Origin: Limisphaerales bacterium
GTDB lineage: Bacteria > Verrucomicrobiota > Verrucomicrobiia > Limisphaerales > UBA1100
Direction: 5' to 3'
Assembly: GCA_014382585.1 (NCBI GenBank)
Contig: JACNJL010000017.1
Location: 1 to 64,000, forward strand
DNA: 64,000 bases
The translations under genes were made by a program, and so were the position numbers. Positions 1 through 64,000 of the stretch are shown here, piece after piece; the first letter of the stretch is position 1, and every line of letters starts with the position of its first letter. The notes beneath the pieces were generated by a model. It was not told the DNA's origin. It saw only the letters and a program-made list of their open reading frames with translations, and searched no databases.

Positions 1-85
1 TGATCCCTTGAACCTTGGTGCTTGAACCTCAACCCTTCAAGGCGAGCGCAGCGAGCCTTTGGGGTTTTGGATTTCCGTGAAAGGG

Positions 86-288
86 AGGGCCGCCTCTCCG
101 AGGCGGCCAAGGCGCGCTCGGAGAGCACGCCCTATCTTGAGGCAGCTTCGCGCTGGAGGGACGAGCCTGCGAGTCCGCGGCGGCCAAGCGGCCAAGGCGC
201 GCTCGGAGAGCACGCCCTATCTTGAGGCAGCTTCGCGCTGGAGGGACGAGCCTGCGAGTCCGCGGCGGCCAAGCGGCCAAGGCGCGCT
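86..288. repeat. Hairpin repeat followed by 85-bp tandem repeats
   Basis: The segment opens with a perfect 9-bp hairpin (arms 88-96 and 100-108, loop TCC) bounded by AGGGC/GCCCT. From 104 an 85-bp unit is repeated: 104-188 and 189-273 are essentially identical, and a partial third copy starts at 274. Each unit holds the motif GGAGGGACGAGCC, also seen in the inverted repeat at 28388-28471. The hairpin type recurs at 29780-29831. This is a local amplification of a dispersed intergenic element; no protein function is apparent. Confidence 0.85.
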
Positions 289-453
289 GTCCCAGCGCGC
301 TCCACACCCCATTAAAACGGGGATGTTTCCCGTTGGGCGGGACCGTTGGGCGGGAGTCGTCCCTTGGGCATCTGGCTTCACTGCTTGATCGCCTTGGCCG
401 CACCCGGACCCCACCCCCGCGATTGCAACTATAATTGGGGAATATACTTTCAT
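217..453 (-). CDS. Possible truncated lipoprotein (78 aa)
   Basis: A short frame starts MKVYSPIIVAIAGVGSGCG, which resembles a lipoprotein signal peptide ending in a GSGC lipobox. The second half runs into the 85-bp repeat array and reads as low-complexity sequence. It could be a lipoprotein gene whose 3' part was replaced by the repeats, or a chance frame. No domain is recognised. Apart from this and the repeats I see nothing in the first 562 bases. Confidence 0.3.
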   Translation of the reverse strand: MKVYSPIIVAIAGVGSGCGQGDQAVKPDAQGTTPAQRSRPTGNIPVLMGCGARWDSAPWPLGRRGLAGSSLQREAASR

Positions 454-562
454 GCGTGAAAGTGTTTTTCTTTGCACCACCGGTGTCAGCTATGAAATGG
501 CGGGGTTTTGGAACTTGACCGGTTGGGGTTGGGTGGTTGATTTTGCTGCCTCGGATTGTTAA

Positions 563-2710
563 TTGACCAGTCACGCATCGGTACCCCCACCTATTTTGAA
601 AAGCCCCTGGCCATTGGAGATTTTGCCGGATGCGAATGCCCGCGTCACGGTGGGGCGATCGGGGAAGCACGAGGTGACGGTGAAGCACGTGGCGGTTTCG
701 GGGAACCACTTTGCGCTGGAATATCACGAGGGACAGCTGGCGGTGGTGGACTTGGGCAGCCGTTACGGGACGTTTGTGAACGGCTCGCGCATCCAGAACG
801 CGTGGCTGGCGGAGGGGGATGTGCTGAAGTTCGCCAACAGCCCGGGGTACCTTTTCAAAAATGGCCGGCTGCTGCTGCAGGAGGAGGGCGCGGGGATGGA
901 GGTGCGGCTGGAAAATGTGGGGCTGGAGCGCGGTGGGAAAAAGTTGCTGGAGGGGCTGAGCCTGACGATTCATCCCGGCTCCTTCGTGGGCGTGCTGGGG
1001 CCGAGCGGCGCGGGCAAAAGTCTGACGGTGGCGCTGCTGAACAGCACGTGGGATCCGACGTGGGGCGCGGTGTATTTCGACGGCGACACACCGGTGATCG
1101 GCCACAAGGAGGAATACCGCGCGCGGCAGGGCACGGTGATGCAGGAGGACCTCGTGTACCCGGCGTTGACGGTGGAGGAAAATCTGGTGCTCTCCGGCCG
1201 ACTGCGGCTGGCGAGCCTTTCGGAGTCGGATCTGGCCAAGCGCGTGGACGAGACGTTGGAGGAGGTGAACATGACCGCCCACCGCGACAAGCCGGTGCGG
1301 GTGCTTTCCGGCGGCCAAAAAAAACGCGTGAGCATCGCCATCGAGCTGCTGATGCGTCCGCAGTTTATCATTCTGGACGAGCCCACCAGCGGGCTGGACC
1401 CCGGCACGGCGTCGGACCTGATGGACGTGCTGCGCGGGCTGGCGCGGCGGGGGTTCACCATCGTCTGCATCACGCACACGCTGGACACGATGAATTTTTT
1501 CGACACGCTGCTGGTGCTCGGCCTGAAACATCCCAAAGGCGAGCCCAATAAATTTGCCACGCTCGCCTTCTATGGTGTGCCGGATGATTTGTACCCCGAA
1601 TACGGCGTGCGCAACGCCGCCGATCTTTTTCGCAAACTGGAAAACTTAAAAGACACCGCCGGTGGCCCGCCGTCCACGGAACATCACTCGCCCCCCGAAC
1701 CCCACAGCGAGGCGCACACGGACGACTCCTCCGGCGTGCATTTTCTGATGGGGCAACTCCTCAGCCTCAACTTTAAGACCGCCGACGCCGCGGGATTCGT
1801 CAACCAATTCCAAGTCGTCCTCAAGCGCTGTTGGCTTACTTTTTTCCGCGACCGCAGCGCGCTTTTACTGAACCTCATCCAGCCCGTCATCCTCGCCACC
1901 CTCACTGTGCTCGCCCAGTACGCCGCGCCCGCCTCCATCAGCATCCATTTTTTCCTCGTCGTCTCCGCCCTGTGGATGGGGATGACGCTGACGGTGCGCG
2001 AGATTGTAAACGAAAAAAAACTCTATGCCCGCGACCGTCTCGTGGCGCTCGATCCCCTCGCCTTCCTCACCGGCAAACTCGTCACCGCCCTGCTCCTGCT
2101 CGCGCCCGTCGCACTGCTGCTGTACCTCTCCGCGCGCATCGCCATCCCCATTTTCCTACAGGAAGGCCCCGCGATGGACAGCCTCCGCGACGCCTCCTTC
2201 ATCAACTCCATCCTCGTTCTGTGGCTCGCCGGCGCGGGCGGCGCGCTCGTGGGCCTCGCCATCTCCACCCTCTCCAAAACCGAACGCATGGCCGTCATGA
2301 TTCTCCCCATCGCGCTCCTGCTGCAAGTGCTGCTCAGCCGCGTCGTCTTCGGCCACTCCGCGCAATGGGACAGCCAAGTGCCCATGCCATCCGCCGCGAT
2401 CGCTACCCCGACTCCAGACTCCCCACCCACAATCATCCGTCATTCCCCCTTCAACCCCGTCAAAACCCTCGACGACTATCTCGACAGCGACGACGCCAGT
2501 TGGCAGGGCAACCTCGTCATGGCCGGGTCATTTTTAATGGTCACCCGCCCCGCCACCGCCCTGCTGGATATGCCCCCCTCCGGCCGCGCCCCGCCCGGTG
2601 CCATTACCCTCGAATGGATTTATCTCCTAGCCCTAATCGCCACCTACCTCGCCCTCACCGGCGTGATGTTCCTGATGGTGGAAGCGAAATGGATCGGGGA
2701 ATTGAGGTGA
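563..2710 (+). CDS. FHA domain-ABC transporter ATPase/permease fusion (ABCG-like)
   Basis: A 715-aa half-transporter with the permease fused behind the ATPase, as in the ABCG/White group. An FHA domain (about residues 20-95, core GRSGKHEV and SRYGTFVNG) should bind phosphothreonine. The ATPase follows, with Walker A GPSGAGKS (146-153), signature LSGGQ (248-252) and Walker B FIILDE (268-273). An ABC-2 type membrane region fills roughly 415-715. The start is TTG; a stop codon lies immediately upstream in frame, so no earlier start is possible, and no clear Shine-Dalgarno is seen. The substrate is unknown. The FHA domain suggests control by a Ser/Thr kinase, as described for mycobacterial Rv1747. 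No kinase gene was seen in this window. Confidence 0.9.
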   Translation: MTSHASVPPPILKSPWPLEILPDANARVTVGRSGKHEVTVKHVAVSGNHFALEYHEGQLAVVDLGSRYGTFVNGSRIQNAWLAEGDVLKFANSPGYLFKNGRLLLQEEGAGMEVRLENVGLERGGKKLLEGLSLTIHPGSFVGVLGPSGAGKSLTVALLNSTWDPTWGAVYFDGDTPVIGHKEEYRARQGTVMQEDLVYPALTVEENLVLSGRLRLASLSESDLAKRVDETLEEVNMTAHRDKPVRVLSGGQKKRVSIAIELLMRPQFIILDEPTSGLDPGTASDLMDVLRGLARRGFTIVCITHTLDTMNFFDTLLVLGLKHPKGEPNKFATLAFYGVPDDLYPEYGVRNAADLFRKLENLKDTAGGPPSTEHHSPPEPHSEAHTDDSSGVHFLMGQLLSLNFKTADAAGFVNQFQVVLKRCWLTFFRDRSALLLNLIQPVILATLTVLAQYAAPASISIHFFLVVSALWMGMTLTVREIVNEKKLYARDRLVALDPLAFLTGKLVTALLLLAPVALLLYLSARIAIPIFLQEGPAMDSLRDASFINSILVLWLAGAGGALVGLAISTLSKTERMAVMILPIALLLQVLLSRVVFGHSAQWDSQVPMPSAAIATPTPDSPPTIIRHSPFNPVKTLDDYLDSDDASWQGNLVMAGSFLMVTRPATALLDMPPSGRAPPGAITLEWIYLLALIATYLALTGVMFLMVEAKWIGELR

Positions 2711-2790
2711 ACTGGCTAAGTCTCAATAATCAATGAAATTGAATCTCCATTGAAAATTGAGAATTGAAACTTGAAAATTCCCAAGTAGGA
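2711..2790. repeat. AT-rich degenerate intergenic repeat
   Basis: The stretch after the ABC transporter stop is AT-rich and built of near-repeats of ATTGA/TTGAAA words. It resembles the stretch at 26425-26478, which shares ATTGAGAATTGA. The two are probably members of one short dispersed family. No gene or terminator is seen here. Confidence 0.4.
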
Positions 2791-2860
2791 CAATCAATGT
2801 CCCTTCCTTGTGCTAAGCTGTTTCCGTGATGCTTTGCAGGACGAAAACAGCGAAAGAAAA

Positions 2861-2936
2861 TGGAGCGAGTGATGAGGGTCGAACTCACAACCTTCTGCAT
2901 GGCAAGCAGATGCTCTACCAATTGAGCTACACTCGC
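2861..2936 (-). tRNA. tRNA-Gly (anticodon GCC)
   Basis: Read on the minus strand the 76 nt fold as a complete cloverleaf. The 7-bp acceptor is GCGAGTG/CACTCGC, the D arm is GCTC/GAGC, the anticodon stem is TCTGC/GCAGA around loop TTGCCAT (anticodon GCC), and the T loop is TTCGACC. The discriminator and CCA are encoded (TCCA). It is preceded by a good promoter at 2952-2980. Confidence 0.97.
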
Positions 2937-2951
2937 ATCCGTGAAGGGCGG

Positions 2952-2980
2952 AGTATCCCGATGCGGAGGGGCTTTGGCAA
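2952..2980 (-). promoter_or_regulatory. Sigma-70-type promoter for tRNA-Gly
   Basis: On the minus strand a TTGCCA box (2975-2980) and a GATACT box (2952-2957) are separated by exactly 17 bases. The -10 box ends about 15 nt before the mature tRNA 5' end. The spacing and position suit a short tRNA leader. Confidence 0.6.
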
Positions 2981-3002
2981 GCGGATATTTGGCGGCCGAT
3001 TG

Positions 3003-3305
3003 TTAGCCCTCGAAATCGTACACCACCACGCGGGCGCAGTTGGGCTTGAAAACCTTCTCCACAAACTCCAAGTGGCGCGGGTGATCCTGATACGCGTCCT
3101 GCGTGGCTTGGTCATCAAAGACGAGGTTCAGCGCCACTTGATAGGTTTGATCCACCACATCCCGATGGCTGCCGGCCATCGCGCCGCAGTGGTAATGCCG
3201 CACGCCGGGGATGTCTTTGAGATATTCCTCCGCGCCGGCGAGCAGTTTTTCCGTGGCATCGGCCACCTCGGGTTTAGTCCAAAAAATGACAACGTGCGAA
3301 AACAT
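3003..3305 (-). CDS. Dabb (stress-responsive A/B barrel) domain protein
   Basis: A 100-aa single-domain protein starting MFSHVVIFWTKPE. It has the alternating ferredoxin-like pattern of the Dabb family, including a central HYHCGAM...DVVDQTYQVALNLVFDD segment and DHPRHLEFV near the end. Members are small dimeric alpha+beta barrels with varied roles; the substrate cannot be predicted. It is divergent from recA and lies upstream of the tRNA-Gly promoter on the same strand. No signal peptide, so cytoplasmic. Confidence 0.85.
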   Translation of the reverse strand: MFSHVVIFWTKPEVADATEKLLAGAEEYLKDIPGVRHYHCGAMAGSHRDVVDQTYQVALNLVFDDQATQDAYQDHPRHLEFVEKVFKPNCARVVVYDFEG

Positions 3306-3430
3306 GGCCGCGACCCTAAACAGCGGAGGGCCACCGAATCAAGCCTTTGGGAAAAACAAGGGCTTGCCGAACAAGCAACCCGGGCGCAAGCTATCTGAAC
3401 AGCACGCCCACAACTGGAAGAACAGATATT

Positions 3431-4540
3431 ATGGCAAAAGCAGAAAAAACGACCAAGAAGCCAGCCGACAACGGCGATTCCAAGCAACGCAATCTCGACG
3501 ATGCGATGGCGCAAATCACCAAAACTTTTGGCGAAGGCAGCATCATGCGGCTCGGCAGTGCCCAGGCGCAAAACAACATCGAATCCATTTCCACCGGCGC
3601 ACTTTCGCTGGACCTCGCGCTCGGCATCGGCGGCGTGCCCAAGGGCCGCATCGTGGAAATTTATGGCCCTGAATCCTCCGGCAAAACCACCGTGATGCTA
3701 CACGTCATCGCCAACGCCCAAAAGGCCGGCGGCTTGTGCGCCTTCATTGATGCCGAGCACGCGCTTGACCCCAAGTACGCCAGGAAGCTCGGCGTGAATC
3801 TCGATGACCTCCTCGTGTCCCAGCCCGATAGCGGCGAGGAAGCACTCACCATTTGCGAAACCCTCGCCCGCTCCGGCTCGTTGGACGTCATCATCATCGA
3901 CTCCGTCGCTGCACTGGTCCCCAAAGCCGAGCTCGAAGGCGATATGGGCATGGCCACCATGGGCATGCAAGCGCGGCTGATGAGCCAGGCCCTCCGCAAG
4001 CTCGCCGCCATCATGAACAAGGCCAAAACCACCTGCATTTTCACCAACCAACTGCGCGAAAAAGTGGGCGTCATGTTCGGCAGCCCCGAAGTGACTTCCG
4101 GCGGCAAGGCGCTGAAATTTTACGCCAGCGTGCGGATCGACATCCGCCGACGCGAAGCACTTAAAGATTCCACCGGCCAGGTGATTGGGAACCACGTGAA
4201 AACGAAAATCGTCAAAAACAAAGTCGCGCCGCCCTTCGCCGAGGCCGAGTTTGACATCATGTACAATCAAGGCATCAACTACGAAGGCAGCGTCATCGAC
4301 GCCGGACTGCGCTTTGGCGTGCTCAGCAAAAAAGGCGCGTGGATCCAGCACGATGGCGAACTCATCGGCCAAGGCGTGGCCGCCGCGCAGAGAACGCTGA
4401 TCGACAAGCCGGGGTTATGCGCGCAAATCGTGCAACAAATCATGGACAAGAAAAACGGCGTGGAACCCGAAGAAGCCAAAAAAGAAGAAGCCCCCGCCGC
4501 TGAAGTGGCAGAGCCCGCCGAGGCCGTGGCGGCAGGATAG
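3431..4540 (+). CDS. recA: Recombinase RecA
   Basis: A 369-aa DNA-dependent ATPase for homologous recombination and LexA/SOS activation. Visible features are Walker [10 protein letters not shown] (79-87), the Walker B region DVIIIDSV, the MAW motif and loop L2 ([14 protein letters not shown]...[14 protein letters not shown]), and an acidic C-terminal tail rich in E, A and P. The ATG at 3431 was chosen because it gives the usual N-terminus; the frame is open further upstream but that part is not RecA-like. A weak GGAAG lies about 10 nt before it. No clear LexA box was recognised. The stop is 2 nt before the next gene, so the two are probably co-transcribed. Confidence 0.97.
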
Positions 4541-4542
4541 CG

Positions 4543-5742
4543 ATGCCCGAATCCGGCCATTCCATCGCCGCCCATTACGACGGCGCGTTCGACGTGGACG
4601 CCCTCGAGGATTGGGCGGCAGAACTCCGCGTTAATTTTCCCGGCGATGAAGTGTCGCTTGGGCTGGTGTTCACTTCGCCTCAATTTTTTGGGCAAGCCGT
4701 GGAGTTGCTGGAAATCCTTCGCGTGCATGCGCGCATTCCCCTGCTCGTCGGTTGTTCCGGCGGTGGTTTAGTGGCCAACGCGTGCGAAGTCGAAAAAAAT
4801 CCCGGCCTCACCCTCGCCCTCCATCATTTGCCGGGCGCGAAACTCGATTCGCTGCACTTCACCCAAGCCCAAGTGGAGGAAGCCGACAGCCCGGACTATT
4901 GGCCCGAAGTCACCGGCGTGACCGACACCAACGGCTGGCTGACCTTTGTGGATCCATTCCATCTCAACGCCGAGGCGTGGTTGCCGCAATGGAACGCCTC
5001 GTGGCCCGGCAAGCCGGTGATCGGTGGGTTCTCCAGTGGCACATTGGCCGACCAAACTTCGCAGGTGTATCTCAACGGCGACGTGTACGAGGAAGGCGGC
5101 GTGGCACTCAGTGTAGGGGGCGGTGTGATGTTGCAAAGCGTAATCTCGCAAGGCTGCACGCCGATCGGCGAAACGTGGACGATCACGCGCGTTGAACATA
5201 ATATTATTTTCGAGATTGGTAACCGTCCCGCTTACGAAGTGCTTACTGAAACATTTGAACACCTGAGCGACACCGACAAAGAAAAAATCCGCAAAAATTT
5301 ATTCGTGGGCTTGGTGGTCAACGAATACGTGGAAGAATTTCATCGCGGCGATTTCCTTATCCGCAATCTCATCGGCGCAGATCCCGACACCGGCAGCATC
5401 GCTGTGGGCGGTGCGGTGAGGGTCGGGCAAACACTCCAATTTCAACGCCGCGACGCCCGTGCCGCCGGCGAGGATATGGACGAGCTGATGCATCGCACCG
5501 GTGAATCGCTCAACGGCAATCCCGTGTACGGCGGCTGCCTTTGCTGTTGCACCGGGCGTGGCAAAAACCTCTTTGGCGCCTCCGATCATGATGCCGGTCT
5601 TGTGCAGCATCACCTCGGCGACATTGGCCTTAGCGGATTTTTCTGCAACGGCGAAATCGGCCCCATCGGCAACGACAATTTTCTCCACGGCTACACCGCC
5701 TCCCTCGCCCTCTTCGTCGGTGCCGACGCGGAATCACAATGA
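4543..5742 (+). CDS. FIST domain signal-transduction protein
   Basis: A 399-aa protein with FIST_N and FIST_C organisation. The N-terminal half contains VGCSGGGLVA and GGFSSGTL motifs, and the C-terminal half ends with a cysteine-rich GCLCCCTGRGKNLFG stretch near residues 343-357. FIST proteins are thought to sense small ligands, possibly amino acids, and are often linked to two-component systems. There is no signal peptide or output domain. The start codon is 2 nt after the recA stop, implying shared transcription and perhaps translational coupling, an unexpected partner for a recombinase. Confidence 0.85.
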   Translation: MPESGHSIAAHYDGAFDVDALEDWAAELRVNFPGDEVSLGLVFTSPQFFGQAVELLEILRVHARIPLLVGCSGGGLVANACEVEKNPGLTLALHHLPGAKLDSLHFTQAQVEEADSPDYWPEVTGVTDTNGWLTFVDPFHLNAEAWLPQWNASWPGKPVIGGFSSGTLADQTSQVYLNGDVYEEGGVALSVGGGVMLQSVISQGCTPIGETWTITRVEHNIIFEIGNRPAYEVLTETFEHLSDTDKEKIRKNLFVGLVVNEYVEEFHRGDFLIRNLIGADPDTGSIAVGGAVRVGQTLQFQRRDARAAGEDMDELMHRTGESLNGNPVYGGCLCCCTGRGKNLFGASDHDAGLVQHHLGDIGLSGFFCNGEIGPIGNDNFLHGYTASLALFVGADAESQ

Positions 5743-5755
5743 GTTTGATTTCAAC

Positions 5756-5804
5756 TGTAGCCCGGGCCGGTGGCCCGGGCCCCGGACCACCGGTCCGGGC
5801 TACA
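5756..5804. repeat. REP-like palindrome, family B
   Basis: Two nearly perfect inverted arms of about 25 bp lie back to back between the FIST and trmB genes. The arm begins TGTAGCCCGGGCCGGTGG. Two substitutions distinguish the arms. The same arm type forms the larger inverted repeat at 11346-11421. No U-tract follows, so it is not a classic terminator, though the hairpin could protect the 3' end of the recA-FIST mRNA. Confidence 0.8.
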
Positions 5805-5836
5805 TTGAGCAAGTCGATGTGAAGGAGAAAGAACCG

Positions 5837-6457
5837 ATGACATCAGCATCCCCAATCAGTCTTTTACACGAATTCGAATCCGTGACCGAACCGTTGCGGC
5901 TGGAGAAATTATTTCCCACATCAAAAGAATCCCAACCCGCCGAATTGGAAATTGGCTGTGGGGATGGCGGGTTTCTTTTGGAATGGGCCACGCGGCATCC
6001 GGAAAAAAATTTCATCGGCATCGAGCGCCTGCTCGGCCGCATTCGTAAGCTCGACAAAAAAGGCCGCCGCGCCAACCTCACCAATCTCCGCCTCCTCCGC
6101 ATTGAAGCGCGCTACGTGCTTCAACACCTTTTGCCCGCGAATGCCTTCGAGGCAATCCACATTTATTTCCCCGACCCTTGGCCCAAAGACAAACACCGCC
6201 GTCATCGCCTTATCGACGAACAATTCCCCGAACTGGCCCAGCGCATTCTTGCGCCCAAAGGCATCGTCCATCTTCGCACGGACGACCCCGATTATTTTCA
6301 GCAAATGCAGGAATCCTTCGCGCCTGCCAAAAATTTTGCATCCACCGAAACGCCAAAGGAACTGGCCGCGCTCACCACCGAATTCGAGCGCCAATGGAAT
6401 GACGAAGGCAAGCCGACCTTGCGAGCTTCATTCCAACTTCTCACTGCTTCCTCCTAA
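5837..6457 (+). CDS. trmB: tRNA (guanine-N7-)-methyltransferase TrmB
   Basis: A 206-aa SAM-dependent enzyme that methylates G46 in the tRNA variable loop. The SAM motif is EIGCGDGGFL (38-47) and the family hallmark is FPDPWPK (111-117), followed by KHRRHR. Its length is normal for the family. The ATG at 5837 is chosen because a strong AAGGAG (5822-5827) lies 9 nt upstream; the open frame extends much further 5' through the palindrome and into the FIST gene, but that part is not conserved. It converges with the minus-strand yvlD-like gene, 8 nt away. Confidence 0.95.
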   Translation: MTSASPISLLHEFESVTEPLRLEKLFPTSKESQPAELEIGCGDGGFLLEWATRHPEKNFIGIERLLGRIRKLDKKGRRANLTNLRLLRIEARYVLQHLLPANAFEAIHIYFPDPWPKDKHRRHRLIDEQFPELAQRILAPKGIVHLRTDDPDYFQQMQESFAPAKNFASTETPKELAALTTEFERQWNDEGKPTLRASFQLLTASS

Positions 6458-6465
6458 CTTCTTGC

Positions 6466-6945
6466 TCACACATCAATCACCGGGCCGTCGTCATCGTCGT
6501 GGTCGTAGCCGGATTTGTTTTCTTTTGGTTTACTGCGGTTGAATTGGAATCGCGATTGGCCTCTGCCGGAAAATGTATTGGTGATCAACGTAACAATTGA
6601 AACAATCAATGCCCCCCAAAACGCCGCCCAGAAATCATCGACCACAAATCCGTCCACTAATTCTGCGGTGAGCATTAGCAGGCCGGCGTTGATGACCAGC
6701 AGGAAAAACCCCAGCGAGAGAATAAGTAATGGCAAACAGCCCAGTAACAGCAGCGGTCGCAGGAACGCGTTAAGCGCGCCCAGCACCAGCGTAGCTAGAA
6801 TTAAATGCTCGGTTCTTTCATATTGAATGCCGGGCACTAAATGCACCGCCACCAACACCGCCAGCGTGCCTACCACGAATTGATGAAGAAAATCGCGTAC
6901 GGGACGTTCTTCTTTTGGCTCGGCGTTGGCGTTAAATTGCATCAT
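6466..6945 (-). CDS. YvlD-like phage holin family membrane protein
   Basis: A 159-aa protein with four predicted membrane segments between about residues 20 and 125, matching the mycobacteriophage holin 4 superfamily that includes Bacillus YvlD. The typical NAFLRPLLLL stretch between the first two helices is present. The tail is basic, then very acidic (DHDDDDG). It is the last gene of a five-gene operon; its ATG overlaps the manA stop (ATGA). The family name does not imply lysis; these are usually chromosomal inner-membrane proteins of unknown role. Confidence 0.8.
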   Translation of the reverse strand: MMQFNANAEPKEERPVRDFLHQFVVGTLAVLVAVHLVPGIQYERTEHLILATLVLGALNAFLRPLLLLGCLPLLILSLGFFLLVINAGLLMLTAELVDGFVVDDFWAAFWGALIVSIVTLITNTFSGRGQSRFQFNRSKPKENKSGYDHDDDDGPVIDV

Positions 6946-7910
6946 GCCGCTTGGGTAAGGAGAAACTGCGCATTCACGCCGCGCGCGGCGGTAGTTTCGG
7001 CAATGGCGGGCACGAGTGCAAATTGCCCGGGGCCAATGGCCAATGTTTCGCCCGCACCATCGAGGGTGAGGCGGCCAGCGGTTACGGCCACCAATCGTAC
7101 GCCTTCGCCGGGCAGCACAAGGGCGGCGTCCGTTTCCATTTGAACGTGCTCCAGGCGAAATGCTTCCGGAGCATGCGCGATGAGGCGGGTGTTGTGCCCG
7201 TTGCGGGGTTCGTATTCGCGCGCGTGCAGCCGCGGTTTGACTTCGTCAAAATCAATGCACTGCAGCGCCTCGGCGAGGTGCAGTTGGCGGGGTTGCCCGT
7301 CGAGGCCGGTGCGGTTCCAGTCGTACACGCGGTAGGTGGTATCGGAGTTTTGTTGGATTTCAAACACCACCGTGCCCGCGCCCAGCGCGTGCAGTCGTCC
7401 GCTCGGGATAAACATCGCATCGCCCGCGGTCACGGGTAATTCATTGAGGCATAGCGGAAAATCCACGGTGTCGAGCTGCGTTTCAAATGTTTCACGTGAT
7501 ACGCCCGGGCGCAGTCCGGCAATGAGGCGGGCATCGGTATTGGCGTGGCTCACGTACCACGCTTCGGTTTTGGGATCGCCGCCGAGTTGCGCGGCCAAGG
7601 CGGCGGGCGGGTGCACTTGCACGGAAAGATCGGCCCGGGCGTCGAGCAACTTGGCGAGCCACGGGAACCGGCCGTTGTGCCGCAGATTGCCGAGTAGTTC
7701 GTTGGCGTGGTTTTGCATCAGCCAACGGAGGTCGTATCCCGCAAGCGGCCCGTTGGCGATGACGCTGGCGGCATCGGGGCGGTCGGCGATTTCCCACGAT
7801 TCGCCGATGGATTGGCCCGGCGGCAGCGGTTTGTCGTAGAGCGTTTCGAGCATGCGACCGCCCCAGACGCGTTCCCGGAAAATGGGCTCAAAGGTGAGCG
7901 GGTAAAGCAT
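6942..7910 (-). CDS. manA: Mannose-6-phosphate isomerase, class I
   Basis: A 322-aa cupin-fold isomerase that interconverts mannose 6-phosphate and fructose 6-phosphate, feeding GDP-mannose and glycan synthesis. Visible motifs are RVWGGRML near the start, GESWEIADRPDA, the metal-binding QVHPP, KTEAWYV, and FIPSGRLHALGAGTVVFEIQQNSDTTYRVYDW. It has the short bacterial type I/II architecture. It lies 8 nt after accA and overlaps the next gene by 4 nt, so it sits inside the lptF-accA operon. Confidence 0.93.
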   Translation of the reverse strand: MLYPLTFEPIFRERVWGGRMLETLYDKPLPPGQSIGESWEIADRPDAASVIANGPLAGYDLRWLMQNHANELLGNLRHNGRFPWLAKLLDARADLSVQVHPPAALAAQLGGDPKTEAWYVSHANTDARLIAGLRPGVSRETFETQLDTVDFPLCLNELPVTAGDAMFIPSGRLHALGAGTVVFEIQQNSDTTYRVYDWNRTGLDGQPRQLHLAEALQCIDFDEVKPRLHAREYEPRNGHNTRLIAHAPEAFRLEHVQMETDAALVLPGEGVRLVAVTAGRLTLDGAGETLAIGPGQFALVPAIAETTAARGVNAQFLLTQAA

Positions 7911-7918
7911 AGCGGAAC

Positions 7919-8896
7919 CTATGCCGGCGCGGCTTGTCCCTCGATAAACTGGCCGTGGCTGCGGTATTTTTGGTAGCGCATTTTCAATCGCTCGGCGGGA
8001 TCGATTTGTTTCAGCTCATCAAGATTGCGCAGCAGCACATCGCGCAGGGTGTTCGCCATGGCGTCGACATCATTGTGGGCGCCGCCGAATGGTTCGCCCA
8101 CCACCTCGTCCACCAGCTTCAGCTCCAGCAAATCGGCCGCGGTAATCTTGAGCGCCTCGGCCGCTTGCGGTGCGGCGGCGCGATCTTTCCACAAAATCGC
8201 CGCGCAGCCTTCGGGGCTGATGACAGAATAATACGCGTTTTCTAAAATTAATGTGCGATCGCTCACGCCGATGCCCAGCGCGCCGCCGCTGCCGCCTTCG
8301 CCGATGACCACGGAAATCATCGGCACCTTAAACAGCGCCATCTCGCGCAGGTTGATGGCGATGGCTTTGGCGATGTGGCGTTCCTCGGCGGCCACGCCGG
8401 GGTACGCGCCGGCGGTGTCAATGAGGGTGATGATGGGCAGTCCGAATCGATCGGCCATGCCCATCAGCCGCAGCGCTTTGCGGTAGCCCTCGGGATGGGC
8501 GCAGCCGAAATTGCGTTTGATGTTTTCTTTGGTATCGCGGCCTTTTTGGGTGCCGACCACCATCACGCGCTGTTCGCCCAGCTTGGCGAAACCGGCGACG
8601 ATCGCGTGGTCGTCGTGAAAAAGCCGGTCGCCGTGCAGTTCGGAGAAGCCGTTGAACGTGCGGCTGATGTAATCAAGTGAATACGGCCGCTTGGGATGAC
8701 GCGCGAGCTGAACGCGCTGCCATGCGGTGAGGTTGGAATAGAGCTCTTTTTTCTTGGCCGCAATTTTGTCCTCAAGCTGGCGGATTTCCTGATCGATATC
8801 CATGCCGAGATTAGTTCCCTCGGGATGTTCGCGCAGGCCCTCCAGTTTTTGTTGGAGGTCAATATACGGTTTCTCGAAATCGAGCAGGTGCTTCAT
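7919..8896 (-). CDS. accA: Acetyl-CoA carboxylase carboxyltransferase subunit alpha
   Basis: A 325-aa subunit that transfers the carboxyl group from biotin to acetyl-CoA, the first step of fatty-acid synthesis. It starts MKHLLDFEKPYIDLQQKLEGL with the usual coiled-coil N-terminus, then FSELHGDRLFHDDHAIV, the carboxyltransferase core TLIDTAGAYPGVAAEERHIAKAI-type segment, and GEGGSGGALGIGVSD. The ATG at 8896 gives the normal length; the frame continues 37 codons upstream into the preceding gene without homology. accD is not in the window. Confidence 0.96.
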   Translation of the reverse strand: MKHLLDFEKPYIDLQQKLEGLREHPEGTNLGMDIDQEIRQLEDKIAAKKKELYSNLTAWQRVQLARHPKRPYSLDYISRTFNGFSELHGDRLFHDDHAIVAGFAKLGEQRVMVVGTQKGRDTKENIKRNFGCAHPEGYRKALRLMGMADRFGLPIITLIDTAGAYPGVAAEERHIAKAIAINLREMALFKVPMISVVIGEGGSGGALGIGVSDRTLILENAYYSVISPEGCAAILWKDRAAAPQAAEALKITAADLLELKLVDEVVGEPFGGAHNDVDAMANTLRDVLLRNLDELKQIDPAERLKMRYQKYRSHGQFIEGQAAPA

Positions 8897-8946
8897 TCGC
8901 GTGGAGGATAACGGGGAGGCGTCCAATCCGCAAGACGCAAGGCTGC

Positions 8947-9366
8947 TCACCCCAGCCAAAACAGTAGGCAAATCTGCACCGCGGTGACAGCCGCCAGCAG
9001 CGCCCACACCGCCGCTTCGCGCGTGGAAAGCCGCTGCTGCTGCACGGTGCCGAGCCAGAATTGGAGTTTTACCGAGCCGAGCGCGAGCACATCGCCATTG
9101 GCGAGCGGTTGAGTTTCGGTCATCGGCTCGTCATTGATCATCACGCTGGCATCCGATACGCGCTTCAACTGAAAACGATGTTCGTCGTCCAGCTCGATCG
9201 CCACGTGCTGTTCCCACACGCCCTCCTCTTCAATACGCAATGCGCAATCGCTGCTGCGGCCGAGGCGCACGGGAAATTCATCGGGCCAAATATAATGCCG
9301 GTGCGGTTGGCCGGTGAGAAACTGCAACTGCGCAAGGCAGGGGGGGCTGGTTACGGGAGTTTGCAT
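8947..9366 (-). CDS. FHA domain protein with C-terminal membrane anchor
   Basis: A 139-aa protein. The FHA domain occupies about residues 25-105 (VRLGRSSDCALRI, then VWEQHVAIEL and ASVMINDEPM). A single hydrophobic segment (WALLAAVTAVQICLLFWLG) forms the C-terminus, so the domain is probably tethered to the inner membrane facing the cytoplasm. The ATG overlaps the lptF stop (TAATG), which points to translational coupling and a role linked to the permease. No partner kinase is seen nearby. Confidence 0.8.
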   Translation of the reverse strand: MQTPVTSPPCLAQLQFLTGQPHRHYIWPDEFPVRLGRSSDCALRIEEEGVWEQHVAIELDDEHRFQLKRVSDASVMINDEPMTETQPLANGDVLALGSVKLQFWLGTVQQQRLSTREAAVWALLAAVTAVQICLLFWLG

Positions 9367-10808
9367 TATTGACTGCCACAATTGGCGCGCGCGAGCATCC
9401 ACATGCCGGCGGCTTGAAAAAGAAAAACAGGAATCCACACGATGAGGTGCGGGTAATATTGAGGTTTGTCGGCGAGCGCCTGGCCGAGGATGACGAAGCT
9501 GTAATAAATCAAAATCAACACCAGCGCCATCGCGATGCCGGCGGTGGTCTCACGCCGATGCGCGCGGATGCCCAGCGGGATGCTCACCAGCGTGAAGCCG
9601 ATGGCGGCGAAGGAAAATGAAATTTGCCGGTGTAACTGCACCTTGAGCGGTGAGCGCTCCAGCTCGAGGCGGTCGCCCGGATGCAGCGTGCCTTCGGTGA
9701 TTTCGGCGACCAGATGGGCGGGTGTTTTTTCGGGGGTGATGCGTGCGCGGCCGACGCGGTTGCCGTGGCGCGTTACTTGATAGAGTGTGTCTGGTGCGGG
9801 CGAATCGATGGTGGCGTAATGGACAAGTGCGACGGAGCCGTTCGAGTCGATGTTGATAATCTCGCCATGGCGATCCATTTCGCGGCGCAACTGGTTGAAG
9901 GTGAGGTAGCTGAGCTTGGGCTTGAAGGATTGCTTGCTGATCTCCGCCAGCGTGATGGGCAGGATGATTTCTCCGCCGGCCATCGGCATCCAATCGGGGG
10001 AGTCGGGGAAGGGGTTGGGTTCCGCTTTTGTTTCTGTTTCGGAGGTTGAGTTGGTGGAGTGGGTGGCGGCTGAGTTGTTGGTTGATTGCGGCTCGGATTC
10101 GCCGCCTTCGTCGTTGCCGCCAAATACGATTCCCAATTTATCCGCGCGCACGTTGACCTGTGCGTCGATGAGGCGGAATAGGTATTGTTTGTTTTTGGAA
10201 TCATAACTCACCTCGCCCCTCGCGGCGCGGGTGCGTTGGATGAGTTCGCCGTCCTCAATGCGGTTGAGCAAAATCCGTTTCATGTGCCAATGCCGCTCAT
10301 CCGCGCCCTGCTCCAGCTCGCCAATATAAATCACGTAGCCGGGTACTTCGGTGACAAAGGTATTGGCCGAAAGCAGCTTGGCGGGATTGGACAGTGCCAT
10401 GTCATAAACCAATTCCTTGTAAGCGGTTCGGCAGCGCGGAGCGATGGAAAGATTGATCCACGCATTCAACCCGCTGAACCCCACCGCCAGCAACAACACC
10501 GGCGCCACGAGGCTTACCAAACTTAACCCGCCCGCCCGCGCCGCAGTGAGTTCTTGATCTGCACTGAACCGCCCGAACACCAATAGCATTGCCGTCAGCA
10601 AACCCATCGGTAGCGAAAACGAAATCACAAACGGAATCAGCAACACAAACGCTTTGCCCACGCCCGCCAGCGAAGCCTGCCCGCGCACCACCAGCGCCAG
10701 CACCTCCTTCATGGCGTTGCCCATGAGCAGCACGGCCGTGAACACCCCCACCGTCAGCACCAGCGTAGCCAGCACCTCCCGCAGCAAATACCGATGCAGT
10801 GTTTTCAT
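9366..10808 (-). CDS. LptF/LptG family permease (YjgP/YjgQ)
   Basis: A 480-aa inner-membrane subunit of the LPS export ABC transporter. About three membrane helices at the N-terminus (residues 10-120) and three at the C-terminus enclose a periplasmic domain. A Ser/Thr/Asn-rich low-complexity insert (about residues 230-262) interrupts the periplasmic part, beyond what typical LptF carries. It heads the operon lptF-FHA-accA-manA-yvlD. The start region is duplicated in tandem and preceded by a predicted short leader frame (10805-10831). Whether it is LptF or LptG cannot be decided from sequence alone. Confidence 0.88.
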   Translation of the reverse strand: MKTLHRYLLREVLATLVLTVGVFTAVLLMGNAMKEVLALVVRGQASLAGVGKAFVLLIPFVISFSLPMGLLTAMLLVFGRFSADQELTAARAGGLSLVSLVAPVLLLAVGFSGLNAWINLSIAPRCRTAYKELVYDMALSNPAKLLSANTFVTEVPGYVIYIGELEQGADERHWHMKRILLNRIEDGELIQRTRAARGEVSYDSKNKQYLFRLIDAQVNVRADKLGIVFGGNDEGGESEPQSTNNSAATHSTNSTSETETKAEPNPFPDSPDWMPMAGGEIILPITLAEISKQSFKPKLSYLTFNQLRREMDRHGEIINIDSNGSVALVHYATIDSPAPDTLYQVTRHGNRVGRARITPEKTPAHLVAEITEGTLHPGDRLELERSPLKVQLHRQISFSFAAIGFTLVSIPLGIRAHRRETTAGIAMALVLILIYYSFVILGQALADKPQYYPHLIVWIPVFLFQAAGMWMLARANCGSQ

Positions 10809-10842
10809 TGCGAACTTGCCAGTGTTCTCATTGTGAACTTGC
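10797..10842. repeat. 23-bp tandem duplication across the lptF start codon
   Basis: 10797-10819 and 10820-10842 are direct tandem copies of 23 bp with two differences. Each copy holds an ATG on the minus strand, so the translation start of lptF is duplicated out of frame. Confidence 0.9.
10805..10831 (-). CDS. Predicted 8-aa leader peptide upstream of lptF
   Basis: The upstream copy of the duplicated start gives a minimal frame MRTLASSQ. Its TGA overlaps the lptF ATG as ATGA, a typical coupling arrangement. It has no clear ribosome-binding site, so translation is unproven; it may be only a by-product of the duplication. Confidence 0.3.
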   Translation of the reverse strand: MRTLASSQ

Positions 10843-10911
10843 GAAACCCATCCCGCCGTAATTTACGTCAAGCGCGCGTCCGTGTCACGAGGGGAAAACT
10901 GGAGTAGAAAA

Positions 10912-10987
<76 letters not shown>

Positions 10988-11130
10988 ATAACCGCCGCAT
11001 CGTTCAATGCCAACGGGCCGGTCACTATGCCCGAAAAAATCCCACGGGCAAGCCCATTCCACTTTTGTTCAGTGGGCCAAACCTTGCGTCCGCCGCCCGC
11101 GGGCGGTACAATTTCGCCCGCACAAACGCT

Positions 11131-11337
11131 ATGCCCACTTACATTTACCAAACTCTTCCCAAGAAAAAAGGCCAGAAACCCAAGCGCTTCGAGGTGGTGC
11201 AAAAGATGAAAGACAAGCCGCTCACCAAGCATCCGGAAACCGGTGAACCCGTCGAGCGCGTCATCACCGGCGGCTGCGGCGTCGTCTTCCACGGCGCAAG
11301 CATCATGAGCATGAACGTCCCCAAAGGAAAACGCTGA
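11131..11337 (+). CDS. FmdB-like protein lacking the zinc-ribbon cysteines
   Basis: A 68-aa protein whose start (MPTYIYQT) and end (VERVITGGCGVVFHGASIMS) match the FmdB/zinc-ribbon family. That family normally reads MPTYEYRC..CG near the start and CP.CGG in the middle. Here both CxxC pairs are missing: the second has become HPETGEP. Only one cysteine remains, in the C-terminal GGCG. It should therefore not bind zinc in the usual way. The ATG at 11131 gives the exact family start; the open frame extends upstream antisense to the tRNA. Function unknown. Confidence 0.7.
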   Translation: MPTYIYQTLPKKKGQKPKRFEVVQKMKDKPLTKHPETGEPVERVITGGCGVVFHGASIMSMNVPKGKR

Positions 11338-11345
11338 GGAATTTA

Positions 11346-11421
11346 ATGGTGCCCGGGCCGTTGGCCCGGGGGAAAAGCAGTGTGTTTGAAAACCCACCCG
11401 GGCCACCGGCCCGGGCACCAT
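11346..11421. repeat. REP-like inverted repeat, family B
   Basis: Two 25-bp arms (11346-11370 and 11397-11421) match at 24 of 25 positions and enclose a 26-bp spacer. The arm (ATGGTGCCCGGGCCGTTGG...) is the same type as at 5756-5804. The right arm reaches the stop codon of the FG-GAP gene, so the hairpin would form at the 3' end of two convergent transcripts. Confidence 0.85.
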
Positions 11422-14400
11422 TAGTTGCCGGGTTTTATGAGAGCGCCTTGGGGGGTGATTTCGATTTCGTCTTCGCCGATGGGGATGGGGGTGGTGATGG
11501 TTTGTCCGTGGGGCCATTGGACTTCGATTTTCACAGGAGCCGCAGCAGTAGATGGACGGGCAAGGATGAGCACGGCAGAATCTTGCGACCAATAGCCGGA
11601 ACCGGCGGTGACAATTTTGGCGGGGCCTTTTTTGTCATCAGCAAAAACCAAGCGGGCGATGGCGCCCACGCCGGTGGGATTCGTGGGGCCGGCATTGAAG
11701 CGGACGCGCAGGCCGGGGTGGCCCTGAACATTTTGGTACAGGTGGGTGGCGGCTCCATTTTGGCTGACCACGAGATCGGGGCGTCCGTCGTGGTTATAAT
11801 CTGCAACGGCGGAGCCGCGTTGTTCGCCGTAAATTTTAAGGCCGGATTTCTGACCGGGCACAGACAGAAAATCGCCTTTCCCGTTGCCGCGCAACAGTAA
11901 GCCGCGCCCGCCATCGCTGCGTGGGGTTTCGCTTTGGGAGGCAAAAAAGTTTTGAGCCACGAAGAGATCTTCGTACCCGTCGCCGTTGAAATCGGCAACG
12001 TTCATGCCGAACACCGGCGCGAATTGGGCTTCGGTCGGGAGTGCGCGCGGAATAAATGTGTTACCGCGGTTGAGGAAAAGCGTGTGGGAGAGGGTGTTAG
12101 CTTCCAGTGCTTTGCCGTCCTTGAGGCACTCGCCGTAAACTTTTTCCAGACTGCCCGAGCCGAATTGATTAAACGTTCGGTTGCGTTGGCCAATGAAGGG
12201 CATGGCGTTCATGGAACAGGAGCGGCCGCGTTCGGGAACCCATTTGCCGGTTTCTTTGTCGTAATGGTTTTCGACAATATCGATTACCCCATTGTTATCA
12301 AAATCGCCATAAGCCATCCGCAAGGGTTCGGTATTGGAGTAGGATTGTTCGTACTTGCTGTTGCGGCCCCAGTTGCCGGCGATAATATCGAGCCGGCCAT
12401 CGGCATCGAAGTCGCCGAGGGTCACGCTGTTCCACCAGCCTTGGTGGGTATCGAGTCCAAACGCTTGGGTGGCATCGGTGAATTTCCCGTCTTGATTGCG
12501 GAGGATTTTCACCGGACCCCATTCCAGAGCGAGTACGAGATCGGGGTCGCCATCGCCGTCGAGGTCGCCAAATACCGCGCCGCTGACGAGGCCCAGTTGT
12601 TTGAAGGCATCTGCATTTGTGTGATCGCGCTTCAATTCGCCATTTTGATTGATGAATAGTTGCGAGTCGGCCGGCTCGGGATAACGCTCCGGCACCATGC
12701 GACCGCCAAGGAAAAGGTCGAGGTCGCCATCGCCGTCCACATCGGCCAAGGCCATGGGGCCGGAGGTGGAGCGTTGGCTGGGCAGGGAAAATTGGATGGA
12801 AAAATTCTTGGCCGGATTCAGGCCGCGCAGGGGTGCCCGATCGAATGCTTTGCCGGGTGCCTCATAATTGGAAATGCCGGTGAGCAGCGTGGGCGCGGCA
12901 TCGGGTTTGGGGATCCATCCGAGAACGCCGGTTTGATCAAGATCAGCGACTGGGGCGCGGGCAATTTTGAATTGCCCGCCCGGTTGCCCGTGATAAATCA
13001 ACATCGGCCGTCCGCGGCCCGCAGCGATCACAAGATCCTCAAGGCCGTCCTGATTCACATCGGTCCAGGCCACGCCGGGGCCCAGTTGGCTGAGGCGATT
13101 GGGCAGCAGCGGTTGATACGCGAAATCATCGAAGGGGGTTTCCGAGTGGCCCACGCGCATTGGGCCGTCTGGCATTTGGATATCCAGTTTCTCAAAATCT
13201 TTTTTAAACAGCGTCTCCACGGGAGCGGGGGCCGGAGTCTGGTGCGGGCCATCCTCGCCTTGCGAAATCTCGTAAAGGTGGTTGGGCTTCACATTAGAAA
13301 TGACACGCCGGGTGAGGGTGCCCCGGTCGCGCCAGATGATTTCGAGTTTCAAGCCTTCAGTGAGGTTGCCGGTGCCAAAGACGGCCAGCGGATCGCTGCC
13401 GGAGGCGTAGCCACCGCCGCTGTGGATTTCCTGTTCTATCGGGGCCAGACCACTGGCATTACCGGGGCCGCCGAGGAGGCGAACTTTCGCACCGATGGCC
13501 TGCACGTTGCCGGGCCGACCGATGAGGCGGACGGCGACGCGCGGGGCGTTGGATTCGTTGCGATAAATTTCCAGCGGCTCGATGTTATTGAAAATAAGAT
13601 CAAGGTCGCCATCGCCATCAAAATCAGCCTGAGCCAAGCCGCCGGAAACGGCTTTGGTGTCAAAGCCCCAGTCACTGCCGCTCATAAATTCAAAGGTGAG
13701 GTCGCCCCGGTTGCGGTAGATAATATTGCGCGTGGGTAATGTAGGATAAACGGTCGATTTAAGAAGTGTGTTGATGGTGGATGTCCCTTGATTTGCATTC
13801 TCGATTTCCGCTGTGGCATCGGCATCCATAAAATCCCGAATCATTCCGGTGGCCACAATAAGATCTTCATAGCCATCCAAATCCACATCGGTGAAGGCGA
13901 GGCCCCAAGACCACTCGGAAGCTTTGACGCCGGCAAACTGTGCGATTTCCGTCCACGTGCCGTCGCCGCGGTTGAGGTGCAGCGTATTTTGCATGATTTG
14001 CGGACGATTATGAATGAGGCCAATGGCGGCATCGGTGGCCTGCATCATTCCCATTTGAGTTTTGCGCCGTTTATGTGAGCGGCTGAGCATATCCACAGTG
14101 ATGAAATCCAAATGCCCATCGCGATTGAGATCGGTAAAATCGATGCCCATCGAAAATTGGCTGGTGCGGCGCAGGGCGATGGGCTCGATCAGCGTAAAAT
14201 TGCCGCGGCCGTCGTTGCGCCAAAAGCGGTCGGCCCAGTCGAAGTCGGAACACACGTATAAATCCGGATCGCCATCGCCATCCACATCGCGGAATGCAGC
14301 TTCGTGGCTGGGGTCTTTGGGCATGGCGATGGGTCGGCCTTGTACATCGCGAAAGCGGTGGTCGTTATCCGTAACCGCGCGGAAGTTGCCGCGGCCGTCA

Positions 14401-15185
14401 TTTAGGTAAAGATGGTCCTGCATATTGCTGACATCGATGACGACTTTGCCGGTGGTGGGGACTTTGCGAAGCGAAAAAATCTTGAGCCATTCATCAGGCA
14501 TAGGGCGGCCGGCGAGTTTGGCTGCCACGCCGAGTTGATAAATGCGTTCCAGTTCTTTGGGGCCCAACACCTCGCCGGGGGTGCGTCTCAAAATAGAGGC
14601 GACGTACAGGTCAAGGTCACCATCGCCGTCCACATCGGCCATGCTGGAGCCCACGCTGCCGGCGCGGTGGTTGTATATCCAGCCGATATTTAGGCTTTCT
14701 GTGAATCGACCATTGCCGTCATTGAGAAAAAGAAAATTCCGTGTGTCGCGCAGGGAGGTCAGGATGAGATCCAAGTCGCGGTCGCCATCCACATCAGAAA
14801 AGAGTGCACCGCTTAATCGCCAGCCCCGGCACGCCACCCCGGCCAGCTCGGTGATGTTTTTAAATTTCCAATTGCCCTGATTCAGATAAAGCGCGTTGGG
14901 TTTATCCATGCCACACACGAACAGATCCGGCAAACCGTCGCCGTTGATATCTCCGGCGGCTAAGCCTGAGTTGCTGGTATCGCGGATGATTTCACCGATG
15001 ATCGGCTGATATTTTCCGGTGGGCACCAGCCCGGTTTCCCTGGGCTCTAGCCGATGGAACCCCGGCCGTCCCTGATTGGGCACGTCGAGCGGGGTGATTT
15101 TTACCGTAGGCGCACCGACCAGTAGTGTGTTCAAACAAAGCCACGCGCACAGGCTTTGACCGAGGAGATGTCGGATTGGGCTCAT
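11421..15185 (-). CDS. Large secreted FG-GAP/VCBS repeat protein with two ASPIC/UnbV domains (CRTAC1-like)
   Basis: A 1254-aa exported protein. The N-terminus (about 1-30) is a signal peptide. Many FG-GAP/VCBS repeats follow, each with a calcium-binding DxDGDGxxD loop (for example GDINGDGLPDLF, ADVDGDGDLDLY, GDFDADGRLDI), consistent with beta-propellers. An ASPIC/UnbV domain lies mid-protein (VRLIGRPGN..GAKVRLLGG..HSGGGYASGSD) and a second at the C-terminus (GLRVRF..GVGAIARLV..GSGYWSQDSA). The ATG at 15185 was preferred over one 12 codons upstream because it starts the signal peptide. It is divergent from the YfhO-like gene. The role is likely cell-surface binding, inferred from fold only. 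Confidence 0.85.
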   Translation of the reverse strand: MSPIRHLLGQSLCAWLCLNTLLVGAPTVKITPLDVPNQGRPGFHRLEPRETGLVPTGKYQPIIGEIIRDTSNSGLAAGDINGDGLPDLFVCGMDKPNALYLNQGNWKFKNITELAGVACRGWRLSGALFSDVDGDRDLDLILTSLRDTRNFLFLNDGNGRFTESLNIGWIYNHRAGSVGSSMADVDGDGDLDLYVASILRRTPGEVLGPKELERIYQLGVAAKLAGRPMPDEWLKIFSLRKVPTTGKVVIDVSNMQDHLYLNDGRGNFRAVTDNDHRFRDVQGRPIAMPKDPSHEAAFRDVDGDGDPDLYVCSDFDWADRFWRNDGRGNFTLIEPIALRRTSQFSMGIDFTDLNRDGHLDFITVDMLSRSHKRRKTQMGMMQATDAAIGLIHNRPQIMQNTLHLNRGDGTWTEIAQFAGVKASEWSWGLAFTDVDLDGYEDLIVATGMIRDFMDADATAEIENANQGTSTINTLLKSTVYPTLPTRNIIYRNRGDLTFEFMSGSDWGFDTKAVSGGLAQADFDGDGDLDLIFNNIEPLEIYRNESNAPRVAVRLIGRPGNVQAIGAKVRLLGGPGNASGLAPIEQEIHSGGGYASGSDPLAVFGTGNLTEGLKLEIIWRDRGTLTRRVISNVKPNHLYEISQGEDGPHQTPAPAPVETLFKKDFEKLDIQMPDGPMRVGHSETPFDDFAYQPLLPNRLSQLGPGVAWTDVNQDGLEDLVIAAGRGRPMLIYHGQPGGQFKIARAPVADLDQTGVLGWIPKPDAAPTLLTGISNYEAPGKAFDRAPLRGLNPAKNFSIQFSLPSQRSTSGPMALADVDGDGDLDLFLGGRMVPERYPEPADSQLFINQNGELKRDHTNADAFKQLGLVSGAVFGDLDGDGDPDLVLALEWGPVKILRNQDGKFTDATQAFGLDTHQGWWNSVTLGDFDADGRLDIIAGNWGRNSKYEQSYSNTEPLRMAYGDFDNNGVIDIVENHYDKETGKWVPERGRSCSMNAMPFIGQRNRTFNQFGSGSLEKVYGECLKDGKALEANTLSHTLFLNRGNTFIPRALPTEAQFAPVFGMNVADFNGDGYEDLFVAQNFFASQSETPRSDGGRGLLLRGNGKGDFLSVPGQKSGLKIYGEQRGSAVADYNHDGRPDLVVSQNGAATHLYQNVQGHPGLRVRFNAGPTNPTGVGAIARLVFADDKKGPAKIVTAGSGYWSQDSAVLILARPSTAAAPVKIEVQWPHGQTITTPIPIGEDEIEITPQGALIKPGN

Positions 15186-15191
15186 CGAGGC

Positions 15192-15204
15192 GGTTGTAAC
15201 AACC
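15192..15204. promoter_or_regulatory. Palindrome in a divergent promoter region
   Basis: GGTTGT-A-ACAACC is a perfect odd palindrome, extended imperfectly by CGAGG/CCTCG. It sits 7 bp upstream of the FG-GAP start, in the 79-bp gap shared with the divergent YfhO-like gene. It may be a regulator site controlling both, or an mRNA hairpin; no -10/-35 pair was convincing. Confidence 0.35.
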
Positions 15205-15264
15205 CTCGCGGAAAAAGACAATTCGCTTTATCGAGGGTGCGTTTTCTGTTACCTCAAACGCCGT

Positions 15265-18102
15265 ATGGATGAGGCACCCAACACGCGTCCCGGCCTGGCT
15301 CCGGCATTGGCAGCCGCAGGGGTTCTGTTGTTGGTGTTGGCCGGGTTGTTTGGCCCGATTTTCTCCGGCGAATTCATTCTCCATTCCGAAGGGCAAACGG
15401 TGGAGGAATGGGATCGGCACTTTACTCATGGCGCCTGGGATGCTCTGGCCGGGTTGGGGGCGCCGCAGAGCCATTGGCCGTCGGGGTTCACCGGATGGTT
15501 TCAGGCGCTGTGCAAACTGACTCCGGATCCGACCGCGAATTATGCCAACTACTATCCACCCGCGTGTTTGTTTCTGCTGGGCATGGCCGCGTGGTTGTGT
15601 TTTCGGCAACTTAATTGCAGCGGGTTTATCTGCGGAATCGGCGCGTTGGCTGCCGCGTTGAACGGCGTCTTTCTTACACGCACAGTGGAATTTTCCGGCA
15701 GCTTGGCCGTGGTTGGCGCGGCGTTGTTTGTGGCGTTGGCGATGATTGTGAGGGGCCGTTTGCAATGGCCCGGCGCATTGGTGGCCGGGCTGGCGCTGGG
15801 CATAGGGTCATTGGAAATTGGCGCAGATGGATTTGTGCTGGTGGGCGCGATTCTTGGGTTGGCGTTGGGGTTGCCTCCGGCGGAGGGGGGCCGGTTTACG
15901 CAAAAGCGTTTGGCTTGCGTGAGTCTGATTCCTATGGCTGCGGCCGCAGTGGCTTGGCCGGTTTGGGCACATCCGGAATTTTTTGAGTCCACCGCCGCTC
16001 TGGGGGCAACTGCCGCGAATAGATCCCTCGATTTGCTCACCGTGCCGATGGCCGGGCTGTTTGGGCATCGATCGGATGTGGTGGATAGCACCCAACATTG
16101 GGGTGCGTTGATGGGCAGCCATTCTCACGCGTACGCCGGGGCGTTGGTGTTGCTGGTGGCGCTTTGGGCGCTGGTGCATGCGGCGCGCCGGAAGCATTCA
16201 TTTTCGCCTCAAGACAAAACCCGCGCCCTGATACTGGGTGCCGTGGTGCTGGCGATTCCATGGGTAGTTTGGCAAAGTCACTGGCAGGCTTTGGTCAGCG
16301 TTTGTTTGCTGGGGTTGTTTGCTTTGGGCTTGAAGGGATTGGATGAATGGCTTGCCACCGAGGCGCATGAAAAATCCCGCGCGTTTGGGAGTGGCGGATT
16401 TAATACGGCTTGGCGCATGGGTTCATTCGGCGTGCTGGCATTGGCCACGCTGGGGTTCATCTTATTCAGCAACCGGGTCGAGCAATTGGCGGCAAGCATA
16501 TTGAAGGCATCCCCCGGGGCACTGCCGGCGGATGCCTCCGCCTTGGCCAACGCCAGCACATTTCAAGCGGGGTTGTTCGTGCTGTTTCTGTTGCTTTCCA
16601 TTGCTGCGCTGATCGGATGCAGCTTGGTGCAATGGCGGCGATCATCCCGCACCGTGGGCTTGTTGGCTTTGGCGGTCGTCTTGCTGGTGGATCTTGGGCG
16701 TTCGGGGAAACCGTTTATTCGCTTTGATCAATTTGATGCAACGACTCACGGGGCACCGTTGGCCGAGCGCTTGAAGGAGCACACCGGCCATGGCCGGGTG
16801 GCGTTACTGAATCAATATCAGCTGCAAAATCGGATTCCGCTCGACCGGGCGGTGATGGATTCTTTTCTTTCGCCCCCCTCCCCCGACAGCGTCAACTGGA
16901 GTACCCCGCGGTTGGCCGCGTTGGCCCGCGGATTTGTTGGGGGCATGATGCGCTATCAATCCGCCAGCGATGTGGAGCAATTCAATCACCTCATCCGCAT
17001 GATGCTCAGTGCGCCTGGCGAATCAGACCGGCAGCAGGCTCAAATGCAATTGGAGAAACTTCCCGGCGGGAAGGAATTTCTCATGGGCGGGAGAGATCAA
17101 ATTTTATTTAATTTTTTCTTGGAATCCAGCGGCCGCCGGCAAAGCCAGATTCTGGCGCACGAAACCATCAACATTTTAAGTCAGGCGTTTCATGAAAAAT
17201 GGACGGCACATCTGTTTCCGAAGTTCGGCATCGCTCGTGCGCGGTTGGCGGATTTCCAACCGCCGCCCCTCGGCGCTTCCGCACGGGAAACTCAGCGCGC
17301 TGATGCGATCCGGTTGTTGGTCCGCCAATGGGAACTTGCGAGCACGCGCTATTTTATTTGCCATGCCGGGAACGCGGAACTCACCACGATGGTTCGGGTG
17401 GATTCCAAACTCGGCGACCAACCGCTGCCGACCTACCGCAACGCGCTAAACCAAATGCTCGATCCCGTGCTGCGGCGGTTTAAGCGGATGGAGGCGTTTC
17501 ATTTGGGGCTCCTCCCCGCTCCTGACGGCGGGGCAAATTCCACCAACGCTCCGGTCGTCCTTATGGAATTTACCGGAGCCCTCCCGCGTGCGAAATTATT
17601 TGCCGACTGGCGGCAGGGCGTGGACGAAGCAACCGCGAACACCATTCTCTTTAGCCCCGGCTTTGATCCCCACTCTCAGGTGATCCTGCGCGCCAATAAT
17701 TTGCCCGAACCGGAACAGCCCTCTCAAACGTCAGACCTGCCTGCTATCGAATCAGTCGATGTCAGTGCCACGCGTGTGGAAGTGAAAATTCCCCCGCTCA
17801 ATTACGCTGCCATGATGCTGCTCAATGATCGGTTTGATGAGCACTGGAATGTGACCCTCGAAGGCCACTCTGTTCCTTTGCTCCGGGCCAATAACCATGC
17901 GCGGGCAGTCCACCTGTCGGCCTCGGATAAAGCCCGCACTCTGGTATTGACCTATCACGCGCCCGCACCGCCCACCACGCCACCACTCATCGCGCTCGGG
18001 ATCGGCCTGTTCATTGCCGGCTTGGGCGTGCGCCGAACGCAATCTTCTGATTCGGAGGTCAACGATGAATCCGACCCCGCTCTCAAGCCCGATGAGGCTT
18101 GA
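15265..18102 (+). CDS. YfhO-family multi-pass membrane protein
   Basis: A 945-aa protein. The N-terminal half has about a dozen hydrophobic helices (residues 12-560). A soluble region follows, and a last helix (PLIALGIGLFIAGLG) lies near the C-terminus. The segment LLNDRFDEHWNVTLEGHSVP with LLRANNHARAV matches the characteristic C-terminal beta domain of YfhO proteins, which are GT-C-like and tied to cell-wall or glycan modification. It is divergent from the FG-GAP/ASPIC gene, suggesting shared control. A specific glycosyltransferase activity cannot be assigned. Confidence 0.75.
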   Translation: MDEAPNTRPGLAPALAAAGVLLLVLAGLFGPIFSGEFILHSEGQTVEEWDRHFTHGAWDALAGLGAPQSHWPSGFTGWFQALCKLTPDPTANYANYYPPACLFLLGMAAWLCFRQLNCSGFICGIGALAAALNGVFLTRTVEFSGSLAVVGAALFVALAMIVRGRLQWPGALVAGLALGIGSLEIGADGFVLVGAILGLALGLPPAEGGRFTQKRLACVSLIPMAAAAVAWPVWAHPEFFESTAALGATAANRSLDLLTVPMAGLFGHRSDVVDSTQHWGALMGSHSHAYAGALVLLVALWALVHAARRKHSFSPQDKTRALILGAVVLAIPWVVWQSHWQALVSVCLLGLFALGLKGLDEWLATEAHEKSRAFGSGGFNTAWRMGSFGVLALATLGFILFSNRVEQLAASILKASPGALPADASALANASTFQAGLFVLFLLLSIAALIGCSLVQWRRSSRTVGLLALAVVLLVDLGRSGKPFIRFDQFDATTHGAPLAERLKEHTGHGRVALLNQYQLQNRIPLDRAVMDSFLSPPSPDSVNWSTPRLAALARGFVGGMMRYQSASDVEQFNHLIRMMLSAPGESDRQQAQMQLEKLPGGKEFLMGGRDQILFNFFLESSGRRQSQILAHETINILSQAFHEKWTAHLFPKFGIARARLADFQPPPLGASARETQRADAIRLLVRQWELASTRYFICHAGNAELTTMVRVDSKLGDQPLPTYRNALNQMLDPVLRRFKRMEAFHLGLLPAPDGGANSTNAPVVLMEFTGALPRAKLFADWRQGVDEATANTILFSPGFDPHSQVILRANNLPEPEQPSQTSDLPAIESVDVSATRVEVKIPPLNYAAMMLLNDRFDEHWNVTLEGHSVPLLRANNHARAVHLSASDKARTLVLTYHAPAPPTTPPLIALGIGLFIAGLGVRRTQSSDSEVNDESDPALKPDEA

Positions 18103-18134
18103 TGGAATTCAACCGTGAAGTTAGAATTTCCCGC

Positions 18135-18154
18135 CAGTTTGATACGTCAAACTG
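18135..18154. promoter_or_regulatory. Perfect 8-bp hairpin upstream of a DUF1501 gene
   Basis: CAGTTTGA-TACG-TCAAACTG lies between the YfhO-like stop and the DUF1501 ATG, ending 9 nt before it. No T-tract follows, so it is not a typical terminator. It occupies the ribosome-binding region and could be an operator or a translational control hairpin. Confidence 0.4.
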
Positions 18155-18163
18155 CCGTTCGTT

Positions 18164-19594
18164 ATGAATCCATTCATTGATCAACCATTTCTTTCTCGGC
18201 GAGCCGCGCTAAAAAGTGCCGCCTGCGGGTTTGGCTCGCTTGCGTTCGGTGCCTTGGCTCATCGCGCGGCGGCCAAAGACAATTTACTCGCGGCGAAGCT
18301 CGTGCATCATGTGCCCAAGGCAAAGCGCGTGATTTTTCTCTTCATGGCCGGCGGCGTGAGCCACGTGGATTCATTTGACTACAAGCAGAAGCTCATCGAT
18401 GACGATGGCAAAATGGTGCGCTTCGACGACGCCCGTACGCTGGCCAAGACGCGCAAAATCGTCGAACACGCCGTCAAAAAACCGCTCTGGAAATTCAAGA
18501 ATTATGGCCAATGCGGCCAACCCGTCAGCGAACTTTTCCCGCACATGGCCAAGCACGTGGACGACCTTTGCATCCTCAAAGGCATGCACACCGAAGGCGT
18601 GGCCCACGGACCGAGCACACTCTTCATGCACTCGGGCACAATCAATCTCATTCGCCCCAGTATGGGCTCGTGGGTCAACTACGGCCTCGGCACAGAAAAC
18701 GAAAACCTCCCCGGCTTCATCAGCATCGGCCCCTCGATGGGCAACGGCGGTCCACGCAATTACAGCAACGCATTTTTGCCCGCGGCTTATCAAGGCACGC
18801 CCATCGGCCGGGCCGGAATTCCGGCCAAGGATTCGACGATTCAAAATATCACCGCACCGGGCATCGACCCCAAGGAACAGCAAAAACAATTCGAACTCCT
18901 GCGCGCGCTTAACGCCGAGCAAGCCAAACGCCGCCCCGGCGATGACGAACTCAACGCGGTCATCGGCTCCTTCGAGCTCGCCTGGCGAATGCAAAATAAC
19001 GCGCCCGGCATTCTCGATTTGTCCAAGGAAAACCCCAAGACCCTCGCGATGTACGGCATCGACCAAAAGCCGACGGATAACTTTGGCCGCTATTGTTTGA
19101 TGGCCCGCCGCCTTAGCGAAGCCGGCGTGCGCTACGTTCAAGTCAATTACACCGACAACGGCAACAACCCATCGTGGGATCAGCACTCCAATATGCCCAA
19201 GCACATGGAGCACGCCCGGGCCAGCGATCAACCCGTGGCTGCGTTGCTGACCGATCTCAAACAGCGCGGATTGCTTGACGACACCATCGTGTGGTGGGGC
19301 AGCGAATTTGGCCGCACGCCCTACGCGCAAAACAAAGGTACCGGCCGCGATCACAATCCCGATGGCTTCACCGTATGGCTTGCCGGCGGCGGCATCAAGC
19401 CCGGCATCGCCCACGGCAACACCGACGAATACGGCCACCACGCCGTCGAAGGCAAAGTGCACATGCACGACCTCCACGCCACCCTCCTGCACCAACTCGG
19501 CCTCAACCACGAAAAGCTAACCTACCGCTATGACGGCCGCGATTTTCGATTGACGGATGTGCACGGCCGCGTGGTGAAGGAAATCCTCGCATAG
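18164..19594 (+). CDS. DUF1501 protein, Tat-exported
   Basis: A 476-aa alkaline-phosphatase-superfamily (sulfatase-like fold) protein. The N-terminus carries a twin-arginine signal (SRRAALK, residues 12-18, then an Ala-rich stretch), so it is exported folded. Core motifs are FLFMAGGVSHVDSFDYK, VGSWVNYGLGTE-like and WWGSEFGRTPYAQ, then GRDHNPDGFTVWLAGGG, and the C-terminal DLHATLLHQLGLNHEKLTYRY. DUF1501 genes usually accompany DUF1553 genes in PVC bacteria; here no DUF1553 gene is adjacent. The substrate is unknown. Confidence 0.9.
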   Translation: MNPFIDQPFLSRRAALKSAACGFGSLAFGALAHRAAAKDNLLAAKLVHHVPKAKRVIFLFMAGGVSHVDSFDYKQKLIDDDGKMVRFDDARTLAKTRKIVEHAVKKPLWKFKNYGQCGQPVSELFPHMAKHVDDLCILKGMHTEGVAHGPSTLFMHSGTINLIRPSMGSWVNYGLGTENENLPGFISIGPSMGNGGPRNYSNAFLPAAYQGTPIGRAGIPAKDSTIQNITAPGIDPKEQQKQFELLRALNAEQAKRRPGDDELNAVIGSFELAWRMQNNAPGILDLSKENPKTLAMYGIDQKPTDNFGRYCLMARRLSEAGVRYVQVNYTDNGNNPSWDQHSNMPKHMEHARASDQPVAALLTDLKQRGLLDDTIVWWGSEFGRTPYAQNKGTGRDHNPDGFTVWLAGGGIKPGIAHGNTDEYGHHAVEGKVHMHDLHATLLHQLGLNHEKLTYRYDGRDFRLTDVHGRVVKEILA

Positions 19595-19611
19595 TTAAGC
19601 CTCCCTCCGGC

Positions 19612-20730
19612 TTGAGCACTTCGCCAACAACCGGCTTTCTTCGCAAGCCAGGCAAGCTTCGCGAGCTGAGCCTGAACTGGTTCATGCTGCGTTTCCGGTT
19701 GGGGTGGGCCCGCGAAGGCCGAGTCCAGACACCCAGCGACAAGGACGATTTGCACGAAGACGCCCGGAAGAAACTGAAGATTCATTTCTGGGTGCCCGCC
19801 GAGACTCCCGGGGCCCGCATTGCCGTGTTCAACATGTTGGGCAGTTTGCGGGAAGAGGTGGGGTGCGAAGAGCTGCCGTGGGAAATCACCTGTAGCCCCA
19901 ATCTTCCCAAGCAAGCCACCGATGTGCTCGTTAGCTATAAAGCCGTGCCTCCCGCCGAACCGCTGCCCGGCCAGCCGGTGCGGGTGCTGTTGTTTTGTGA
20001 TCAATTGGAATGTCTCTGGGGCGAGTTGAAGCAATTCGCAGGCGTGGTCGTTCATTCCAGCTTGCCCTTGGCCCGCCTGGTGGCCAGTCGGCATACGCGG
20101 GTTTGGTTCATCGAGGAATGCGAGCACCCCGCCGAAATCGCGGCGGGGCAAGAACGCCTCGCCCAGAGCCCGCCCTCCGGCCGCCCGCCGGTGCTCGCGT
20201 GGCACGGCCACCGGCACACCCTTGAGGGACTGCTAGCATTGCGCCCTCTGCTGGAAAACTTCGCGCGTGAAAGGGAGGTCCGGCTGCGGTTGATCTCCAA
20301 CCATCCGGCCGGCAACGAACAATGGGGCACCCCGCCCGTGGAACGGGTTGCCTATGACGACGAAGCCTTCGCCGCCCTTGCCGGAGAGGCGCGGCTTGGA
20401 TTGACCCCCACGCGCAACCACCGGATGAAACACTGCCTGTTCAAGCCGTCCTCCCGGCTGCGGCGGCTTTACGCCTTGGGCGTGCCGGCGATTGGCGAAA
20501 GCCGCTGTCCCATGGTTCGGGAGTTTGCCGGAGAATTGCCGACCCCTCATCCCTGCGCGAACTCCCCCGCGGAATGGGCACGCCTGCTGCATCATTATTG
20601 GGACCACCCCGAGGCACTCGACGCCTTGGCCCGTGCCGGCCATGAACACGTTTTAAAAAACTATGCCATGTCCCGTTACGCCCGCCAATGGATCCAGTTT
20701 CTTGCCCAAATCTTTTCTTTCAAAACGTAA
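19612..20730 (+). CDS. Probable glycosyltransferase (GT4-like C-terminal half)
   Basis: A protein of up to 372 aa, without signal peptide. The C-terminal part (FKPSSRLRRLYALGVPAIGES, then EWARLLHHYWDHPEAL and YAMSRYARQWI) looks like the nucleotide-sugar-binding half of GT-B glycosyltransferases, with weak similarity by eye only. The longest frame begins at TTG 19612; the first ATG (19684) would give 348 aa, and neither has a clear ribosome-binding site. It lies between two DUF1501 genes on the same strand, so it could glycosylate an exported or surface product. Confidence 0.5.
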   Translation: MSTSPTTGFLRKPGKLRELSLNWFMLRFRLGWAREGRVQTPSDKDDLHEDARKKLKIHFWVPAETPGARIAVFNMLGSLREEVGCEELPWEITCSPNLPKQATDVLVSYKAVPPAEPLPGQPVRVLLFCDQLECLWGELKQFAGVVVHSSLPLARLVASRHTRVWFIEECEHPAEIAAGQERLAQSPPSGRPPVLAWHGHRHTLEGLLALRPLLENFAREREVRLRLISNHPAGNEQWGTPPVERVAYDDEAFAALAGEARLGLTPTRNHRMKHCLFKPSSRLRRLYALGVPAIGESRCPMVREFAGELPTPHPCANSPAEWARLLHHYWDHPEALDALARAGHEHVLKNYAMSRYARQWIQFLAQIFSFKT

Positions 20731-20753
20731 CCGGCTTGCTACCCTTCCCCCCT

Positions 20754-22088
20754 ATGAATTCGCGGCGCGAATTCCTCCTCGTGGGTGGCCTCGGTGCCGC
20801 CGGGCTCTCGCTGCCGCGTCTGCTCGCCAGTGAACGCCCCGGCAAGCCGGCCAAGGCGGATTCGTGCATCATCATTTTCCTCAACGGCGGCGCGCCGCAT
20901 CTCGATATGTGGGACATGAAACCCCACGCGCCCAAGGAAATCCGCGGCGAGTTTTCGCCTATCCGCAGCACGGTGCCGGGGATGCACGTTTGCGAATTGC
21001 TCCCGCGCCTCGCCAAGCAAATGCACCACACCACGCTCGTGCGCTCGATGCATCATAGCGTGAACAATTCCCACGCCGCCGCGGTGTATGCCGCGTTGAC
21101 CGGCCATGACCGCGGCGAGATCGGCGGCGGCTTTCGGCCCGATGATTACCCCGGCATCGGCTCGGTGATGACCAAGCTGCGCCCGCCGCGCCGCAACGCG
21201 CTGCCGTACGTGTCGCTGCCGTACAAGACCAAGGAAGGCGCGGGCGGCCCGTTGCAACCGGGATTCCTCGCGGGCTTCATCGGTGCGCAGCACGACCCAT
21301 TTTGGGTTTTGGAAGACCCGAACAAGCCGGACTTCCGCGTGCGCAATCTCTCCCTGCCCGCGGGCGTCTCCAGCCAGCGCATGAACCAGCGCGGCAATCT
21401 TCTGCAGTCGCTCGACCAAGCCCTCGCCCAAAAACTTCCTGGCGGCCGCACGCATCACGAGGCGATGACCGAGTTTCAAAAACGCGCCTTCGACCTCCTC
21501 ACTAGCAACGCCACGCAGCAGGCATTTCAACTCGACCGCGAGCCCGCCGTTAAACGCGACGCCTACGGCCGCAACATCTACGGCCAAAGCGTTCTGCTCG
21601 CCCGCCGCCTGATCGAGGCCGGCACCCGCGTCGTCACCATGAGCTGGGCGCCCGACGCCAACGCCACGTGGGACACCCACGGCGCCAATTTCAAGAAACT
21701 GAAAAACCCGTTGCTGCCCCAGTTCGACGCCGCCGCCTCCAGCCTCATCGCCGACCTCCACCAGCGCGGCCTCTTGAAGCGCACCGTGGTGGCTGTGCTC
21801 GGCGACTTCGGCCGCACGCCACGCATCAACAAAAACGCCGGCCGCGACCACTGGAACAACTGCTACACCGTCATGCTCGCCGGCGGCGGCTTCAAGGGCG
21901 GCCACATCCACGGCGCCAGCGACCGCACCGGCGCCCTCCCCGCCGAGGCCCCCGTCACCCCCGGCGACATCGTCGCCACCCTTTACCAGCAACTCGGCCT
22001 CGACCACCGCACCGAGCTCTACGATTCCCTCGAGCGCCCCCACGCCCTCGTGCCCAAGGCGCGGGTGATTGATGAACTGTTGGGTTAA
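20754..22088 (+). CDS. DUF1501 protein
   Basis: A 444-aa protein that opens with the compact export signal MNSRREFLLVGGLGAAGLSL, typical of PVC DUF1501 proteins. Core motifs are IIFLNGGAPHLDMWDMK, HHSVNNSHAAAVYAALTGHD, ATWDTHGANF, LGDFGRTPRINKNAGRDHW and DIVATLYQQLGLD. It belongs to a different subgroup from the copies at 18164 and 46641. The ATG at 20754 gives the standard RREF start; upstream codons in frame overlap the preceding gene. Its end abuts repeat family C. Confidence 0.9.
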   Translation: MNSRREFLLVGGLGAAGLSLPRLLASERPGKPAKADSCIIIFLNGGAPHLDMWDMKPHAPKEIRGEFSPIRSTVPGMHVCELLPRLAKQMHHTTLVRSMHHSVNNSHAAAVYAALTGHDRGEIGGGFRPDDYPGIGSVMTKLRPPRRNALPYVSLPYKTKEGAGGPLQPGFLAGFIGAQHDPFWVLEDPNKPDFRVRNLSLPAGVSSQRMNQRGNLLQSLDQALAQKLPGGRTHHEAMTEFQKRAFDLLTSNATQQAFQLDREPAVKRDAYGRNIYGQSVLLARRLIEAGTRVVTMSWAPDANATWDTHGANFKKLKNPLLPQFDAAASSLIADLHQRGLLKRTVVAVLGDFGRTPRINKNAGRDHWNNCYTVMLAGGGFKGGHIHGASDRTGALPAEAPVTPGDIVATLYQQLGLDHRTELYDSLERPHALVPKARVIDELLG

Positions 22089-22205
22089 GGCCCAAGGCCC
22101 AAGGCCCAATCTCCAAATCCCAAGGAATAACCAAAACCCAATGCCCAAAAATGGGTCTTGGTCATTGAGATTTCCTTGGACATTGGGCCTTGGTCATTGG
22201 ACATT
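22085..22205. repeat. Dispersed repeat, family C, copy 1
   Basis: A mosaic of CCCAAGGCCCAA words on the left and their complements (CCTTGGACATTGGGCCTTGG) on the right forms a long imperfect inverted repeat. It starts at the DUF1501 stop and runs into the beginning of the dioxygenase frame. A second copy follows that gene. Confidence 0.8.
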
Positions 22206-23038
22206 TTCCAATCGCCACTTTCAAAACCACCCCCGACCAAACCGACCTCGACGGCATTGAGCGCGACTTGCGTTTCCACCCCAGCCCCGTCACCGAGCCC
22301 GCCACGCTCACCCGCGAACAGGTCGACCACTTCAACGCCGCCGGCTACGTCCGCCCCATCACCATTTTTGACGACGCCGAAATCGCCGGCCACCGCGCCT
22401 ACTTCGACCGCCTCCTTGAGCAGACCCTCGCCGCCGGCGGCGACAGCTACTCCATCAGCACCGCCCACTTAAAACACGCCCGCGTCTACGACCTCCTCAC
22501 CCATCCCCGCATCGTCGCCTGCGTGCGCGACCTCCTCGGGCCCAACGTCATCGGCTGGGGCTCCCATTTTTTCTGCAAACTCCCCGGCGACGGCAAACGC
22601 GTCGCGTGGCATCAGGACGCCAGCTACTGGCCCCTCACCCCCAGCAAAGCCGTCACCTGCTGGCTCGCCATCGACGACGCCGACACCGAGAACGCCTGCA
22701 TGCGCTTCCTCGCCCGCTCCCACCACGACGGCCACCTCACCTGGCGCCCCAGCACCCCCGAGGAACACAACACCCTCAACCAAACCGTCGAGGACACCGC
22801 GAAGTACGGCACCCCCATCGACAACATCCTCCGCGCCGGCCAATGCTCCCTCCATACCGACCTCCTCCTCCACGGCTCCGAGGCCAACCAATCCACCCGC
22901 CGCCGCTGCGCCCTCACCCTCCGCTACACCACCCCCGAAGTCCGCGCCGGCATGGACTGGAACGGGAAAGGGGTCGTCGTCAGTGGGGAGGATGCTGAGG
23001 GCTACTGGGCAAATCCGCCGCGGCCAGACGATGAATGA
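22190..23038 (+). CDS. Phytanoyl-CoA dioxygenase (PhyH) family protein
   Basis: A 282-aa Fe(II)/2-oxoglutarate oxygenase. The iron ligands are H141 and D143 (WHQDASYW) and H228 (LLHGS); the arginine near 238 (STRRRCALTLRYT) should bind 2-oxoglutarate. The substrate is unknown. The start is problematic: the only starts available are TTG/GTG, the first (22190) lies inside repeat C, and no ATG occurs until deep inside the domain. The original 5' end may have been replaced by the repeat. The gene is bounded on both sides by copies of the same repeat. Confidence 0.85.
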   Translation: MVIGHFPIATFKTTPDQTDLDGIERDLRFHPSPVTEPATLTREQVDHFNAAGYVRPITIFDDAEIAGHRAYFDRLLEQTLAAGGDSYSISTAHLKHARVYDLLTHPRIVACVRDLLGPNVIGWGSHFFCKLPGDGKRVAWHQDASYWPLTPSKAVTCWLAIDDADTENACMRFLARSHHDGHLTWRPSTPEEHNTLNQTVEDTAKYGTPIDNILRAGQCSLHTDLLLHGSEANQSTRRRCALTLRYTTPEVRAGMDWNGKGVVVSGEDAEGYWANPPRPDDE

Positions 23039-23147
23039 CCAATGACCAAACCCCCAAGACCCAAGGATTGACCGAATCCCAATGTCCAACTAATCTTGGG
23101 CATTGAATCATTGGGAATTCCTTGGACATTGGTCCTTGGTCATTTCC
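23038..23147. repeat. Dispersed repeat, family C, copy 2
   Basis: The same inverted mosaic as copy 1, again with TTCCTTGGACATTGG and CCTTGGTCATT on the right side and CCAATGACCAA on the left. It begins at the dioxygenase stop and ends 4 nt before the SDR remnant, so it marks a rearrangement junction. Confidence 0.8.
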
Positions 23148-23150
23148 CCC

Positions 23151-23225
23151 ATGCCTTTCCCCTCCCAAGCTTCCTTCATCACCGGCGCCGTGCTGCCCGT
23201 GGATGGCGGCTATCTTACCACCTGA
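23151..23225 (+). pseudogene. C-terminal remnant of a short-chain dehydrogenase
   Basis: Twenty-four codons read MPFPSQASFITGAVLPVDGG followed by YLTT and a stop. This is the highly conserved C-terminal motif of classical SDR enzymes (S-x-FITG-x-x-x-PVDGG). The rest of the gene, about 230 codons, is absent; family C repeat lies directly upstream. It therefore records a deletion at or next to the repeat. It is unlikely to be expressed as a functional peptide. Confidence 0.75.
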
Positions 23226-23235
23226 TTTTTTGACC

Positions 23236-23727
23236 ATGTACAAACGCCCCCTGCAAACCCCCATGGCACTGGCTGATCTTGTGGAGACGGCCATCCCGGA
23301 AGACGAACGACTCTGGGTGCCTCAGAGTGATACGGTGGATTTTCGTCCGCTACTTTTCAACACCACCAACGGCGAATGGATCAATCTGCTGCGCGTGCGC
23401 GGCGGCGGTCAATTGGGACGGCATCGGCATGCCTCGCCGGTGTACGGGTTTGTGCTCAAAGGCACGTGGCGTTATCTGGAGCATGACTGGGTGGCGCGCG
23501 AGGGGATGTTTGTCTATGAACCGCCCGGCGAAATCCACACGCTCGTCGTCGAGGAAGGCGCGGAACCGATGATCACGCTCTTTCACGTGCTCGGTTCAGT
23601 GATTTATTACGACGAACACGACCACCCCACCGGCCATGATGATGTGCATGTGAAACTCGAGCTGGCCCGGGCGCATTACGAGAAGGTCGGCCTGGGCGCC
23701 GAGGTGGCGGAGGCGTTGATTCGTTAA
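23236..23727 (+). CDS. Cupin, 2,4'-dihydroxyacetophenone dioxygenase-like
   Basis: A 163-aa single cupin. Metal-ligand motifs are LGRHRHASPVYGFVLKG and the second-box EPPGEIHTLVV; WRYLEHDWVA is typical of the 2,4'-dihydroxyacetophenone dioxygenase family. Real substrates in this group vary. The ATG at 23236 is chosen because the region before it belongs to the SDR remnant. The remnant stop is only 10 nt upstream, so the SDR and cupin were probably once one operon. The last 24 codons are duplicated at 24386-24476. Confidence 0.8.
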   Translation: MYKRPLQTPMALADLVETAIPEDERLWVPQSDTVDFRPLLFNTTNGEWINLLRVRGGGQLGRHRHASPVYGFVLKGTWRYLEHDWVAREGMFVYEPPGEIHTLVVEEGAEPMITLFHVLGSVIYYDEHDHPTGHDDVHVKLELARAHYEKVGLGAEVAEALIR

Positions 23728-23743
23728 CGCGGCTTGTCAAACG
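23653..23743. repeat. 91-bp direct repeat, copy 1 (cupin 3' end)
   Basis: Covers the last 24 codons and stop of the cupin gene plus 16 bp. It is repeated at 24386-24476 with two substitutions (GAGGTGG to GAAGTGG, GCGTTG to GCATTG). The copies flank the lipoprotein gene. Confidence 0.95.
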
Positions 23744-23782
23744 AGCGTCAGTCACTCGGGTTCGACCTCGAGCCGTGGGAGC

Positions 23783-24253
23783 CTATAACTTCCAGTGCCA
23801 GGCCCCGTTTTCCACAATCCAAATTTGTGGTTTTTCATCCTTCTTCCACTCCCCGTTGACGCGGTGGCTGGTGTTCACCGTTGCCTGGGTGAGATCTGCA
23901 TTCAACTGGATGTCATCAATTCGAAAGTCCGCTTTCTTTAATCCGCCCAATCCAACCATCACACGAATCCCGCCCCAAGTCAGGCCGATCTTCGGGCCAT
24001 CCGCCTGCGTCTGGGAATCGGTCACGGCTTTGAAGGATTCAAATTTATCCGCCAAAATCGCATCCACACCCTGATCATACCGCGCTTGAATATCGGCCTT
24101 GGCTTGGCGCTCGGCCTCAACCTTGGCTTGGCGCTCGGCTGATTCACGAGCCTGCCGGGCCTCCTCCGCCAACTGCGCCGCTTTTTCTTCTGCCGAAGGC
24201 CCGCAACCCACCGCGTAGGTGAGCAGCACCACAAATAGTAACAACTGTTTCAT
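23783..24253 (-). CDS. Small lipoprotein with coiled coil
   Basis: A 156-aa protein with a lipoprotein signal (MKQLLLFVVLLTYAVGC). After the lipidated cysteine comes an Ala/Glu/Gln/Arg-rich coiled coil (about residues 22-60, with AERQAK repeated), then a compact domain ending QIWIVENGAWHWKL. No known family was recognised. The gene is oriented against its neighbours and lies between two 91-bp direct repeats, so it is probably an insertion. ATG 24253 is preferred to a TTG two codons upstream. Confidence 0.7.
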   Translation of the reverse strand: MKQLLLFVVLLTYAVGCGPSAEEKAAQLAEEARQARESAERQAKVEAERQAKADIQARYDQGVDAILADKFESFKAVTDSQTQADGPKIGLTWGGIRVMVGLGGLKKADFRIDDIQLNADLTQATVNTSHRVNGEWKKDEKPQIWIVENGAWHWKL

Positions 24254-24385
24254 AATCAACGGGAATACGCGGCAAAACCTGTCTGGTTACAATCCGGTGA
24301 CACCCCTTCCAGATGAACAAATAATTGCAATCGTGCCACCATTCAAGTGCAGATTGTGGCGTGGTCACCATTGCCCTCTCGCGCT

Positions 24386-24476
24386 AAACTCGAGCTGGCC
24401 CGGGCGCATTACGAGAAGGTCGGCCTGGGCGCCGAAGTGGCGGAGGCATTGATTCGTTAACGCGGCTTGTCAAACG
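24386..24476. repeat. 91-bp direct repeat, copy 2
   Basis: A second copy of the cupin 3' end, 733 bp downstream of the first and without the rest of the gene. It ends about 35 bp before the DUF1080 start. The 250-bp gap 24260-24510 holds this copy and otherwise nothing recognisable. Confidence 0.95.
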
Positions 24477-24510
24477 CCCACCGCTCGCTAGACTTTTCCC
24501 CAAGCAAATA

Positions 24511-25560
24511 ATGAAAAAGACACTGATTCTCTTTGGCCTCACCCTCGGCCTGAATATGGTTGCCGCACCCGGTTTGTGGACGGATGCGAAGGACAAAACG
24601 TTGCCCGCGGATTTCAAGATCCAAGGGGAATACATCGGCGACCTTTCGTGCGGCTGCGATGTGGGCGCGCAGGTGATCGCGCTGGGCGGCGGCGAGTTTC
24701 AGCTCGTGCTGTACCCGGGCGGTCTGCCCGGCGATGGCTGGGATCGCGGGGATGATCGGTCATTGTTTGCCGGCAAACTGAACGGCAATAAGGCCGTGTT
24801 CACCGACGCGATCGGCAAGCGCCGTTATCTTGGCAACGGCGCAAATGAATTCAGCGCCACCAGCCAGTACCCGCCCAAGGGCCAGAAGGAAGGCAAGGCC
24901 GTGATTGAAAACGGCAAGCTCACCGGTTCCTACGGCAAGAAGACCTTTGAACTGAAACGTCTGGAACGCAAGAGCCCCTCCCTCGGTGCCAAGGCACCCA
25001 AGGGCGCTATTGTGCTGTTCGACGGCACGGGCAAAGGCGAATGGCAGGGTGGCCGTCTGGACGAGCAGACCAAGCTGCTGAACACCGACGGGCGCGATAT
25101 CAAAACGGCCCGCAAATTTCAAAACTACACCATGCACGTGGAATTCCTGCTGCCCTTCAAGCCCGCCGCGCGCGGTCAAGGCCGCGGCAACAGCGGCTTT
25201 TATCAGGTGGATCATTACGAGGTGCAGATCCTCGATTCGTTTGGGTTGGAAGGAAAAAACAACGAGTGCGGCGGCGTCTACACCAAGGCCGAGCCGATCG
25301 TGAACATGTGCCTGCCGCCGCTCCAATGGCAGACCTACGACGTGGAATTCACCAATGCCGTGATGAAGGACGGCAAGAAAATCAAAAACGCCCGCATGAC
25401 GCTGAAACACAACGGCGTGGTGATCCACAAGGATCTGGAGATCAACGGCAAGACCGGCGGCTCCCGCCGCGATCCCGAAGGCACGCCCGGCGCCATCAAG
25501 CTGCAGGGCCACGGCAACCCGCTGCAATTCCGCAACGTGTGGATCGTGGAGCGGAAATAA
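24511..25560 (+). CDS. Secreted DUF1080 (3-keto-disaccharide hydrolase) domain protein
   Basis: A 349-aa protein with signal peptide MKKTLILFGLTLGLNMVAAP. The N-terminal region (about 25-150) is variable. The DUF1080 concanavalin-like domain follows: IVLFDGTGKGEW, FQNYTMHVEFLLPFKP, RGNSGFYQVDHYEVQILDSF, CGGVYTKAEPIVNMCLPPLQWQ, and the final LQGHGNPLQFRNVWI. Related proteins bind or cleave 3-keto sugars. The ATG follows directly on the repeated 3' cupin fragment. A YiiX-like gene starts 5 nt after its stop. Confidence 0.9.
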   Translation: MKKTLILFGLTLGLNMVAAPGLWTDAKDKTLPADFKIQGEYIGDLSCGCDVGAQVIALGGGEFQLVLYPGGLPGDGWDRGDDRSLFAGKLNGNKAVFTDAIGKRRYLGNGANEFSATSQYPPKGQKEGKAVIENGKLTGSYGKKTFELKRLERKSPSLGAKAPKGAIVLFDGTGKGEWQGGRLDEQTKLLNTDGRDIKTARKFQNYTMHVEFLLPFKPAARGQGRGNSGFYQVDHYEVQILDSFGLEGKNNECGGVYTKAEPIVNMCLPPLQWQTYDVEFTNAVMKDGKKIKNARMTLKHNGVVIHKDLEINGKTGGSRRDPEGTPGAIKLQGHGNPLQFRNVWIVERK

Positions 25561-25565
25561 TTGGC

Positions 25566-26174
25566 GTGAAATTCACCCCCTACCGATCTGTTTGGCTTGG
25601 CCTGATACTGGTTTTTCTTTTCACTAGCTGCGTGGGTTTTCAGGGGTTCATCAAAAAAACCGGGCCAGAATATGAGGCCGAGGTGCGCGCTTGGCAACGG
25701 GTGATTGAGCAGCGCGGCGGCAACGGGATGTGGCTGGTGAACCGCGGCTATCGCACGGGCGATGACGTTGTGGCGCTTGCCACTTGCAGTGCGCTTTCGC
25801 ACGTGGGGATTTTGGATGCGGAAAACGGCGTGGTCATCGAATCGTTATGGAATGGAAACGTGACCAACAGTCTGGCAAATTTTCTTGATATGTCGCATCG
25901 CGTGGTGCTGGTACAACCGGAAAGTTGGACGCCCGAAACCGGTCGCGAAGCCCTTGCCAAGGCGCGGGGTGAGTTGGAAAAAAAATATGACTTCGCCGGG
26001 CTCATTGGTTTACCCAGCACCAACCGCTGGTATTGCAGCGAACTCGCCTCGTGGTGTTGGGGGCGCGAGGCCAATCAATTCGGCCCGTGGAACGTCATCC
26101 ACCCGCGCCGCCTGCCGAAGATGGGAACCGTCCTCTTTGACTCCGGCCCGCGCGACGGGCGATTGGACGAGTGA
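25566..26174 (+). CDS. YiiX/YebB-like (NlpC/P60 superfamily) lipoprotein hydrolase
   Basis: A 202-aa protein with GTG start, 5 nt after the DUF1080 stop. The signal ends in lipobox FTSC (C22), so it is anchored as a lipoprotein. Permuted papain-fold motifs are visible: His79 in SHVGIL and Cys157 in WYCSELASW, the expected catalytic pair of the YiiX-like group. Members are thiol amidases or hydrolases, possibly acting on peptidoglycan or lipids. The frame is open far upstream inside the DUF1080 gene but that part is not conserved. Confidence 0.75.
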   Translation: MKFTPYRSVWLGLILVFLFTSCVGFQGFIKKTGPEYEAEVRAWQRVIEQRGGNGMWLVNRGYRTGDDVVALATCSALSHVGILDAENGVVIESLWNGNVTNSLANFLDMSHRVVLVQPESWTPETGREALAKARGELEKKYDFAGLIGLPSTNRWYCSELASWCWGREANQFGPWNVIHPRRLPKMGTVLFDSGPRDGRLDE

Positions 26175-26175
26175 A

Positions 26176-26391
26176 TCATCCCCCGTGATGTGGCGGTTTG
26201 GTGATATTTTCCTTTGCGGCTTTCATGTCCTCCGCCGCTGCACGTTCTTGAATCTGTTCCATTTGCTGCGTGAGCCGCCGCAGCGATTTGGCCTGGTCGA
26301 TCACCGTTCCATTTAACAACTCAGTCAACTGTTCCAAATGCGCCAAAGCCGATTCAATCTTTATCAACCGTTCGTTGTTGCCGTCGCTCAT
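26176..26391 (-). CDS. slyX: SlyX family protein
   Basis: A 71-aa protein whose first 50 residues form a coiled coil (RLIKIESALAHLEQLTELLN, then VIDQAKSLRRLTQQMEQIQ), as in SlyX; the tail KPPHHGG also matches the family's usual C-terminal PPHY-like end. The function is unknown. It converges with the YiiX-like gene, with one base between the stops. Confidence 0.85.
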   Translation of the reverse strand: MSDGNNERLIKIESALAHLEQLTELLNGTVIDQAKSLRRLTQQMEQIQERAAAEDMKAAKENITKPPHHGG

Positions 26392-26424
26392 CCGGCCAAA
26401 TTGCCCTCATCCATTCCGCGAGTC

Positions 26425-26478
26425 GATTTGAAAATTGAATCTTCCTTGATTATTGAGAATTGATCCTTAAAATTTTTC
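26425..26478. repeat. AT-rich degenerate intergenic repeat
   Basis: Shares TGAAAATTGAATC and ATTGAGAATTGA words with the sequence after the ABC transporter at 2711-2790. It lies directly before the dehydrogenase start. Confidence 0.4.
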
Positions 26479-26483
26479 CACGT

Positions 26484-28376
26484 ATGAAATCAACTTTTTG
26501 GATTCTAATGTTCCTCGCCGTTTCGTTCACGGCTTTCGCGCAGAAAAAACCTTCGTACACGCCAGATCAAGCCGTCGCGCGAATGAAACTGCCGGAAGGT
26601 TTTTCGGTCACGCAATTCGCCGCCGAGCCGGATGTGGTGCAGCCCTTTGCGTTTTGCTTTGATGATCGCGGACGGGTTTGGGTGTGTGAAAATCTGAACT
26701 ACGAAACGCGCAAGAGCGACACCTTCAAGCAAGGACCGAAAGGGCGCATTCTCATTCTGGAAGACACCAACGGAGACGGCCGGTTCGACAAGCGCAAAGT
26801 GTTCATCGACAAGATTTTTTTCCCAACCGGACTGCAAGTGGGCTTCGGCGGCGTGTGGGTTGGCTCGCCGCCCAATCTGCTTTTTATTCCCGACAAAAAT
26901 GGCGATGACATTCCCGATGGCGATCCCATCGCGGTGCTCGATGGCTGGGGCCGGCAGGACCGGCACGAAACGCTGAACAGTTTTGTGTGGGGGCCGGACG
27001 GCTGGTTGTACGGCTGCCACGGCGTGTTTACCCACAGCAAAGTGGGCCGGCCCGGCACGCCGGAAAAAGACCGCGTGCCGCTCAACGCCGGCGTGTGGCG
27101 CTATCATCCCACCAAGAAGGATTTTGAAGTCTTCGCGTGGGGCACCAGCAATCCTTGGGGGCTCGATTTTGACAGCCGCGGCCAGGCCTTTATCACCGCC
27201 TGCGTCATCCCGCACCTGTGGCACATGGTGCAGGGCGGGCGCTATCATCGGCAGGGCGGCCGGCATTTTAATCCGCACATTTACAACGACATCAAAACCA
27301 TCGCCGACCACGTGCACCAAAACTATGGCGGCCGCAAACACGAAGGCGGCCTCGCGTATTTTTATGCGAACGGCGCGTTCTCCGAAAAAAACAACCGCCA
27401 ACGCAAAGGCGGCTTCGCCCACGGCGGCTGCCAGATTTACAACGGCGGCGCGTTCCCGAAGCAATATCACGGGCAAGCGTTCATGGGCAACATCCACCAT
27501 CATATGCTCTACGTGGACAACCTCCAGCGCCGTGGCTCGGGCTTTGCCGGCACACACGGCGGCGATTTTATGCTCGCGCACGATCCGCATTTTCTCGGCT
27601 TCAATCTCGACACCGGCCCCACCGGCGCGCTGTGGGTTATTGATTGGAACGATGCCGACATCTGCGGACGCATTGTCCATCAACTCGGCACCGGCCGCAT
27701 CTATCGCGTGTCGCACACCAACTGCAAGCCCGTAAAAAACCTCAACCTCGCCCAACTCAACGACAGCAAGTTGGTGGATTTATTAAATCACAAAAACGAT
27801 TGGTACGCCGATCACGCCCGCCGCCTCCTGCAGGAACGCGCCGAAGCCACGCGCCACCAAGGCCCCGACGAAGGCATCTCCGCAACTGCGGCCGAAACGC
27901 CCGGCTTGCTCAGTGAAATTTATCTCAATCCCAAAGCCAACCCCACCCATCGCCTGCGCGCGATGCTCGCAATGCACTCGATGTTCGGCCTCAACTCGGA
28001 GATATTGCTCAAGCTGATGGTCGACAAGGACGAAACCCTTCGCGGCTGGGCCATCCAATGCGCGTTGGAAAAAAAGAAAACGAATCAGCTCACCCTCGAT
28101 CAACTTGTGAACATGGCCAGGACCGATGGATCCAAATTCGTCCGCCTCTACCTCGCCAGCGCGCTGCAGCGACTGCCGCTTGATCAACGCTGGTCTCTTG
28201 CCGAAGCGCTCATTGCGCATGAAGCGGATAAAGATGACCACAACCTCCCGCTCCTTTACTGGTACGGCATCGAACCGCTTGTCCCCGCCGACAAAGCCCG
28301 CGCCCTCAAACTAGCTGCAACATCCAAAATCCCACTCATCCGCCAATACATCGCCCGCCGTATTTCCGCAAAATAA
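26484..28376 (+). CDS. Secreted PVC-type dehydrogenase (TIGR02604-like) with HEAT-like C-terminus
   Basis: A 630-aa exported protein with signal peptide MKSTFWILMFLAVSFTAFAQ. Residues about 30-430 form a beta-propeller related to soluble glucose dehydrogenase: LPEGFSVTQFAAEPDV, FDDRGRVWVCENLNY, FVWGPDGWLYGCHG, WGTSNPWGLDFD, GALWVIDWNDADICGRIVHQ. The C-terminal 180 residues are helical repeats. Many PVC relatives carry an additional cytochrome c CxxCH domain at the C-terminus; none is present here. The ATG at 26484 starts the signal peptide. It precedes another exported propeller gene on the same strand. Confidence 0.85.
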   Translation: MKSTFWILMFLAVSFTAFAQKKPSYTPDQAVARMKLPEGFSVTQFAAEPDVVQPFAFCFDDRGRVWVCENLNYETRKSDTFKQGPKGRILILEDTNGDGRFDKRKVFIDKIFFPTGLQVGFGGVWVGSPPNLLFIPDKNGDDIPDGDPIAVLDGWGRQDRHETLNSFVWGPDGWLYGCHGVFTHSKVGRPGTPEKDRVPLNAGVWRYHPTKKDFEVFAWGTSNPWGLDFDSRGQAFITACVIPHLWHMVQGGRYHRQGGRHFNPHIYNDIKTIADHVHQNYGGRKHEGGLAYFYANGAFSEKNNRQRKGGFAHGGCQIYNGGAFPKQYHGQAFMGNIHHHMLYVDNLQRRGSGFAGTHGGDFMLAHDPHFLGFNLDTGPTGALWVIDWNDADICGRIVHQLGTGRIYRVSHTNCKPVKNLNLAQLNDSKLVDLLNHKNDWYADHARRLLQERAEATRHQGPDEGISATAAETPGLLSEIYLNPKANPTHRLRAMLAMHSMFGLNSEILLKLMVDKDETLRGWAIQCALEKKKTNQLTLDQLVNMARTDGSKFVRLYLASALQRLPLDQRWSLAEALIAHEADKDDHNLPLLYWYGIEPLVPADKARALKLAATSKIPLIRQYIARRISAK

Positions 28377-28387
28377 AGTTGAACGAA

Positions 28388-28471
28388 CGGACCCGTAAGC
28401 TCGTCCCTCCATCGTGCTGAAACATGATGGCGCCCCAAAATATTTGGGAGGGACGAAATTGCGAGTCCGCA
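28388..28471. repeat. Inverted repeat with GGAGGGACGA arms
   Basis: Two arms of about 22 bp (outer ends 28388 and 28471) match at roughly 18 positions. The right arm (GGAGGGACGAAATTGCGAGT) resembles the motif repeated in the 85-bp units at 155-178 and 240-263. It occupies most of the 111-bp gap between two same-strand genes. Confidence 0.75.
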
Positions 28472-28487
28472 GCCACAATAATTTATT

Positions 28488-29783
28488 ATGAAAAAAACAA
28501 TCCTATTGCTCGCCGCCTTCGCTTTCGCCGCTCAAGCTGATTGGAAACAATGGCGCGGGCCGACCGGTCAAGGGCATGCGGACGCCAAACTGCCCACCGA
28601 GTGGAGCGAAACCAAAAACGTCAAGTGGCGCACGCCCATCCCGGGCAAAGGTTGGTCGTCGCCTGTGATTGAGGGCGATCAGATTTGGATGACCACTGCC
28701 TTCGAGACGGCTGCCACCGAAGCGGAAGCCAAAGAACGCCTCAAGAAAAATACCGGTGGCGTTCCGGTGAAAGTCCTTAGCAATGTGCAACTGCACGTCG
28801 TGTGCGTTGATAAACGCACCGGCAAACTGCTGCACAATTTTGAGGTCATCACCAAGAAACAGCCGCAGTGGGTTCACAAGCTCAACAGTTACGCTTCACC
28901 CTCACCCATCATTGAAGCCGGCCGTGTGTATTGCCACTTCGGCTCGTACGGCACCGTGTGCATCGACGCCAAAACCGCCAAGGTGGCGTGGCGGAATGAA
29001 AAACTGTGGGTCAATCACGAAAACGGCCCCGGTAGCACGCCGGTGCTTTGGAAGGATTTATTAATTTTCCACATGGACGGCAGCGACAAACAATACGTGG
29101 TGGCGCTCGATAAAAAAACCGGTCTCGAAAAATGGCGCACCGCCCGCACCGGCAAGATGAATGAAAACCCGCAGCTCAAAAAATCTTACGGCACCCCGCT
29201 TATCATTAAGGCTAACGGTCGCGACACGCTCTTTTCTCCTGCCAGCGATTGGCTCTACGGCTACGATCCCGCCACCGGCCGTGAGTTGTGGAAAGTTGCC
29301 TACGGGATGCTTGGGTTTTCCGTCGTGCCGCGCCCGGTCACCGGCCACGGCATGCTTTTTATGAGCACTAGTTTTATGCGATCGCAACTCCTCGCTGTCC
29401 GATATGAAAATACCGGCAAACCGGATATCGTGTGGAAATACAATCGCGGCGTCTCCAAACAGCCCTCGCCCATCCTTATCGGCGACGAGCTTTACTTTGT
29501 CGATGACAGCGGTGGGCTTGTTACTTGCCTCAACGCTCACACCGGCGACGTTCACTGGCGTGAACGTCTCGGCGGTAATTACAGCGCTTCCCCGCTGCAC
29601 GCCAACGGCAAAATTTATTTCCACAGTCGCGAAGGCATCACCACCGTGCTTCAAGCCGGCAAAACATTCAAAGTCCTTGCCAAAAATAAACTCGACGGCC
29701 AACACATGGCCAGCGCAGCGGTGGACGGCAACGCCTTGATTTTGCGCACTGACAAGGCTTTGTATTGGATTGAAAGCCGGTAG
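28488..29783 (+). CDS. Exported PQQ-like beta-propeller protein
   Basis: A 431-aa protein with signal peptide MKKTILLLAAFAFAAQA. It starts with WKQWRGPTGQG and shows repeated blades of the PQQ/BamB type (VVCVDKRTGKLLH, GTVCIDAKTAKVAWR, VVALDKKTGLEKWR, LYGYDPATGRELWK, LVTCLNAHTGDVHWR). The WRGP start and single-chain propeller are typical of exported PVC proteins of unknown role rather than true BamB. The stop codon lies at the edge of a strong hairpin repeat. Confidence 0.88.
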   Translation: MKKTILLLAAFAFAAQADWKQWRGPTGQGHADAKLPTEWSETKNVKWRTPIPGKGWSSPVIEGDQIWMTTAFETAATEAEAKERLKKNTGGVPVKVLSNVQLHVVCVDKRTGKLLHNFEVITKKQPQWVHKLNSYASPSPIIEAGRVYCHFGSYGTVCIDAKTAKVAWRNEKLWVNHENGPGSTPVLWKDLLIFHMDGSDKQYVVALDKKTGLEKWRTARTGKMNENPQLKKSYGTPLIIKANGRDTLFSPASDWLYGYDPATGRELWKVAYGMLGFSVVPRPVTGHGMLFMSTSFMRSQLLAVRYENTGKPDIVWKYNRGVSKQPSPILIGDELYFVDDSGGLVTCLNAHTGDVHWRERLGGNYSASPLHANGKIYFHSREGITTVLQAGKTFKVLAKNKLDGQHMASAAVDGNALILRTDKALYWIESR

Positions 29784-29831
29784 GGCGGTTTCTCCGAAAC
29801 CGCCGTGGCGCGTTCGAAGAGCACGCCCTAC
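29780..29831. repeat. Covarying hairpin repeat (same family as 86-134)
   Basis: A perfect 9-bp stem (29784-29792 with 29796-29804) closes on loop TCC, enclosed by GTAGGGCG/CGCCCTAC. The stem sequence differs from that at 88-108, but both strands have changed together so pairing is kept. It sits exactly after the PQQ-propeller stop codon. Confidence 0.85.
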
Positions 29832-29840
29832 CTTGCCGCG

Positions 29841-31001
29841 TCATTTGAATGTCACCTGCGCGCCCGGCTTGAGTGCGTGCTTGGGCATTTCTTTAAATGA
29901 ATGGAAATTGCGCATGGTTTCGAGTTTTTCGATGGTGTTTTTGCTTTCGTCGTACACACCCGTTTTGGCATCGAGCACGCCTTTTGCGTTCAGGCCCAAG
30001 TGCTTCACCATAAATGGATACATCGCTTGCCGTTTGGAAAGCTGATAGCCGTGGCCTTCTTTTGCGAAGTGGGTGTTCGCCGCTTTGGCTTCCGCGCCGT
30101 AGTATTTGTAAATTTTCCGGATGAACGGATGCTCTACCGTTGGCGTGTTCTTCGTCCAATCGCCGCCCACGGAAATGAGCTTCAACGGGCGCGGCGCGGC
30201 GAGTGCTGCGATCTCCGCGTTATTCGTTTCCAGCTGCTCGGTCTTGTGGATCGGCATGCCGCTTTCGCAATGGCAGCCGCCAAAGAAATGCGCGGACACC
30301 ATCACCACCGGCACACTCACCGCCACGCGCTCATCAATCGCCGTCAGCAAAAATGTCTGCGTGCCGCCACCGGAACAACCGGTCACCCCAATGCGTTTTG
30401 GGTCCACCTCCGGCAGTGTCTCTAGAAAATCGATCGCCCGCACGCTGCTCCACGTTTGCAGCGTGAGCGCCTGCGGATGGCTGTGTTTCCAGCCGAGATG
30501 TTCCGAATCGCCGAAACCGATCATGTCATACGAAAACACCACCGCCCCCATTCGCGCAAGTGTCGCACAGCGATGTTGCTGATCCGGCCGGAGTCGTCCG
30601 CCCGCGGGGCCGCGCGCATGGCCGTGTGGACAAAGAATGCCGGGACGTTTGCTTTTGAAACCCAGGGGCCGGTATAAATTGCCGTACACAAAAAATCCCG
30701 GTCGCGCCTCGAAGGCGGCTGCTTCCACGCTGTAGCCGTTATAGGTGCGTTTGTTTTTGATGATGGCTTTAAGCGGTGTATGCTTGGGTAACGGATTGAG
30801 CTTCGCGCCCGTGAGAATTTGCTGCCGCACGGCTGCCGCGCGGGTTTTCCATTCGGCAAGATCGGAATGCGTGGCCGCAAGCCGCGCAAGTTGTTTCACG
30901 GCATCCGCTTCGGAATGATAATGGCCAACGCACAGCGTGGGTTTCTCCGCCGCACGGGTAGCGAATGCAATTAGGGTGAGGGCTAGGAAGAGGTGTTGCA
31001 T
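29841..31001 (-). CDS. Secreted acetylxylan-esterase-like alpha/beta hydrolase
   Basis: A 386-aa protein with signal peptide MQHLFLALTLIAFATRAA. The alpha/beta-hydrolase core shows the nucleophile elbow GCSGG (Ser210), oxyanion region CPHGH, and candidate catalytic Asp (SVGGDWT) and His (KEGHGY). This resembles the AXE1/dienelactone-hydrolase-like esterases common in PVC glycan-degradation loci. It lies 38 bp downstream of the DUF1028 gene on the same strand, a likely two-gene operon. Confidence 0.8.
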   Translation of the reverse strand: MQHLFLALTLIAFATRAAEKPTLCVGHYHSEADAVKQLARLAATHSDLAEWKTRAAAVRQQILTGAKLNPLPKHTPLKAIIKNKRTYNGYSVEAAAFEARPGFFVYGNLYRPLGFKSKRPGILCPHGHARGPAGGRLRPDQQHRCATLARMGAVVFSYDMIGFGDSEHLGWKHSHPQALTLQTWSSVRAIDFLETLPEVDPKRIGVTGCSGGGTQTFLLTAIDERVAVSVPVVMVSAHFFGGCHCESGMPIHKTEQLETNNAEIAALAAPRPLKLISVGGDWTKNTPTVEHPFIRKIYKYYGAEAKAANTHFAKEGHGYQLSKRQAMYPFMVKHLGLNAKGVLDAKTGVYDESKNTIEKLETMRNFHSFKEMPKHALKPGAQVTFK

Positions 31002-31039
31002 CAGCTAAGGTTGGCAGAAGCGTTCCCTTCGCGCAATGG

Positions 31040-31792
31040 CTATTCCTTTGTTTGCTTGGGCGGGGCCAAATGTCGGCTCCGGAAAAATGACTTGTGCAGC
31101 TCAAGCAGGCGGCCGAGTTCCTGAATGGGCGTTTTGTGATCGGCCACGCGCAGGTCGATGTAGCGGTCATTGGCGCTGTTGTATCCGCCCTTTTCGCGCA
31201 CCACCAATAGCGCAGCGGATTGTCGCCCGCGCTTGTCGCCGCCGGCGGCTTGCGCCGCTTCGAGTGCGGCCATCAGCCAATCGGCCAGTTCGGTTTCGGG
31301 CGTCTTGCGTGCGTTCTCAAATGCGGCCGCCATATTTTTCACCACCGCGTCGCTGGCAAGGATGTTTCCCTGCGCGGCAAAATGTTTGCCCGTCACGTGC
31401 CCCGCCCAATCCATACAGCGTTTGCCCGTGAAGCTGGCGGCGCGGCCTTTGGCATCCACGATGCCGAGTTGCCGAAACTCACGCCGCGCATCGGGCTTGG
31501 TTAGCGCGTTCACCACCTCCGTCGGTGATTTGCCTTTGGCTAGCAACTCCAGTCCATCAGGGCCGTACTCAATTTTCGCCCACGATTGCGTGGCCAGCGC
31601 GCCCACGCCGGCCTTAGCCCACGGCACTACCGAGCCCACGCTGAAAAATTTACTCTGCACCGCGACGCCCAATTCGCCGGTAGCCGGATCAAAGGCAACA
31701 ATGGAAAACGTGGCAATCGGCCCCTCAGCGGCCTGTGTAGAGATACAAATGACACCCATGAACACAGATAAAATTTTGGCGAAGCGTTGCAT
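31040..31792 (-). CDS. DUF1028 (Ntn-hydrolase-like) exported protein
   Basis: A 250-aa protein with signal peptide (to about residue 22, ending TQAAE). The DUF1028 signature is present: TFSIVAFDPATGELGVAVQSKFFSVG-type start, then GVGALATQSWA and GNILASDAVV. The fold resembles Ntn hydrolases; activity in the family is poorly defined. The open frame has 47 extra codons upstream that do not look like protein, so ATG 31792 was chosen. It is divergent from the SDR gene. Confidence 0.85.
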   Translation of the reverse strand: MQRFAKILSVFMGVICISTQAAEGPIATFSIVAFDPATGELGVAVQSKFFSVGSVVPWAKAGVGALATQSWAKIEYGPDGLELLAKGKSPTEVVNALTKPDARREFRQLGIVDAKGRAASFTGKRCMDWAGHVTGKHFAAQGNILASDAVVKNMAAAFENARKTPETELADWLMAALEAAQAAGGDKRGRQSAALLVVREKGGYNSANDRYIDLRVADHKTPIQELGRLLELHKSFFRSRHLAPPKQTKE

Positions 31793-31895
31793 GCTCGGAT
31801 TGTAGCGCAGTCCCGGCCCGGCGCAATCGTTTGGTTGTAATTCTAAACGAAGAAGTTTTGACTCTTTCGGCCGGAAAGGTACAACAGGCCCACGT

Positions 31896-32675
31896 ATGAA
31901 CACTTCTCTCAAGGGCAAATGGGTATTGATCACCGGCGCGTCGGCGGGGTTTGGCGCGGAAGGCGCGCGGCACTTTGCGCGCGAAGGGGCGCATCTCGTC
32001 CTTGGCGCGAGGCGTGTGGATCGGCTTAAATCAGTTGCTGCCGAATGCGAACAGGCCGGCGCAGCCTCGGCGCATGTTCATGAATTGGACGTGGCCTGTA
32101 CCGAGAGCGTCAACGCCTTCGTCGATTGGCAAAAAACGCTAACGCCCAAGCTTGATGTGCTGGTAAACAATGCCGGTGGCGCGCATGGGATGGACACCGT
32201 GGCCGAAGGTAAGGACGCCGATTGGGAGGCGATGGTGCAGTCAAATTTCCTGGGACTCATGCGCGTGACGCGGGCGTGTCTGCCGTTGATGGTGGAGAAC
32301 CCCGGCAGCACGATCATCAACATTGGCTCCATCGCCGGCCGTGTGGCGTACGAGTACGGCTCGGTGTACTGCGGCGTGAAGGCGGCAGAAAAATCAATCA
32401 CCCAAACGCTGCGGCTGGAGCTCAACGGCACTGGCGTGCGCGTGGGCACGCTGGATCCGGGACTGGCGTTGACGGAGTTTTCCATCGTTCGTTTCAAAGG
32501 TGATGAAGAATTGGCTGACAAACCATACGTGGGGCTCGACCCATTGGTGGCCGAGGACATCGCCGAAGCGATGGTGTGGATGGCCACGCGCCCGCCGCAT
32601 GTGTGCATCGACGAGATATTAATCAAGTGCACCGCTCAAGCCGCCATCCACAAGACGCATCGCGAGACGAGTTAG
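31896..32675 (+). CDS. Short-chain dehydrogenase/reductase (YdfG-like)
   Basis: A 259-aa classical SDR. Cofactor motif TGASAGFG (13-20), NNAG at 91-94, and catalytic Ser145, Tyr158 and Lys162 (YCGVK). Arg39-Arg40 after the second strand suggest NADPH preference. The end DEILIKCTAQA and the pattern PVVAEDIAEA resemble the YdfG group of 3-hydroxy acid/serine dehydrogenases. Cytoplasmic. It converges with the esterase gene, 4 nt away. Confidence 0.88.
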   Translation: MNTSLKGKWVLITGASAGFGAEGARHFAREGAHLVLGARRVDRLKSVAAECEQAGAASAHVHELDVACTESVNAFVDWQKTLTPKLDVLVNNAGGAHGMDTVAEGKDADWEAMVQSNFLGLMRVTRACLPLMVENPGSTIINIGSIAGRVAYEYGSVYCGVKAAEKSITQTLRLELNGTGVRVGTLDPGLALTEFSIVRFKGDEELADKPYVGLDPLVAEDIAEAMVWMATRPPHVCIDEILIKCTAQAAIHKTHRETS

Positions 32676-32679
32676 CGTT

Positions 32680-33429
32680 TTACTTGGAAAACCCAAGTAG
32701 TTTTTTCATGGCCACGGCGTAGCGTTTGCCGAATTCGCGATAGCCGGCGGCATTGAAGTGGACGACGTCGCCCTTGTGGCCGAGGCCCTCAGCGGAAACC
32801 CACGCGGCGTGGTTCACTTTGCCCGGCAACGCCTTGAGCGCGGCGTCGACGGTGGGTTTGAATTTGGCTGCCTTAAAAAAATGGCCCATTTCGCCGACGA
32901 CGATGGGGATGTTTTTATCACCCAAATCCTTTCGCCACGCTGAAATCATGGCGTGAAGTTGTTGCTCGTAGATTTTTGCGGTGGCTTCCTTGCCGGAATC
33001 ATTTTCGCCTTGGTGCCAAAGGATGCCTTTAATGACGCCTTTTTTTTGCGCGACCGCGGCGCGTTTTAATGCGGCCTTGTAGAGGTCTCCGTTTCGCTGC
33101 CAACGGCGGATGGGGGTGCCGCCAACGGCGCAGGGGATGAGGCCAATTTTGAGGTTTGGATTGGCTTTGGCCATCGTGATGCCAAAGGTGCGGCCGAGGC
33201 TGACGCCGGCGATGGTTTTATCAAACGAAATGGGGTCGACGGCCGACACCCATTCGTTGGCCTTGTTGAGCATCAACACGCGCGGCACGGCCACCTTATC
33301 TTCCAGCGCGATCTTGCCGCGCCCGGCCATGTTTGACTGGCCGATGAGCAGATACAAATGGAAGTTTGCATCAGCCGCCTGCAGCGCGCAGGCAGATGTT
33401 GCCAACAGCCCGAGTATCCAGCGGCGCAT
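32680..33429 (-). CDS. Sialate O-acetylesterase-like SGNH esterase (short form)
   Basis: A 249-aa exported SASA-domain protein, signal peptide to about residue 20. Active-site blocks: LLIGQSNMAGRG (nucleophile Ser in GQSNM), the GG of CAVGGTPI, GILWHQGEND, and a C-terminal DVVHFNAAGY providing Asp-x-x-His. It deacetylates carbohydrate esters (CE6-like); the exact sugar is unknown. It is 2 nt downstream of a longer, distantly related paralogue. Confidence 0.85.
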   Translation of the reverse strand: MRRWILGLLATSACALQAADANFHLYLLIGQSNMAGRGKIALEDKVAVPRVLMLNKANEWVSAVDPISFDKTIAGVSLGRTFGITMAKANPNLKIGLIPCAVGGTPIRRWQRNGDLYKAALKRAAVAQKKGVIKGILWHQGENDSGKEATAKIYEQQLHAMISAWRKDLGDKNIPIVVGEMGHFFKAAKFKPTVDAALKALPGKVNHAAWVSAEGLGHKGDVVHFNAAGYREFGKRYAVAMKKLLGFSK

Positions 33430-33431
33430 GG

Positions 33432-34859
33432 CTAGAGTTTTTTGCCGAGCTGGCTGGTGAAGGGCGAGGCGGGCAGACCGGCGCCATTGACGAGGTTGGG
33501 CTCAGCGAGTTGATTCCAGCCGAAGCGTACGCCTATTGGGTTACGAACGGCTTTGCTGGATACGATGACTTTGCCCTCGTGCACATACGCGCCGGCGGGG
33601 AACCATTTGCCCTCGGCGGTGAGCAGCTCGAAATGCGTTAGTGGCTTGTCATCACGCGATTTAATGCCGGCGGCGTGTTCAAAATCCACAATCGCCCGGC
33701 CGCCTTCCACTTTGAGTGATTTGTAGAGCGGGCCGGAATACACAATGTCTTTTTGGCCGTACGTCTTCGCCAACGCCCACAATGCCAGCCGCTTGCCGAC
33801 GTCCTGTTTGTTCGGCGGGTGGATGTCGCCCACCGTGGTGATATCCGTGGTGACGGCCATGCCGGTGTTGGGAATTTTTTTCACCGCGCTGAGTTGCGCC
33901 TGCCAAATGCCTGCCAGCCGCGTGGGGTCGCCGCCGTATCGGTAGGGGGCCAGTTGCACAAACAGAAACGGCATGTCGGCGTTGTGCCACACGCTGCGCC
34001 AACCGGCGATGAGCGCGCGCATTTTTTGGTAGTACATCATCCCTTCGCCATTGTTGCTTTCGCCCTGATACCACAGTGCGCCTTTGATGGTGTATGGCAG
34101 CAGCGGATGAATCATGCCATTGTACAGCGCAAGCGCGCTTTGGTGGTTAACCCCGTTGCCGCGTTTGGCGGGGAAATCTTTCAAATTGTCGGCGATGTTT
34201 TTGAGCGCGGGGACACCCTTAAAACCCACCGGCGGAATCCACGGCTCGATGCGCGTGCCGCCCCAGTTGCTGCCGATGAGGCCGATGGGCACGTTGAGTT
34301 CGCCCTGCAGATGGCGCGCGAAATAATATCCGACTGCGGTGAAATTACCCGTAACCGCCGGCGTGCTCGGCTGCCAACCGGTCGAAGGCACATCGCTCTC
34401 CTGCTTGGCGCTGGGGCGATGGGGAATTTTTATATGGCGAATCAGCGGATGCTTGGCATTGGCGATTTCCTCTTTCGCATTTGTCGAACGGGAGACCGTC
34501 CATTCCATATTCGACTGACCGGAGCATAGCCAAACTTCGCCCACAAGCACGTCCGTGAGTTTCACCGTGCTGCTACCTTTTACCGTGAGCGCGCGGCCCT
34601 TGGCGCTGGCCTTCATGGCGGTGAGCTTTACCTGCCATCGGCCATCCTTACCGGCTTTTGCTGTGTGGGTTTGGTCGGCGAACGAAACGGTCACCTCCGT
34701 GCCCGCATCGTCCCAGCCCCAAATCGGGCACGCCGCGTCCCGTTGCAAAACCATATGGCTACCGAGTATGGACGGCAGCTTGGTTTCCGCTTGCGCAAAA
34801 ATTGTGGTGAGGGTGAATAGGACGACAGTCCAACCGAATGGAAAAAGACGTTGTGTCAT
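33432..34859 (-). CDS. Sialate O-acetylesterase (long form)
   Basis: A 475-aa exported enzyme, signal peptide MTQRLFPFGWTVVLFTLTTI ending in AQA. A beta-rich N-terminal part (MVLQRDAACPIWGW, then typical carbohydrate-binding-like strands) is followed by the SGNH core: VWLCSGQSNMEW, IGSNWGGTRIEPW, GALWYQGESNNG, and TDITTVGDIHPPNKQDVGKRLA. This is the standard bacterial long SIAE-like architecture. ATG 34859 is preferred; 35 upstream in-frame codons overlap the family E repeat. Confidence 0.9.
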   Translation of the reverse strand: MTQRLFPFGWTVVLFTLTTIFAQAETKLPSILGSHMVLQRDAACPIWGWDDAGTEVTVSFADQTHTAKAGKDGRWQVKLTAMKASAKGRALTVKGSSTVKLTDVLVGEVWLCSGQSNMEWTVSRSTNAKEEIANAKHPLIRHIKIPHRPSAKQESDVPSTGWQPSTPAVTGNFTAVGYYFARHLQGELNVPIGLIGSNWGGTRIEPWIPPVGFKGVPALKNIADNLKDFPAKRGNGVNHQSALALYNGMIHPLLPYTIKGALWYQGESNNGEGMMYYQKMRALIAGWRSVWHNADMPFLFVQLAPYRYGGDPTRLAGIWQAQLSAVKKIPNTGMAVTTDITTVGDIHPPNKQDVGKRLALWALAKTYGQKDIVYSGPLYKSLKVEGGRAIVDFEHAAGIKSRDDKPLTHFELLTAEGKWFPAGAYVHEGKVIVSSKAVRNPIGVRFGWNQLAEPNLVNGAGLPASPFTSQLGKKL

Positions 34860-34908
34860 GGGCCGATTGCAACCCCGATTGCCTCCCGCGTCAATGCAGA
34901 AAACTTGG

Positions 34909-34964
34909 TAATTGAGACACGGAATCCAAGATCCACACGGATGAGTCAATCCGTGAAAATCCAT
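34909..34964. repeat. Dispersed repeat, family E, copy 1
   Basis: Contains AGACACGGAATCC and CAATCCGTGAAAATCC, an imperfect palindrome. The same words recur in the same order at 43722-43786. It lies in the gap between the unknown 615-aa gene and the sialate esterase gene. Confidence 0.55.
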
Positions 34965-34977
34965 ACCTGAAGTTCGA

Positions 34978-36825
34978 CTATTTTTTGGACTTTATCAAAC
35001 GCTGATAACCCTCGATTCTGCGCTCAAGATCAGGGTTATTTTTTTCCAACTCCGCCCTCTCAAGAGCGGCGGTCAATGCCTTTTCATATTCATTTTTTGA
35101 CACCCAATGCATCTCCTCAACGGATAGGGTTCCAAGTAATAATGGGCGCGACAAGTCTTTTTGGTCGGGCGAAGTTTTGCCAAATGTTTGGGCGATTAGT
35201 TTGGCATCATCGAAGCGATGATTTGAATTTAGATAATGGACATATTTGAAGGCTGCTTCCGGGTAGATTGGGCCCAAGGCGAAGGCTTGGCGGAATGCAA
35301 AGTCAGCTTCCTGCGCATATACTTTTTTTAGTTCGGCACCTTTTGTGGTTGTTTGCCGCCAAGAAAACAACTGGGCTTGGCCGCACCTCATTTTCGAAAA
35401 CGCTTTCTGTTCTGAACAAGGTGGTCCTTTCCGGAATTCGAGCTTTTCCATCACCTCTTTTTTTCCTTTCAAAAACAAAGCGTCGCCTTTGAAATTATCG
35501 TGATTGCCTTTGATGTAAATCGTTTCAACCCATTTGCATAATTCAGCCACGGTGGTTTCCGGCTTCACCACAGCGTCGCCCACGCAGAGTGCCATATATT
35601 TCTGCCAATCCTTTCTGCTTTGGGCGATGTGGTCCTGATGCAATTCCTTCAGTGGTTTTCGTTCCAGCTTGAATATCAAGCCATGCGGAACCATGTGTGG
35701 CATCATCCATCCAAGCGGAAAACTCTCTTCCAAATAAAAATCATGTTCAGGATTTTTATCAAAAATCTTTTTAGCTAAAAGCGCATTGATCGCCATCACC
35801 GAGCCATTTCCGTGTACTTGCATTTGCGGGTTGAGCGGGGTGGACATTAGTTTTTTGCATTTGGGGCAGGGTAAGCCGCCTTGTGCTTGCACCCGTTTGA
35901 ATGTTTGCATTTCGTACCGTCCGATCGCAATGAGCTGGCGGGTGCCACAGGTTGGGTCCAGGCACTGGAACGGGTAATTAAGCGTCACATTTTCGTTGGG
36001 GGCGAGTTGTCCGCGCCCCATGCGCTGCATGGCATCCTGCAGATAATCGTTGAACGCAATTTGGTTATCCTCAACCGAAGGAATGTAAATGCGTTTCCCA
36101 TACAATCCCCTCAAGTATCTCAAATAAGTAAAATCAGCAAATGCGTTCTGAGTGATGGCAAAAAAAGGATCAGCCTTTTCATGTGATTTACATCCCAAAG
36201 TGATGGCAAAGCGTCCGGAGTCCGTGCCTCCAAAATAGATGCTGCCCTTGGGGATGCTCTCAATAATGACTTCCATGTACATTCGTAAATATTTCGCATG
36301 CCACATGTCCACCGCCTCCATGGCTCCAAACACTTCCATGGTCGGCGCCCAAACAAACCGAAAATCATTCGCCCTCTTTTCCCTTTGAAGCGCAATTGTT
36401 TTTCGCCAACGATCTAATATTTCTACCTCAAAGAGTTTTTCCAATTTAGGTATTACAGCAGCCCAGAAAGCTTCTCCAAAGAAAGGAGGAAGGCTATCGT
36501 ATTGGCCACTCATCTGCGCTAATGGCCGATATTGCTTTTGAGCTTTTGCAAAATCTCCGGCAATCACTGCATCAAAAAAATCCCATACTCCTTTAGGAGG
36601 TTTCACCTTATTCTCCGCAGCAATCGCTTTGGCATAATCACGCTTACGAATCGCGAAAGCCTTAAAGTCGGCCATCAACTTAGCCTTTGGGGATAGCGCG
36701 GCTGGTTTTAATTGTTTCTCCTTGCCATTGGGCTTGCTGTTCAGTTCCAGCGGAACAGCCACAACTGGCTTGTTCGATACAAACAACACTAATAAAATCA
36801 AACCTAGTTCCAAAATCCGGTTCAT
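34978..36825 (-). CDS. Large exported protein of unknown function with zinc-ribbon-like cysteines
   Basis: A 615-aa protein that I do not recognise. A signal peptide or anchor covers residues 1-24 (LGLILLVLFVSNKPVVAV). The middle contains GSIYFGGTDSGRF, FFAITQNAFADFTYLRYLRG, YIPSVEDNQIAFNDYLQDA, and a possible zinc site (QCLDPTCG ... LPCPKCKK). The C-terminal 100 residues look like helical TPR-type repeats (FRQAFALGPIYPEAAFKY). The DNA is visibly AT-richer than both neighbours, with different codon choice, hinting at recent acquisition. It is followed on the same strand by two sialate esterases, but 118 bp and a repeat separate them. Confidence 0.65.
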   Translation of the reverse strand: MNRILELGLILLVLFVSNKPVVAVPLELNSKPNGKEKQLKPAALSPKAKLMADFKAFAIRKRDYAKAIAAENKVKPPKGVWDFFDAVIAGDFAKAQKQYRPLAQMSGQYDSLPPFFGEAFWAAVIPKLEKLFEVEILDRWRKTIALQREKRANDFRFVWAPTMEVFGAMEAVDMWHAKYLRMYMEVIIESIPKGSIYFGGTDSGRFAITLGCKSHEKADPFFAITQNAFADFTYLRYLRGLYGKRIYIPSVEDNQIAFNDYLQDAMQRMGRGQLAPNENVTLNYPFQCLDPTCGTRQLIAIGRYEMQTFKRVQAQGGLPCPKCKKLMSTPLNPQMQVHGNGSVMAINALLAKKIFDKNPEHDFYLEESFPLGWMMPHMVPHGLIFKLERKPLKELHQDHIAQSRKDWQKYMALCVGDAVVKPETTVAELCKWVETIYIKGNHDNFKGDALFLKGKKEVMEKLEFRKGPPCSEQKAFSKMRCGQAQLFSWRQTTTKGAELKKVYAQEADFAFRQAFALGPIYPEAAFKYVHYLNSNHRFDDAKLIAQTFGKTSPDQKDLSRPLLLGTLSVEEMHWVSKNEYEKALTAALERAELEKNNPDLERRIEGYQRLIKSKK

Positions 36826-36861
36826 ACTGAAAGATTACAATCAGATTACTTAAATTGCACT

Positions 36862-36867
36862 ATTATA
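36862..36867 (-). promoter_or_regulatory. Candidate -10 box (TATAAT) for the 615-aa gene
   Basis: A consensus TATAAT on the minus strand lies 36 nt before the ATG in an AT-rich leader. No good -35 box is found at the proper distance, so the call is weak. Confidence 0.3.
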
Positions 36868-36894
36868 ATTTACCTTACTGGGAGAAATGGGGCT

Positions 36895-38157
36895 TTATTT
36901 TGGCAAGGGCTGGTTGAGTTCTGCGGCCAGTTTTTTCAGTTGGCCTGATAGCGCGGTTTCGATTTTTTCCATTAATGTGGGGCCGGTGCGGTCGCGTTGG
37001 GTGGGGACGGCAATGGCGTCGCCAATTTCAATGATTACGCGATGCGGCCGATGGCGGTCCACAAACTTAAAATCGTGCTCGAAGCGTTCCACCGTTTCGA
37101 TGAGGCGCTCGATGCACGGTTCGGCAGCCAAATAATCAGCAGGATACGCGCCGAGGTGCAGGGCGAAGGTGCAATCGCGCAGTTGTTTCCAGCAACGTTC
37201 GCGGCGGCTGGGCGTGGCGTCGCCGTCCACCAGTTCCTTGAGCATCACCGTGCGGAGCGCCTTCACCCGCTCATACACACCACGGCCTTCGCCGGGGCGC
37301 TCCCATTTCTGTTCGATGGGTTCGAGGATGCGATCGATGAGGCGGTCGAGCCGTTCAAACAATTCGCCGCTCTGCGCTTCGCCAAAATATTCCACCTCGC
37401 GCAAGCCAAGCAAGCCGGTGCCAATTTTGCGCACCCGTTCCAGTGGCGATAGTTCGGTTTGCGGTTCCCACGAAAGTTCGCGTTCGAGATCAGCCAGTGC
37501 GGTGGGCAGCGTTTCTCCCAAATCACCGGCGAATTGATACTTGAGTGCCACCGGATGCACAACGACTTGGCCGTTTTTCGCCGCACGTTTTTTCGCCGCG
37601 CGCTGCACGATCAGCGAGGTGCCTTCCTGCAATGGGCTGAGTCGGTCGTTGTGAAACGAAACGGTGCCCTCGGGAAACAACACGAGCGGTCGGCGTGCCT
37701 CAGCGAGAATATCGATGGCGGTGTTCAGTGAAGTTTTGTCCAAGCCCTCGCGATGCACACTGAAGGCGCCCAGCTGCCGCACGAGAAATCGCTGAAACCA
37801 GCCCTGCTTGAACACGTGCCAACTGGCCATGAAATGAAAATGCGAGTTCACGTGTTTCGTGAGCAAGCCCACCACCAACGCATCCGGATCGCGCACGTGA
37901 TTGGGCGCCAGCACAATGCCGTGCCCCGCCGCCAGTGAGGCGCGCAGTTTTTCCACGCCGCGCACTTCGTGTCCCACAATGCCCCACGCGTGTTTTAACT
38001 GAACCGGCAAAACCGGCTGCATCAACCGCGCCACCAACGTGCCACTCTTGGGCGGGACAAACTCGTACGGCTCGGCCACGATGACCTCCGCCGTCTCGGT
38101 GGCCAGTCCACTGGGTTTACTGTGTTTGCCGGGCGGTTTCGTTTCCATTGCCGGCAT
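36895..38157 (-). CDS. 1-acyl-sn-glycerol-3-phosphate acyltransferase-like (PlsC family), long form
   Basis: A 420-aa protein. The acyltransferase domain spans about 65-260 with motif I NHVRDPD (86-92; the family reads NHxxxxD, here with spacing H-x-x-D) and motif III FPEGT (161-165). It should acylate lysophosphatidic acid or a related lipid. A C-terminal extension of about 160 residues is charged and helical with no recognised domain. No clear membrane helix is seen. It lies 62 bp after a GYF_2-domain gene on the same strand. Confidence 0.8.
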   Translation of the reverse strand: MPAMETKPPGKHSKPSGLATETAEVIVAEPYEFVPPKSGTLVARLMQPVLPVQLKHAWGIVGHEVRGVEKLRASLAAGHGIVLAPNHVRDPDALVVGLLTKHVNSHFHFMASWHVFKQGWFQRFLVRQLGAFSVHREGLDKTSLNTAIDILAEARRPLVLFPEGTVSFHNDRLSPLQEGTSLIVQRAAKKRAAKNGQVVVHPVALKYQFAGDLGETLPTALADLERELSWEPQTELSPLERVRKIGTGLLGLREVEYFGEAQSGELFERLDRLIDRILEPIEQKWERPGEGRGVYERVKALRTVMLKELVDGDATPSRRERCWKQLRDCTFALHLGAYPADYLAAEPCIERLIETVERFEHDFKFVDRHRPHRVIIEIGDAIAVPTQRDRTGPTLMEKIETALSGQLKKLAAELNQPLPK

Positions 38158-38219
38158 GGAGCATACGCAATTTCAGCCATTTCACAAAATCGAAACGAGC
38201 GGACGAACTATTGATTATA

Positions 38220-38648
38220 TCAATGCAACAGTTCCCGCGCCTTGGCCTCGCGGCGGCGTTTTCCAACTTGCGCCGCCCACGGCAACCACAACACGCCCCA
38301 ACCCATCGCCGTGAGCGCGCCCATGCCCGCACCTAACTTGGCCGCCCGCGCATTTCGTTCGCGATTATTTTTTGAGTCCTGAAAAATATGATAAAAAATC
38401 CCGATCGAAATTGCCATCATGAGCACAAACCATATTGCCGAGCCAATGACCACACGTTTGAGTGTGAACCACGATTCTTTTTTGGCGGGAGCGGCAGCCG
38501 CCAGTTGTTGCACCGGCACCCATTCCGGAAGTCCCTCGTGCCACGCAAGATCTGCGGGCAACACGCTGCCCTCGGCAAGGTGTTTCTGAATTTGCTCCAA
38601 CGAGTACGGCCCCATTTGCTGGCCGTCACGGTTGAGGTGAATTTCCAT
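38220..38648 (-). CDS. GYF_2 (DUF4339) domain membrane protein
   Basis: A 142-aa protein. The GYF_2 domain (residues 1-50) reads MEIHLNRDGQQMGPYSLEQI then WHEGLPEWVPVQQL. It is followed by a membrane helix near 68-88 (VIGSAIWFVLMMAISIGIFY) and a second hydrophobic stretch near 110-128. Such domains bind Pro-rich or peptide ligands. ATG 38648 begins the domain exactly; upstream codons are rejected. It is divergent from the small DUF4177 gene. Confidence 0.8.
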   Translation of the reverse strand: MEIHLNRDGQQMGPYSLEQIQKHLAEGSVLPADLAWHEGLPEWVPVQQLAAAAPAKKESWFTLKRVVIGSAIWFVLMMAISIGIFYHIFQDSKNNRERNARAAKLGAGMGALTAMGWGVLWLPWAAQVGKRRREAKARELLH

Positions 38649-38729
38649 GCCCGAAGAATAATCTGATCGGCACGCTTTGTCTGCCCAAAAACAATTGGCC
38701 AACTCCTCATTCGCAGTTACACTTTGCGC

Positions 38730-38906
38730 ATGCAGAAGTGGGAATACAAAGTGGTTAAACGCGCCAATGTATCAGAGGAAAAGCTGAACAAACTGGGCGC
38801 CGAAGGCTGGGAGCTGATGAATGTTGTGTTGCCCCAATGCAACCTGCCCGGCAGCTTCGACGAGATTGACGTGGAAATAGTGCTGCGCCGCCCAGTGGCC
38901 GAGTAG
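38730..38906 (+). CDS. DUF4177-like small protein
   Basis: A 58-aa protein: MQKWEYKVVKRANVSEEKLN, then LGAEGWELMNVVLP. This is the typical KWEYKVV ... LNxLGxEGWEL pattern of DUF4177 proteins, small beta-rich proteins of unknown function. ATG 38730 is preferred to a TTG two codons upstream. It ends one base before the stop of the convergent pectate-lyase-like gene. Confidence 0.75.
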   Translation: MQKWEYKVVKRANVSEEKLNKLGAEGWELMNVVLPQCNLPGSFDEIDVEIVLRRPVAE

Positions 38907-38907
38907 G

Positions 38908-39897
38908 CTAGAGCCCCTTCAACAGAGCCTCGTCCACCTTGTCCAACGGTCGGGCACCGGTGTGCTGGATAATGTGCCTATAGGATTGGGCCGGATTCCA
39001 GATGGTGACTGCAGGTGCGCGCAACGCCTTGGGCGCGGTGCCGATTGAGTTGAGGTTTAACTTGCCCGGCCCGAGATTGCCCGCCACATGGATCGGTCCG
39101 GCGGGCGATTTGGTTTCCGCCTTACCCATCAGCACCAGCGCGAGCTTTTGGCTTTTCTTGGGATTCGCGCCCGGCCCGAAAAAATTGTGCATCACATTTC
39201 CGGTGGATCCCGCGCGCGCGCGCAAGCCGTAAACGCCCCAGCGATGAATCACGTTGTTGCGAAAATCAAAATTGCGCACGTCGTGCAGTTGCGGATTGCG
39301 CATCTCGTTACCGAGATACAAATTGTGATGCAGCGAAATGTTGTCGACGTTCGATATGAGCATCGCCTTCTTCGTGCCCGCGAGGATGCACCATGAAACC
39401 GTGATGTCGGCGGGCCGCTCTTTCGGCTTGTCGTAATCAATCGTAATGTCCAGCGCGCCATCGCCCGCAGCGGTGAGGGAGCAATGGTCGATCACAATCC
39501 GTCGGCACGCGCCCGCGATGCGGAGGCCGTCATCGGGCGATTTGCGAAACCGAATGAACCGCACAATAACATCGTGCGTCGCCTCAATCGCCACCGGCGC
39601 GCCGGTAATCGTAATTACCGCGTTGAGGCCATCAATCGTCACGTTCGGCTGTTTAATCACGAGCGTTTTCTTGAGCTTCACCGTGCCCGACTTGGCAAAC
39701 ACAATCCGCCGTCCGCCCTTCTGAATCGCCTCGCGCAACGTCCCCGGCCCCTTGTCCGCCAGCGAAGTCACCTTTACCACCGGGAACCGGTTGCCCCCCG
39801 CCGTGGCCCCGAACCCTTCGTAGCCCGCGCCCGTGGCACAACCCGCCGCCAACAGTCCACCGGCCGCGAAAATTATTCTGAGACGCTTCGTGGACAT
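38908..39897 (-). CDS. Pectate-lyase-like (PL1 fold) lipoprotein
   Basis: A 329-aa protein with lipobox LLAAGC (C20), so probably outer-membrane anchored. The parallel beta-helix of PL1-type lyases is recognisable: FPVVKVTSLADKGPGTLREAI, VTIDGLNAVITITG, VIVRFIRFRKSPDDGLRIAG, IVIDHCSLTAAGDGALDI, ISLHHNLYLGNEMRNPQ. The Ca/catalytic set of true pectate lyases is only partly evident, so activity is uncertain. It is third in line after a sensor kinase and its response regulator, 40 bp away, suggesting that the pair may control it. Confidence 0.75.
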   Translation of the reverse strand: MSTKRLRIIFAAGGLLAAGCATGAGYEGFGATAGGNRFPVVKVTSLADKGPGTLREAIQKGGRRIVFAKSGTVKLKKTLVIKQPNVTIDGLNAVITITGAPVAIEATHDVIVRFIRFRKSPDDGLRIAGACRRIVIDHCSLTAAGDGALDITIDYDKPKERPADITVSWCILAGTKKAMLISNVDNISLHHNLYLGNEMRNPQLHDVRNFDFRNNVIHRWGVYGLRARAGSTGNVMHNFFGPGANPKKSQKLALVLMGKAETKSPAGPIHVAGNLGPGKLNLNSIGTAPKALRAPAVTIWNPAQSYRHIIQHTGARPLDKVDEALLKGL

Positions 39898-39937
39898 TCC
39901 AGACGTTATGCCGGCCAGTCTTCACGGGCAAGGAGGA

Positions 39938-41311
39938 TTACAAATCGTGCAAATTGTACGTGTGCAATTTACGGTGCAAGGTGCGGCGGCTCATGCCGAT
40001 TTTTTCGGCGGCTTGGGTGCGGTTGCCGTGGCAGTCTTTTAATGCGCGGATGATGAGCGCCTTTTCGGCGTCCTCCACAGTAAGATGTTTTTTGCCGAGC
40101 ACGTCTTTGGATTCAGGATGCGATGCCCCCGATGATTCGCCGCGCACGCTCGGCGGCAAATCGCGCAGGCCGATCACGTCGCCCCGGCACAGCACCACCG
40201 CGTGCTCGATGGCGGTGCGCAGCTCGCGGACATTGCCCGGCCATGGATGATTCATCAGCGTCTCCACCGCATCGGGGTGCAACTCCGTGATGGCTTTGGC
40301 GTTTTCTTTGGCAAATTCTTCCAGAAACGCTTTGGCCAATAAAACAATGTCCGTGCCGCGATCGCGCAATGGCGGCAAATGCATTTCCACCACGCGGAGT
40401 CGAAAAAACAAATCCTCGCGAAAATCGCCCTTCGCCACTGCTTCTTCGAGGTTAAGATTAGTCGCGGCGATCAGCCGCACGTCAGCGGAAATGGTTTGGT
40501 TGGAACCAACGCGCTCGAAGGTGCGCTCGCCCAGAAAGCGCAGCAGCTTCACTTGGATGGCGGGATCAATCTCACCGATCTCATCCAGAAACAACGTGCC
40601 GCCATTGGCTTGTTCAAAGCGGCCAATGCGCCGCTCGTGCGCGCCAGTGAAGGCGCCTTTTTCGTGCCCAAACAATTCGCTTTCCAAAAGCGTTGGGGAG
40701 AGCGCGGCGCAATGGACGGTGACCATCGGTTGCTTGCCGCGCGGGCTGAGGTTGTGGATCGCTTTGGCGATGAGTTCCTTACCCGTGCCGCTTTCGCCGA
40801 GTACCAAAACACTCGCGCGCGCGGGGGCGACTTGTTGGACGACCTCAAAAATTTCCTGCATCACCGGCGATTGGCCGATGACATTTTCGATGCCAAACTT
40901 GGTGTCAATCTGCGAACGCAGATCACGGTTTTCTGATTCCAGTTGATTCGATCGCAACGCGCGCGCGATGCGCATTTCCAGCTCATCAATCTGCAACCGC
41001 CCCTTCGCGATGTAATCATCCGCGCCCTGCCGCATGGCGTCTACGGCCATTTCCTCGCTGCCGTAAGCCGTCATTAAAATGCAAATTGGCGGCTTGCTCA
41101 GTGATTTGGCGCGCTTGATTAAATCAAGCCCACCCACGCCCGGCATGCGCAAATCCGTGAGCAACACGTCAAAGGCATCCTCTTCCAGCAATCGCACCGC
41201 GCCCTCGCCATCTTCGGCAAGGTACACATCGTATCGATCTTCCAACGCCGCACGCAGCCCTTTCCGCGTGGGTTTCTCATCGTCGACAATTAGAACAGTG
41301 GGTTTAAGCAT
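39938..41311 (-). CDS. Sigma-54-dependent response regulator (NtrC family)
   Basis: A 457-aa regulator with a receiver domain (1-120; acidic DD at 10-11, phospho-acceptor Asp53, Thr80, usual Lys replaced at IAKG region), a sigma-54 AAA+ domain (about 145-370; Walker A GESGTGKE, GAFTGA loop, Walker B TLFLDEIGEID) and a Fis-type helix-turn-helix at the C-terminus (GNRTQAAEKIGMSRRTLHRK). It activates sigma-54 promoters. Its ATG overlaps the stop of the kinase gene by 8 bp, so the two form a coupled pair. Confidence 0.93.
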   Translation of the reverse strand: MLKPTVLIVDDEKPTRKGLRAALEDRYDVYLAEDGEGAVRLLEEDAFDVLLTDLRMPGVGGLDLIKRAKSLSKPPICILMTAYGSEEMAVDAMRQGADDYIAKGRLQIDELEMRIARALRSNQLESENRDLRSQIDTKFGIENVIGQSPVMQEIFEVVQQVAPARASVLVLGESGTGKELIAKAIHNLSPRGKQPMVTVHCAALSPTLLESELFGHEKGAFTGAHERRIGRFEQANGGTLFLDEIGEIDPAIQVKLLRFLGERTFERVGSNQTISADVRLIAATNLNLEEAVAKGDFREDLFFRLRVVEMHLPPLRDRGTDIVLLAKAFLEEFAKENAKAITELHPDAVETLMNHPWPGNVRELRTAIEHAVVLCRGDVIGLRDLPPSVRGESSGASHPESKDVLGKKHLTVEDAEKALIIRALKDCHGNRTQAAEKIGMSRRTLHRKLHTYNLHDL

Positions 41312-42524
41312 GGTTTTCTTCTTCGCCGCCCGTCAGCCGCAGCGGTTGTTGTTCGGTCAACGGAAACCACAAACGAAATGTCGTGCCTTCTCCAGTGTGG
41401 CTCTCGAGTTCGATGCGGCCTCCGTGTTCGCGCACGATCCGTTGCACGATCATCAGGCCAAGGCCGGTGCCTTTTTCTTTAGTGGTAAAATACGGCTGGA
41501 AAATGCGGTTGATTTTTTCCTGCGCAATGCCGCCGCCGGTGTCAGCCACGTGTACCCACACGCCCTCGGCATCGGCCAGCGTGGTGAGCGACAACGTGCC
41601 GCCGTGGGTCATCGCTTGGATGGCGTTCTTGACGAGGTTCACCAATGCCTGTTGCACCTGCCCGGCATCAAGCGGGGCGGTCGGTAGTTCGGTGGCGAAA
41701 TTTTCTTCCAGCGTCACGCCGCGATTTTCAATTTCCGGGCCCATCACCGTGAGCGTGTCCATCACGATGTCATTGAGCGCCACCGGCTGGCGCTCCGGAC
41801 GCGTGGGGCGGATGGCCTGTAAAAATTGGCTGATGATATAATCAAGCCGGTTGATTTCGCCTTTTGAAATATCGAGGAAACGATCGAGCTTGTTAACGGC
41901 CGCTGCAAAGTTTGCCTGCGCATCGGGGTCATCCGCGTCCGTGGCCTTCAGTTTTTTTACCTCGCGCTCCATCAACTGCAAATGAATGTGCAGCGCGTTG
42001 AGGGGATTCCCAATCTCGTGCGCCACGCTGGCCGCCAAAAGCGTGAGCGCCTCCACGCGTTCGCTTTCGATCACCTCGAATGTTTGCTGTTGCTGCTCCG
42101 TGGCGTCATTCACAATCACCGCCAATCCGCTCGAGCCTTCGCCCACCAATGCCGCGGTGTACACGCGCAGGAAACGCCGGATGGGATACGTCAATTCCAG
42201 CTCGTGCCGCGTGACGGTCAGGCTGTCACTCACCGCGCTGTTGCAGAGATCCGCCCAATCGAGCCCCGGCAAATAATCGACAATCGCGCGCCCCTCCGTT
42301 TCCGCCAGCGGCAAGCCCAGCAAATGCTCGGCTGATTGATTGTGCCACGAAATATGCGCCTTCGCGTCGAGCACCACCACGCCATCCTCGATGGTATCGA
42401 AGAGCGTCCCCAAAAAATCCCGCTCACGCGCCAAGCGTTGAACGACCGTTTGCAAACCATCGGCATCAAGTTGGTCAATTCGCCCGACGATTCGGTCAAA
42501 AAAGCTGTGTTTTTCAGTAGCCAT
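41304..42524 (-). CDS. PAS-domain sensor histidine kinase (NtrB-like)
   Basis: A 406-aa kinase with no membrane segment, so cytosolic. An N-terminal coiled segment (10-38) leads to a PAS domain (about 40-150: TIEDGVVVLDAKAHISWHNQ). The HisKA phospho-acceptor is His169 (ASVAHEIGNPLNAL). The ATPase shows N box NLVKNAIQAM, G1 ADTGGGI and G2 GTGLGLMIV. ATG 42524 was chosen because the open frame upstream runs antisense through the ThuA gene. It precedes the response regulator with overlap. Confidence 0.93.
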   Translation of the reverse strand: MATEKHSFFDRIVGRIDQLDADGLQTVVQRLARERDFLGTLFDTIEDGVVVLDAKAHISWHNQSAEHLLGLPLAETEGRAIVDYLPGLDWADLCNSAVSDSLTVTRHELELTYPIRRFLRVYTAALVGEGSSGLAVIVNDATEQQQQTFEVIESERVEALTLLAASVAHEIGNPLNALHIHLQLMEREVKKLKATDADDPDAQANFAAAVNKLDRFLDISKGEINRLDYIISQFLQAIRPTRPERQPVALNDIVMDTLTVMGPEIENRGVTLEENFATELPTAPLDAGQVQQALVNLVKNAIQAMTHGGTLSLTTLADAEGVWVHVADTGGGIAQEKINRIFQPYFTTKEKGTGLGLMIVQRIVREHGGRIELESHTGEGTTFRLWFPLTEQQPLRLTGGEEENHA

Positions 42525-42707
42525 CGTAGCCAGTGCCACATTGCCCCGTCCAAAGATAGAGTGAAATGCGTGCCAAAATGTCTCACAATGCGTCCGGTTT
42601 GGCGAGCGGAAAAGAGGCTCATTTTGGGTTGCGGATGTGAAGTCTTGACCGCGCCGCGTTTCCCTGTTGAATTTGCGCTTCACCAGATGAGTCAGAAAAT
42701 TACTCCA

Positions 42708-43703
42708 ATGAAATACACCTTCCGTTTTTTCGTGATGGCCGCTTTGGGCGGGTTGATGCTGCAATCCCAACCGGCGCAGGCCGCGCCAAAAAAGATTCTC
42801 GTGATCACTCAATCGCGCGGGTTCACTCACGGTGTAGTGCGGCGCAAGGGCGACGAACTTTGTGTGGTGGAAAAAACGCTCGCGAAGATTGGCGATGCGA
42901 GCGGCGTATTCACCACGGTGAATTCGCAGGACGCCATCAAGAGCATCACGCGCGAAAATCTCAAGCAGTACGATGGCATTTTCTTTTACACCACCGGCGT
43001 GCTGTTGCCCGCGGGCGATCCGCGCGAGGCGTTGATGGAATTCATCAAATCCGGCAAGGCCTTCGTAGGCACGCACAGCGCGGGCGACACTTTCCACGGC
43101 AAGAACGGTTTCACCAGTTACGTAAAAATGATTAACGGCAGTTTCGCCGGTCACCCGTGGGGCAGCGGCAGCACGAACGGATTTCTCAATCACGAGCCCA
43201 ATCATCCCACCGTGGCCATGCTCGGCAAGTCGTTCATGTGGAAAGACGAAATTTATCAGTACAATAATTTCGACCCCAACGCCGTACGCGTGCTCTTCAG
43301 CCTGAACATGGCCAAAAGTAAACCGCAGATGCCCTATCACGTGCCCGTGTGCTGGGTGCGTAGCTACGGCAAGGGCCGCGTGTTCTTCACCAACCTCGGC
43401 CACAACGAATCCACGTGGAAAAACGAATCGTACCAAAAACATTTGGTGGAAGGCTTCAAGTGGGCGCTCAAAATCACCGACGGCCCTTCCGCGCCCAACC
43501 CCGAAGTGCAAGCCCAACAAAGTATCAACGCCTTCGCCCTCTTCGCCTCGCAAAAACTCAAGCTCGACCAAGCTGAGCTCGTGAAAAAAATGCAGGCCAA
43601 AGTCGGCGACGAAAAATTTATCACCCTCCTTCGCGAGAACAGCTGGAAAAGCCGCGGTCGCGACATGAAGCTCATCCAGGAAGTGCTGGATGCGCTGAAG
43701 TAG
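42708..43703 (+). CDS. Exported ThuA-domain protein
   Basis: A 331-aa protein with signal peptide MKYTFRFFVMAALGGLMLQS ending in QAA. The ThuA (class I glutamine-amidotransferase-like, trehalose utilisation) domain reads KKILVITQSRGFTHG, YDGIFFYTTGVLLP, FVGTHSAGDTFHG, HPWGSGSTNGFLNHEPNHPT and GRVFFTNLGHNESTW. Such exported domains are common beside PVC dehydrogenases. An in-frame ATG 7 codons upstream (42687) is possible. It is divergent from the two-component genes. Confidence 0.88.
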   Translation: MKYTFRFFVMAALGGLMLQSQPAQAAPKKILVITQSRGFTHGVVRRKGDELCVVEKTLAKIGDASGVFTTVNSQDAIKSITRENLKQYDGIFFYTTGVLLPAGDPREALMEFIKSGKAFVGTHSAGDTFHGKNGFTSYVKMINGSFAGHPWGSGSTNGFLNHEPNHPTVAMLGKSFMWKDEIYQYNNFDPNAVRVLFSLNMAKSKPQMPYHVPVCWVRSYGKGRVFFTNLGHNESTWKNESYQKHLVEGFKWALKITDGPSAPNPEVQAQQSINAFALFASQKLKLDQAELVKKMQAKVGDEKFITLLRENSWKSRGRDMKLIQEVLDALK

Positions 43704-43721
43704 TCAGCGACTTCTTTTTCA

Positions 43722-43786
43722 AGACACGGATTTCTCAGATTACCACGGGAAAAAATTTGTGTGAATCCGTGGAATCCGTGTGAAAA
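43722..43786. repeat. Dispersed repeat, family E, copy 2
   Basis: Shares AGACACGGA and AATCCGTG words with 34909-34964 and is a partial palindrome (CACGGATT ... AATCCGTG). It lies between the ThuA stop and the sulfatase remnant. Confidence 0.55.
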
Positions 43787-43792
43787 ATCCGA

Positions 43793-43985
43793 CTACTCTT
43801 TCCGAGGTCGCCACGCATCGAATTTTTTGCAGAAGGCTTTGGTTTTGGAGGGTTGGAGGGCAGCGAGGTTTTTGATTTCAGCGGGAGGCATGCACGGTTA
43901 ATATTGTGGGTAATGCCAAAACAGGGCCTTGCGATTGAGAGGGGCTTTGGGATTATTCAGGAGCAGACTAACGCTGCCGCCGCGT
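43793..43985 (-). pseudogene. Decayed C-terminal fragment of a sulfatase
   Basis: On the minus strand one frame reads GGSVSLLLNNPKAPLNRKAL then FWHYPQY and a TAA, continuing in the same frame as PCMPPAEIKNLAALQPSKTK and AFCKKFDAWRPRKE to a stop at 43793. These two pieces match the C-terminal blocks of PVC sulfatases (G-x-SL-x-PLL ... NPKA ... ALFWHYPHY; then NLAA-x-x-PEKT ... W). About 40 residues expected between them are missing and the N-terminal 350 or more are absent. The 404-bp stretch 43704-44107 otherwise holds only repeat E and nothing recognisable. Confidence 0.55.
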
Positions 43986-44107
43986 GCGTGGGCAAGCTCA
44001 TTTCCGCCAAGAAGAAAACCCAAAGCAAAATCCGCAAAGGCAAATGGGTGTCCGGCTGCCTCCCGACTTGCAATCAGCGGGAATTTCCCCACACTGATCG
44101 GCCTTTC

Positions 44108-45487
44108 ATGAGTAAGCACAAACAGGATTTGAATCGGCGCAATTTTATTGCTGCCGGGAGTTCGTTGGCCGCCATGGCTGCGATGATGCAGGCATTTGAG
44201 GCGCGGGCGCAGGAAAGCGAAGGCAAGGATTCCGCGCGGCGCACAAATGATTCCACGCCGCCGATCAAGATGGGCCTCATCGGCTACGGTCCGCACGGGC
44301 GCGAAATCGCGCGCAACTTGGCGCAGCTTCCAAGCGCGCCGCTGGTTGCCGTTAGTGATCATTATGGCGCAATGTTGCGCCGCTCCAAACGTGAGCATCC
44401 GAAGGCGGAAAGCTACGCAAATTATCAGGATTTATTGGCGGATAAAAATGTGGAGGGCGTGATTATTGCCACCGCGCCGCACGAGCACAAAGCCATCGTG
44501 CTCGCCGCGCTCAAGGCGGGGAAGCATGTTTACTGCGAAGCGCCGCTGGGTCACACGCTGGCGGATGCCCGCGCCATCGCCAAGGCGGCGGCCGACAAGC
44601 CGCAGCAAAATTTCCAGGCCGGCCTGCAGTTTCGCAGCGAGCCACAGCGGCATTTTATGTTCCCCTTCATGCGCTCGGGCGCGCTTGGCCGGGCGGTGCA
44701 GGCGCGCACGCAATGGCACAAGAAAACCAGTTGGCGCCGCGTGTCGCCCAATGCCGCGCGCGAGAAGGCGATTAACTGGCGTCTGAACAAACAGATTTCG
44801 CCGGGGCTCGCTGGCGAAGTGGGAATGCATCAGGTAGATTTGGTTAATTATTTTCTCAACCTCAAACCCGTGGCCGTGAGTGGCATTGGCAGCACCATCC
44901 AATGGCGCGATGGTCGGCAAGTTCCTGATACGGTTAATCTAATGTTTGAATATGAAAATGGATTTTCACTGACGCAGGAGCTGACGCTTTCAAATTCCTT
45001 CGATGGCGAATACGAGGTGATGCACGGCACCAACAGCGCGGTGATGCTGCGCGGCTCGCAGGCGTGGATGTACAAAGAAGCTGACGCGCCGTTGATTGGC
45101 TGGGAGGTGTACGCGCGCAAAGAGGCGCACTACGGTAAGCCGGGCGTGGTGCTCGCGGCCGGAGCCACGACGCTGGGCAAGGGCGGTAAGAAACTTTATC
45201 AGGAATCGGCCTTCACGCAGACGCCAATTTTTTACAGCCTCGAGGCATTTGCTTATAATTGCCATCAGGTGAAAACTACCGTGGCCGATCTCATCGATAC
45301 CTTTGGCGAGGTGGACAACGAGACGGTGGTGGAATTTTTGAAGGAACAACTCGCCGGCACCAACAGCCTGTTGCCCGCAGCGGGTTCCGTTGAAGGCTAC
45401 CAAGCAAACGTGATCGCACTGAAAGCCAACGAAGCCGTGAACACCCGTAAGCGGGTGGAAATCACCGCCGCCGATTTAGCAATATAA
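44108..45487 (+). CDS. Tat-exported Gfo/Idh/MocA oxidoreductase
   Basis: A 459-aa protein. The N-terminus (LNRRNFIAAGSSLAAMAAMM) is a twin-arginine signal, as in glucose-fructose oxidoreductases. The Rossmann NAD(P) motif is GLIGYGPHGREIARN, followed by VEGVIIATAPHEHK and the EAP motif CEAPLGHTLADA (canonical EKP, Lys replaced by Ala). The change of the EKP lysine could affect catalysis. The substrate is likely a sugar or sugar derivative. ATG 44108 begins the Tat peptide; the upstream open frame lies over the sulfatase remnant. The next gene starts 11 nt later. Confidence 0.88.
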   Translation: MSKHKQDLNRRNFIAAGSSLAAMAAMMQAFEARAQESEGKDSARRTNDSTPPIKMGLIGYGPHGREIARNLAQLPSAPLVAVSDHYGAMLRRSKREHPKAESYANYQDLLADKNVEGVIIATAPHEHKAIVLAALKAGKHVYCEAPLGHTLADARAIAKAAADKPQQNFQAGLQFRSEPQRHFMFPFMRSGALGRAVQARTQWHKKTSWRRVSPNAAREKAINWRLNKQISPGLAGEVGMHQVDLVNYFLNLKPVAVSGIGSTIQWRDGRQVPDTVNLMFEYENGFSLTQELTLSNSFDGEYEVMHGTNSAVMLRGSQAWMYKEADAPLIGWEVYARKEAHYGKPGVVLAAGATTLGKGGKKLYQESAFTQTPIFYSLEAFAYNCHQVKTTVADLIDTFGEVDNETVVEFLKEQLAGTNSLLPAAGSVEGYQANVIALKANEAVNTRKRVEITAADLAI

Positions 45488-45498
45488 TTCAAAACAAT

Positions 45499-46074
45499 AT
45501 GATGAAAAATATAATAATCCTATTTATTATGATCCTTGCGCTACCCGCAGTCGCGGAGACATACAAATCCAAATTCGGCAGTAGCCTGAAGCTTGATGGC
45601 GATTCCAGCGTGCACAAGTGGAAAGTGGAAAGCAAACTCATTGGCGGCACCATCGATGTTAACGGCGCCGCGCTCGGCAAGCCCGGCAAGCTTAAAGCCA
45701 AGGCGACGGTGTTCATCCCCGTGCGCTCGCTCAAGAGCGGCAAAAAACGGATGGACGAAGTGATGCACGCGGCGATGAACGCGAAGCAGTATTCGAAGAT
45801 TGAGTTCACTCTCAGCGAGGTCACCGTGAAAGCCGCCAAAGGCACGCTCAGCCAATGCGACAGCAAAGGCACGTTGAAAATCAACGGCAAGACTCAGCCC
45901 ATCAGCATGCCGATCACCGTATCGCGCGCTGGCGACAAACTTACCGTCAAAGGTAGCATCACTGTGAAGATGACCGACTATGGCATCAAGCCCCCCTCGC
46001 CTAAATTGCCCAGTGGGAACATTGTCACCAAAGACGAAGTGAAGATTACCTTCTCGTGGGTCACCGGCAAGTGA
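45499..46074 (+). CDS. YceI family periplasmic protein
   Basis: A 191-aa protein with signal peptide MMKNIIILFIMILALPAVAE. The lipocalin-like YceI pattern is visible: SSLKLDGDSSVHKWKVES, VRSLKSGKKRMDEVMHAAMN, SKIEFTLSEVTV, GTLKINGKTQPI, TVKMTDYGIKPP. These bind isoprenoid or amphiphilic ligands. The stop overlaps the GTG of the next gene (GTGA), so translation is coupled. Confidence 0.9.
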   Translation: MMKNIIILFIMILALPAVAETYKSKFGSSLKLDGDSSVHKWKVESKLIGGTIDVNGAALGKPGKLKAKATVFIPVRSLKSGKKRMDEVMHAAMNAKQYSKIEFTLSEVTVKAAKGTLSQCDSKGTLKINGKTQPISMPITVSRAGDKLTVKGSITVKMTDYGIKPPSPKLPSGNIVTKDEVKITFSWVTGK

Positions 46075-46634
46075 GCGACGGCCATATCAAGCCGCTGCAT
46101 CCATGGTACACCCGCCTCTATCGGCTGGGGCGTTTGGATTATTTGAAAATCCTTCGCACCCACGGCGCCCCCGCGCAGGTGGCCCGCGGCGTGGGTTACG
46201 GCATTTTTGTGGAGTTGATTTTTTTCCCCACGTTGGGTCTGGGTTTTTTTCTGATTTATCCGCTCAATAAATATCTCAAAGGCCACCTGGCCGCTTCCAT
46301 CGCCGGCTTTGTGTTTGCAAAATTATTTGCGTTCCTGACCATTGCGCCCAGCTTCATCCTCGGCAGCAAAATACTCAAGCTACCGGATTTTGGCGCAAAA
46401 TTTATGGCTGACGACAAGCTCAAGCCGTTGGGTGAAGTTTGGGTAACGGTGAAACAACTCTTCAGTTCCGGTGAGCTCTTCCAGGCCCTCGCCGGCTGGG
46501 CTACCGGCGCGGCGGTGTTTGGCGTAGTGCTCGGTGCCATCGGATTCTTCTTCACGTTAATTGGCCTTAAAAAATACCAAGCCCACCGTAAAGAACGCCG
46601 CGAAGAAGTGCTGCGCGAAAAAGAAGCTGCGTAG
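46071..46634 (+). CDS. DUF2062 membrane protein
   Basis: A 187-aa protein with three to four hydrophobic helices (about 42-62, 75-100, 135-165). The DUF2062 pattern (QVARGVGYGIFVELIFFPTL, then LAASIAGFVFAKLFAFLTIAP) is present. The GTG at 46071 was chosen because it overlaps the YceI stop as GTGA. The tail is charged (KERREEVLREKEAA). The role is unknown; coupling to YceI hints at an envelope function. Confidence 0.8.
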   Translation: MSDGHIKPLHPWYTRLYRLGRLDYLKILRTHGAPAQVARGVGYGIFVELIFFPTLGLGFFLIYPLNKYLKGHLAASIAGFVFAKLFAFLTIAPSFILGSKILKLPDFGAKFMADDKLKPLGEVWVTVKQLFSSGELFQALAGWATGAAVFGVVLGAIGFFFTLIGLKKYQAHRKERREEVLREKEAA

Positions 46635-46640
46635 GCGTAG

Positions 46641-48065
46641 TTACCCAATCACATCGCGAATCACTTCGCCGCCGACGTCGGTTAGGCGGAAGTCGCGCCC
46701 GTTGTAGCGGTACGTTAGTTTTTCGTGATTCATTCCCATCAGGTGCAGCATCGTGGCGTGGAGGTCGTTGACGTGGCATTTGTTGACGGCGGCTTTGTGG
46801 CCGACTTCGTCGGTTTCGCCGTAGCTCACGCCGCCTTTCACGCCGCCGCCGGCGAGCCAGTACGTGAAGGCGTGCGGATTATGGTCGCGACCGGGCTTGC
46901 CGGATTTTTGCGCCACCGGCAGTCGGCCAAATTCGCCGCCCCATACGATGAGCGTTTCGTCGAGCAACCCGCGCTGGGCGAGGTCAGCCAGCAAACCGGC
47001 GATCGGCTTGTCGGTTTCGCCGGCAAACTGCGTGTGGTTTCCGGCGATATCGCTGTGGCCGTCCCAACTGCGTTGGTTTTCCATGCCGCCGCTATAAATT
47101 TGAATGAACCTCACGCCGCGCTCGACCATCCGCCGCGCGGTTAAACATTGCGCGGCGAAGTGTTTGCACTTGGCGTCGTCCATCCCGTACAGCGCGCGAA
47201 TGTGCGCGGGTTCTTTGTCCACCGCCAAGGCCTCGGGCGCGGCGCTTTGCATTCGGTAAGCCAGTTCGAAACTTTCGATGCGCGCGGCGAGTTCTTCTTC
47301 AAAGGGATTGTCCGCGAGGTGCTTTTGATTGAGCGTCTTCAACAAATCCAATTGCCGCCGCTGTTGCGTAGCGTTCATTTCTTTCGGACGCTTGAGATTG
47401 TCAATTGGCTCGCCGGTAGGGCGGAAGTGCGTGCCTTGATAAACGCTTGGCAAAAAGCCCGCGCCCCAGTTGGCCGCGTGGCCTTTGGGCAAGCCGCGTC
47501 CTTTTGGGTCACTCATCGCCACGAACGCGGGCAAACTGTCGCTTTCGCTGCCGAGTCCGTAGGTCATCCACGAACCCACACACGGATACCCCATGCGCGG
47601 CAGCCCGCAGTTCATCGCAAAGAGCGCCGGCGAATGGTTATTGCTCTCGGTGTGGCCAGAGTGAATGAATGCCATTTTGTCCACGTGCTGCGAGAGGTTT
47701 GGAAAAATCGATGATACATGCTTGCCGCACTGGCCGTGTTGTTGGAAATCAAACGGGCTTTTCATCAGGCCGCCCACCGCGTTGGAGAAAAATCCGGTGA
47801 ACTTGTCAAACCCCTCCAGTGCCTGCCCGTCATGCCGCGCCAATGCCGGCTTGTAATCCCACGTATCCACGTGGCTTGGTCCGCCATTGATGAACAACCA
47901 AATCACTGCCTTCGCTTTGGTTTTGAAATGCGGGCGACGGGCGGCCAATGGATTGTTGGCGGCGAGCCCTTCTCGTTGGAGCAGGCTGGCTAGGCCCAGC
48001 GAGCCGATGCCCATCCCAGCTTGCTTGAGCATTTGGCGGCGGGTTAGTTGGATTGGATTGTCCAT
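46641..48065 (-). CDS. DUF1501 protein, Tat-exported
   Basis: A 474-aa protein with twin-arginine start (LTRRQMLKQAGMGIGSLGLA). Core motifs match the family: IWLFINGGPSHVDTWDYKPAL, KSPFDFQQHGQCGKHVS, HTESNNHSPALFAMNCG, VWGGEFGRLPVAQ, GRDHNPHAFTYWLAGGG, DLHATMLHLMGMNHEKLTYRY. It follows the DUF1549/DUF1553 gene by 3 nt, the usual PVC gene pair, and is the last gene of the cluster. Confidence 0.93.
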   Translation of the reverse strand: MDNPIQLTRRQMLKQAGMGIGSLGLASLLQREGLAANNPLAARRPHFKTKAKAVIWLFINGGPSHVDTWDYKPALARHDGQALEGFDKFTGFFSNAVGGLMKSPFDFQQHGQCGKHVSSIFPNLSQHVDKMAFIHSGHTESNNHSPALFAMNCGLPRMGYPCVGSWMTYGLGSESDSLPAFVAMSDPKGRGLPKGHAANWGAGFLPSVYQGTHFRPTGEPIDNLKRPKEMNATQQRRQLDLLKTLNQKHLADNPFEEELAARIESFELAYRMQSAAPEALAVDKEPAHIRALYGMDDAKCKHFAAQCLTARRMVERGVRFIQIYSGGMENQRSWDGHSDIAGNHTQFAGETDKPIAGLLADLAQRGLLDETLIVWGGEFGRLPVAQKSGKPGRDHNPHAFTYWLAGGGVKGGVSYGETDEVGHKAAVNKCHVNDLHATMLHLMGMNHEKLTYRYNGRDFRLTDVGGEVIRDVIG

Positions 48066-48068
48066 TTT

Positions 48069-51000
48069 TTATCGCACGTAAATTAATTCGTTTAACCCAA
48101 ACAACACTTGCGCCATATCGGCGAAGGCAAGTTTTCGGGCGTTGTTTTGTTTGGCTATTTTATAAGAATTTTCCTGGGCGGCGATGAAGGCAGAAATAGT
48201 TTTTATCTCGGTTGCGGTGGGTTTGCGGCCGATGACAGTTTGGTACCCGAGGCTTACGGCGGAGGCGTTGTTCGGCTGTTTTTCGAATTGCGCGGCCAAG
48301 GCGAGGGCGGCTTCGCGGACTTGGGCGTTGTTCATAAACATCAGCGCTTGCGGGGCGATGATGGTGGCGGGGCGGTTACCTTGGCTGACAAGGGGCTCAG
48401 GCGAATCGAAGAGCTGCATCGAGGGAATGAGTTTGCTGCGTTTGATCATGAAATAAATGCTGCGGCGTTTCATGCGCTCGTCGAGGGTGCCGGGGCCGTG
48501 CATTTGCGTGTCAAGCAGTCCGCTGACTTGGAGGAGGCTGTCGCGGATGACTTCGGCTTCGAGGCGGCGCGGGGTACGGCGCCAGTGGAGTTTGTTTTGC
48601 GGGTCGGCTTTTATTTTAGCGGGATCAAAGGCGGCGCTTTGGCGATAGGTGGCGCTCATCACGATTTGTTTATGGAGCGGCTTGAGCCGCCAACCGTTGG
48701 CGATGAGTTCGCTGGCGAGCCAGTCGAGCAACGCCGGATGCGTCGGTTCTTCGCCTTGCAGTCCGAAATCGTTGGGCGTGCTGACGATGCCGTGGCCGAG
48801 GTGGTGTTGCCAAAGGCGGTTGGCCATCACGCGCGCGAGCAAATGGCCGGCGCCGTGTTGGGTGTCGGTCATCCAATTGGCGAGCGCACGACGGCGGAAA
48901 CTGGTGCGCGCATTTTTGGGCACAGGGATTTGCCACGCAGTTTCGTCTTTGCCGCCGCGCATCAGCACTTGCATAAATCCCTGCGAGGCCGCGCCTTGTT
49001 TTTGATTGGGGTCGCCGCGTTTTAGGAAGTAGGTTTCCTTGTAAAAATGCGGGAAGCCGCGGCCGTCGGCGTGGTGTTTGGTGGGCTTGAAGCCTTCGCT
49101 GGTGACTTGTACTTTGGTGAGCTTCGGCTTGGGTTTGGCGGCAAGATGGGTTTGGACTTGGGCGTTGAGTTTCGCCCATTCGGGGTCTTGCGAGCGGAAA
49201 ATTTTCAGCAACTCCGTGCGTTGTTTGGCGTTGAGTTTTTCCGCATCGCCAGCTTTGCGCAGTGTTTCCAAAAGTGTGGCGAGCGAGGCCGCGCGGGTGT
49301 TACCTTTGATGGCGACGGGCTTGGGCGCGGAGGTGACGGCGAGGCGCGGACGGCCAATGGTGTGACTGGTGTTCACGAAGAAATCCATCTCGATGGTCAG
49401 CACCGTGCCGCCCTCGAAACCCACAGGCTCCGCAAATTCAAACACCGCTGCTTGTTCCTTGCCGATGCCGCCAACGTCGACTGCCCAACCGGTTTTCCGT
49501 TTGTCGCTATCAATGGAACTGGCCACGGACAAGTCTCCTGTATTTTGCTGATGGGTGGCCTTCGGGTTCACCAGTTTCACTGACTGCCGTTGGCCGCCTT
49601 TTTTGGGCGCGACAAATACGCGAATGTCGCTTAACGCGATGTTCCCATTGCTGGCGCGGCCGGGGCCGTTGCGTTTCATAGTGGGATGGGTCAGCGCTTC
49701 GATGCGGAGGGCATTTAGTCCAGTGGTCTGGATTTCCGCGGTAAGCTCCCATCGGTCGGTGGCGGGATTTTTCCCGCTTAACAGGAATGAGCCGTCGGCT
49801 TGTTGGGTGAAGGTTGCGCCGTCGAGTGACTTGGGCCGGAGATGGTCGAGGATCATCCAGTCGAAATTTGCCGCAGTGTTCTTCGGCGGATTTTTTGCCC
49901 ATGCGGTGAAGCGTTTGGGGAGTTCGTTTTTCTCAAAATTCGCCAGTGCGGCGGCGAGTGGGGCGTGTGCTTTTTCCCAATTGGCCTGAGCGACGGTGGT
50001 TTCGGTGGAATCGATTTCCAAATCGATCTCGCTGCGGATGGTGGTGGCGAAGGTGTTAATGAAGCGGTAGTAATCGCGGGTGGGGATGGGGTCGAACTTG
50101 TGATCGTGGCAGCGGGCGCAGCCGATGGTGAGCCCGAGCATCGCGGTGCCGGTGGTGTTGGCCATATCGTCGAGCTCATCGTAGCGGGCGGATTCAAATT
50201 CTTTTTCGGTGAGCTGCGTGGGGAAGACGCCCGCGCCAAGGAAGCCGGTGGCCATCATCGCGAGTGGGTCGTCTGGCGCAAATTCATCGCCGGCGATTTG
50301 CCATTTTACAAATTGGTCGTAAGGCATATCGGCGTTGAGTGCTTTGATGACGAAATCGCGATAATGATAAGCGTGTGGCCGATTGTAATCCTGCTCGAAG
50401 CCGTGGCTCTCAGCAAAGCGAGCGATGTCGAGCCAATGGCGGCCCCAGCGTTCGCCGTAATGTTTGGAGGCGAGCAGTTGGTCAACGATTTTTTCCAATG
50501 CGGAATTCGGATTGTGGTTTGCGGATTTGACGAATGCGTTGACTTCCGCCGGTGTGGGCGGGAGGCCGATGAGGTCGAAGTACACACGGCGGATTAGCAC
50601 GCGTGAATTGGCGGGGCCGTTGGGAGTGATTTTCGCCGCCTCCAGTTTGCGCAAAACAAACTGGTCGATTTCGTTGTTCGTCCATGTTTTGTTTTTGACC
50701 GTGGGCGCTTTTGGTTTTGTTAGGGGGAGAAACGACCAAAATTTTCGGTCGTCGTCAGTGACTTGCATTCCTTGTTTGGGGCCGGTCTTGGCAATGAGCG
50801 GTTGGTCGTAAGGCGCGCCGAGGTCAATCCACTGTGCAATTTTTTGGATGGCAGTGTCCGGCAGCTTCGGATTTTTGGCCGGCATATGCGGTTTCTCGAG
50901 ATGGGAAATCAGGCGAATGAGGAGGCTCTCCATGGATTTGCCCGGCACAACGATGACACCTTCGTCACCGCCCTTGAGCAAGCTCGCACGTGTGGTGAGA

Positions 51001-51185
51001 TCCAGTCCGCCGCGTGTTTTGTCGCCTCCGTGGCATTTTACGCAGTGCTGTTTGAGCACCGCACGCACGTCGCTTTTAAAGAGTGCAAGCCCGCGGGCCA
51101 TTTCCGCCGCGTGTTTTTCTGAAACTGGCGGTGCGGCGGCTACTTGAAAAGCCAACATCGCGCCAAAGCAAATCCACCGTGTCAT
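48069..51185 (-). CDS. Planctomycete cytochrome c (PSCyt1)-DUF1549-DUF1553 protein
   Basis: A 1038-aa exported protein; signal peptide to about residue 18. A PSCyt1 domain with one heme site CVKCH (near residue 48) comes first, then DUF1549 (PSCyt2; FVLRKLEAAKITPNGPANSR, DLIGLPPTPAEV, GERWGRHWLDIARFAES), a central carbohydrate-binding-like insert, and DUF1553 (PSD1; RRALANWMTDTQHGAGHLLAR, MANRLWQHHLGHGIV, DFGLQGEEPTHPALLDWLA). It is thought to be a periplasmic redox protein acting with the DUF1501 partner; the substrate is unknown. FG-GAP gene 68 bp upstream. Confidence 0.93.
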   Translation of the reverse strand: MTRWICFGAMLAFQVAAAPPVSEKHAAEMARGLALFKSDVRAVLKQHCVKCHGGDKTRGGLDLTTRASLLKGGDEGVIVVPGKSMESLLIRLISHLEKPHMPAKNPKLPDTAIQKIAQWIDLGAPYDQPLIAKTGPKQGMQVTDDDRKFWSFLPLTKPKAPTVKNKTWTNNEIDQFVLRKLEAAKITPNGPANSRVLIRRVYFDLIGLPPTPAEVNAFVKSANHNPNSALEKIVDQLLASKHYGERWGRHWLDIARFAESHGFEQDYNRPHAYHYRDFVIKALNADMPYDQFVKWQIAGDEFAPDDPLAMMATGFLGAGVFPTQLTEKEFESARYDELDDMANTTGTAMLGLTIGCARCHDHKFDPIPTRDYYRFINTFATTIRSEIDLEIDSTETTVAQANWEKAHAPLAAALANFEKNELPKRFTAWAKNPPKNTAANFDWMILDHLRPKSLDGATFTQQADGSFLLSGKNPATDRWELTAEIQTTGLNALRIEALTHPTMKRNGPGRASNGNIALSDIRVFVAPKKGGQRQSVKLVNPKATHQQNTGDLSVASSIDSDKRKTGWAVDVGGIGKEQAAVFEFAEPVGFEGGTVLTIEMDFFVNTSHTIGRPRLAVTSAPKPVAIKGNTRAASLATLLETLRKAGDAEKLNAKQRTELLKIFRSQDPEWAKLNAQVQTHLAAKPKPKLTKVQVTSEGFKPTKHHADGRGFPHFYKETYFLKRGDPNQKQGAASQGFMQVLMRGGKDETAWQIPVPKNARTSFRRRALANWMTDTQHGAGHLLARVMANRLWQHHLGHGIVSTPNDFGLQGEEPTHPALLDWLASELIANGWRLKPLHKQIVMSATYRQSAAFDPAKIKADPQNKLHWRRTPRRLEAEVIRDSLLQVSGLLDTQMHGPGTLDERMKRRSIYFMIKRSKLIPSMQLFDSPEPLVSQGNRPATIIAPQALMFMNNAQVREAALALAAQFEKQPNNASAVSLGYQTVIGRKPTATEIKTISAFIAAQENSYKIAKQNNARKLAFADMAQVLFGLNELIYVR

Positions 51186-51253
51186 CGGTGAATTATGACG
51201 TGGGTGCGGCAGGATTCAATCAAAAGCGTTTTGTCATATACCGGAGGTTTGGA

Positions 51254-52444
51254 TTAGCGATGCGGGTTTTCATACCACACCACTGCGTTGATTTCACGTT
51301 CCTCGCAGGTGAGCAGGTCGAGGTCACCATCGCCGTCGAGGTCGAGCATTTCGATCCGGTCGTACTTCACCCCCTTCGGCCCGCCGATGTCGTGGTCGAT
51401 CCATTGTTCTTCTTTTAGTTTGAGGTAAAAAACTCCGCTTTTTTTACCGTGCGCCAGTTCACAGGTGACCACAATTTCCGGAAGCCCATCGCCATCCAAA
51501 TCCGCCGCACGCGCCGCTTTGGAGGTTCCATATTTTTCTGATGGATAAATAATTTTCTCGGATTGCCACGGCCGCCGAACATCCCGTCCGGGTCGAAGCA
51601 CATAGATTTGGTTGGGGCGTGCTGCGGCGTAAATTGTTTTGTCCTTTGAGATGGAAATAAACATGGCCTCCTTTCCATCAACCCCGATGCGGTGCGCGGC
51701 CCAACGGCGAATGGGATCGGCCCGCATCGGTTTGAGGCCGGGATTTTCTAGCCACAAGATTCCGGAAGTTTTGCCTTTGCGGTCGGAAGCGAGCACGTCG
51801 AGGTCGCCATCGCCGTCGATGTCATAGTTGATCAACGACATAATCCAGCCGGCATCGTACCAGCGATGGAATTGCCACGCCTTCATGTCGCGCGGGTTTT
51901 TTGGCGAACGCAGCCAACCGATGGAGGCCCCCGCACCTTTGGAGCCGAGCACGAGGTCGATGCCGCCGCCATTGATTTGCAGTGGCAGCGCAAACATCCA
52001 TGATTGTTTGTTCCGCGTGGCGGGGACGATCTCCGTGCGCCAGGGCAGCACCTCCCGCTGAGGATCGTTCGCGGGTGACCAGTGAAAATATACCGAGCGC
52101 GTGCGGCCTTCGCAGCAGCTAACCACATCGGCATCGCCGTCGCCGTCAAGATCAGCAAACAAAGCATCTTCGGGCGAGCTTACTCTGCCCACCTCGAGGC
52201 GCGGCCAAGGTTGTTTTGTTTTGGCCTTGCCGGGATGGAAATACGCCCGCACCACCCCGCCTTCTTCCCAACCGGTGGCGATGTCCGGCCGGCCGTCCCG
52301 ATTAACATCCATAAGCCGAACGCCATCGGGGCCGCGTGAGGTGTTATCGATGAGGTGCTGTTTCCAGAGGGCTGCGGAAGACATGCCGGCGCCCATAAAC
52401 AGGCAAATCAACGAGAGCACCTTCGCCAGAGAAATGGCATTCAT
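51254..52444 (-). CDS. Exported FG-GAP/VCBS repeat protein
   Basis: A 396-aa protein with signal peptide (MNAISLAKVLSLICLFMGAG... to about 25). It holds FG-GAP repeats with calcium loops DVNRDGRPDI, DLDGDGDADVV, DIDGDGDLDVLAS, DLDGDGLPEIV and DLDGDGDLDLLT, consistent with one seven-bladed propeller. It is the first gene of the minus-strand cluster with the PSCyt1/DUF1553 and DUF1501 genes, and may present or bind a surface ligand for them. Confidence 0.88.
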   Translation of the reverse strand: MNAISLAKVLSLICLFMGAGMSSAALWKQHLIDNTSRGPDGVRLMDVNRDGRPDIATGWEEGGVVRAYFHPGKAKTKQPWPRLEVGRVSSPEDALFADLDGDGDADVVSCCEGRTRSVYFHWSPANDPQREVLPWRTEIVPATRNKQSWMFALPLQINGGGIDLVLGSKGAGASIGWLRSPKNPRDMKAWQFHRWYDAGWIMSLINYDIDGDGDLDVLASDRKGKTSGILWLENPGLKPMRADPIRRWAAHRIGVDGKEAMFISISKDKTIYAAARPNQIYVLRPGRDVRRPWQSEKIIYPSEKYGTSKAARAADLDGDGLPEIVVTCELAHGKKSGVFYLKLKEEQWIDHDIGGPKGVKYDRIEMLDLDGDGDLDLLTCEEREINAVVWYENPHR

Positions 52445-52635
52445 CCCGGCGAGTGAACCATGTCGGATCAGGAATGGCCAATGGAATTCATTGGAATCTC
52501 CCCAAAAAAGCGGAGTCAGTAATGTTCAGTTTGGCTCGACTTGGCATGGGGCACGCTGGGGGCAGGAATCATGCCACAAATATTAATTATATTATAAAAA
52601 ACGATTGCGGGTCGATCGGTTTGTGTTAATTTTGG

Positions 52636-52653
52636 GTAACCCCAAATGGTTAC
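52636..52653. promoter_or_regulatory. Inverted repeat GTAACC-N6-GGTTAC before the start codon
   Basis: The repeat ends 6 nt before ATG 52660, where a ribosome-binding site would be, and no Shine-Dalgarno is visible. An AT-rich block with TATAAA lies further upstream (about 52580-52600). It may be an operator or a translation-control hairpin. The rest of 52445-52659 holds nothing else I recognise. Confidence 0.4.
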
Positions 52654-52659
52654 AAAATC

Positions 52660-53070
52660 ATGAAAAAACTCATTACCCCCCTGCTGTCGGCCGCCATTAT
52701 TTTTGGCGGGTTATTCATCAGTACATCGGCACACGCGGATGACGAAAAGTCAGCCGCGGAAAAACCGGCCAAAAAGAAACGGGAATTCCTTCCGTTCCGC
52801 GGCCAAATTAAAGCTGTGGATGTCGAGGAAAACACCATCTCGTTGAACGCCGCGAAAGGCAAACCGGATCGCGTGTTCGGGTTGGCGAAGGATGCGAAGC
52901 TGACGTTGGATGGCAAAAAAGCGAAATTGGCGGAAATCAAAGCAGGGATGTATGTGGGTGGCAGCTATAAGCGCATCTCCGAGACCAAAACCGAAGCGCG
53001 TACGGTGAACGTTCACACAAAAAAGCCGGAGAGAAAAAAGAAACCAAAGAAAAGTGAAGACAAGAAATAG
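52660..53070 (+). CDS. Small secreted Lys-rich protein, unknown family
   Basis: A 136-aa protein with signal peptide MKKLITPLLSAAIIFGGLFI ending in AHA. A Lys/Glu-rich linker leads to a short beta domain (FRGQIKAVDVEENTISLNAA, then LTLDGKKAKLAEIKAGMYVG) that resembles OB-like DUF5666-type modules by pattern only. The tail is very basic (KKPERKKKPKKSEDKK). It could bind nucleic acid or an acidic polymer. It is a single-gene unit, closed by a terminator. Confidence 0.7.
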   Translation: MKKLITPLLSAAIIFGGLFISTSAHADDEKSAAEKPAKKKREFLPFRGQIKAVDVEENTISLNAAKGKPDRVFGLAKDAKLTLDGKKAKLAEIKAGMYVGGSYKRISETKTEARTVNVHTKKPERKKKPKKSEDKK

Positions 53071-53088
53071 GTTTCAATTTCAAACACG

Positions 53089-53115
53089 CCGGTCCGTTGT
53101 GGGCCGGTTTTTTTT
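53089..53115 (+). terminator. Rho-independent terminator
   Basis: Stem CCGGTCC/GGGCCGG (one G-T pair) with loop GTTGT, followed by eight T. It lies 19 nt after the stop of the small secreted protein gene and just before the end of the convergent recombinase gene. Confidence 0.85.
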
Positions 53116-53121
53116 ATGTCT

Positions 53122-54042
53122 TTATGCCCGTGGATGAAACTGATCGTGCACATCGCGCAGGCGTTCACCGGCGACGTGCGTGTAGATTTCCGTGGTGCTG
53201 ATGCTGGCGTGGCCGAGGAGTTCTTGAATGACGCGCAAGTCCGCGCCGCGTTCGAGCAAATGTGTGGCAAAACTGTGGCGCAGCATATGCGGGGTGACGT
53301 TGCGTTTGATGCCCGCGCGCGCGGTGCGCGCTTTGATGCGGGCCCACATCGTGGATTGCGCAAACGCAGTGCCACGTTGGGTGAGAAATACATTGGCAGG
53401 CGAGCGTGGCGAAAGCAGTTTTGGTCGGCCGCTCTCGAGATAGTGCGTGAGGGCGGTGACGGCGTGCTCGCCCATTGGCACGACGCGTTCCTTGTTGCCT
53501 TTGCCGATGACAGTGACGAAGCCTTCCTTGAGGTGCAATTGTTCGAGCCGCAGCCCGCGCAGTTCGGCTAGACGCAAGCCCGAAGCGTAGGCGAGCTCGA
53601 GGATGGCGGTGGTGCAGAGATCGGTGGGCGTGGTTTCGGTTGGTGGGGTGAGGAGTTTTTCGATTTCGAGATCCGACAGCGCTTTGGGCAAGCGCTTCCA
53701 ACGGCGCGGCAAGGTGAGGTTTTCCGCGATGTTCAATAAAACAATTTGTTCTTCAGCGGCGAATTTATAAAACGCCCGCAGCGCGGAGATTTGGAGGTAA
53801 ATGGAATCGGGACTGAGTTGTTCGTCCTGCGTTGGGGTATTGCCTTCGGGTTTGCGGCGGCGTTCGTGCTGGAGAAATTGCGTGAGATGCTTGCGGGTGA
53901 CTGATTCCCAATCGGCAATGCCCTGCCCCGCGGCCCAGTTGCAGAAGCGGTTTAACAGCGCGGCGTAGGTTTTCTGCGTTGATTCCGCCTGCCCTTTTTC
54001 GTGTCGGACATGCTGCAAAAAATCTTCAATGGCGGCGTGCAT
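53122..54042 (-). CDS. Tyrosine recombinase XerD-like
   Basis: A 306-aa recombinase with a SAM-like N-terminal DNA-binding domain (1-110) and catalytic domain. All residues are visible: Arg157 (SGLRLAEL), Lys181 (GKGNKER), His252 and Arg255 (HMLRHSF), His278 (LGHAS) and Tyr287 (TEIYTHV). Size and motifs fit the chromosomal XerC/XerD group that resolves dimers at dif, rather than a phage integrase; which of the two cannot be told. ATG 54042 gives the usual start. It lies 96 bp downstream of purC on the same strand. Confidence 0.9.
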   Translation of the reverse strand: MHAAIEDFLQHVRHEKGQAESTQKTYAALLNRFCNWAAGQGIADWESVTRKHLTQFLQHERRRKPEGNTPTQDEQLSPDSIYLQISALRAFYKFAAEEQIVLLNIAENLTLPRRWKRLPKALSDLEIEKLLTPPTETTPTDLCTTAILELAYASGLRLAELRGLRLEQLHLKEGFVTVIGKGNKERVVPMGEHAVTALTHYLESGRPKLLSPRSPANVFLTQRGTAFAQSTMWARIKARTARAGIKRNVTPHMLRHSFATHLLERGADLRVIQELLGHASISTTEIYTHVAGERLRDVHDQFHPRA

Positions 54043-54138
54043 TTCAAAACAGATCGAAATTTTAACAGGGATGCTCAAGACATTCAGGAAAACTAATTTG
54101 GAAAAGCATCCTGAACATTCTGCTCATCAATGTTAAAA

Positions 54139-55008
54139 TTACAACTCCGTTCCGGTGAGGCGTTGGTAGGCTTCGAAATAGCGGGCTTGGGAGCGTTGGA
54201 TGAGATCTTCGGGCAACTCGGGACCCGGAGGAGTCTTGTCCCAGTCGAGGGTTTCGAGGTGGTCGCGGACGTATTGTTTGTCGAAGGCGTGTTGGCCGCG
54301 GCCGGGTTCGTATTCGTCCAGTGGCCAGAATCGTGAGCTGTCGGGGGTGAGCACTTCGTCGATGAGCACGAGTTCGCCGTCGATGCGGCCAAATTCGAAT
54401 TTGGTATCGGCAATGATGATGCCGCGTTCGCGGGCGTAGTTGCGGGCTTCGGTGTAAATTTGCAGCGAGAGGTCACGGACTTTTTCGGCGGTTTCGCGGC
54501 CTTCAATTTCCACGGCTTGTTCGAAGGAAATATTTTCGTCGTGGCCTTGGTCGGCTTTGGTGCTGGGGGTGAAAAGCGGCTGCTCAAGCTCGGCGGATTC
54601 CAGCAAATCATCGGGCAAAGGGATGTCGCACACGGTGCCTTTCTTCTTGTATTCCTTCCAGCCGCTGCCGGTGATGTAGCCGCGGACGATGCATTCAATG
54701 TTGAGCGGCTCGGCTTTTTTAACAACCATACTGCGCGGGGTGAGGTGGGCGAGATTTTCGGGCAAGCCATCGGCCACGCGGTGGTTGGGAACGAGGTCGG
54801 CATATTTATCGAACCAGAAATGAGAAATCTGCGTAAGCACTTCGCCTTTGCGCGGGATGCCATTAGGCAGCACGACGTCAAATGCGCTCACGCGATCGGA
54901 GGCGACGAAGAGGAGGTGTTCTCCCATATCAAAAATTTCACGGACTTTGCCGCTTTTGATTTTGGTCAGTTCAGGAATGTTCAGCTCTAGCAATGCGTCA
55001 TTGGGCAT
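54139..55008 (-). CDS. purC: Phosphoribosylaminoimidazole-succinocarboxamide synthase
   Basis: A 289-aa ATP-dependent enzyme joining CAIR and aspartate in purine synthesis. Motifs: KIKSGKVREIFDMG, FVASDRVSAFDVVLPNGIP, VVKKAEPLNIECIVRGYITG, GSGWKEY, IIADTKFEFG, and LIDEVLTPDSSRFW. The length matches the longer eukaryote/Bacteroidetes-like PurC form. ATG 55008 is chosen; upstream in-frame sequence is antisense to the epimerase gene. No purine riboswitch or PurR-type box was recognised in the 111-bp divergent gap. Confidence 0.95.
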   Translation of the reverse strand: MPNDALLELNIPELTKIKSGKVREIFDMGEHLLFVASDRVSAFDVVLPNGIPRKGEVLTQISHFWFDKYADLVPNHRVADGLPENLAHLTPRSMVVKKAEPLNIECIVRGYITGSGWKEYKKKGTVCDIPLPDDLLESAELEQPLFTPSTKADQGHDENISFEQAVEIEGRETAEKVRDLSLQIYTEARNYARERGIIIADTKFEFGRIDGELVLIDEVLTPDSSRFWPLDEYEPGRGQHAFDKQYVRDHLETLDWDKTPPGPELPEDLIQRSQARYFEAYQRLTGTEL

Positions 55009-55119
55009 ACGCGGGAGTATCCAAAAGATCGGCCTCACGGCAAGCGGGGAAAATTCACAATCCATTCTCGGCCCGCCGACAACCTCGACACTGCACCGGT
55101 TCGCCGTTATTTTCGGTGC

Positions 55120-56073
55120 GTGAATATTTTGGTTACCGGCGGGGTGGGGTTCATCGGCTCGCACGTGTGCGAACGGCTGCTCGACGTCGGCCACACGGTG
55201 TGCGCGCTGGATGACCTCAACGATTTTTACGATCCCGCCCTCAAGCAAAACACCCTGCGCGAACTGCAGGCGCGGGCGCAGTCCTTCGTGTTTGTGCACG
55301 CGGACATCACGAATCGTGCTGAGGTCGATGATGTATTTGGCAGTATGACCTTTGACCAAATCATCCACCTCGCCGCCCGCGCCGGTGTGCGTCCCAGCCT
55401 TGAGCAACCGGCGCTGTACCAACGCGTTAACGTCGAAGGCACCACGAACATCCTCGAAGCTGCCCGCGAGCGGGGTATCAAAAAAATCACCATCGCCTCG
55501 TCGTCCAGTGTGTACGGCGTGAATTCCAAAGTGCCCTTCGGCGAGGACGATCCCATCTTCAATGCTATTTCGCCTTATGCCGCCAGCAAGCTTGCGTGCG
55601 AATCGCTGGGGCACGTTTACCATCACGTGTATGGAATGGACGTTTGCCTGTTGCGATTTTTCACCGTGTACGGTCCACGCCAACGCCCCGATCTCGCCAT
55701 CCATAAATTCGCAAAACTCATGCACGCCGGTCAGCCCATCACAATGTTTGGCGACGGCACAGCGTCGCGCGATTACACGTACGTGGATGACACCGTCGAC
55801 GGCGTCATTGCCGCCACCGAGCGAGAGTTCGGCTGCGAAATCATCAATCTCGGTGAATCTCAAACCGTCAAACTCAGCCGCCTCATTGAGTTGCTCGAAA
55901 CCGCCCTTGGGACAAAAGCAGAAATCAATCGCGAACCCGCACAGCCCGGCGACGTCCCCATTACCTTTGCCAACATCGAAAAAGCCCAGCGCCTCCTTGG
56001 CTATCATCCGCAAACAAAAATCGAAGATGGTATCCCGCGCTTCATCGAGTGGTTCCGCCAGCAAACCGCCTGA
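55120..56073 (+). CDS. NAD-dependent sugar epimerase (UDP-glucuronate 4-epimerase-like)
   Basis: A 317-aa extended SDR with GTG start. Rossmann motif TGGVGFIG (6-13), SSSSVYG (127-133), catalytic Tyr153 and Lys157 (YAASK), and RFFTVYGPRQRPDLAIHKF, a signature close to UDP-glucuronate 4-epimerases. It provides nucleotide sugars for surface polysaccharide. It is the first gene of a tightly packed trio; the next starts 2 nt later. Confidence 0.88.
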   Translation: MNILVTGGVGFIGSHVCERLLDVGHTVCALDDLNDFYDPALKQNTLRELQARAQSFVFVHADITNRAEVDDVFGSMTFDQIIHLAARAGVRPSLEQPALYQRVNVEGTTNILEAARERGIKKITIASSSSVYGVNSKVPFGEDDPIFNAISPYAASKLACESLGHVYHHVYGMDVCLLRFFTVYGPRQRPDLAIHKFAKLMHAGQPITMFGDGTASRDYTYVDDTVDGVIAATEREFGCEIINLGESQTVKLSRLIELLETALGTKAEINREPAQPGDVPITFANIEKAQRLLGYHPQTKIEDGIPRFIEWFRQQTA

Positions 56074-56075
56074 CC

Positions 56076-56909
56076 ATGCTCGCTGAGTTTGTTTACTGTT
56101 ATTTGCTGCGCCCGTGGCCGTTGCGGCCACTGGCGAATTGGGCCATTCGGCAGCTGTTGCCCGCGCAGGTTAATTTTGGCGAAGCGGTTGTGGTGCTCAA
56201 TCCTGATGACCCCGTTGTTTCCGGCGCATTGCACTTTGGCGTTTACGAAAAAGCGGAGACGGCTTTTTTCCAAATCGCTTGTCGTGAAGGAATGACCTTT
56301 CTCGATGTGGGCGCGAACATCGGCTACTACACCGCGCTGGCCGCACGCGCCGTGGGACCCAACGGAAAAATCATCGCGCTCGAACCCGATCCCGACAGTT
56401 TCAAGTACCTCGAGCAAACCATCGCCGCCAATGTTGCGGAAAACGTGCAGGCATTCCCTGTTGCCGCCTCCGATGCACCAGCCAAACTGCCCCTTTACAT
56501 TTCGGCTGACAACCGCGGCGACAATCGCCTTTACGCGCCGGGTGAATCCCGCCCGAAAATTGAGGTGGAGGCCGTGGCGCCCGATGCGTTACTTGCCGAA
56601 AACAAAATCGATACCGTCGATCTCATCAAAATCGATGTCCAAGGGTACGAACCCAAAGTCATCGATGGCCTGCGCGACACCATCACGCGCTCGCCCAAGC
56701 TCACCTTGCTCACCGAGTTTTGGCCCAAGGGCATTCGCGATGCGGGCGGTGATCCCACTGAATTTCTCAACACGCTTCGCGACCTCAACCTCACGCTGCA
56801 CGAGTTGAACGCGAATGGCGAACTCACCGAACTCACGGATGATGCCGATCTCATCGCCCGCCACCCAGGCCGCCGCTATACCAATCTTGTCGGACGCAAA
56901 CAAAACTGA
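56076..56909 (+). CDS. FkbM family methyltransferase
   Basis: A 277-aa SAM-dependent methyltransferase. The FkbM pattern is FLDVGANIGYYTALAARAVG, IALEPDPDSF, IDTVDLIKIDVQGYEPKVI and the following LLTEFWP. FkbM enzymes O-methylate sugars or polyketides; here context suggests a polysaccharide. ATG 56076 is 2 nt after the epimerase stop, and the TGA overlaps the flippase ATG (TGATG). Confidence 0.88.
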   Translation: MLAEFVYCYLLRPWPLRPLANWAIRQLLPAQVNFGEAVVVLNPDDPVVSGALHFGVYEKAETAFFQIACREGMTFLDVGANIGYYTALAARAVGPNGKIIALEPDPDSFKYLEQTIAANVAENVQAFPVAASDAPAKLPLYISADNRGDNRLYAPGESRPKIEVEAVAPDALLAENKIDTVDLIKIDVQGYEPKVIDGLRDTITRSPKLTLLTEFWPKGIRDAGGDPTEFLNTLRDLNLTLHELNANGELTELTDDADLIARHPGRRYTNLVGRKQN

Positions 56910-58216
56910 TGGCCGAACGCGAATCCAAACTCACTTTCCTGCGCCAAAGCGGCTGGCTCACCCTCGCCACCGGCGTTGCCGGTGTGACGTCGTACGCGGT
57001 GCACCCTTTCCTCAAGGATGCCCCGGCCGAGTACGGCGCGTTCACCGCCATGCTTGCATTGTTGAACCTCATCGCCATCCCGGCCATCGGTTTGCAGGCC
57101 GTTTTCACTCACAAGGCAGCGGAAGCAAAAAACGAGGAAGATTTCCATACCATCGCCCGCGAACAAATTGCCATCGGCATCGTCGTGTTTATGCTGGCGG
57201 TTGGGTTGTGCATTTGGATGAAATTTTCAGGCGATACACTGGTGAAATCGCTCAAACTGCCCTCGCTCGAGATATTGTTCCTCACGCTGGCCTCGGGTGT
57301 GTTCGCACTTTTGCTGCCAATGGTGTATGGCGTGTTGCAGGGACGGCAGCGATTTTTCTGGCTTGGCTGGGCGATGCTCTCGCTGGGGGTGGTGCGGCTC
57401 GCAGTGGCGGCTGGACTGGTTCATTTCCACGGCGCCACGGCGCTCAACAGTATGGTAGGCGTGGGGTTGGGGTTTCTCACTGCGTTCCTGTTGGCGGGCG
57501 CCACCATGGGGTGCCCCTCGTTGATGCCGCGTGAATGGCTGCCGAGTGTCATGAAAATTGATTGGCGCGACATGGCCCGGCGGTTTGTTCCCCTGTCGCT
57601 GGGCGGCGGCGCGGTGATTTATATGATGAACCTGGACATGATCGTGATGAAACGATTTTTTGACGAGACCCAAGCCGGTTTTTATGGCGCGGCGGGCACG
57701 ATCGGCCGGGCCCTCATTTTTTTTGTGGGCCCTATGGTGATGGTGATGTTTCCCAAGATCGTGCGCAGCCGCGCGGAACAAAAACCCACCGACGTGCTAA
57801 AGCTAACGCTGCTGCTGACCGCCGGACTGTGCGCCGTGGCGGTGACGCTCGGCATCCTCGTGCCGAAACTGCCACTGCAAATCATTTACGATGATTCGTA
57901 TTTCAAAGTGGCGCCGCTGGTGTCGTGGTTCATCGCCGCTATGGCCCCGCTGGCGATCGCGGCGGTGGTGGTCAATAACATCCTCGCGCGTGGGGCCTAC
58001 TCGGTCATTTACTGGCTTCTGCTGCTGCCGGCGCTTTACACCGGCGTGCTGTGGCACGTGGCCCCCCAAATTGCCGAGCTCACGGCGGGCGGCTTCAACA
58101 TTCAAGCATACATTTCGATGGTTCAGGTTATCGGCATGGGCAACCTGTGTTTCCTGGCTGCTTCGGTGCTCCTCACTTGGTCGGCTTATCGGCAGACCGA
58201 GGCGGAGGCGCGTTGA
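56909..58216 (+). CDS. Polysaccharide (Wzx/MATE-like) flippase
   Basis: A 435-aa membrane protein with about 11-12 helices, starting with the typical short cytosolic N-terminus then GWLTLATGVAGVTSYAVHPF. Charged loop residues and helix pattern fit the oligosaccharide flippase (MOP) superfamily. It would export the lipid-linked glycan built by the neighbours. Its ATG overlaps the methyltransferase stop, and its 3' end overlaps the convergent glycosyltransferase gene by 44 bp. Confidence 0.8.
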   Translation: MAERESKLTFLRQSGWLTLATGVAGVTSYAVHPFLKDAPAEYGAFTAMLALLNLIAIPAIGLQAVFTHKAAEAKNEEDFHTIAREQIAIGIVVFMLAVGLCIWMKFSGDTLVKSLKLPSLEILFLTLASGVFALLLPMVYGVLQGRQRFFWLGWAMLSLGVVRLAVAAGLVHFHGATALNSMVGVGLGFLTAFLLAGATMGCPSLMPREWLPSVMKIDWRDMARRFVPLSLGGGAVIYMMNLDMIVMKRFFDETQAGFYGAAGTIGRALIFFVGPMVMVMFPKIVRSRAEQKPTDVLKLTLLLTAGLCAVAVTLGILVPKLPLQIIYDDSYFKVAPLVSWFIAAMAPLAIAAVVVNNILARGAYSVIYWLLLLPALYTGVLWHVAPQIAELTAGGFNIQAYISMVQVIGMGNLCFLAASVLLTWSAYRQTEAEAR

Positions 58217-59018
58217 GCTTGAGGTACAGCCATGTTTCCAATGGCCGCAATGGGCGCAGCCAATTATAAAAGGGCGAGTGCACCAGCCGCAGCCGCACGA
58301 CGGATAAAAACATCACCAGCGACAGCCGCCACAAATTGGCGGTGACCTTCGAGCCGAGCTGATCCGTCCATTCAATGGGCACTTCCTTCACCGTGTGCCC
58401 CGCGCGGCGCAGTGAAAAGAGCAGGTTCACATCAAACGCGAGATCGGCGATGCGCAGCGATTCAAGAATATCCTCCAATGCCTCGCGCCGCATCACCTTG
58501 GCGGGACATTGTGTGTCGCGGATGCCCATCCAAAACAGTGCCGACACAATCGTGTGAAAGCCGCGACTGAACACCCGCCGCAACGGCGATTGGCTTTGGT
58601 GCAGCACCGATCCGGGCATCCACCGCGAGCCGATCACGCAATCGGCTTCACCCGCCGCGCAGCGCGTGGCCAATTCGTGGAATGCACTGGCCGGCGTGGC
58701 GCCATCGGCATCCACGTAGCCGGTCAACACCGCGTTGGCCTCGGCGGCGCGTTTGAAGCCTTCGATGAGCGCGCCGCCTTTGCCGATGGGTTCGTCAAAA
58801 TTCAATGGCGCAATTTCCGGAAACTCCTCGGCGATTTTTTTGACCACCCCCAGGGTGTCATCGCGGCAACCGTTGAGCACTACCACCGCGCGAAACTCGC
58901 CCGCGTAGTTTTCGCGAAAGTACTCCGCGTAATCGCGCAGCACCGGCCCGATGCGCTCCTCCTCGTTGTACGCGGGGATGAGCAACAGCACGCCGGGTTG
59001 GTCTTGGGCGTCGGCCAT
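58173..59018 (-). CDS. Glycosyltransferase family 2 (dolichyl-phosphate glucosyltransferase-like)
   Basis: A 281-aa GT-A enzyme. Motifs: LLLIPAYNEEERIGPVLRDY, VVVLNGCRDDT, GKGGALIEGF, DxD-like YVDADGATP, VIGSRWMPGS, and the family's FHTIVSALFWMGIRDTQCPAKVMRR-type segment. It probably charges a polyprenyl phosphate with a sugar for the adjacent polysaccharide cassette. The ATG at 59018 overlaps the priA stop (TGATG); a GTG one codon upstream is possible. Confidence 0.88.
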   Translation of the reverse strand: MADAQDQPGVLLLIPAYNEEERIGPVLRDYAEYFRENYAGEFRAVVVLNGCRDDTLGVVKKIAEEFPEIAPLNFDEPIGKGGALIEGFKRAAEANAVLTGYVDADGATPASAFHELATRCAAGEADCVIGSRWMPGSVLHQSQSPLRRVFSRGFHTIVSALFWMGIRDTQCPAKVMRREALEDILESLRIADLAFDVNLLFSLRRAGHTVKEVPIEWTDQLGSKVTANLWRLSLVMFLSVVRLRLVHSPFYNWLRPLRPLETWLYLKLNAPPPRSADKPTK

Positions 59019-61225
59019 CACGAGAGATTCACGGGGTCAATGTCGATGGTCAAGGTTACGTCGTCGGGCAAAGTGAGTTGGGCGTCAATGAGGGCGAGGT
59101 GGCGGCTGAGGGCGCTCATTTGGCCGAGGCGCAGCATAATTTGGTAGCGATAAAAATTTTCCGCGCGCAGCAGCGGCGCGGGCGCGGGGCCGGCGATGAC
59201 GAGGTCCGGCAATTTCGGAGCTAATTTTTCTAACTCACGTTTGATGTGGTCGGCGGAGAATTTGACTTTGTCTTCATTGCGGCCGCGGATGGTGAGCAAT
59301 GCCGCGCGCGTGAAGGGAGGATACAAAAGCTGTTCGCGAAATTCCATTTCGGTTTCGAAGTAGCCCTCAAAATCGTGGCGACGCGCAAACTGAATGGCCG
59401 GATGCACCGGCGAAAAAGTTTGCACCACGACTTCCCCTTCCACATCCCCACGCCCGGCGCGCCCAGCCACTTGGGTGAGCAATTGGAACGTGCGCTCGCC
59501 CGCGCGGAAATCAGCGAGATGCAAACTGGTGTCCGCGTACACAATGCCCACGAGCGTGACGCGCGGGAAGTGCAGGCCTTTGGCGATCATTTGTGTGCCG
59601 ACGAGGATATCAATTTTGCCGCGCCGAAAGTCGCCGAGGATGCGGCGAAAATCGTCCTTGCGCTTGAGCGCGTCCGAGTCCATTCGGCATACGTTAGCGT
59701 CGGGAAAGAGCTTGCGCAAAACGTCCTCCACTTTCTCCGTGCCGAGCCCGTGAAACCGAATCTTGGGCGAGCGGCATTTTTCATTTGGGCATCGCTGCGG
59801 CGCGCGGTCTTGATGGCCGCAGATGTGACAGCGCAGCGTTTGTTCGCGGCGATGGTATGTGAGTGAGAGGCTGCAATTCGGGCACTCGGCCACGAGCCCG
59901 CAATCGGGGCACTGCATTGAGGTCGCAAAGCCGCGGCGATTGAGAAATAAAATAGTTTGCTCGTTGGCCTCGAGCCGATGGTGAATGGCGTCCTTGAGCC
60001 GCTGCGAAAAAATCGGCGGCCCTTTGTCGCCTTTGGATTTTTCCGTGCGCATATCCTGCACGCGCACGAGCGGCATCCGTTTGTCGTCCACGCGGCTCGG
60101 CATTTCGAGCAGCGTGTATTTGCCACGCTTGGCGTTGTGATAACTTTCCAGCGAAGGCGTGGCCGAACCAAGCACTACCGTTGCCTCCTCGCGCTGGCCG
60201 CGCACCACCGCCAGATCGCGCGCGTGATAGCGCGGGGCTTCCTCCTGTTTGTAGGAATGTTCGTGTTCCTCGTCCACAATGATGAGCCCCAGCGGCTCCA
60301 CCGGCGCGAAGATGGCCGAGCGCGCGCCGATGACTATCTTCGCGCGGCCTTGCCGTATCTTGTGCCATTCGTCGTGGCGCTCGCCCGCGGACAAATGACT
60401 GTGCAGCACCGCCACCAAAGTCTGCAACGGCCCGCTGCTAAATCGCGCCTTAAACCGTTCCACCGTCTGCGGCGTCAGCGAAATTTCCGGCACCAAAACA
60501 ATGGCCCCTTTCCCTTCCTCCAAAGCCCGAGTGATGGCTTGCAAATAAACCTCTGTCTTCCCACTTCCTGTCACTCCGTGCAAAAGAAAAAACTTCCCAC
60601 TTCCCGCAATAATTTTTTCCAACGCCTCGGCTTGTTCGGAGTTGAGTTTTAATGGCTCAGTGGGAACGATTTGTTCGTTGGCGTAGGGGTCGCGCTCGGT
60701 GATTTGTGGGGCGATCTCGATGAGGTTTTTGTCTTCGAGCTTGCGGACGGTTTGGGCGGTGGTGCCAGTGAGGCGCAGTAATTCTTGCAGCGCAATCGAC
60801 TGATGCTCCTCGATGACGTGATAAATTTCTGTCTGCCGTTTGGTTAACGAGTTGATGCTATCTGCGCCGGGCAGCACGCGGGCAAAGAGGCGTTCACGCC
60901 AGCCGTCCTGTTCTTTGCGGATGGCGTCGGGCAGCACGCTTTTGAGAGCGGTTTCGGGCGCGCAGCAATAGTAATCAGCCATCCACCGCGCCAACTCGAG
61001 CACGCGCGGGGTCACCAGCGATTGCGCACCGATGATTTTGAGGATGGGTTTGAGCGTATCGAATGTGGACGACTCCGCCAGCGCCGTCACACAGCCGAGC
61101 ACCTGCCGTCTGCCGAAGGGCACTTTTACGCGCGTGCCCACCTCAATGCGGCCGGCGAATTCCGGCGGGATGAGGTAATCAAATTCCCTGCGCAGGGCAA
61201 TCTCGAGTGTCACGCGCGCAACCAC
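59018..61225 (-). CDS. priA: Primosomal protein N' (replication restart helicase)
   Basis: A 735-aa superfamily 2 helicase that reloads the replisome at stalled forks. Order: 3'BD domain (1-110), winged helix, Walker A HGVTGSGKTEV (near 225), DEEHEHSYKQ box (near 330), zinc-binding cysteines (CPDCGLVAECPNC, then CHICG and CPNEKC, near 430-480) and helicase motif V/VI (GTQMIAKGLHFPRVTLVG, LTQVAGRAGR). GTG start. Divergent from the lytic transglycosylase gene; couples downstream to the glycosyltransferase. Confidence 0.96.
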   Translation of the reverse strand: MVARVTLEIALRREFDYLIPPEFAGRIEVGTRVKVPFGRRQVLGCVTALAESSTFDTLKPILKIIGAQSLVTPRVLELARWMADYYCCAPETALKSVLPDAIRKEQDGWRERLFARVLPGADSINSLTKRQTEIYHVIEEHQSIALQELLRLTGTTAQTVRKLEDKNLIEIAPQITERDPYANEQIVPTEPLKLNSEQAEALEKIIAGSGKFFLLHGVTGSGKTEVYLQAITRALEEGKGAIVLVPEISLTPQTVERFKARFSSGPLQTLVAVLHSHLSAGERHDEWHKIRQGRAKIVIGARSAIFAPVEPLGLIIVDEEHEHSYKQEEAPRYHARDLAVVRGQREEATVVLGSATPSLESYHNAKRGKYTLLEMPSRVDDKRMPLVRVQDMRTEKSKGDKGPPIFSQRLKDAIHHRLEANEQTILFLNRRGFATSMQCPDCGLVAECPNCSLSLTYHRREQTLRCHICGHQDRAPQRCPNEKCRSPKIRFHGLGTEKVEDVLRKLFPDANVCRMDSDALKRKDDFRRILGDFRRGKIDILVGTQMIAKGLHFPRVTLVGIVYADTSLHLADFRAGERTFQLLTQVAGRAGRGDVEGEVVVQTFSPVHPAIQFARRHDFEGYFETEMEFREQLLYPPFTRAALLTIRGRNEDKVKFSADHIKRELEKLAPKLPDLVIAGPAPAPLLRAENFYRYQIMLRLGQMSALSRHLALIDAQLTLPDDVTLTIDIDPVNLS

Positions 61226-61315
61226 ACCAGCAGTTTCGCCGCGCCCCGTTGCGGGGGCGAGCCCAATGAATTAACAGACCTCGACGCCGCGCCGTTCTTC
61301 GCCTAAAAGGGCCGT

Positions 61316-61867
61316 GTGAAGGTGCGGACTTGGATTATTATCCTGATCGTGCTGGCGATAGACGCTGGCATTCTGTGGTGGTGGCAGGGCTATCGACTGG
61401 CGCGCAGTCAGGATTCCGTGATTCGCGCCGCGGCCGAGCATTACGATGTGGCCCCCGCGCTGGTGAAAGCCGTGGTGTGGCGCGAGAGTCGCTTTGATGC
61501 CGATGCGCGCGGCACTTCCGGAGAGTTGGGCCTAATGCAAATCCGCGCTGCTGCTGCCGGCGAATGGGCCGAGGCTGCGGGCATCACCGACTTTCACCAT
61601 GCCCACCTCCTCAACGCCACCAGCAATACGCTTTGCGGCGCGTGGTATTTGCACAAACTCATCAACCGCTATCAGCATACCGATGACCCCATCGCTTACG
61701 CGCTGGCCGATTACAACGCCGGCCGTTCAAATGTACTGAAGTGGAACAACGACGTAGCGGAAACCAACAGTGTTGCGTTTATTGAAAATATTGATTTCCC
61801 GACCACCAAAGATTACGTGAAAGCCGTGAAAGCTAAATTTGAGGAATATCAGGGGCAGCTTGAGTAA
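61316..61867 (+). CDS. Membrane-anchored lytic transglycosylase (Slt domain)
   Basis: A 183-aa protein with GTG start and an N-terminal anchor helix (residues 5-25, IIILIVLAIDAGILWWW). The Slt domain shows the catalytic Glu57 in VVWRESRFDADARG, then GELGLMQIRAAAAGEWAE, CGAWYLHKLI and DYNAGRSN. It cleaves peptidoglycan to 1,6-anhydromuropeptides. Divergent from priA, convergent with the DUF374 gene. Confidence 0.9.
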   Translation: MKVRTWIIILIVLAIDAGILWWWQGYRLARSQDSVIRAAAEHYDVAPALVKAVVWRESRFDADARGTSGELGLMQIRAAAAGEWAEAAGITDFHHAHLLNATSNTLCGAWYLHKLINRYQHTDDPIAYALADYNAGRSNVLKWNNDVAETNSVAFIENIDFPTTKDYVKAVKAKFEEYQGQLE

Positions 61868-61894
61868 ACGTAAAAAATCAAACCGCCGCTACTT

Positions 61895-62590
61895 TCAATC
61901 CTCCGTCAACGCATCCATCCGTTCCTGCAACAACCGGCGCGCCGCTTCACGTTCAATTTCATCCGCGTCACGTGGCACGCGCACCATTTCGCCAATGCGA
62001 ATGTGGCAATGGGAAAAAGGGAGCGGCAATTTGAACACGTCCCAACTTTTGAATTCTTTTTTCCATCCGACAGTTGCCGAGACGGGCACGATGGGGAGGC
62101 CGGAAATTTGCGCGAGCATTAGTGCGCCCGGCTGCACCTCATAGCGCGGACCGCGCGGACCGTCGGGGGTGATGGCAAAATCGTAGCCGCGTTTGGCCCA
62201 TGTGGTCAGCTCGCGCAATGCCTGCGCGCCTCGTCGGCTGGAGGAGCCGAGCACTGGTTGAATGCCGTGATACTTCATCACTCGCGCGAGGATGGCGCCG
62301 TCCTTGCTCGCACTCACCAACGCGGCCAACCGGCGGTGCGGTTGGCGGGCAAGAAAATATTTCCGGTATGCCGGAGGCGCCAGCAGCAACCGGTTATGCC
62401 ACAGGCTGAAGATGACCTGTTGATTCCCAATCGTCGACAACGTGTCGGAGGCGTCCTCAAGATCCAGTCTCCACGTGCTGTCAAACAGGCGGGTGACGCT
62501 GTGGGCTGCCGTTGCTGCCAGCGCGCCATGCCAGCGAAGGGGGTTCGGAACCCCTACCTCGGATTTACGGTTGCGGGCGGCCGTACTCAT
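61895..62590 (-). CDS. DUF374/LPLAT-like acyltransferase
   Basis: A 231-aa protein of the lysophospholipid acyltransferase superfamily, DUF374 branch: IFSLWHNRLLLAPPAY (the H-x4-D motif is modified), LVSASKDGAILARVM, VLGSSSRRGAQALREL, AITPDGPRGPRYEVQPG. Some members act in lipid A/Kdo2-lipid IV acylation. Its ATG overlaps the ruvA stop (ATGA), so it is co-translated with the Holliday-junction genes. Confidence 0.85.
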   Translation of the reverse strand: MSTAARNRKSEVGVPNPLRWHGALAATAAHSVTRLFDSTWRLDLEDASDTLSTIGNQQVIFSLWHNRLLLAPPAYRKYFLARQPHRRLAALVSASKDGAILARVMKYHGIQPVLGSSSRRGAQALRELTTWAKRGYDFAITPDGPRGPRYEVQPGALMLAQISGLPIVPVSATVGWKKEFKSWDVFKLPLPFSHCHIRIGEMVRVPRDADEIEREAARRLLQERMDALTED

Positions 62591-63183
62591 TTACCTTTTT
62601 GCAATGCAGCCCGCACCAGCGCATCCACCGGCTGATCCGGCCCGAGCATTGCGATGGCAGCGCGGATGGCGTCTTGCGCGTCCTTTGGCTTGGAGCCCAG
62701 CGCGATGAGCGCGGAGATGGCGTCAGCCATTTTTTGGTCATCGGCGTTAGTGAGGGCATTCGGATCCCGATCCGCTTCGTCACCGAGTTTGTCTTTTAAT
62801 TCCACGACAATGCGTTCGGCGGTTTTTTTGCCAACCCCACTGATACATGAAAGCGCCTTCACATCGCCGTTGGCGACAGCCGCACGGAAGGCCGCAGGCG
62901 TGGTGCCGCTCAACACATTGAGCGCCAGTTTCGGGCCGATGCCGCTTACGTGGCGGATGAGCAATCTGAAAAGGTCGCGCTCAGTCTCGGTGCTGAAGCC
63001 GTACAGCACGTGCGCATCATCGCGGATGGCCAAATGCGTCAGCAGTGTTACTTCGCCGCCGGGCATTGGCAGCTTGTCGAAGGACGACAACGGGATGAGT
63101 ACTTCGTAACCTACGCCGTTCACATCGATGACCACTTGCGTGGGCAGCGCTTCGGTGAGTTTACCTTTGAGAAATGAAATCAT
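62587..63183 (-). CDS. ruvA: Holliday junction branch migration protein RuvA
   Basis: A 198-aa protein. Domain I (OB fold) begins MISFLKGKLTEALPTQVVID; domain II has helix-hairpin-helix motifs (LIRHVSGIGPKLALNVLSG and LSCISGVGKKTAERIVVELK); domain III is at the C-terminus (SALIALGSKPKDAQDAIRAA). It tetramerises on the junction and binds RuvB. ruvB is not in this window. It lies 9 nt after ruvC. Confidence 0.97.
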   Translation of the reverse strand: MISFLKGKLTEALPTQVVIDVNGVGYEVLIPLSSFDKLPMPGGEVTLLTHLAIRDDAHVLYGFSTETERDLFRLLIRHVSGIGPKLALNVLSGTTPAAFRAAVANGDVKALSCISGVGKKTAERIVVELKDKLGDEADRDPNALTNADDQKMADAISALIALGSKPKDAQDAIRAAIAMLGPDQPVDALVRAALQKGK

Positions 63184-63192
63184 CCGCGGTCG

Positions 63193-63777
63193 TTATAATT
63201 TCTGCGCGGGGCCGATGGCAAAACGTTTGTTCAAATGGGCGTACGTAATCGCCAGGGCCAGCGCGTCAGCCGCATCGGGCGCGGGCAATTCCTCGAGCGC
63301 CAACATACGTTGCACCATTTTGGCCACTGCAAGTTTCTGCGCGTTGCCGTGGCCCACGATGGATTGCTTCACCTTGCGCGGTGCGATTTCATAAATCTCC
63401 AGCCCACCCTCCGCGATGGCCGCCATCGCCGCCCCGCGTGCCTCGCCCATAATGAGCGCGGTCTTTGGGTTTTGCGCGTAAAACAATCCCTCAATTGCGC
63501 ACACCGTGGGCCGGTGCGCGGCAATGATTTCGCGCAATTTTTTGGAAATAGCCACAAGGCATTCACTGCGGCTCCATTTTGGCGGACACTGAATCGTGCC
63601 TTGCGCCAGTGTTTCAGGATTTTTTTTGTCCGATCGAACAACGCCAAACCCAGTACCGCGCAGCGAAGGATCCACGCCAAGAATGAGCGAATGATGGGTA
63701 AATTTTTGAGGCGTCGCAGCTTTCTTACCGCTCACGCGTTCCTGCAATTGTTCAAACTGGCGTGCCGAAATGCCCAC
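63193..63777 (-). CDS. ruvC: Crossover junction endodeoxyribonuclease RuvC
   Basis: A 194-aa Holliday-junction resolvase. Catalytic acids are Asp36 (ILGVDPSLRGTGFGV), Glu96 (AIEGLFYAQNPKTAL), Asp168 and Asp171 (APDAADALALA). It carries about 30 extra N-terminal residues (ARQFEQLQERVSGKKA) before the nuclease core, absent from E. coli-type RuvC. No alternative ATG or good start was found that removes all of them, so the extension may be real. Followed by ruvA. Confidence 0.95.
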   Translation of the reverse strand: MGISARQFEQLQERVSGKKAATPQKFTHHSLILGVDPSLRGTGFGVVRSDKKNPETLAQGTIQCPPKWSRSECLVAISKKLREIIAAHRPTVCAIEGLFYAQNPKTALIMGEARGAAMAAIAEGGLEIYEIAPRKVKQSIVGHGNAQKLAVAKMVQRMLALEELPAPDAADALALAITYAHLNKRFAIGPAQKL

Positions 63778-63786
63778 GGCGGCAGC

Positions 63787-64000
63787 CTAATCTTTCCTGG
63801 GCTTCGGAGCGAGCTTGGAAGTGATTTCCCCACACTTCATCAACGCCAGCAAAGGATACGCCGTGCCGCTGTAGGTGATATAGTGAAACTTGTCGGTATT
63901 GAGCGAGCGCGTCCACCATCGGCCGCTGGCGCGTTGGTTAGCGAGCAGCCAGCGCACGGCTTTTTGCAAACGCGCATCCTTCGCGGGCACGCCCGCATCG
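63787..64000 (-). CDS. C-terminal end of a prenyltransferase/squalene-cyclase repeat protein (partial)
   Basis: The last 70 or so codons of a gene that continues beyond the window. The pattern KAVRWLLANQRASGRWWTRS, then HYITYSGTAYPLLAL, is the QW/terpene-cyclase-type repeat with the YITYSGT end common in PVC secreted repeat proteins. The start is outside the window. It ends 9 bp upstream of ruvC on the same strand, so it may be the first gene seen of that operon. Confidence 0.7.
   Translation of the reverse strand, partial: DAGVPAKDARLQKAVRWLLANQRASGRWWTRSLNTDKFHYITYSGTAYPLLALMKCGEITSKLAPKPRKD

Follow-up and report, generated by a model that had tools for sequence, protein, structure and literature searches.

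The window, by which we mean the whole stretch of 64,000 nucleotides analysed here, contains two full copies of a 54-bp repeat (family A), one close to its start and the other occupying the 57-bp gap between two convergent genes, at 28488-29783 on the plus strand and 29841-31001 on the minus strand. A preliminary description of this DNA had reported one hairpin at each place, at 88-108 and at 29784-29804, with a 9-bp stem and a TCC loop. Both hairpins were found at these positions as the left hairpins of their loci, and a second, inverted hairpin that had been overlooked was found in each (111-131 and 29807-29827). Judging from sequence features, a single half is a REP and the inverted pair is a REPIN, and the terms are used accordingly in the following list.

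83-136, plus strand: REPIN copy 1 of family A (75.1 bits, E 3.2e-13), with the left head decayed to GGGAG and the right head CTATC
88-108, plus strand: left REP hairpin of copy 1, GGCCGCCTC-TCC-GAGGCGGCC, with a perfect 9-bp stem
109-110: spacer of copy 1, AA
111-131, minus strand: right inverted REP hairpin of copy 1, with a T.G wobble when read head-first and a C.A mismatch on the plus strand
155-221, plus strand: partial second family-A copy (34.3 bits) within an 85-bp tandem duplication, with the right half (196-221) intact
29779-29832, plus strand: REPIN copy 2 of family A, GGTAG...CTACC (80.0 bits)
29781-29783, plus strand: TAG of the GTAG head, stop codon of the ORF at 28488-29783 (PQQ-type beta-propeller protein)
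29784-29804, plus strand: left REP hairpin of copy 2, GGCGGTTTC-TCC-GAAACCGCC
29807-29827, minus strand: right inverted REP hairpin of copy 2, GGCGCGTTC-GAA-GAGCACGCC

Perfect hairpins with a 9-bp stem and a 3-nt loop were present four times in the 64-kb window, compared with zero or one in ten first-order Markov simulations, and an Rfam scan of the window detected two tRNAs and nothing else. A further TCC-loop hairpin, GGCGCGCTG-TCC-CAGCGCGC, was observed at 281-300, where the 85-bp tandem repeat ends. Several contig ends, including the start of the window, fall inside these repeats.

Anatomy and dispersal of family A

The family-A locus is a 54-bp inverted hairpin pair and not a lone hairpin, in which a 2-bp spacer divides two REP palindromes with GTAG heads, with the consensus GGTAG-GGCGGTTTC-TCC-GAAACCGCC-NN-GGCGCGCTC-GGA-GAGCACGCC-CTACC; 54-bp doublets with this spacer predominate among the copies. 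Read from the GTAG end, each half consists of GTAG followed by GGCG-N5-TCC-N5'-CGCC, the right half of the consensus being GTAG-GGCG-TGCTC-TCC-GAGCG-CGCC on the opposite strand. The commonest loop is TCC, and the 9-bp stem and 3-nt loop fit the range of GTAG REPs (stem of 6-13 bp, small loop). The outer pair had initially been given as AGGGC/GCCCT, which cannot form simultaneously with the 9-bp stem, because GGC is common to both; the actual outer pairing is between the heads of the two inverted REPs, GGTAG and CTACC, and most copies have these at both outer ends. If read head-first, the right half shows a T.G wobble, which is a C.A mismatch on the plus strand, and, when folded as DNA, the wobble-carrying strand folds better (-20.8 versus -18.4 kcal/mol), with both halves folding best on that strand.

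The further genomic copies that the preliminary description had called for were found by a covariance model of family A built from 28 distinct copies. In the 3.7-Mb genome that carries the window (G000), it gave 109 matches (best E 7e-16), which, with most places scoring on both strands, correspond to about 60 places dispersed across many contigs, a modest number for a REP family, and many more copies were found in sister species. Within the genus, each of the seven genomes sampled carries family A, which is absent from most other genomes of the taxonomic family. Several REPINs (L217, L224, L214, L012 and similar) were also observed to lie within or next to a long dispersed hairpin of another kind, CACAGAGGCACAGAGAACACAGAG...CTCTGTGTTCTCTGTGCCTCTGTG.

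The second copy in the window had been described as lying exactly at a stop codon, which was borne out by the TAG at 29781-29783. Such a position is a known property, because GTAG REPs often provide the TAG stop of flanking ORFs (PMC3733652); a REPIN landing at the end of a gene could offer the TAG within GTAG as its stop codon. Of 56 element ends that had enough flanking sequence, 12 showed the TAG of GTAG closing an open frame that spans 150 codons or more, compared with 6.4% for other TAGs in the same loci, a crude comparison that concerns open frames and not genes.

Stem covariation and the level of selection

Between the left hairpins of copies 1 and 2, three stem pairs differ and all three are compensated (C-G/G-C, C-G/T-A, C-G/T-A), as expected from the earlier remark that the stems differ with pairing kept. 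Among the 28 distinct full copies, there were 12 double-change cells versus 1.5 in shuffles. The expected covariation of the arms was also evident in a set of 33 distinct single REPs, mainly from verrucomicrobial loci, which were chosen by the head and stem base only, leaving the five inner pairs free, that is, sampled without regard to pairing. These inner pairs were paired in 93.3% of cases versus 78.0% in shuffles, with 44 double-change cells versus 16.4, and the covariation score of 0.383 (0.126 in shuffles) was reached by none of 500 shuffles, in which relatedness among the REPs remains. Slid-structure controls of the same set were 32-50% paired.

The copy at 29779 is kept at the same place in two sister species, G019, with 87% identity across the 2.2 kb aligned, and G020, with 80%, and the changes at this orthologous site in the three species are single and uncompensated: a C-to-T change giving T.G plus a loop change in G000, one loop change in G019 and one G.T in G020. 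At the same gene end, G018, G025 and G031 have their own TGA or TAA and the REPIN is absent; G016 has its own TAA, with one hairpin of the family-A type just after it. The orthologous sites checked showed a copy present, a partial copy or other sequence in its place, and none was a precise empty site. Because the changes at the 29779 site are single and uncompensated, we place the selection on the source copies, so that structure is selected in the mobile lineage and not at every fixed insertion, and the compensatory differences separate source lineages, with fixed copies drifting. The selection on structure proposed in the preliminary description is thus upheld by the covariation for the mobile lineage and does not extend to each fixed insertion.

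A cognate RAYT and the competing explanations

The NCBIfam model REP_Tyr_transpos (NF047646; cut-off 80 bits) identified two RAYT-like genes in G000, namely RAYT-A (G000:C49:9188-9559), which scored 90.3 bits, and RAYT-B (G000:C37:1778-2161), which at 77.3 bits was slightly below the cut-off. In RAYT-A, which is 154 aa long, is listed with a TTG start and lies on the minus strand of L352 (1483-1947), the HLH and tyrosine motifs are intact, with the HLH and YI-NPV columns invariant across its clade. The protein matches the solved TnpArep structure 4er8 with an E of 2.5e-6; with Pfam Y1_Tnp it scores 20.7 bits, under the 23-bit cut-off. A family-A REPIN that contains both REP orientations and is identical to dispersed family-A copies ends 9 bp upstream of the RAYT-A start codon, and downstream a partial family-A REP provides, with its TAG, the stop codon of the gene. 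A RAYT gene, which had been suggested as something to look for in the same genome, is thus present among the family-A repeats.

A tree of 29 RAYTs gave a support of 98/99 to the RAYT-A clade, which has eight rows; seven of these adjoin GTAGGG[C/A]-headed REPs, one such REP type also adjoining a RAYT outside the clade. A search with the clade profile added two strong members to it, one from G007 (229.9 bits) and one from G015 (193.5 bits), and both proved to be flanked by GGTAGGG REPs, a prediction that was open to failure. These associations support RAYT-A as the RAYT matching family A, for which REP binding and cleavage are predicted.

With both strands counted, matches to family A were the most numerous in the genus in G000 (91) and G019 (97), both of which carry RAYT-A, and numbered 29 in G016, 15 in G017, 44 in G020 and 11 in G021, four incomplete MAGs in which the clade profile did not detect RAYT-A despite their family-A copies. 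A higher copy number in the presence of RAYT-A is suggestive only, because these assemblies, which are all draft MAGs, differ in completeness.

The exact 26-mer GGTAGGGCGGTTTCTCCGAAACCGCC was also seen in betaproteobacterial, Oscillospiraceae, Kiritimatiellae and Lentisphaerae assemblies (L062-L181, among the matches listed), and outside the genus it is, among those matches, usually paired with an inverted ...CCCTACC partner hairpin. Horizontal transfer is not claimed from this cross-phylum identity, as the scan selected that exact stem and the clade profile search gave no strong RAYT-A clade member in the tested betaproteobacterial genomes bearing the 26-mer.

The window contains members of all three repeat families recognised here. 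The second, REP-like family, GGAG-GGACGAGCCTGCGAGTCCG, was observed at 155-177, 240-262 and 28389-28469, the last being an inverted pair. Repeats of the sequence GGAGGGACGAGCCTGCGAGTCCG lie to either side of RAYT-B, and the second family was seen to flank both RAYT-B and its counterpart in G019. The third family, GTAG-CCCGGGCC-GGT-GGCCCGGG, occurs in the window as a doublet (5757-5803) and as a variant pair (about 11344-11423), and RAYT-C (G019:C58) is flanked by its GTAGCCCGGGCC-GGT-GGCCCGGG repeats. Within one genus, each of three RAYT lineages is thus linked to a REP family of its own, which offers a natural test of the joint divergence of RAYT specificity and REP sequence.

It is very probable that the two hairpins first noticed in the window each form the left half of a copy of the same REPIN family, whose cognate RAYT gene is in the genome. 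The RAYT/REP type of hairpin recognition put forward in the preliminary description is supported by the dispersed copies, the covariation and the RAYT gene among the repeats, and neither of the two results that it had named as refuting arose; the movement itself may be presumed. What counts against this explanation is that four sister genomes, although incomplete MAGs, have copies with no detectable RAYT-A, that the orthologous sites checked included no precise empty site, that individual orthologous sites show no compensation and that the copy number is modest. By analogy with known TnpAREP biochemistry, each REP would fold in single-stranded DNA, and a RAYT, an HUH/tyrosine nuclease, would recognise GTAG and the stem-loop on one strand, cut near the ends and help to copy the doublet to a new place; RAYT-A may act likewise here and spread the doublet. 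The compensatory differences between the hairpins could arise because the inner stem letters matter less to the enzyme than shape, head and loop do, which would allow paired stem changes as source lineages diversify.

It is improbable that the hairpins are instead kept at gene ends as intrinsic transcription terminators or to stabilise mRNA, with a likeness between copies that is convergent or host-selected. The position of copy 2 between convergent genes would suit this explanation, as would several orthologous intergenic sites that carry different palindromic repeats depending on the species, as if a hairpin were wanted there. However, the 54-bp near-identity over tens of sites, including the GTAG heads, loop and orientation, exceeds what a terminator needs, a T run does not consistently follow the hairpins, and a cognate RAYT lies within family A. 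Least likely of all is that the IS200 transposase at G000:C30, and not a RAYT, moves the repeat as a MITE-like or IS200/IS605-type element, as the G000:C30 gene is the one clear PF01797 transposase in the genome but is of the IS200 type (80.3 bits versus 19.6 bits for RAYT) and has no family-A hairpin beside it, unlike RAYT-A, which sits within family-A repeats.

The IS200-type gene (L031) was found set among GTCGCGAAGCGACG / AGCTGCGGGC-TATCAGCCCGCAG repeats, which are of a different type. From PF01797 alone, with this gene as the sole match, G000 had appeared to have no RAYT, which was overturned by the NF047646 match to RAYT-A. Similarly, no family-A hairpins flanked the Y1_Tnp loci scanned (30 and then 47), because the Pfam model misses RAYT-A. 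Since this standard transposase model misses such genes, REP-bearing and seemingly RAYT-free genomes need a RAYT-specific model.

Different palindromic repeats were observed at the same intergenic spot in sister species at G000:C53:26929, C26:205249 and C57:88503 and their orthologues. Some species have REPIN family A at such junctions, and their sister species have ACAGAGGCACAGAG hairpins, hairpins of the GGGACGAG type or further repeats. As a tentative and rather doubtful extension of the REPIN explanation, certain intergenic junctions of the genus might be taken repeatedly by whichever palindromic repeat is active, in which case REP-like elements would be swapped for one another in the role of bidirectional hairpins, as terminators or transcription insulators, and selection would retain them there.

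Comparison with known systems

Family A resembles the REPINs, or REP doublets (Bertels and Rainey 2011, PMC3116915), in being a dispersed inverted REP doublet that is foldable as a hairpin and RAYT-linked, and it shares with them the reported greater conservation of doublets than of singlets and the common occurrence of compensatory changes. Unlike those REPINs, it has a variable spacer of only 2 bp, halves that differ in the stem (a heterodimer) and about 60 copies. It is also like the GTAG REPs of PVC bacteria, in particular the GTAG-17/19 dimers of Opitutus terrae (Di Nocera et al, 2013, PMC3733652), which, compared by description only, share the GTAG head, the stem of 6-13 bp, the small loop, the 1-2 bp separation, the TAG of the head as a stop and the phylum.

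RAYT-A has the HUH and tyrosine motifs of RAYT/TnpAREP proteins and, like them, is a single gene flanked by REPs of the same family (Nunvar 2010, PMC2817692; E. coli TnpArep structure 4er8; PMC8266576). TnpAREP binds the folded single-stranded REP in a strand-specific manner, and GTAG matters for its cleavage, which occurs at a CT adjoining the REP (PMC8266576). RAYT-A differs from known TnpAREP in being divergent, 154 aa long and below the Pfam Y1_Tnp cut-off, with a downstream REP that is partial. On the features compared, the system is classified as a REPIN with its RAYT. Because GTAG REPs with 1-2 bp spacers have already been reported from O. terrae, a verrucomicrobium (PMC3733652), the novelty lies in one REPIN family and its RAYT, the kind of element being known, and the system provides a worked REPIN-RAYT case for Verrucomicrobiota.
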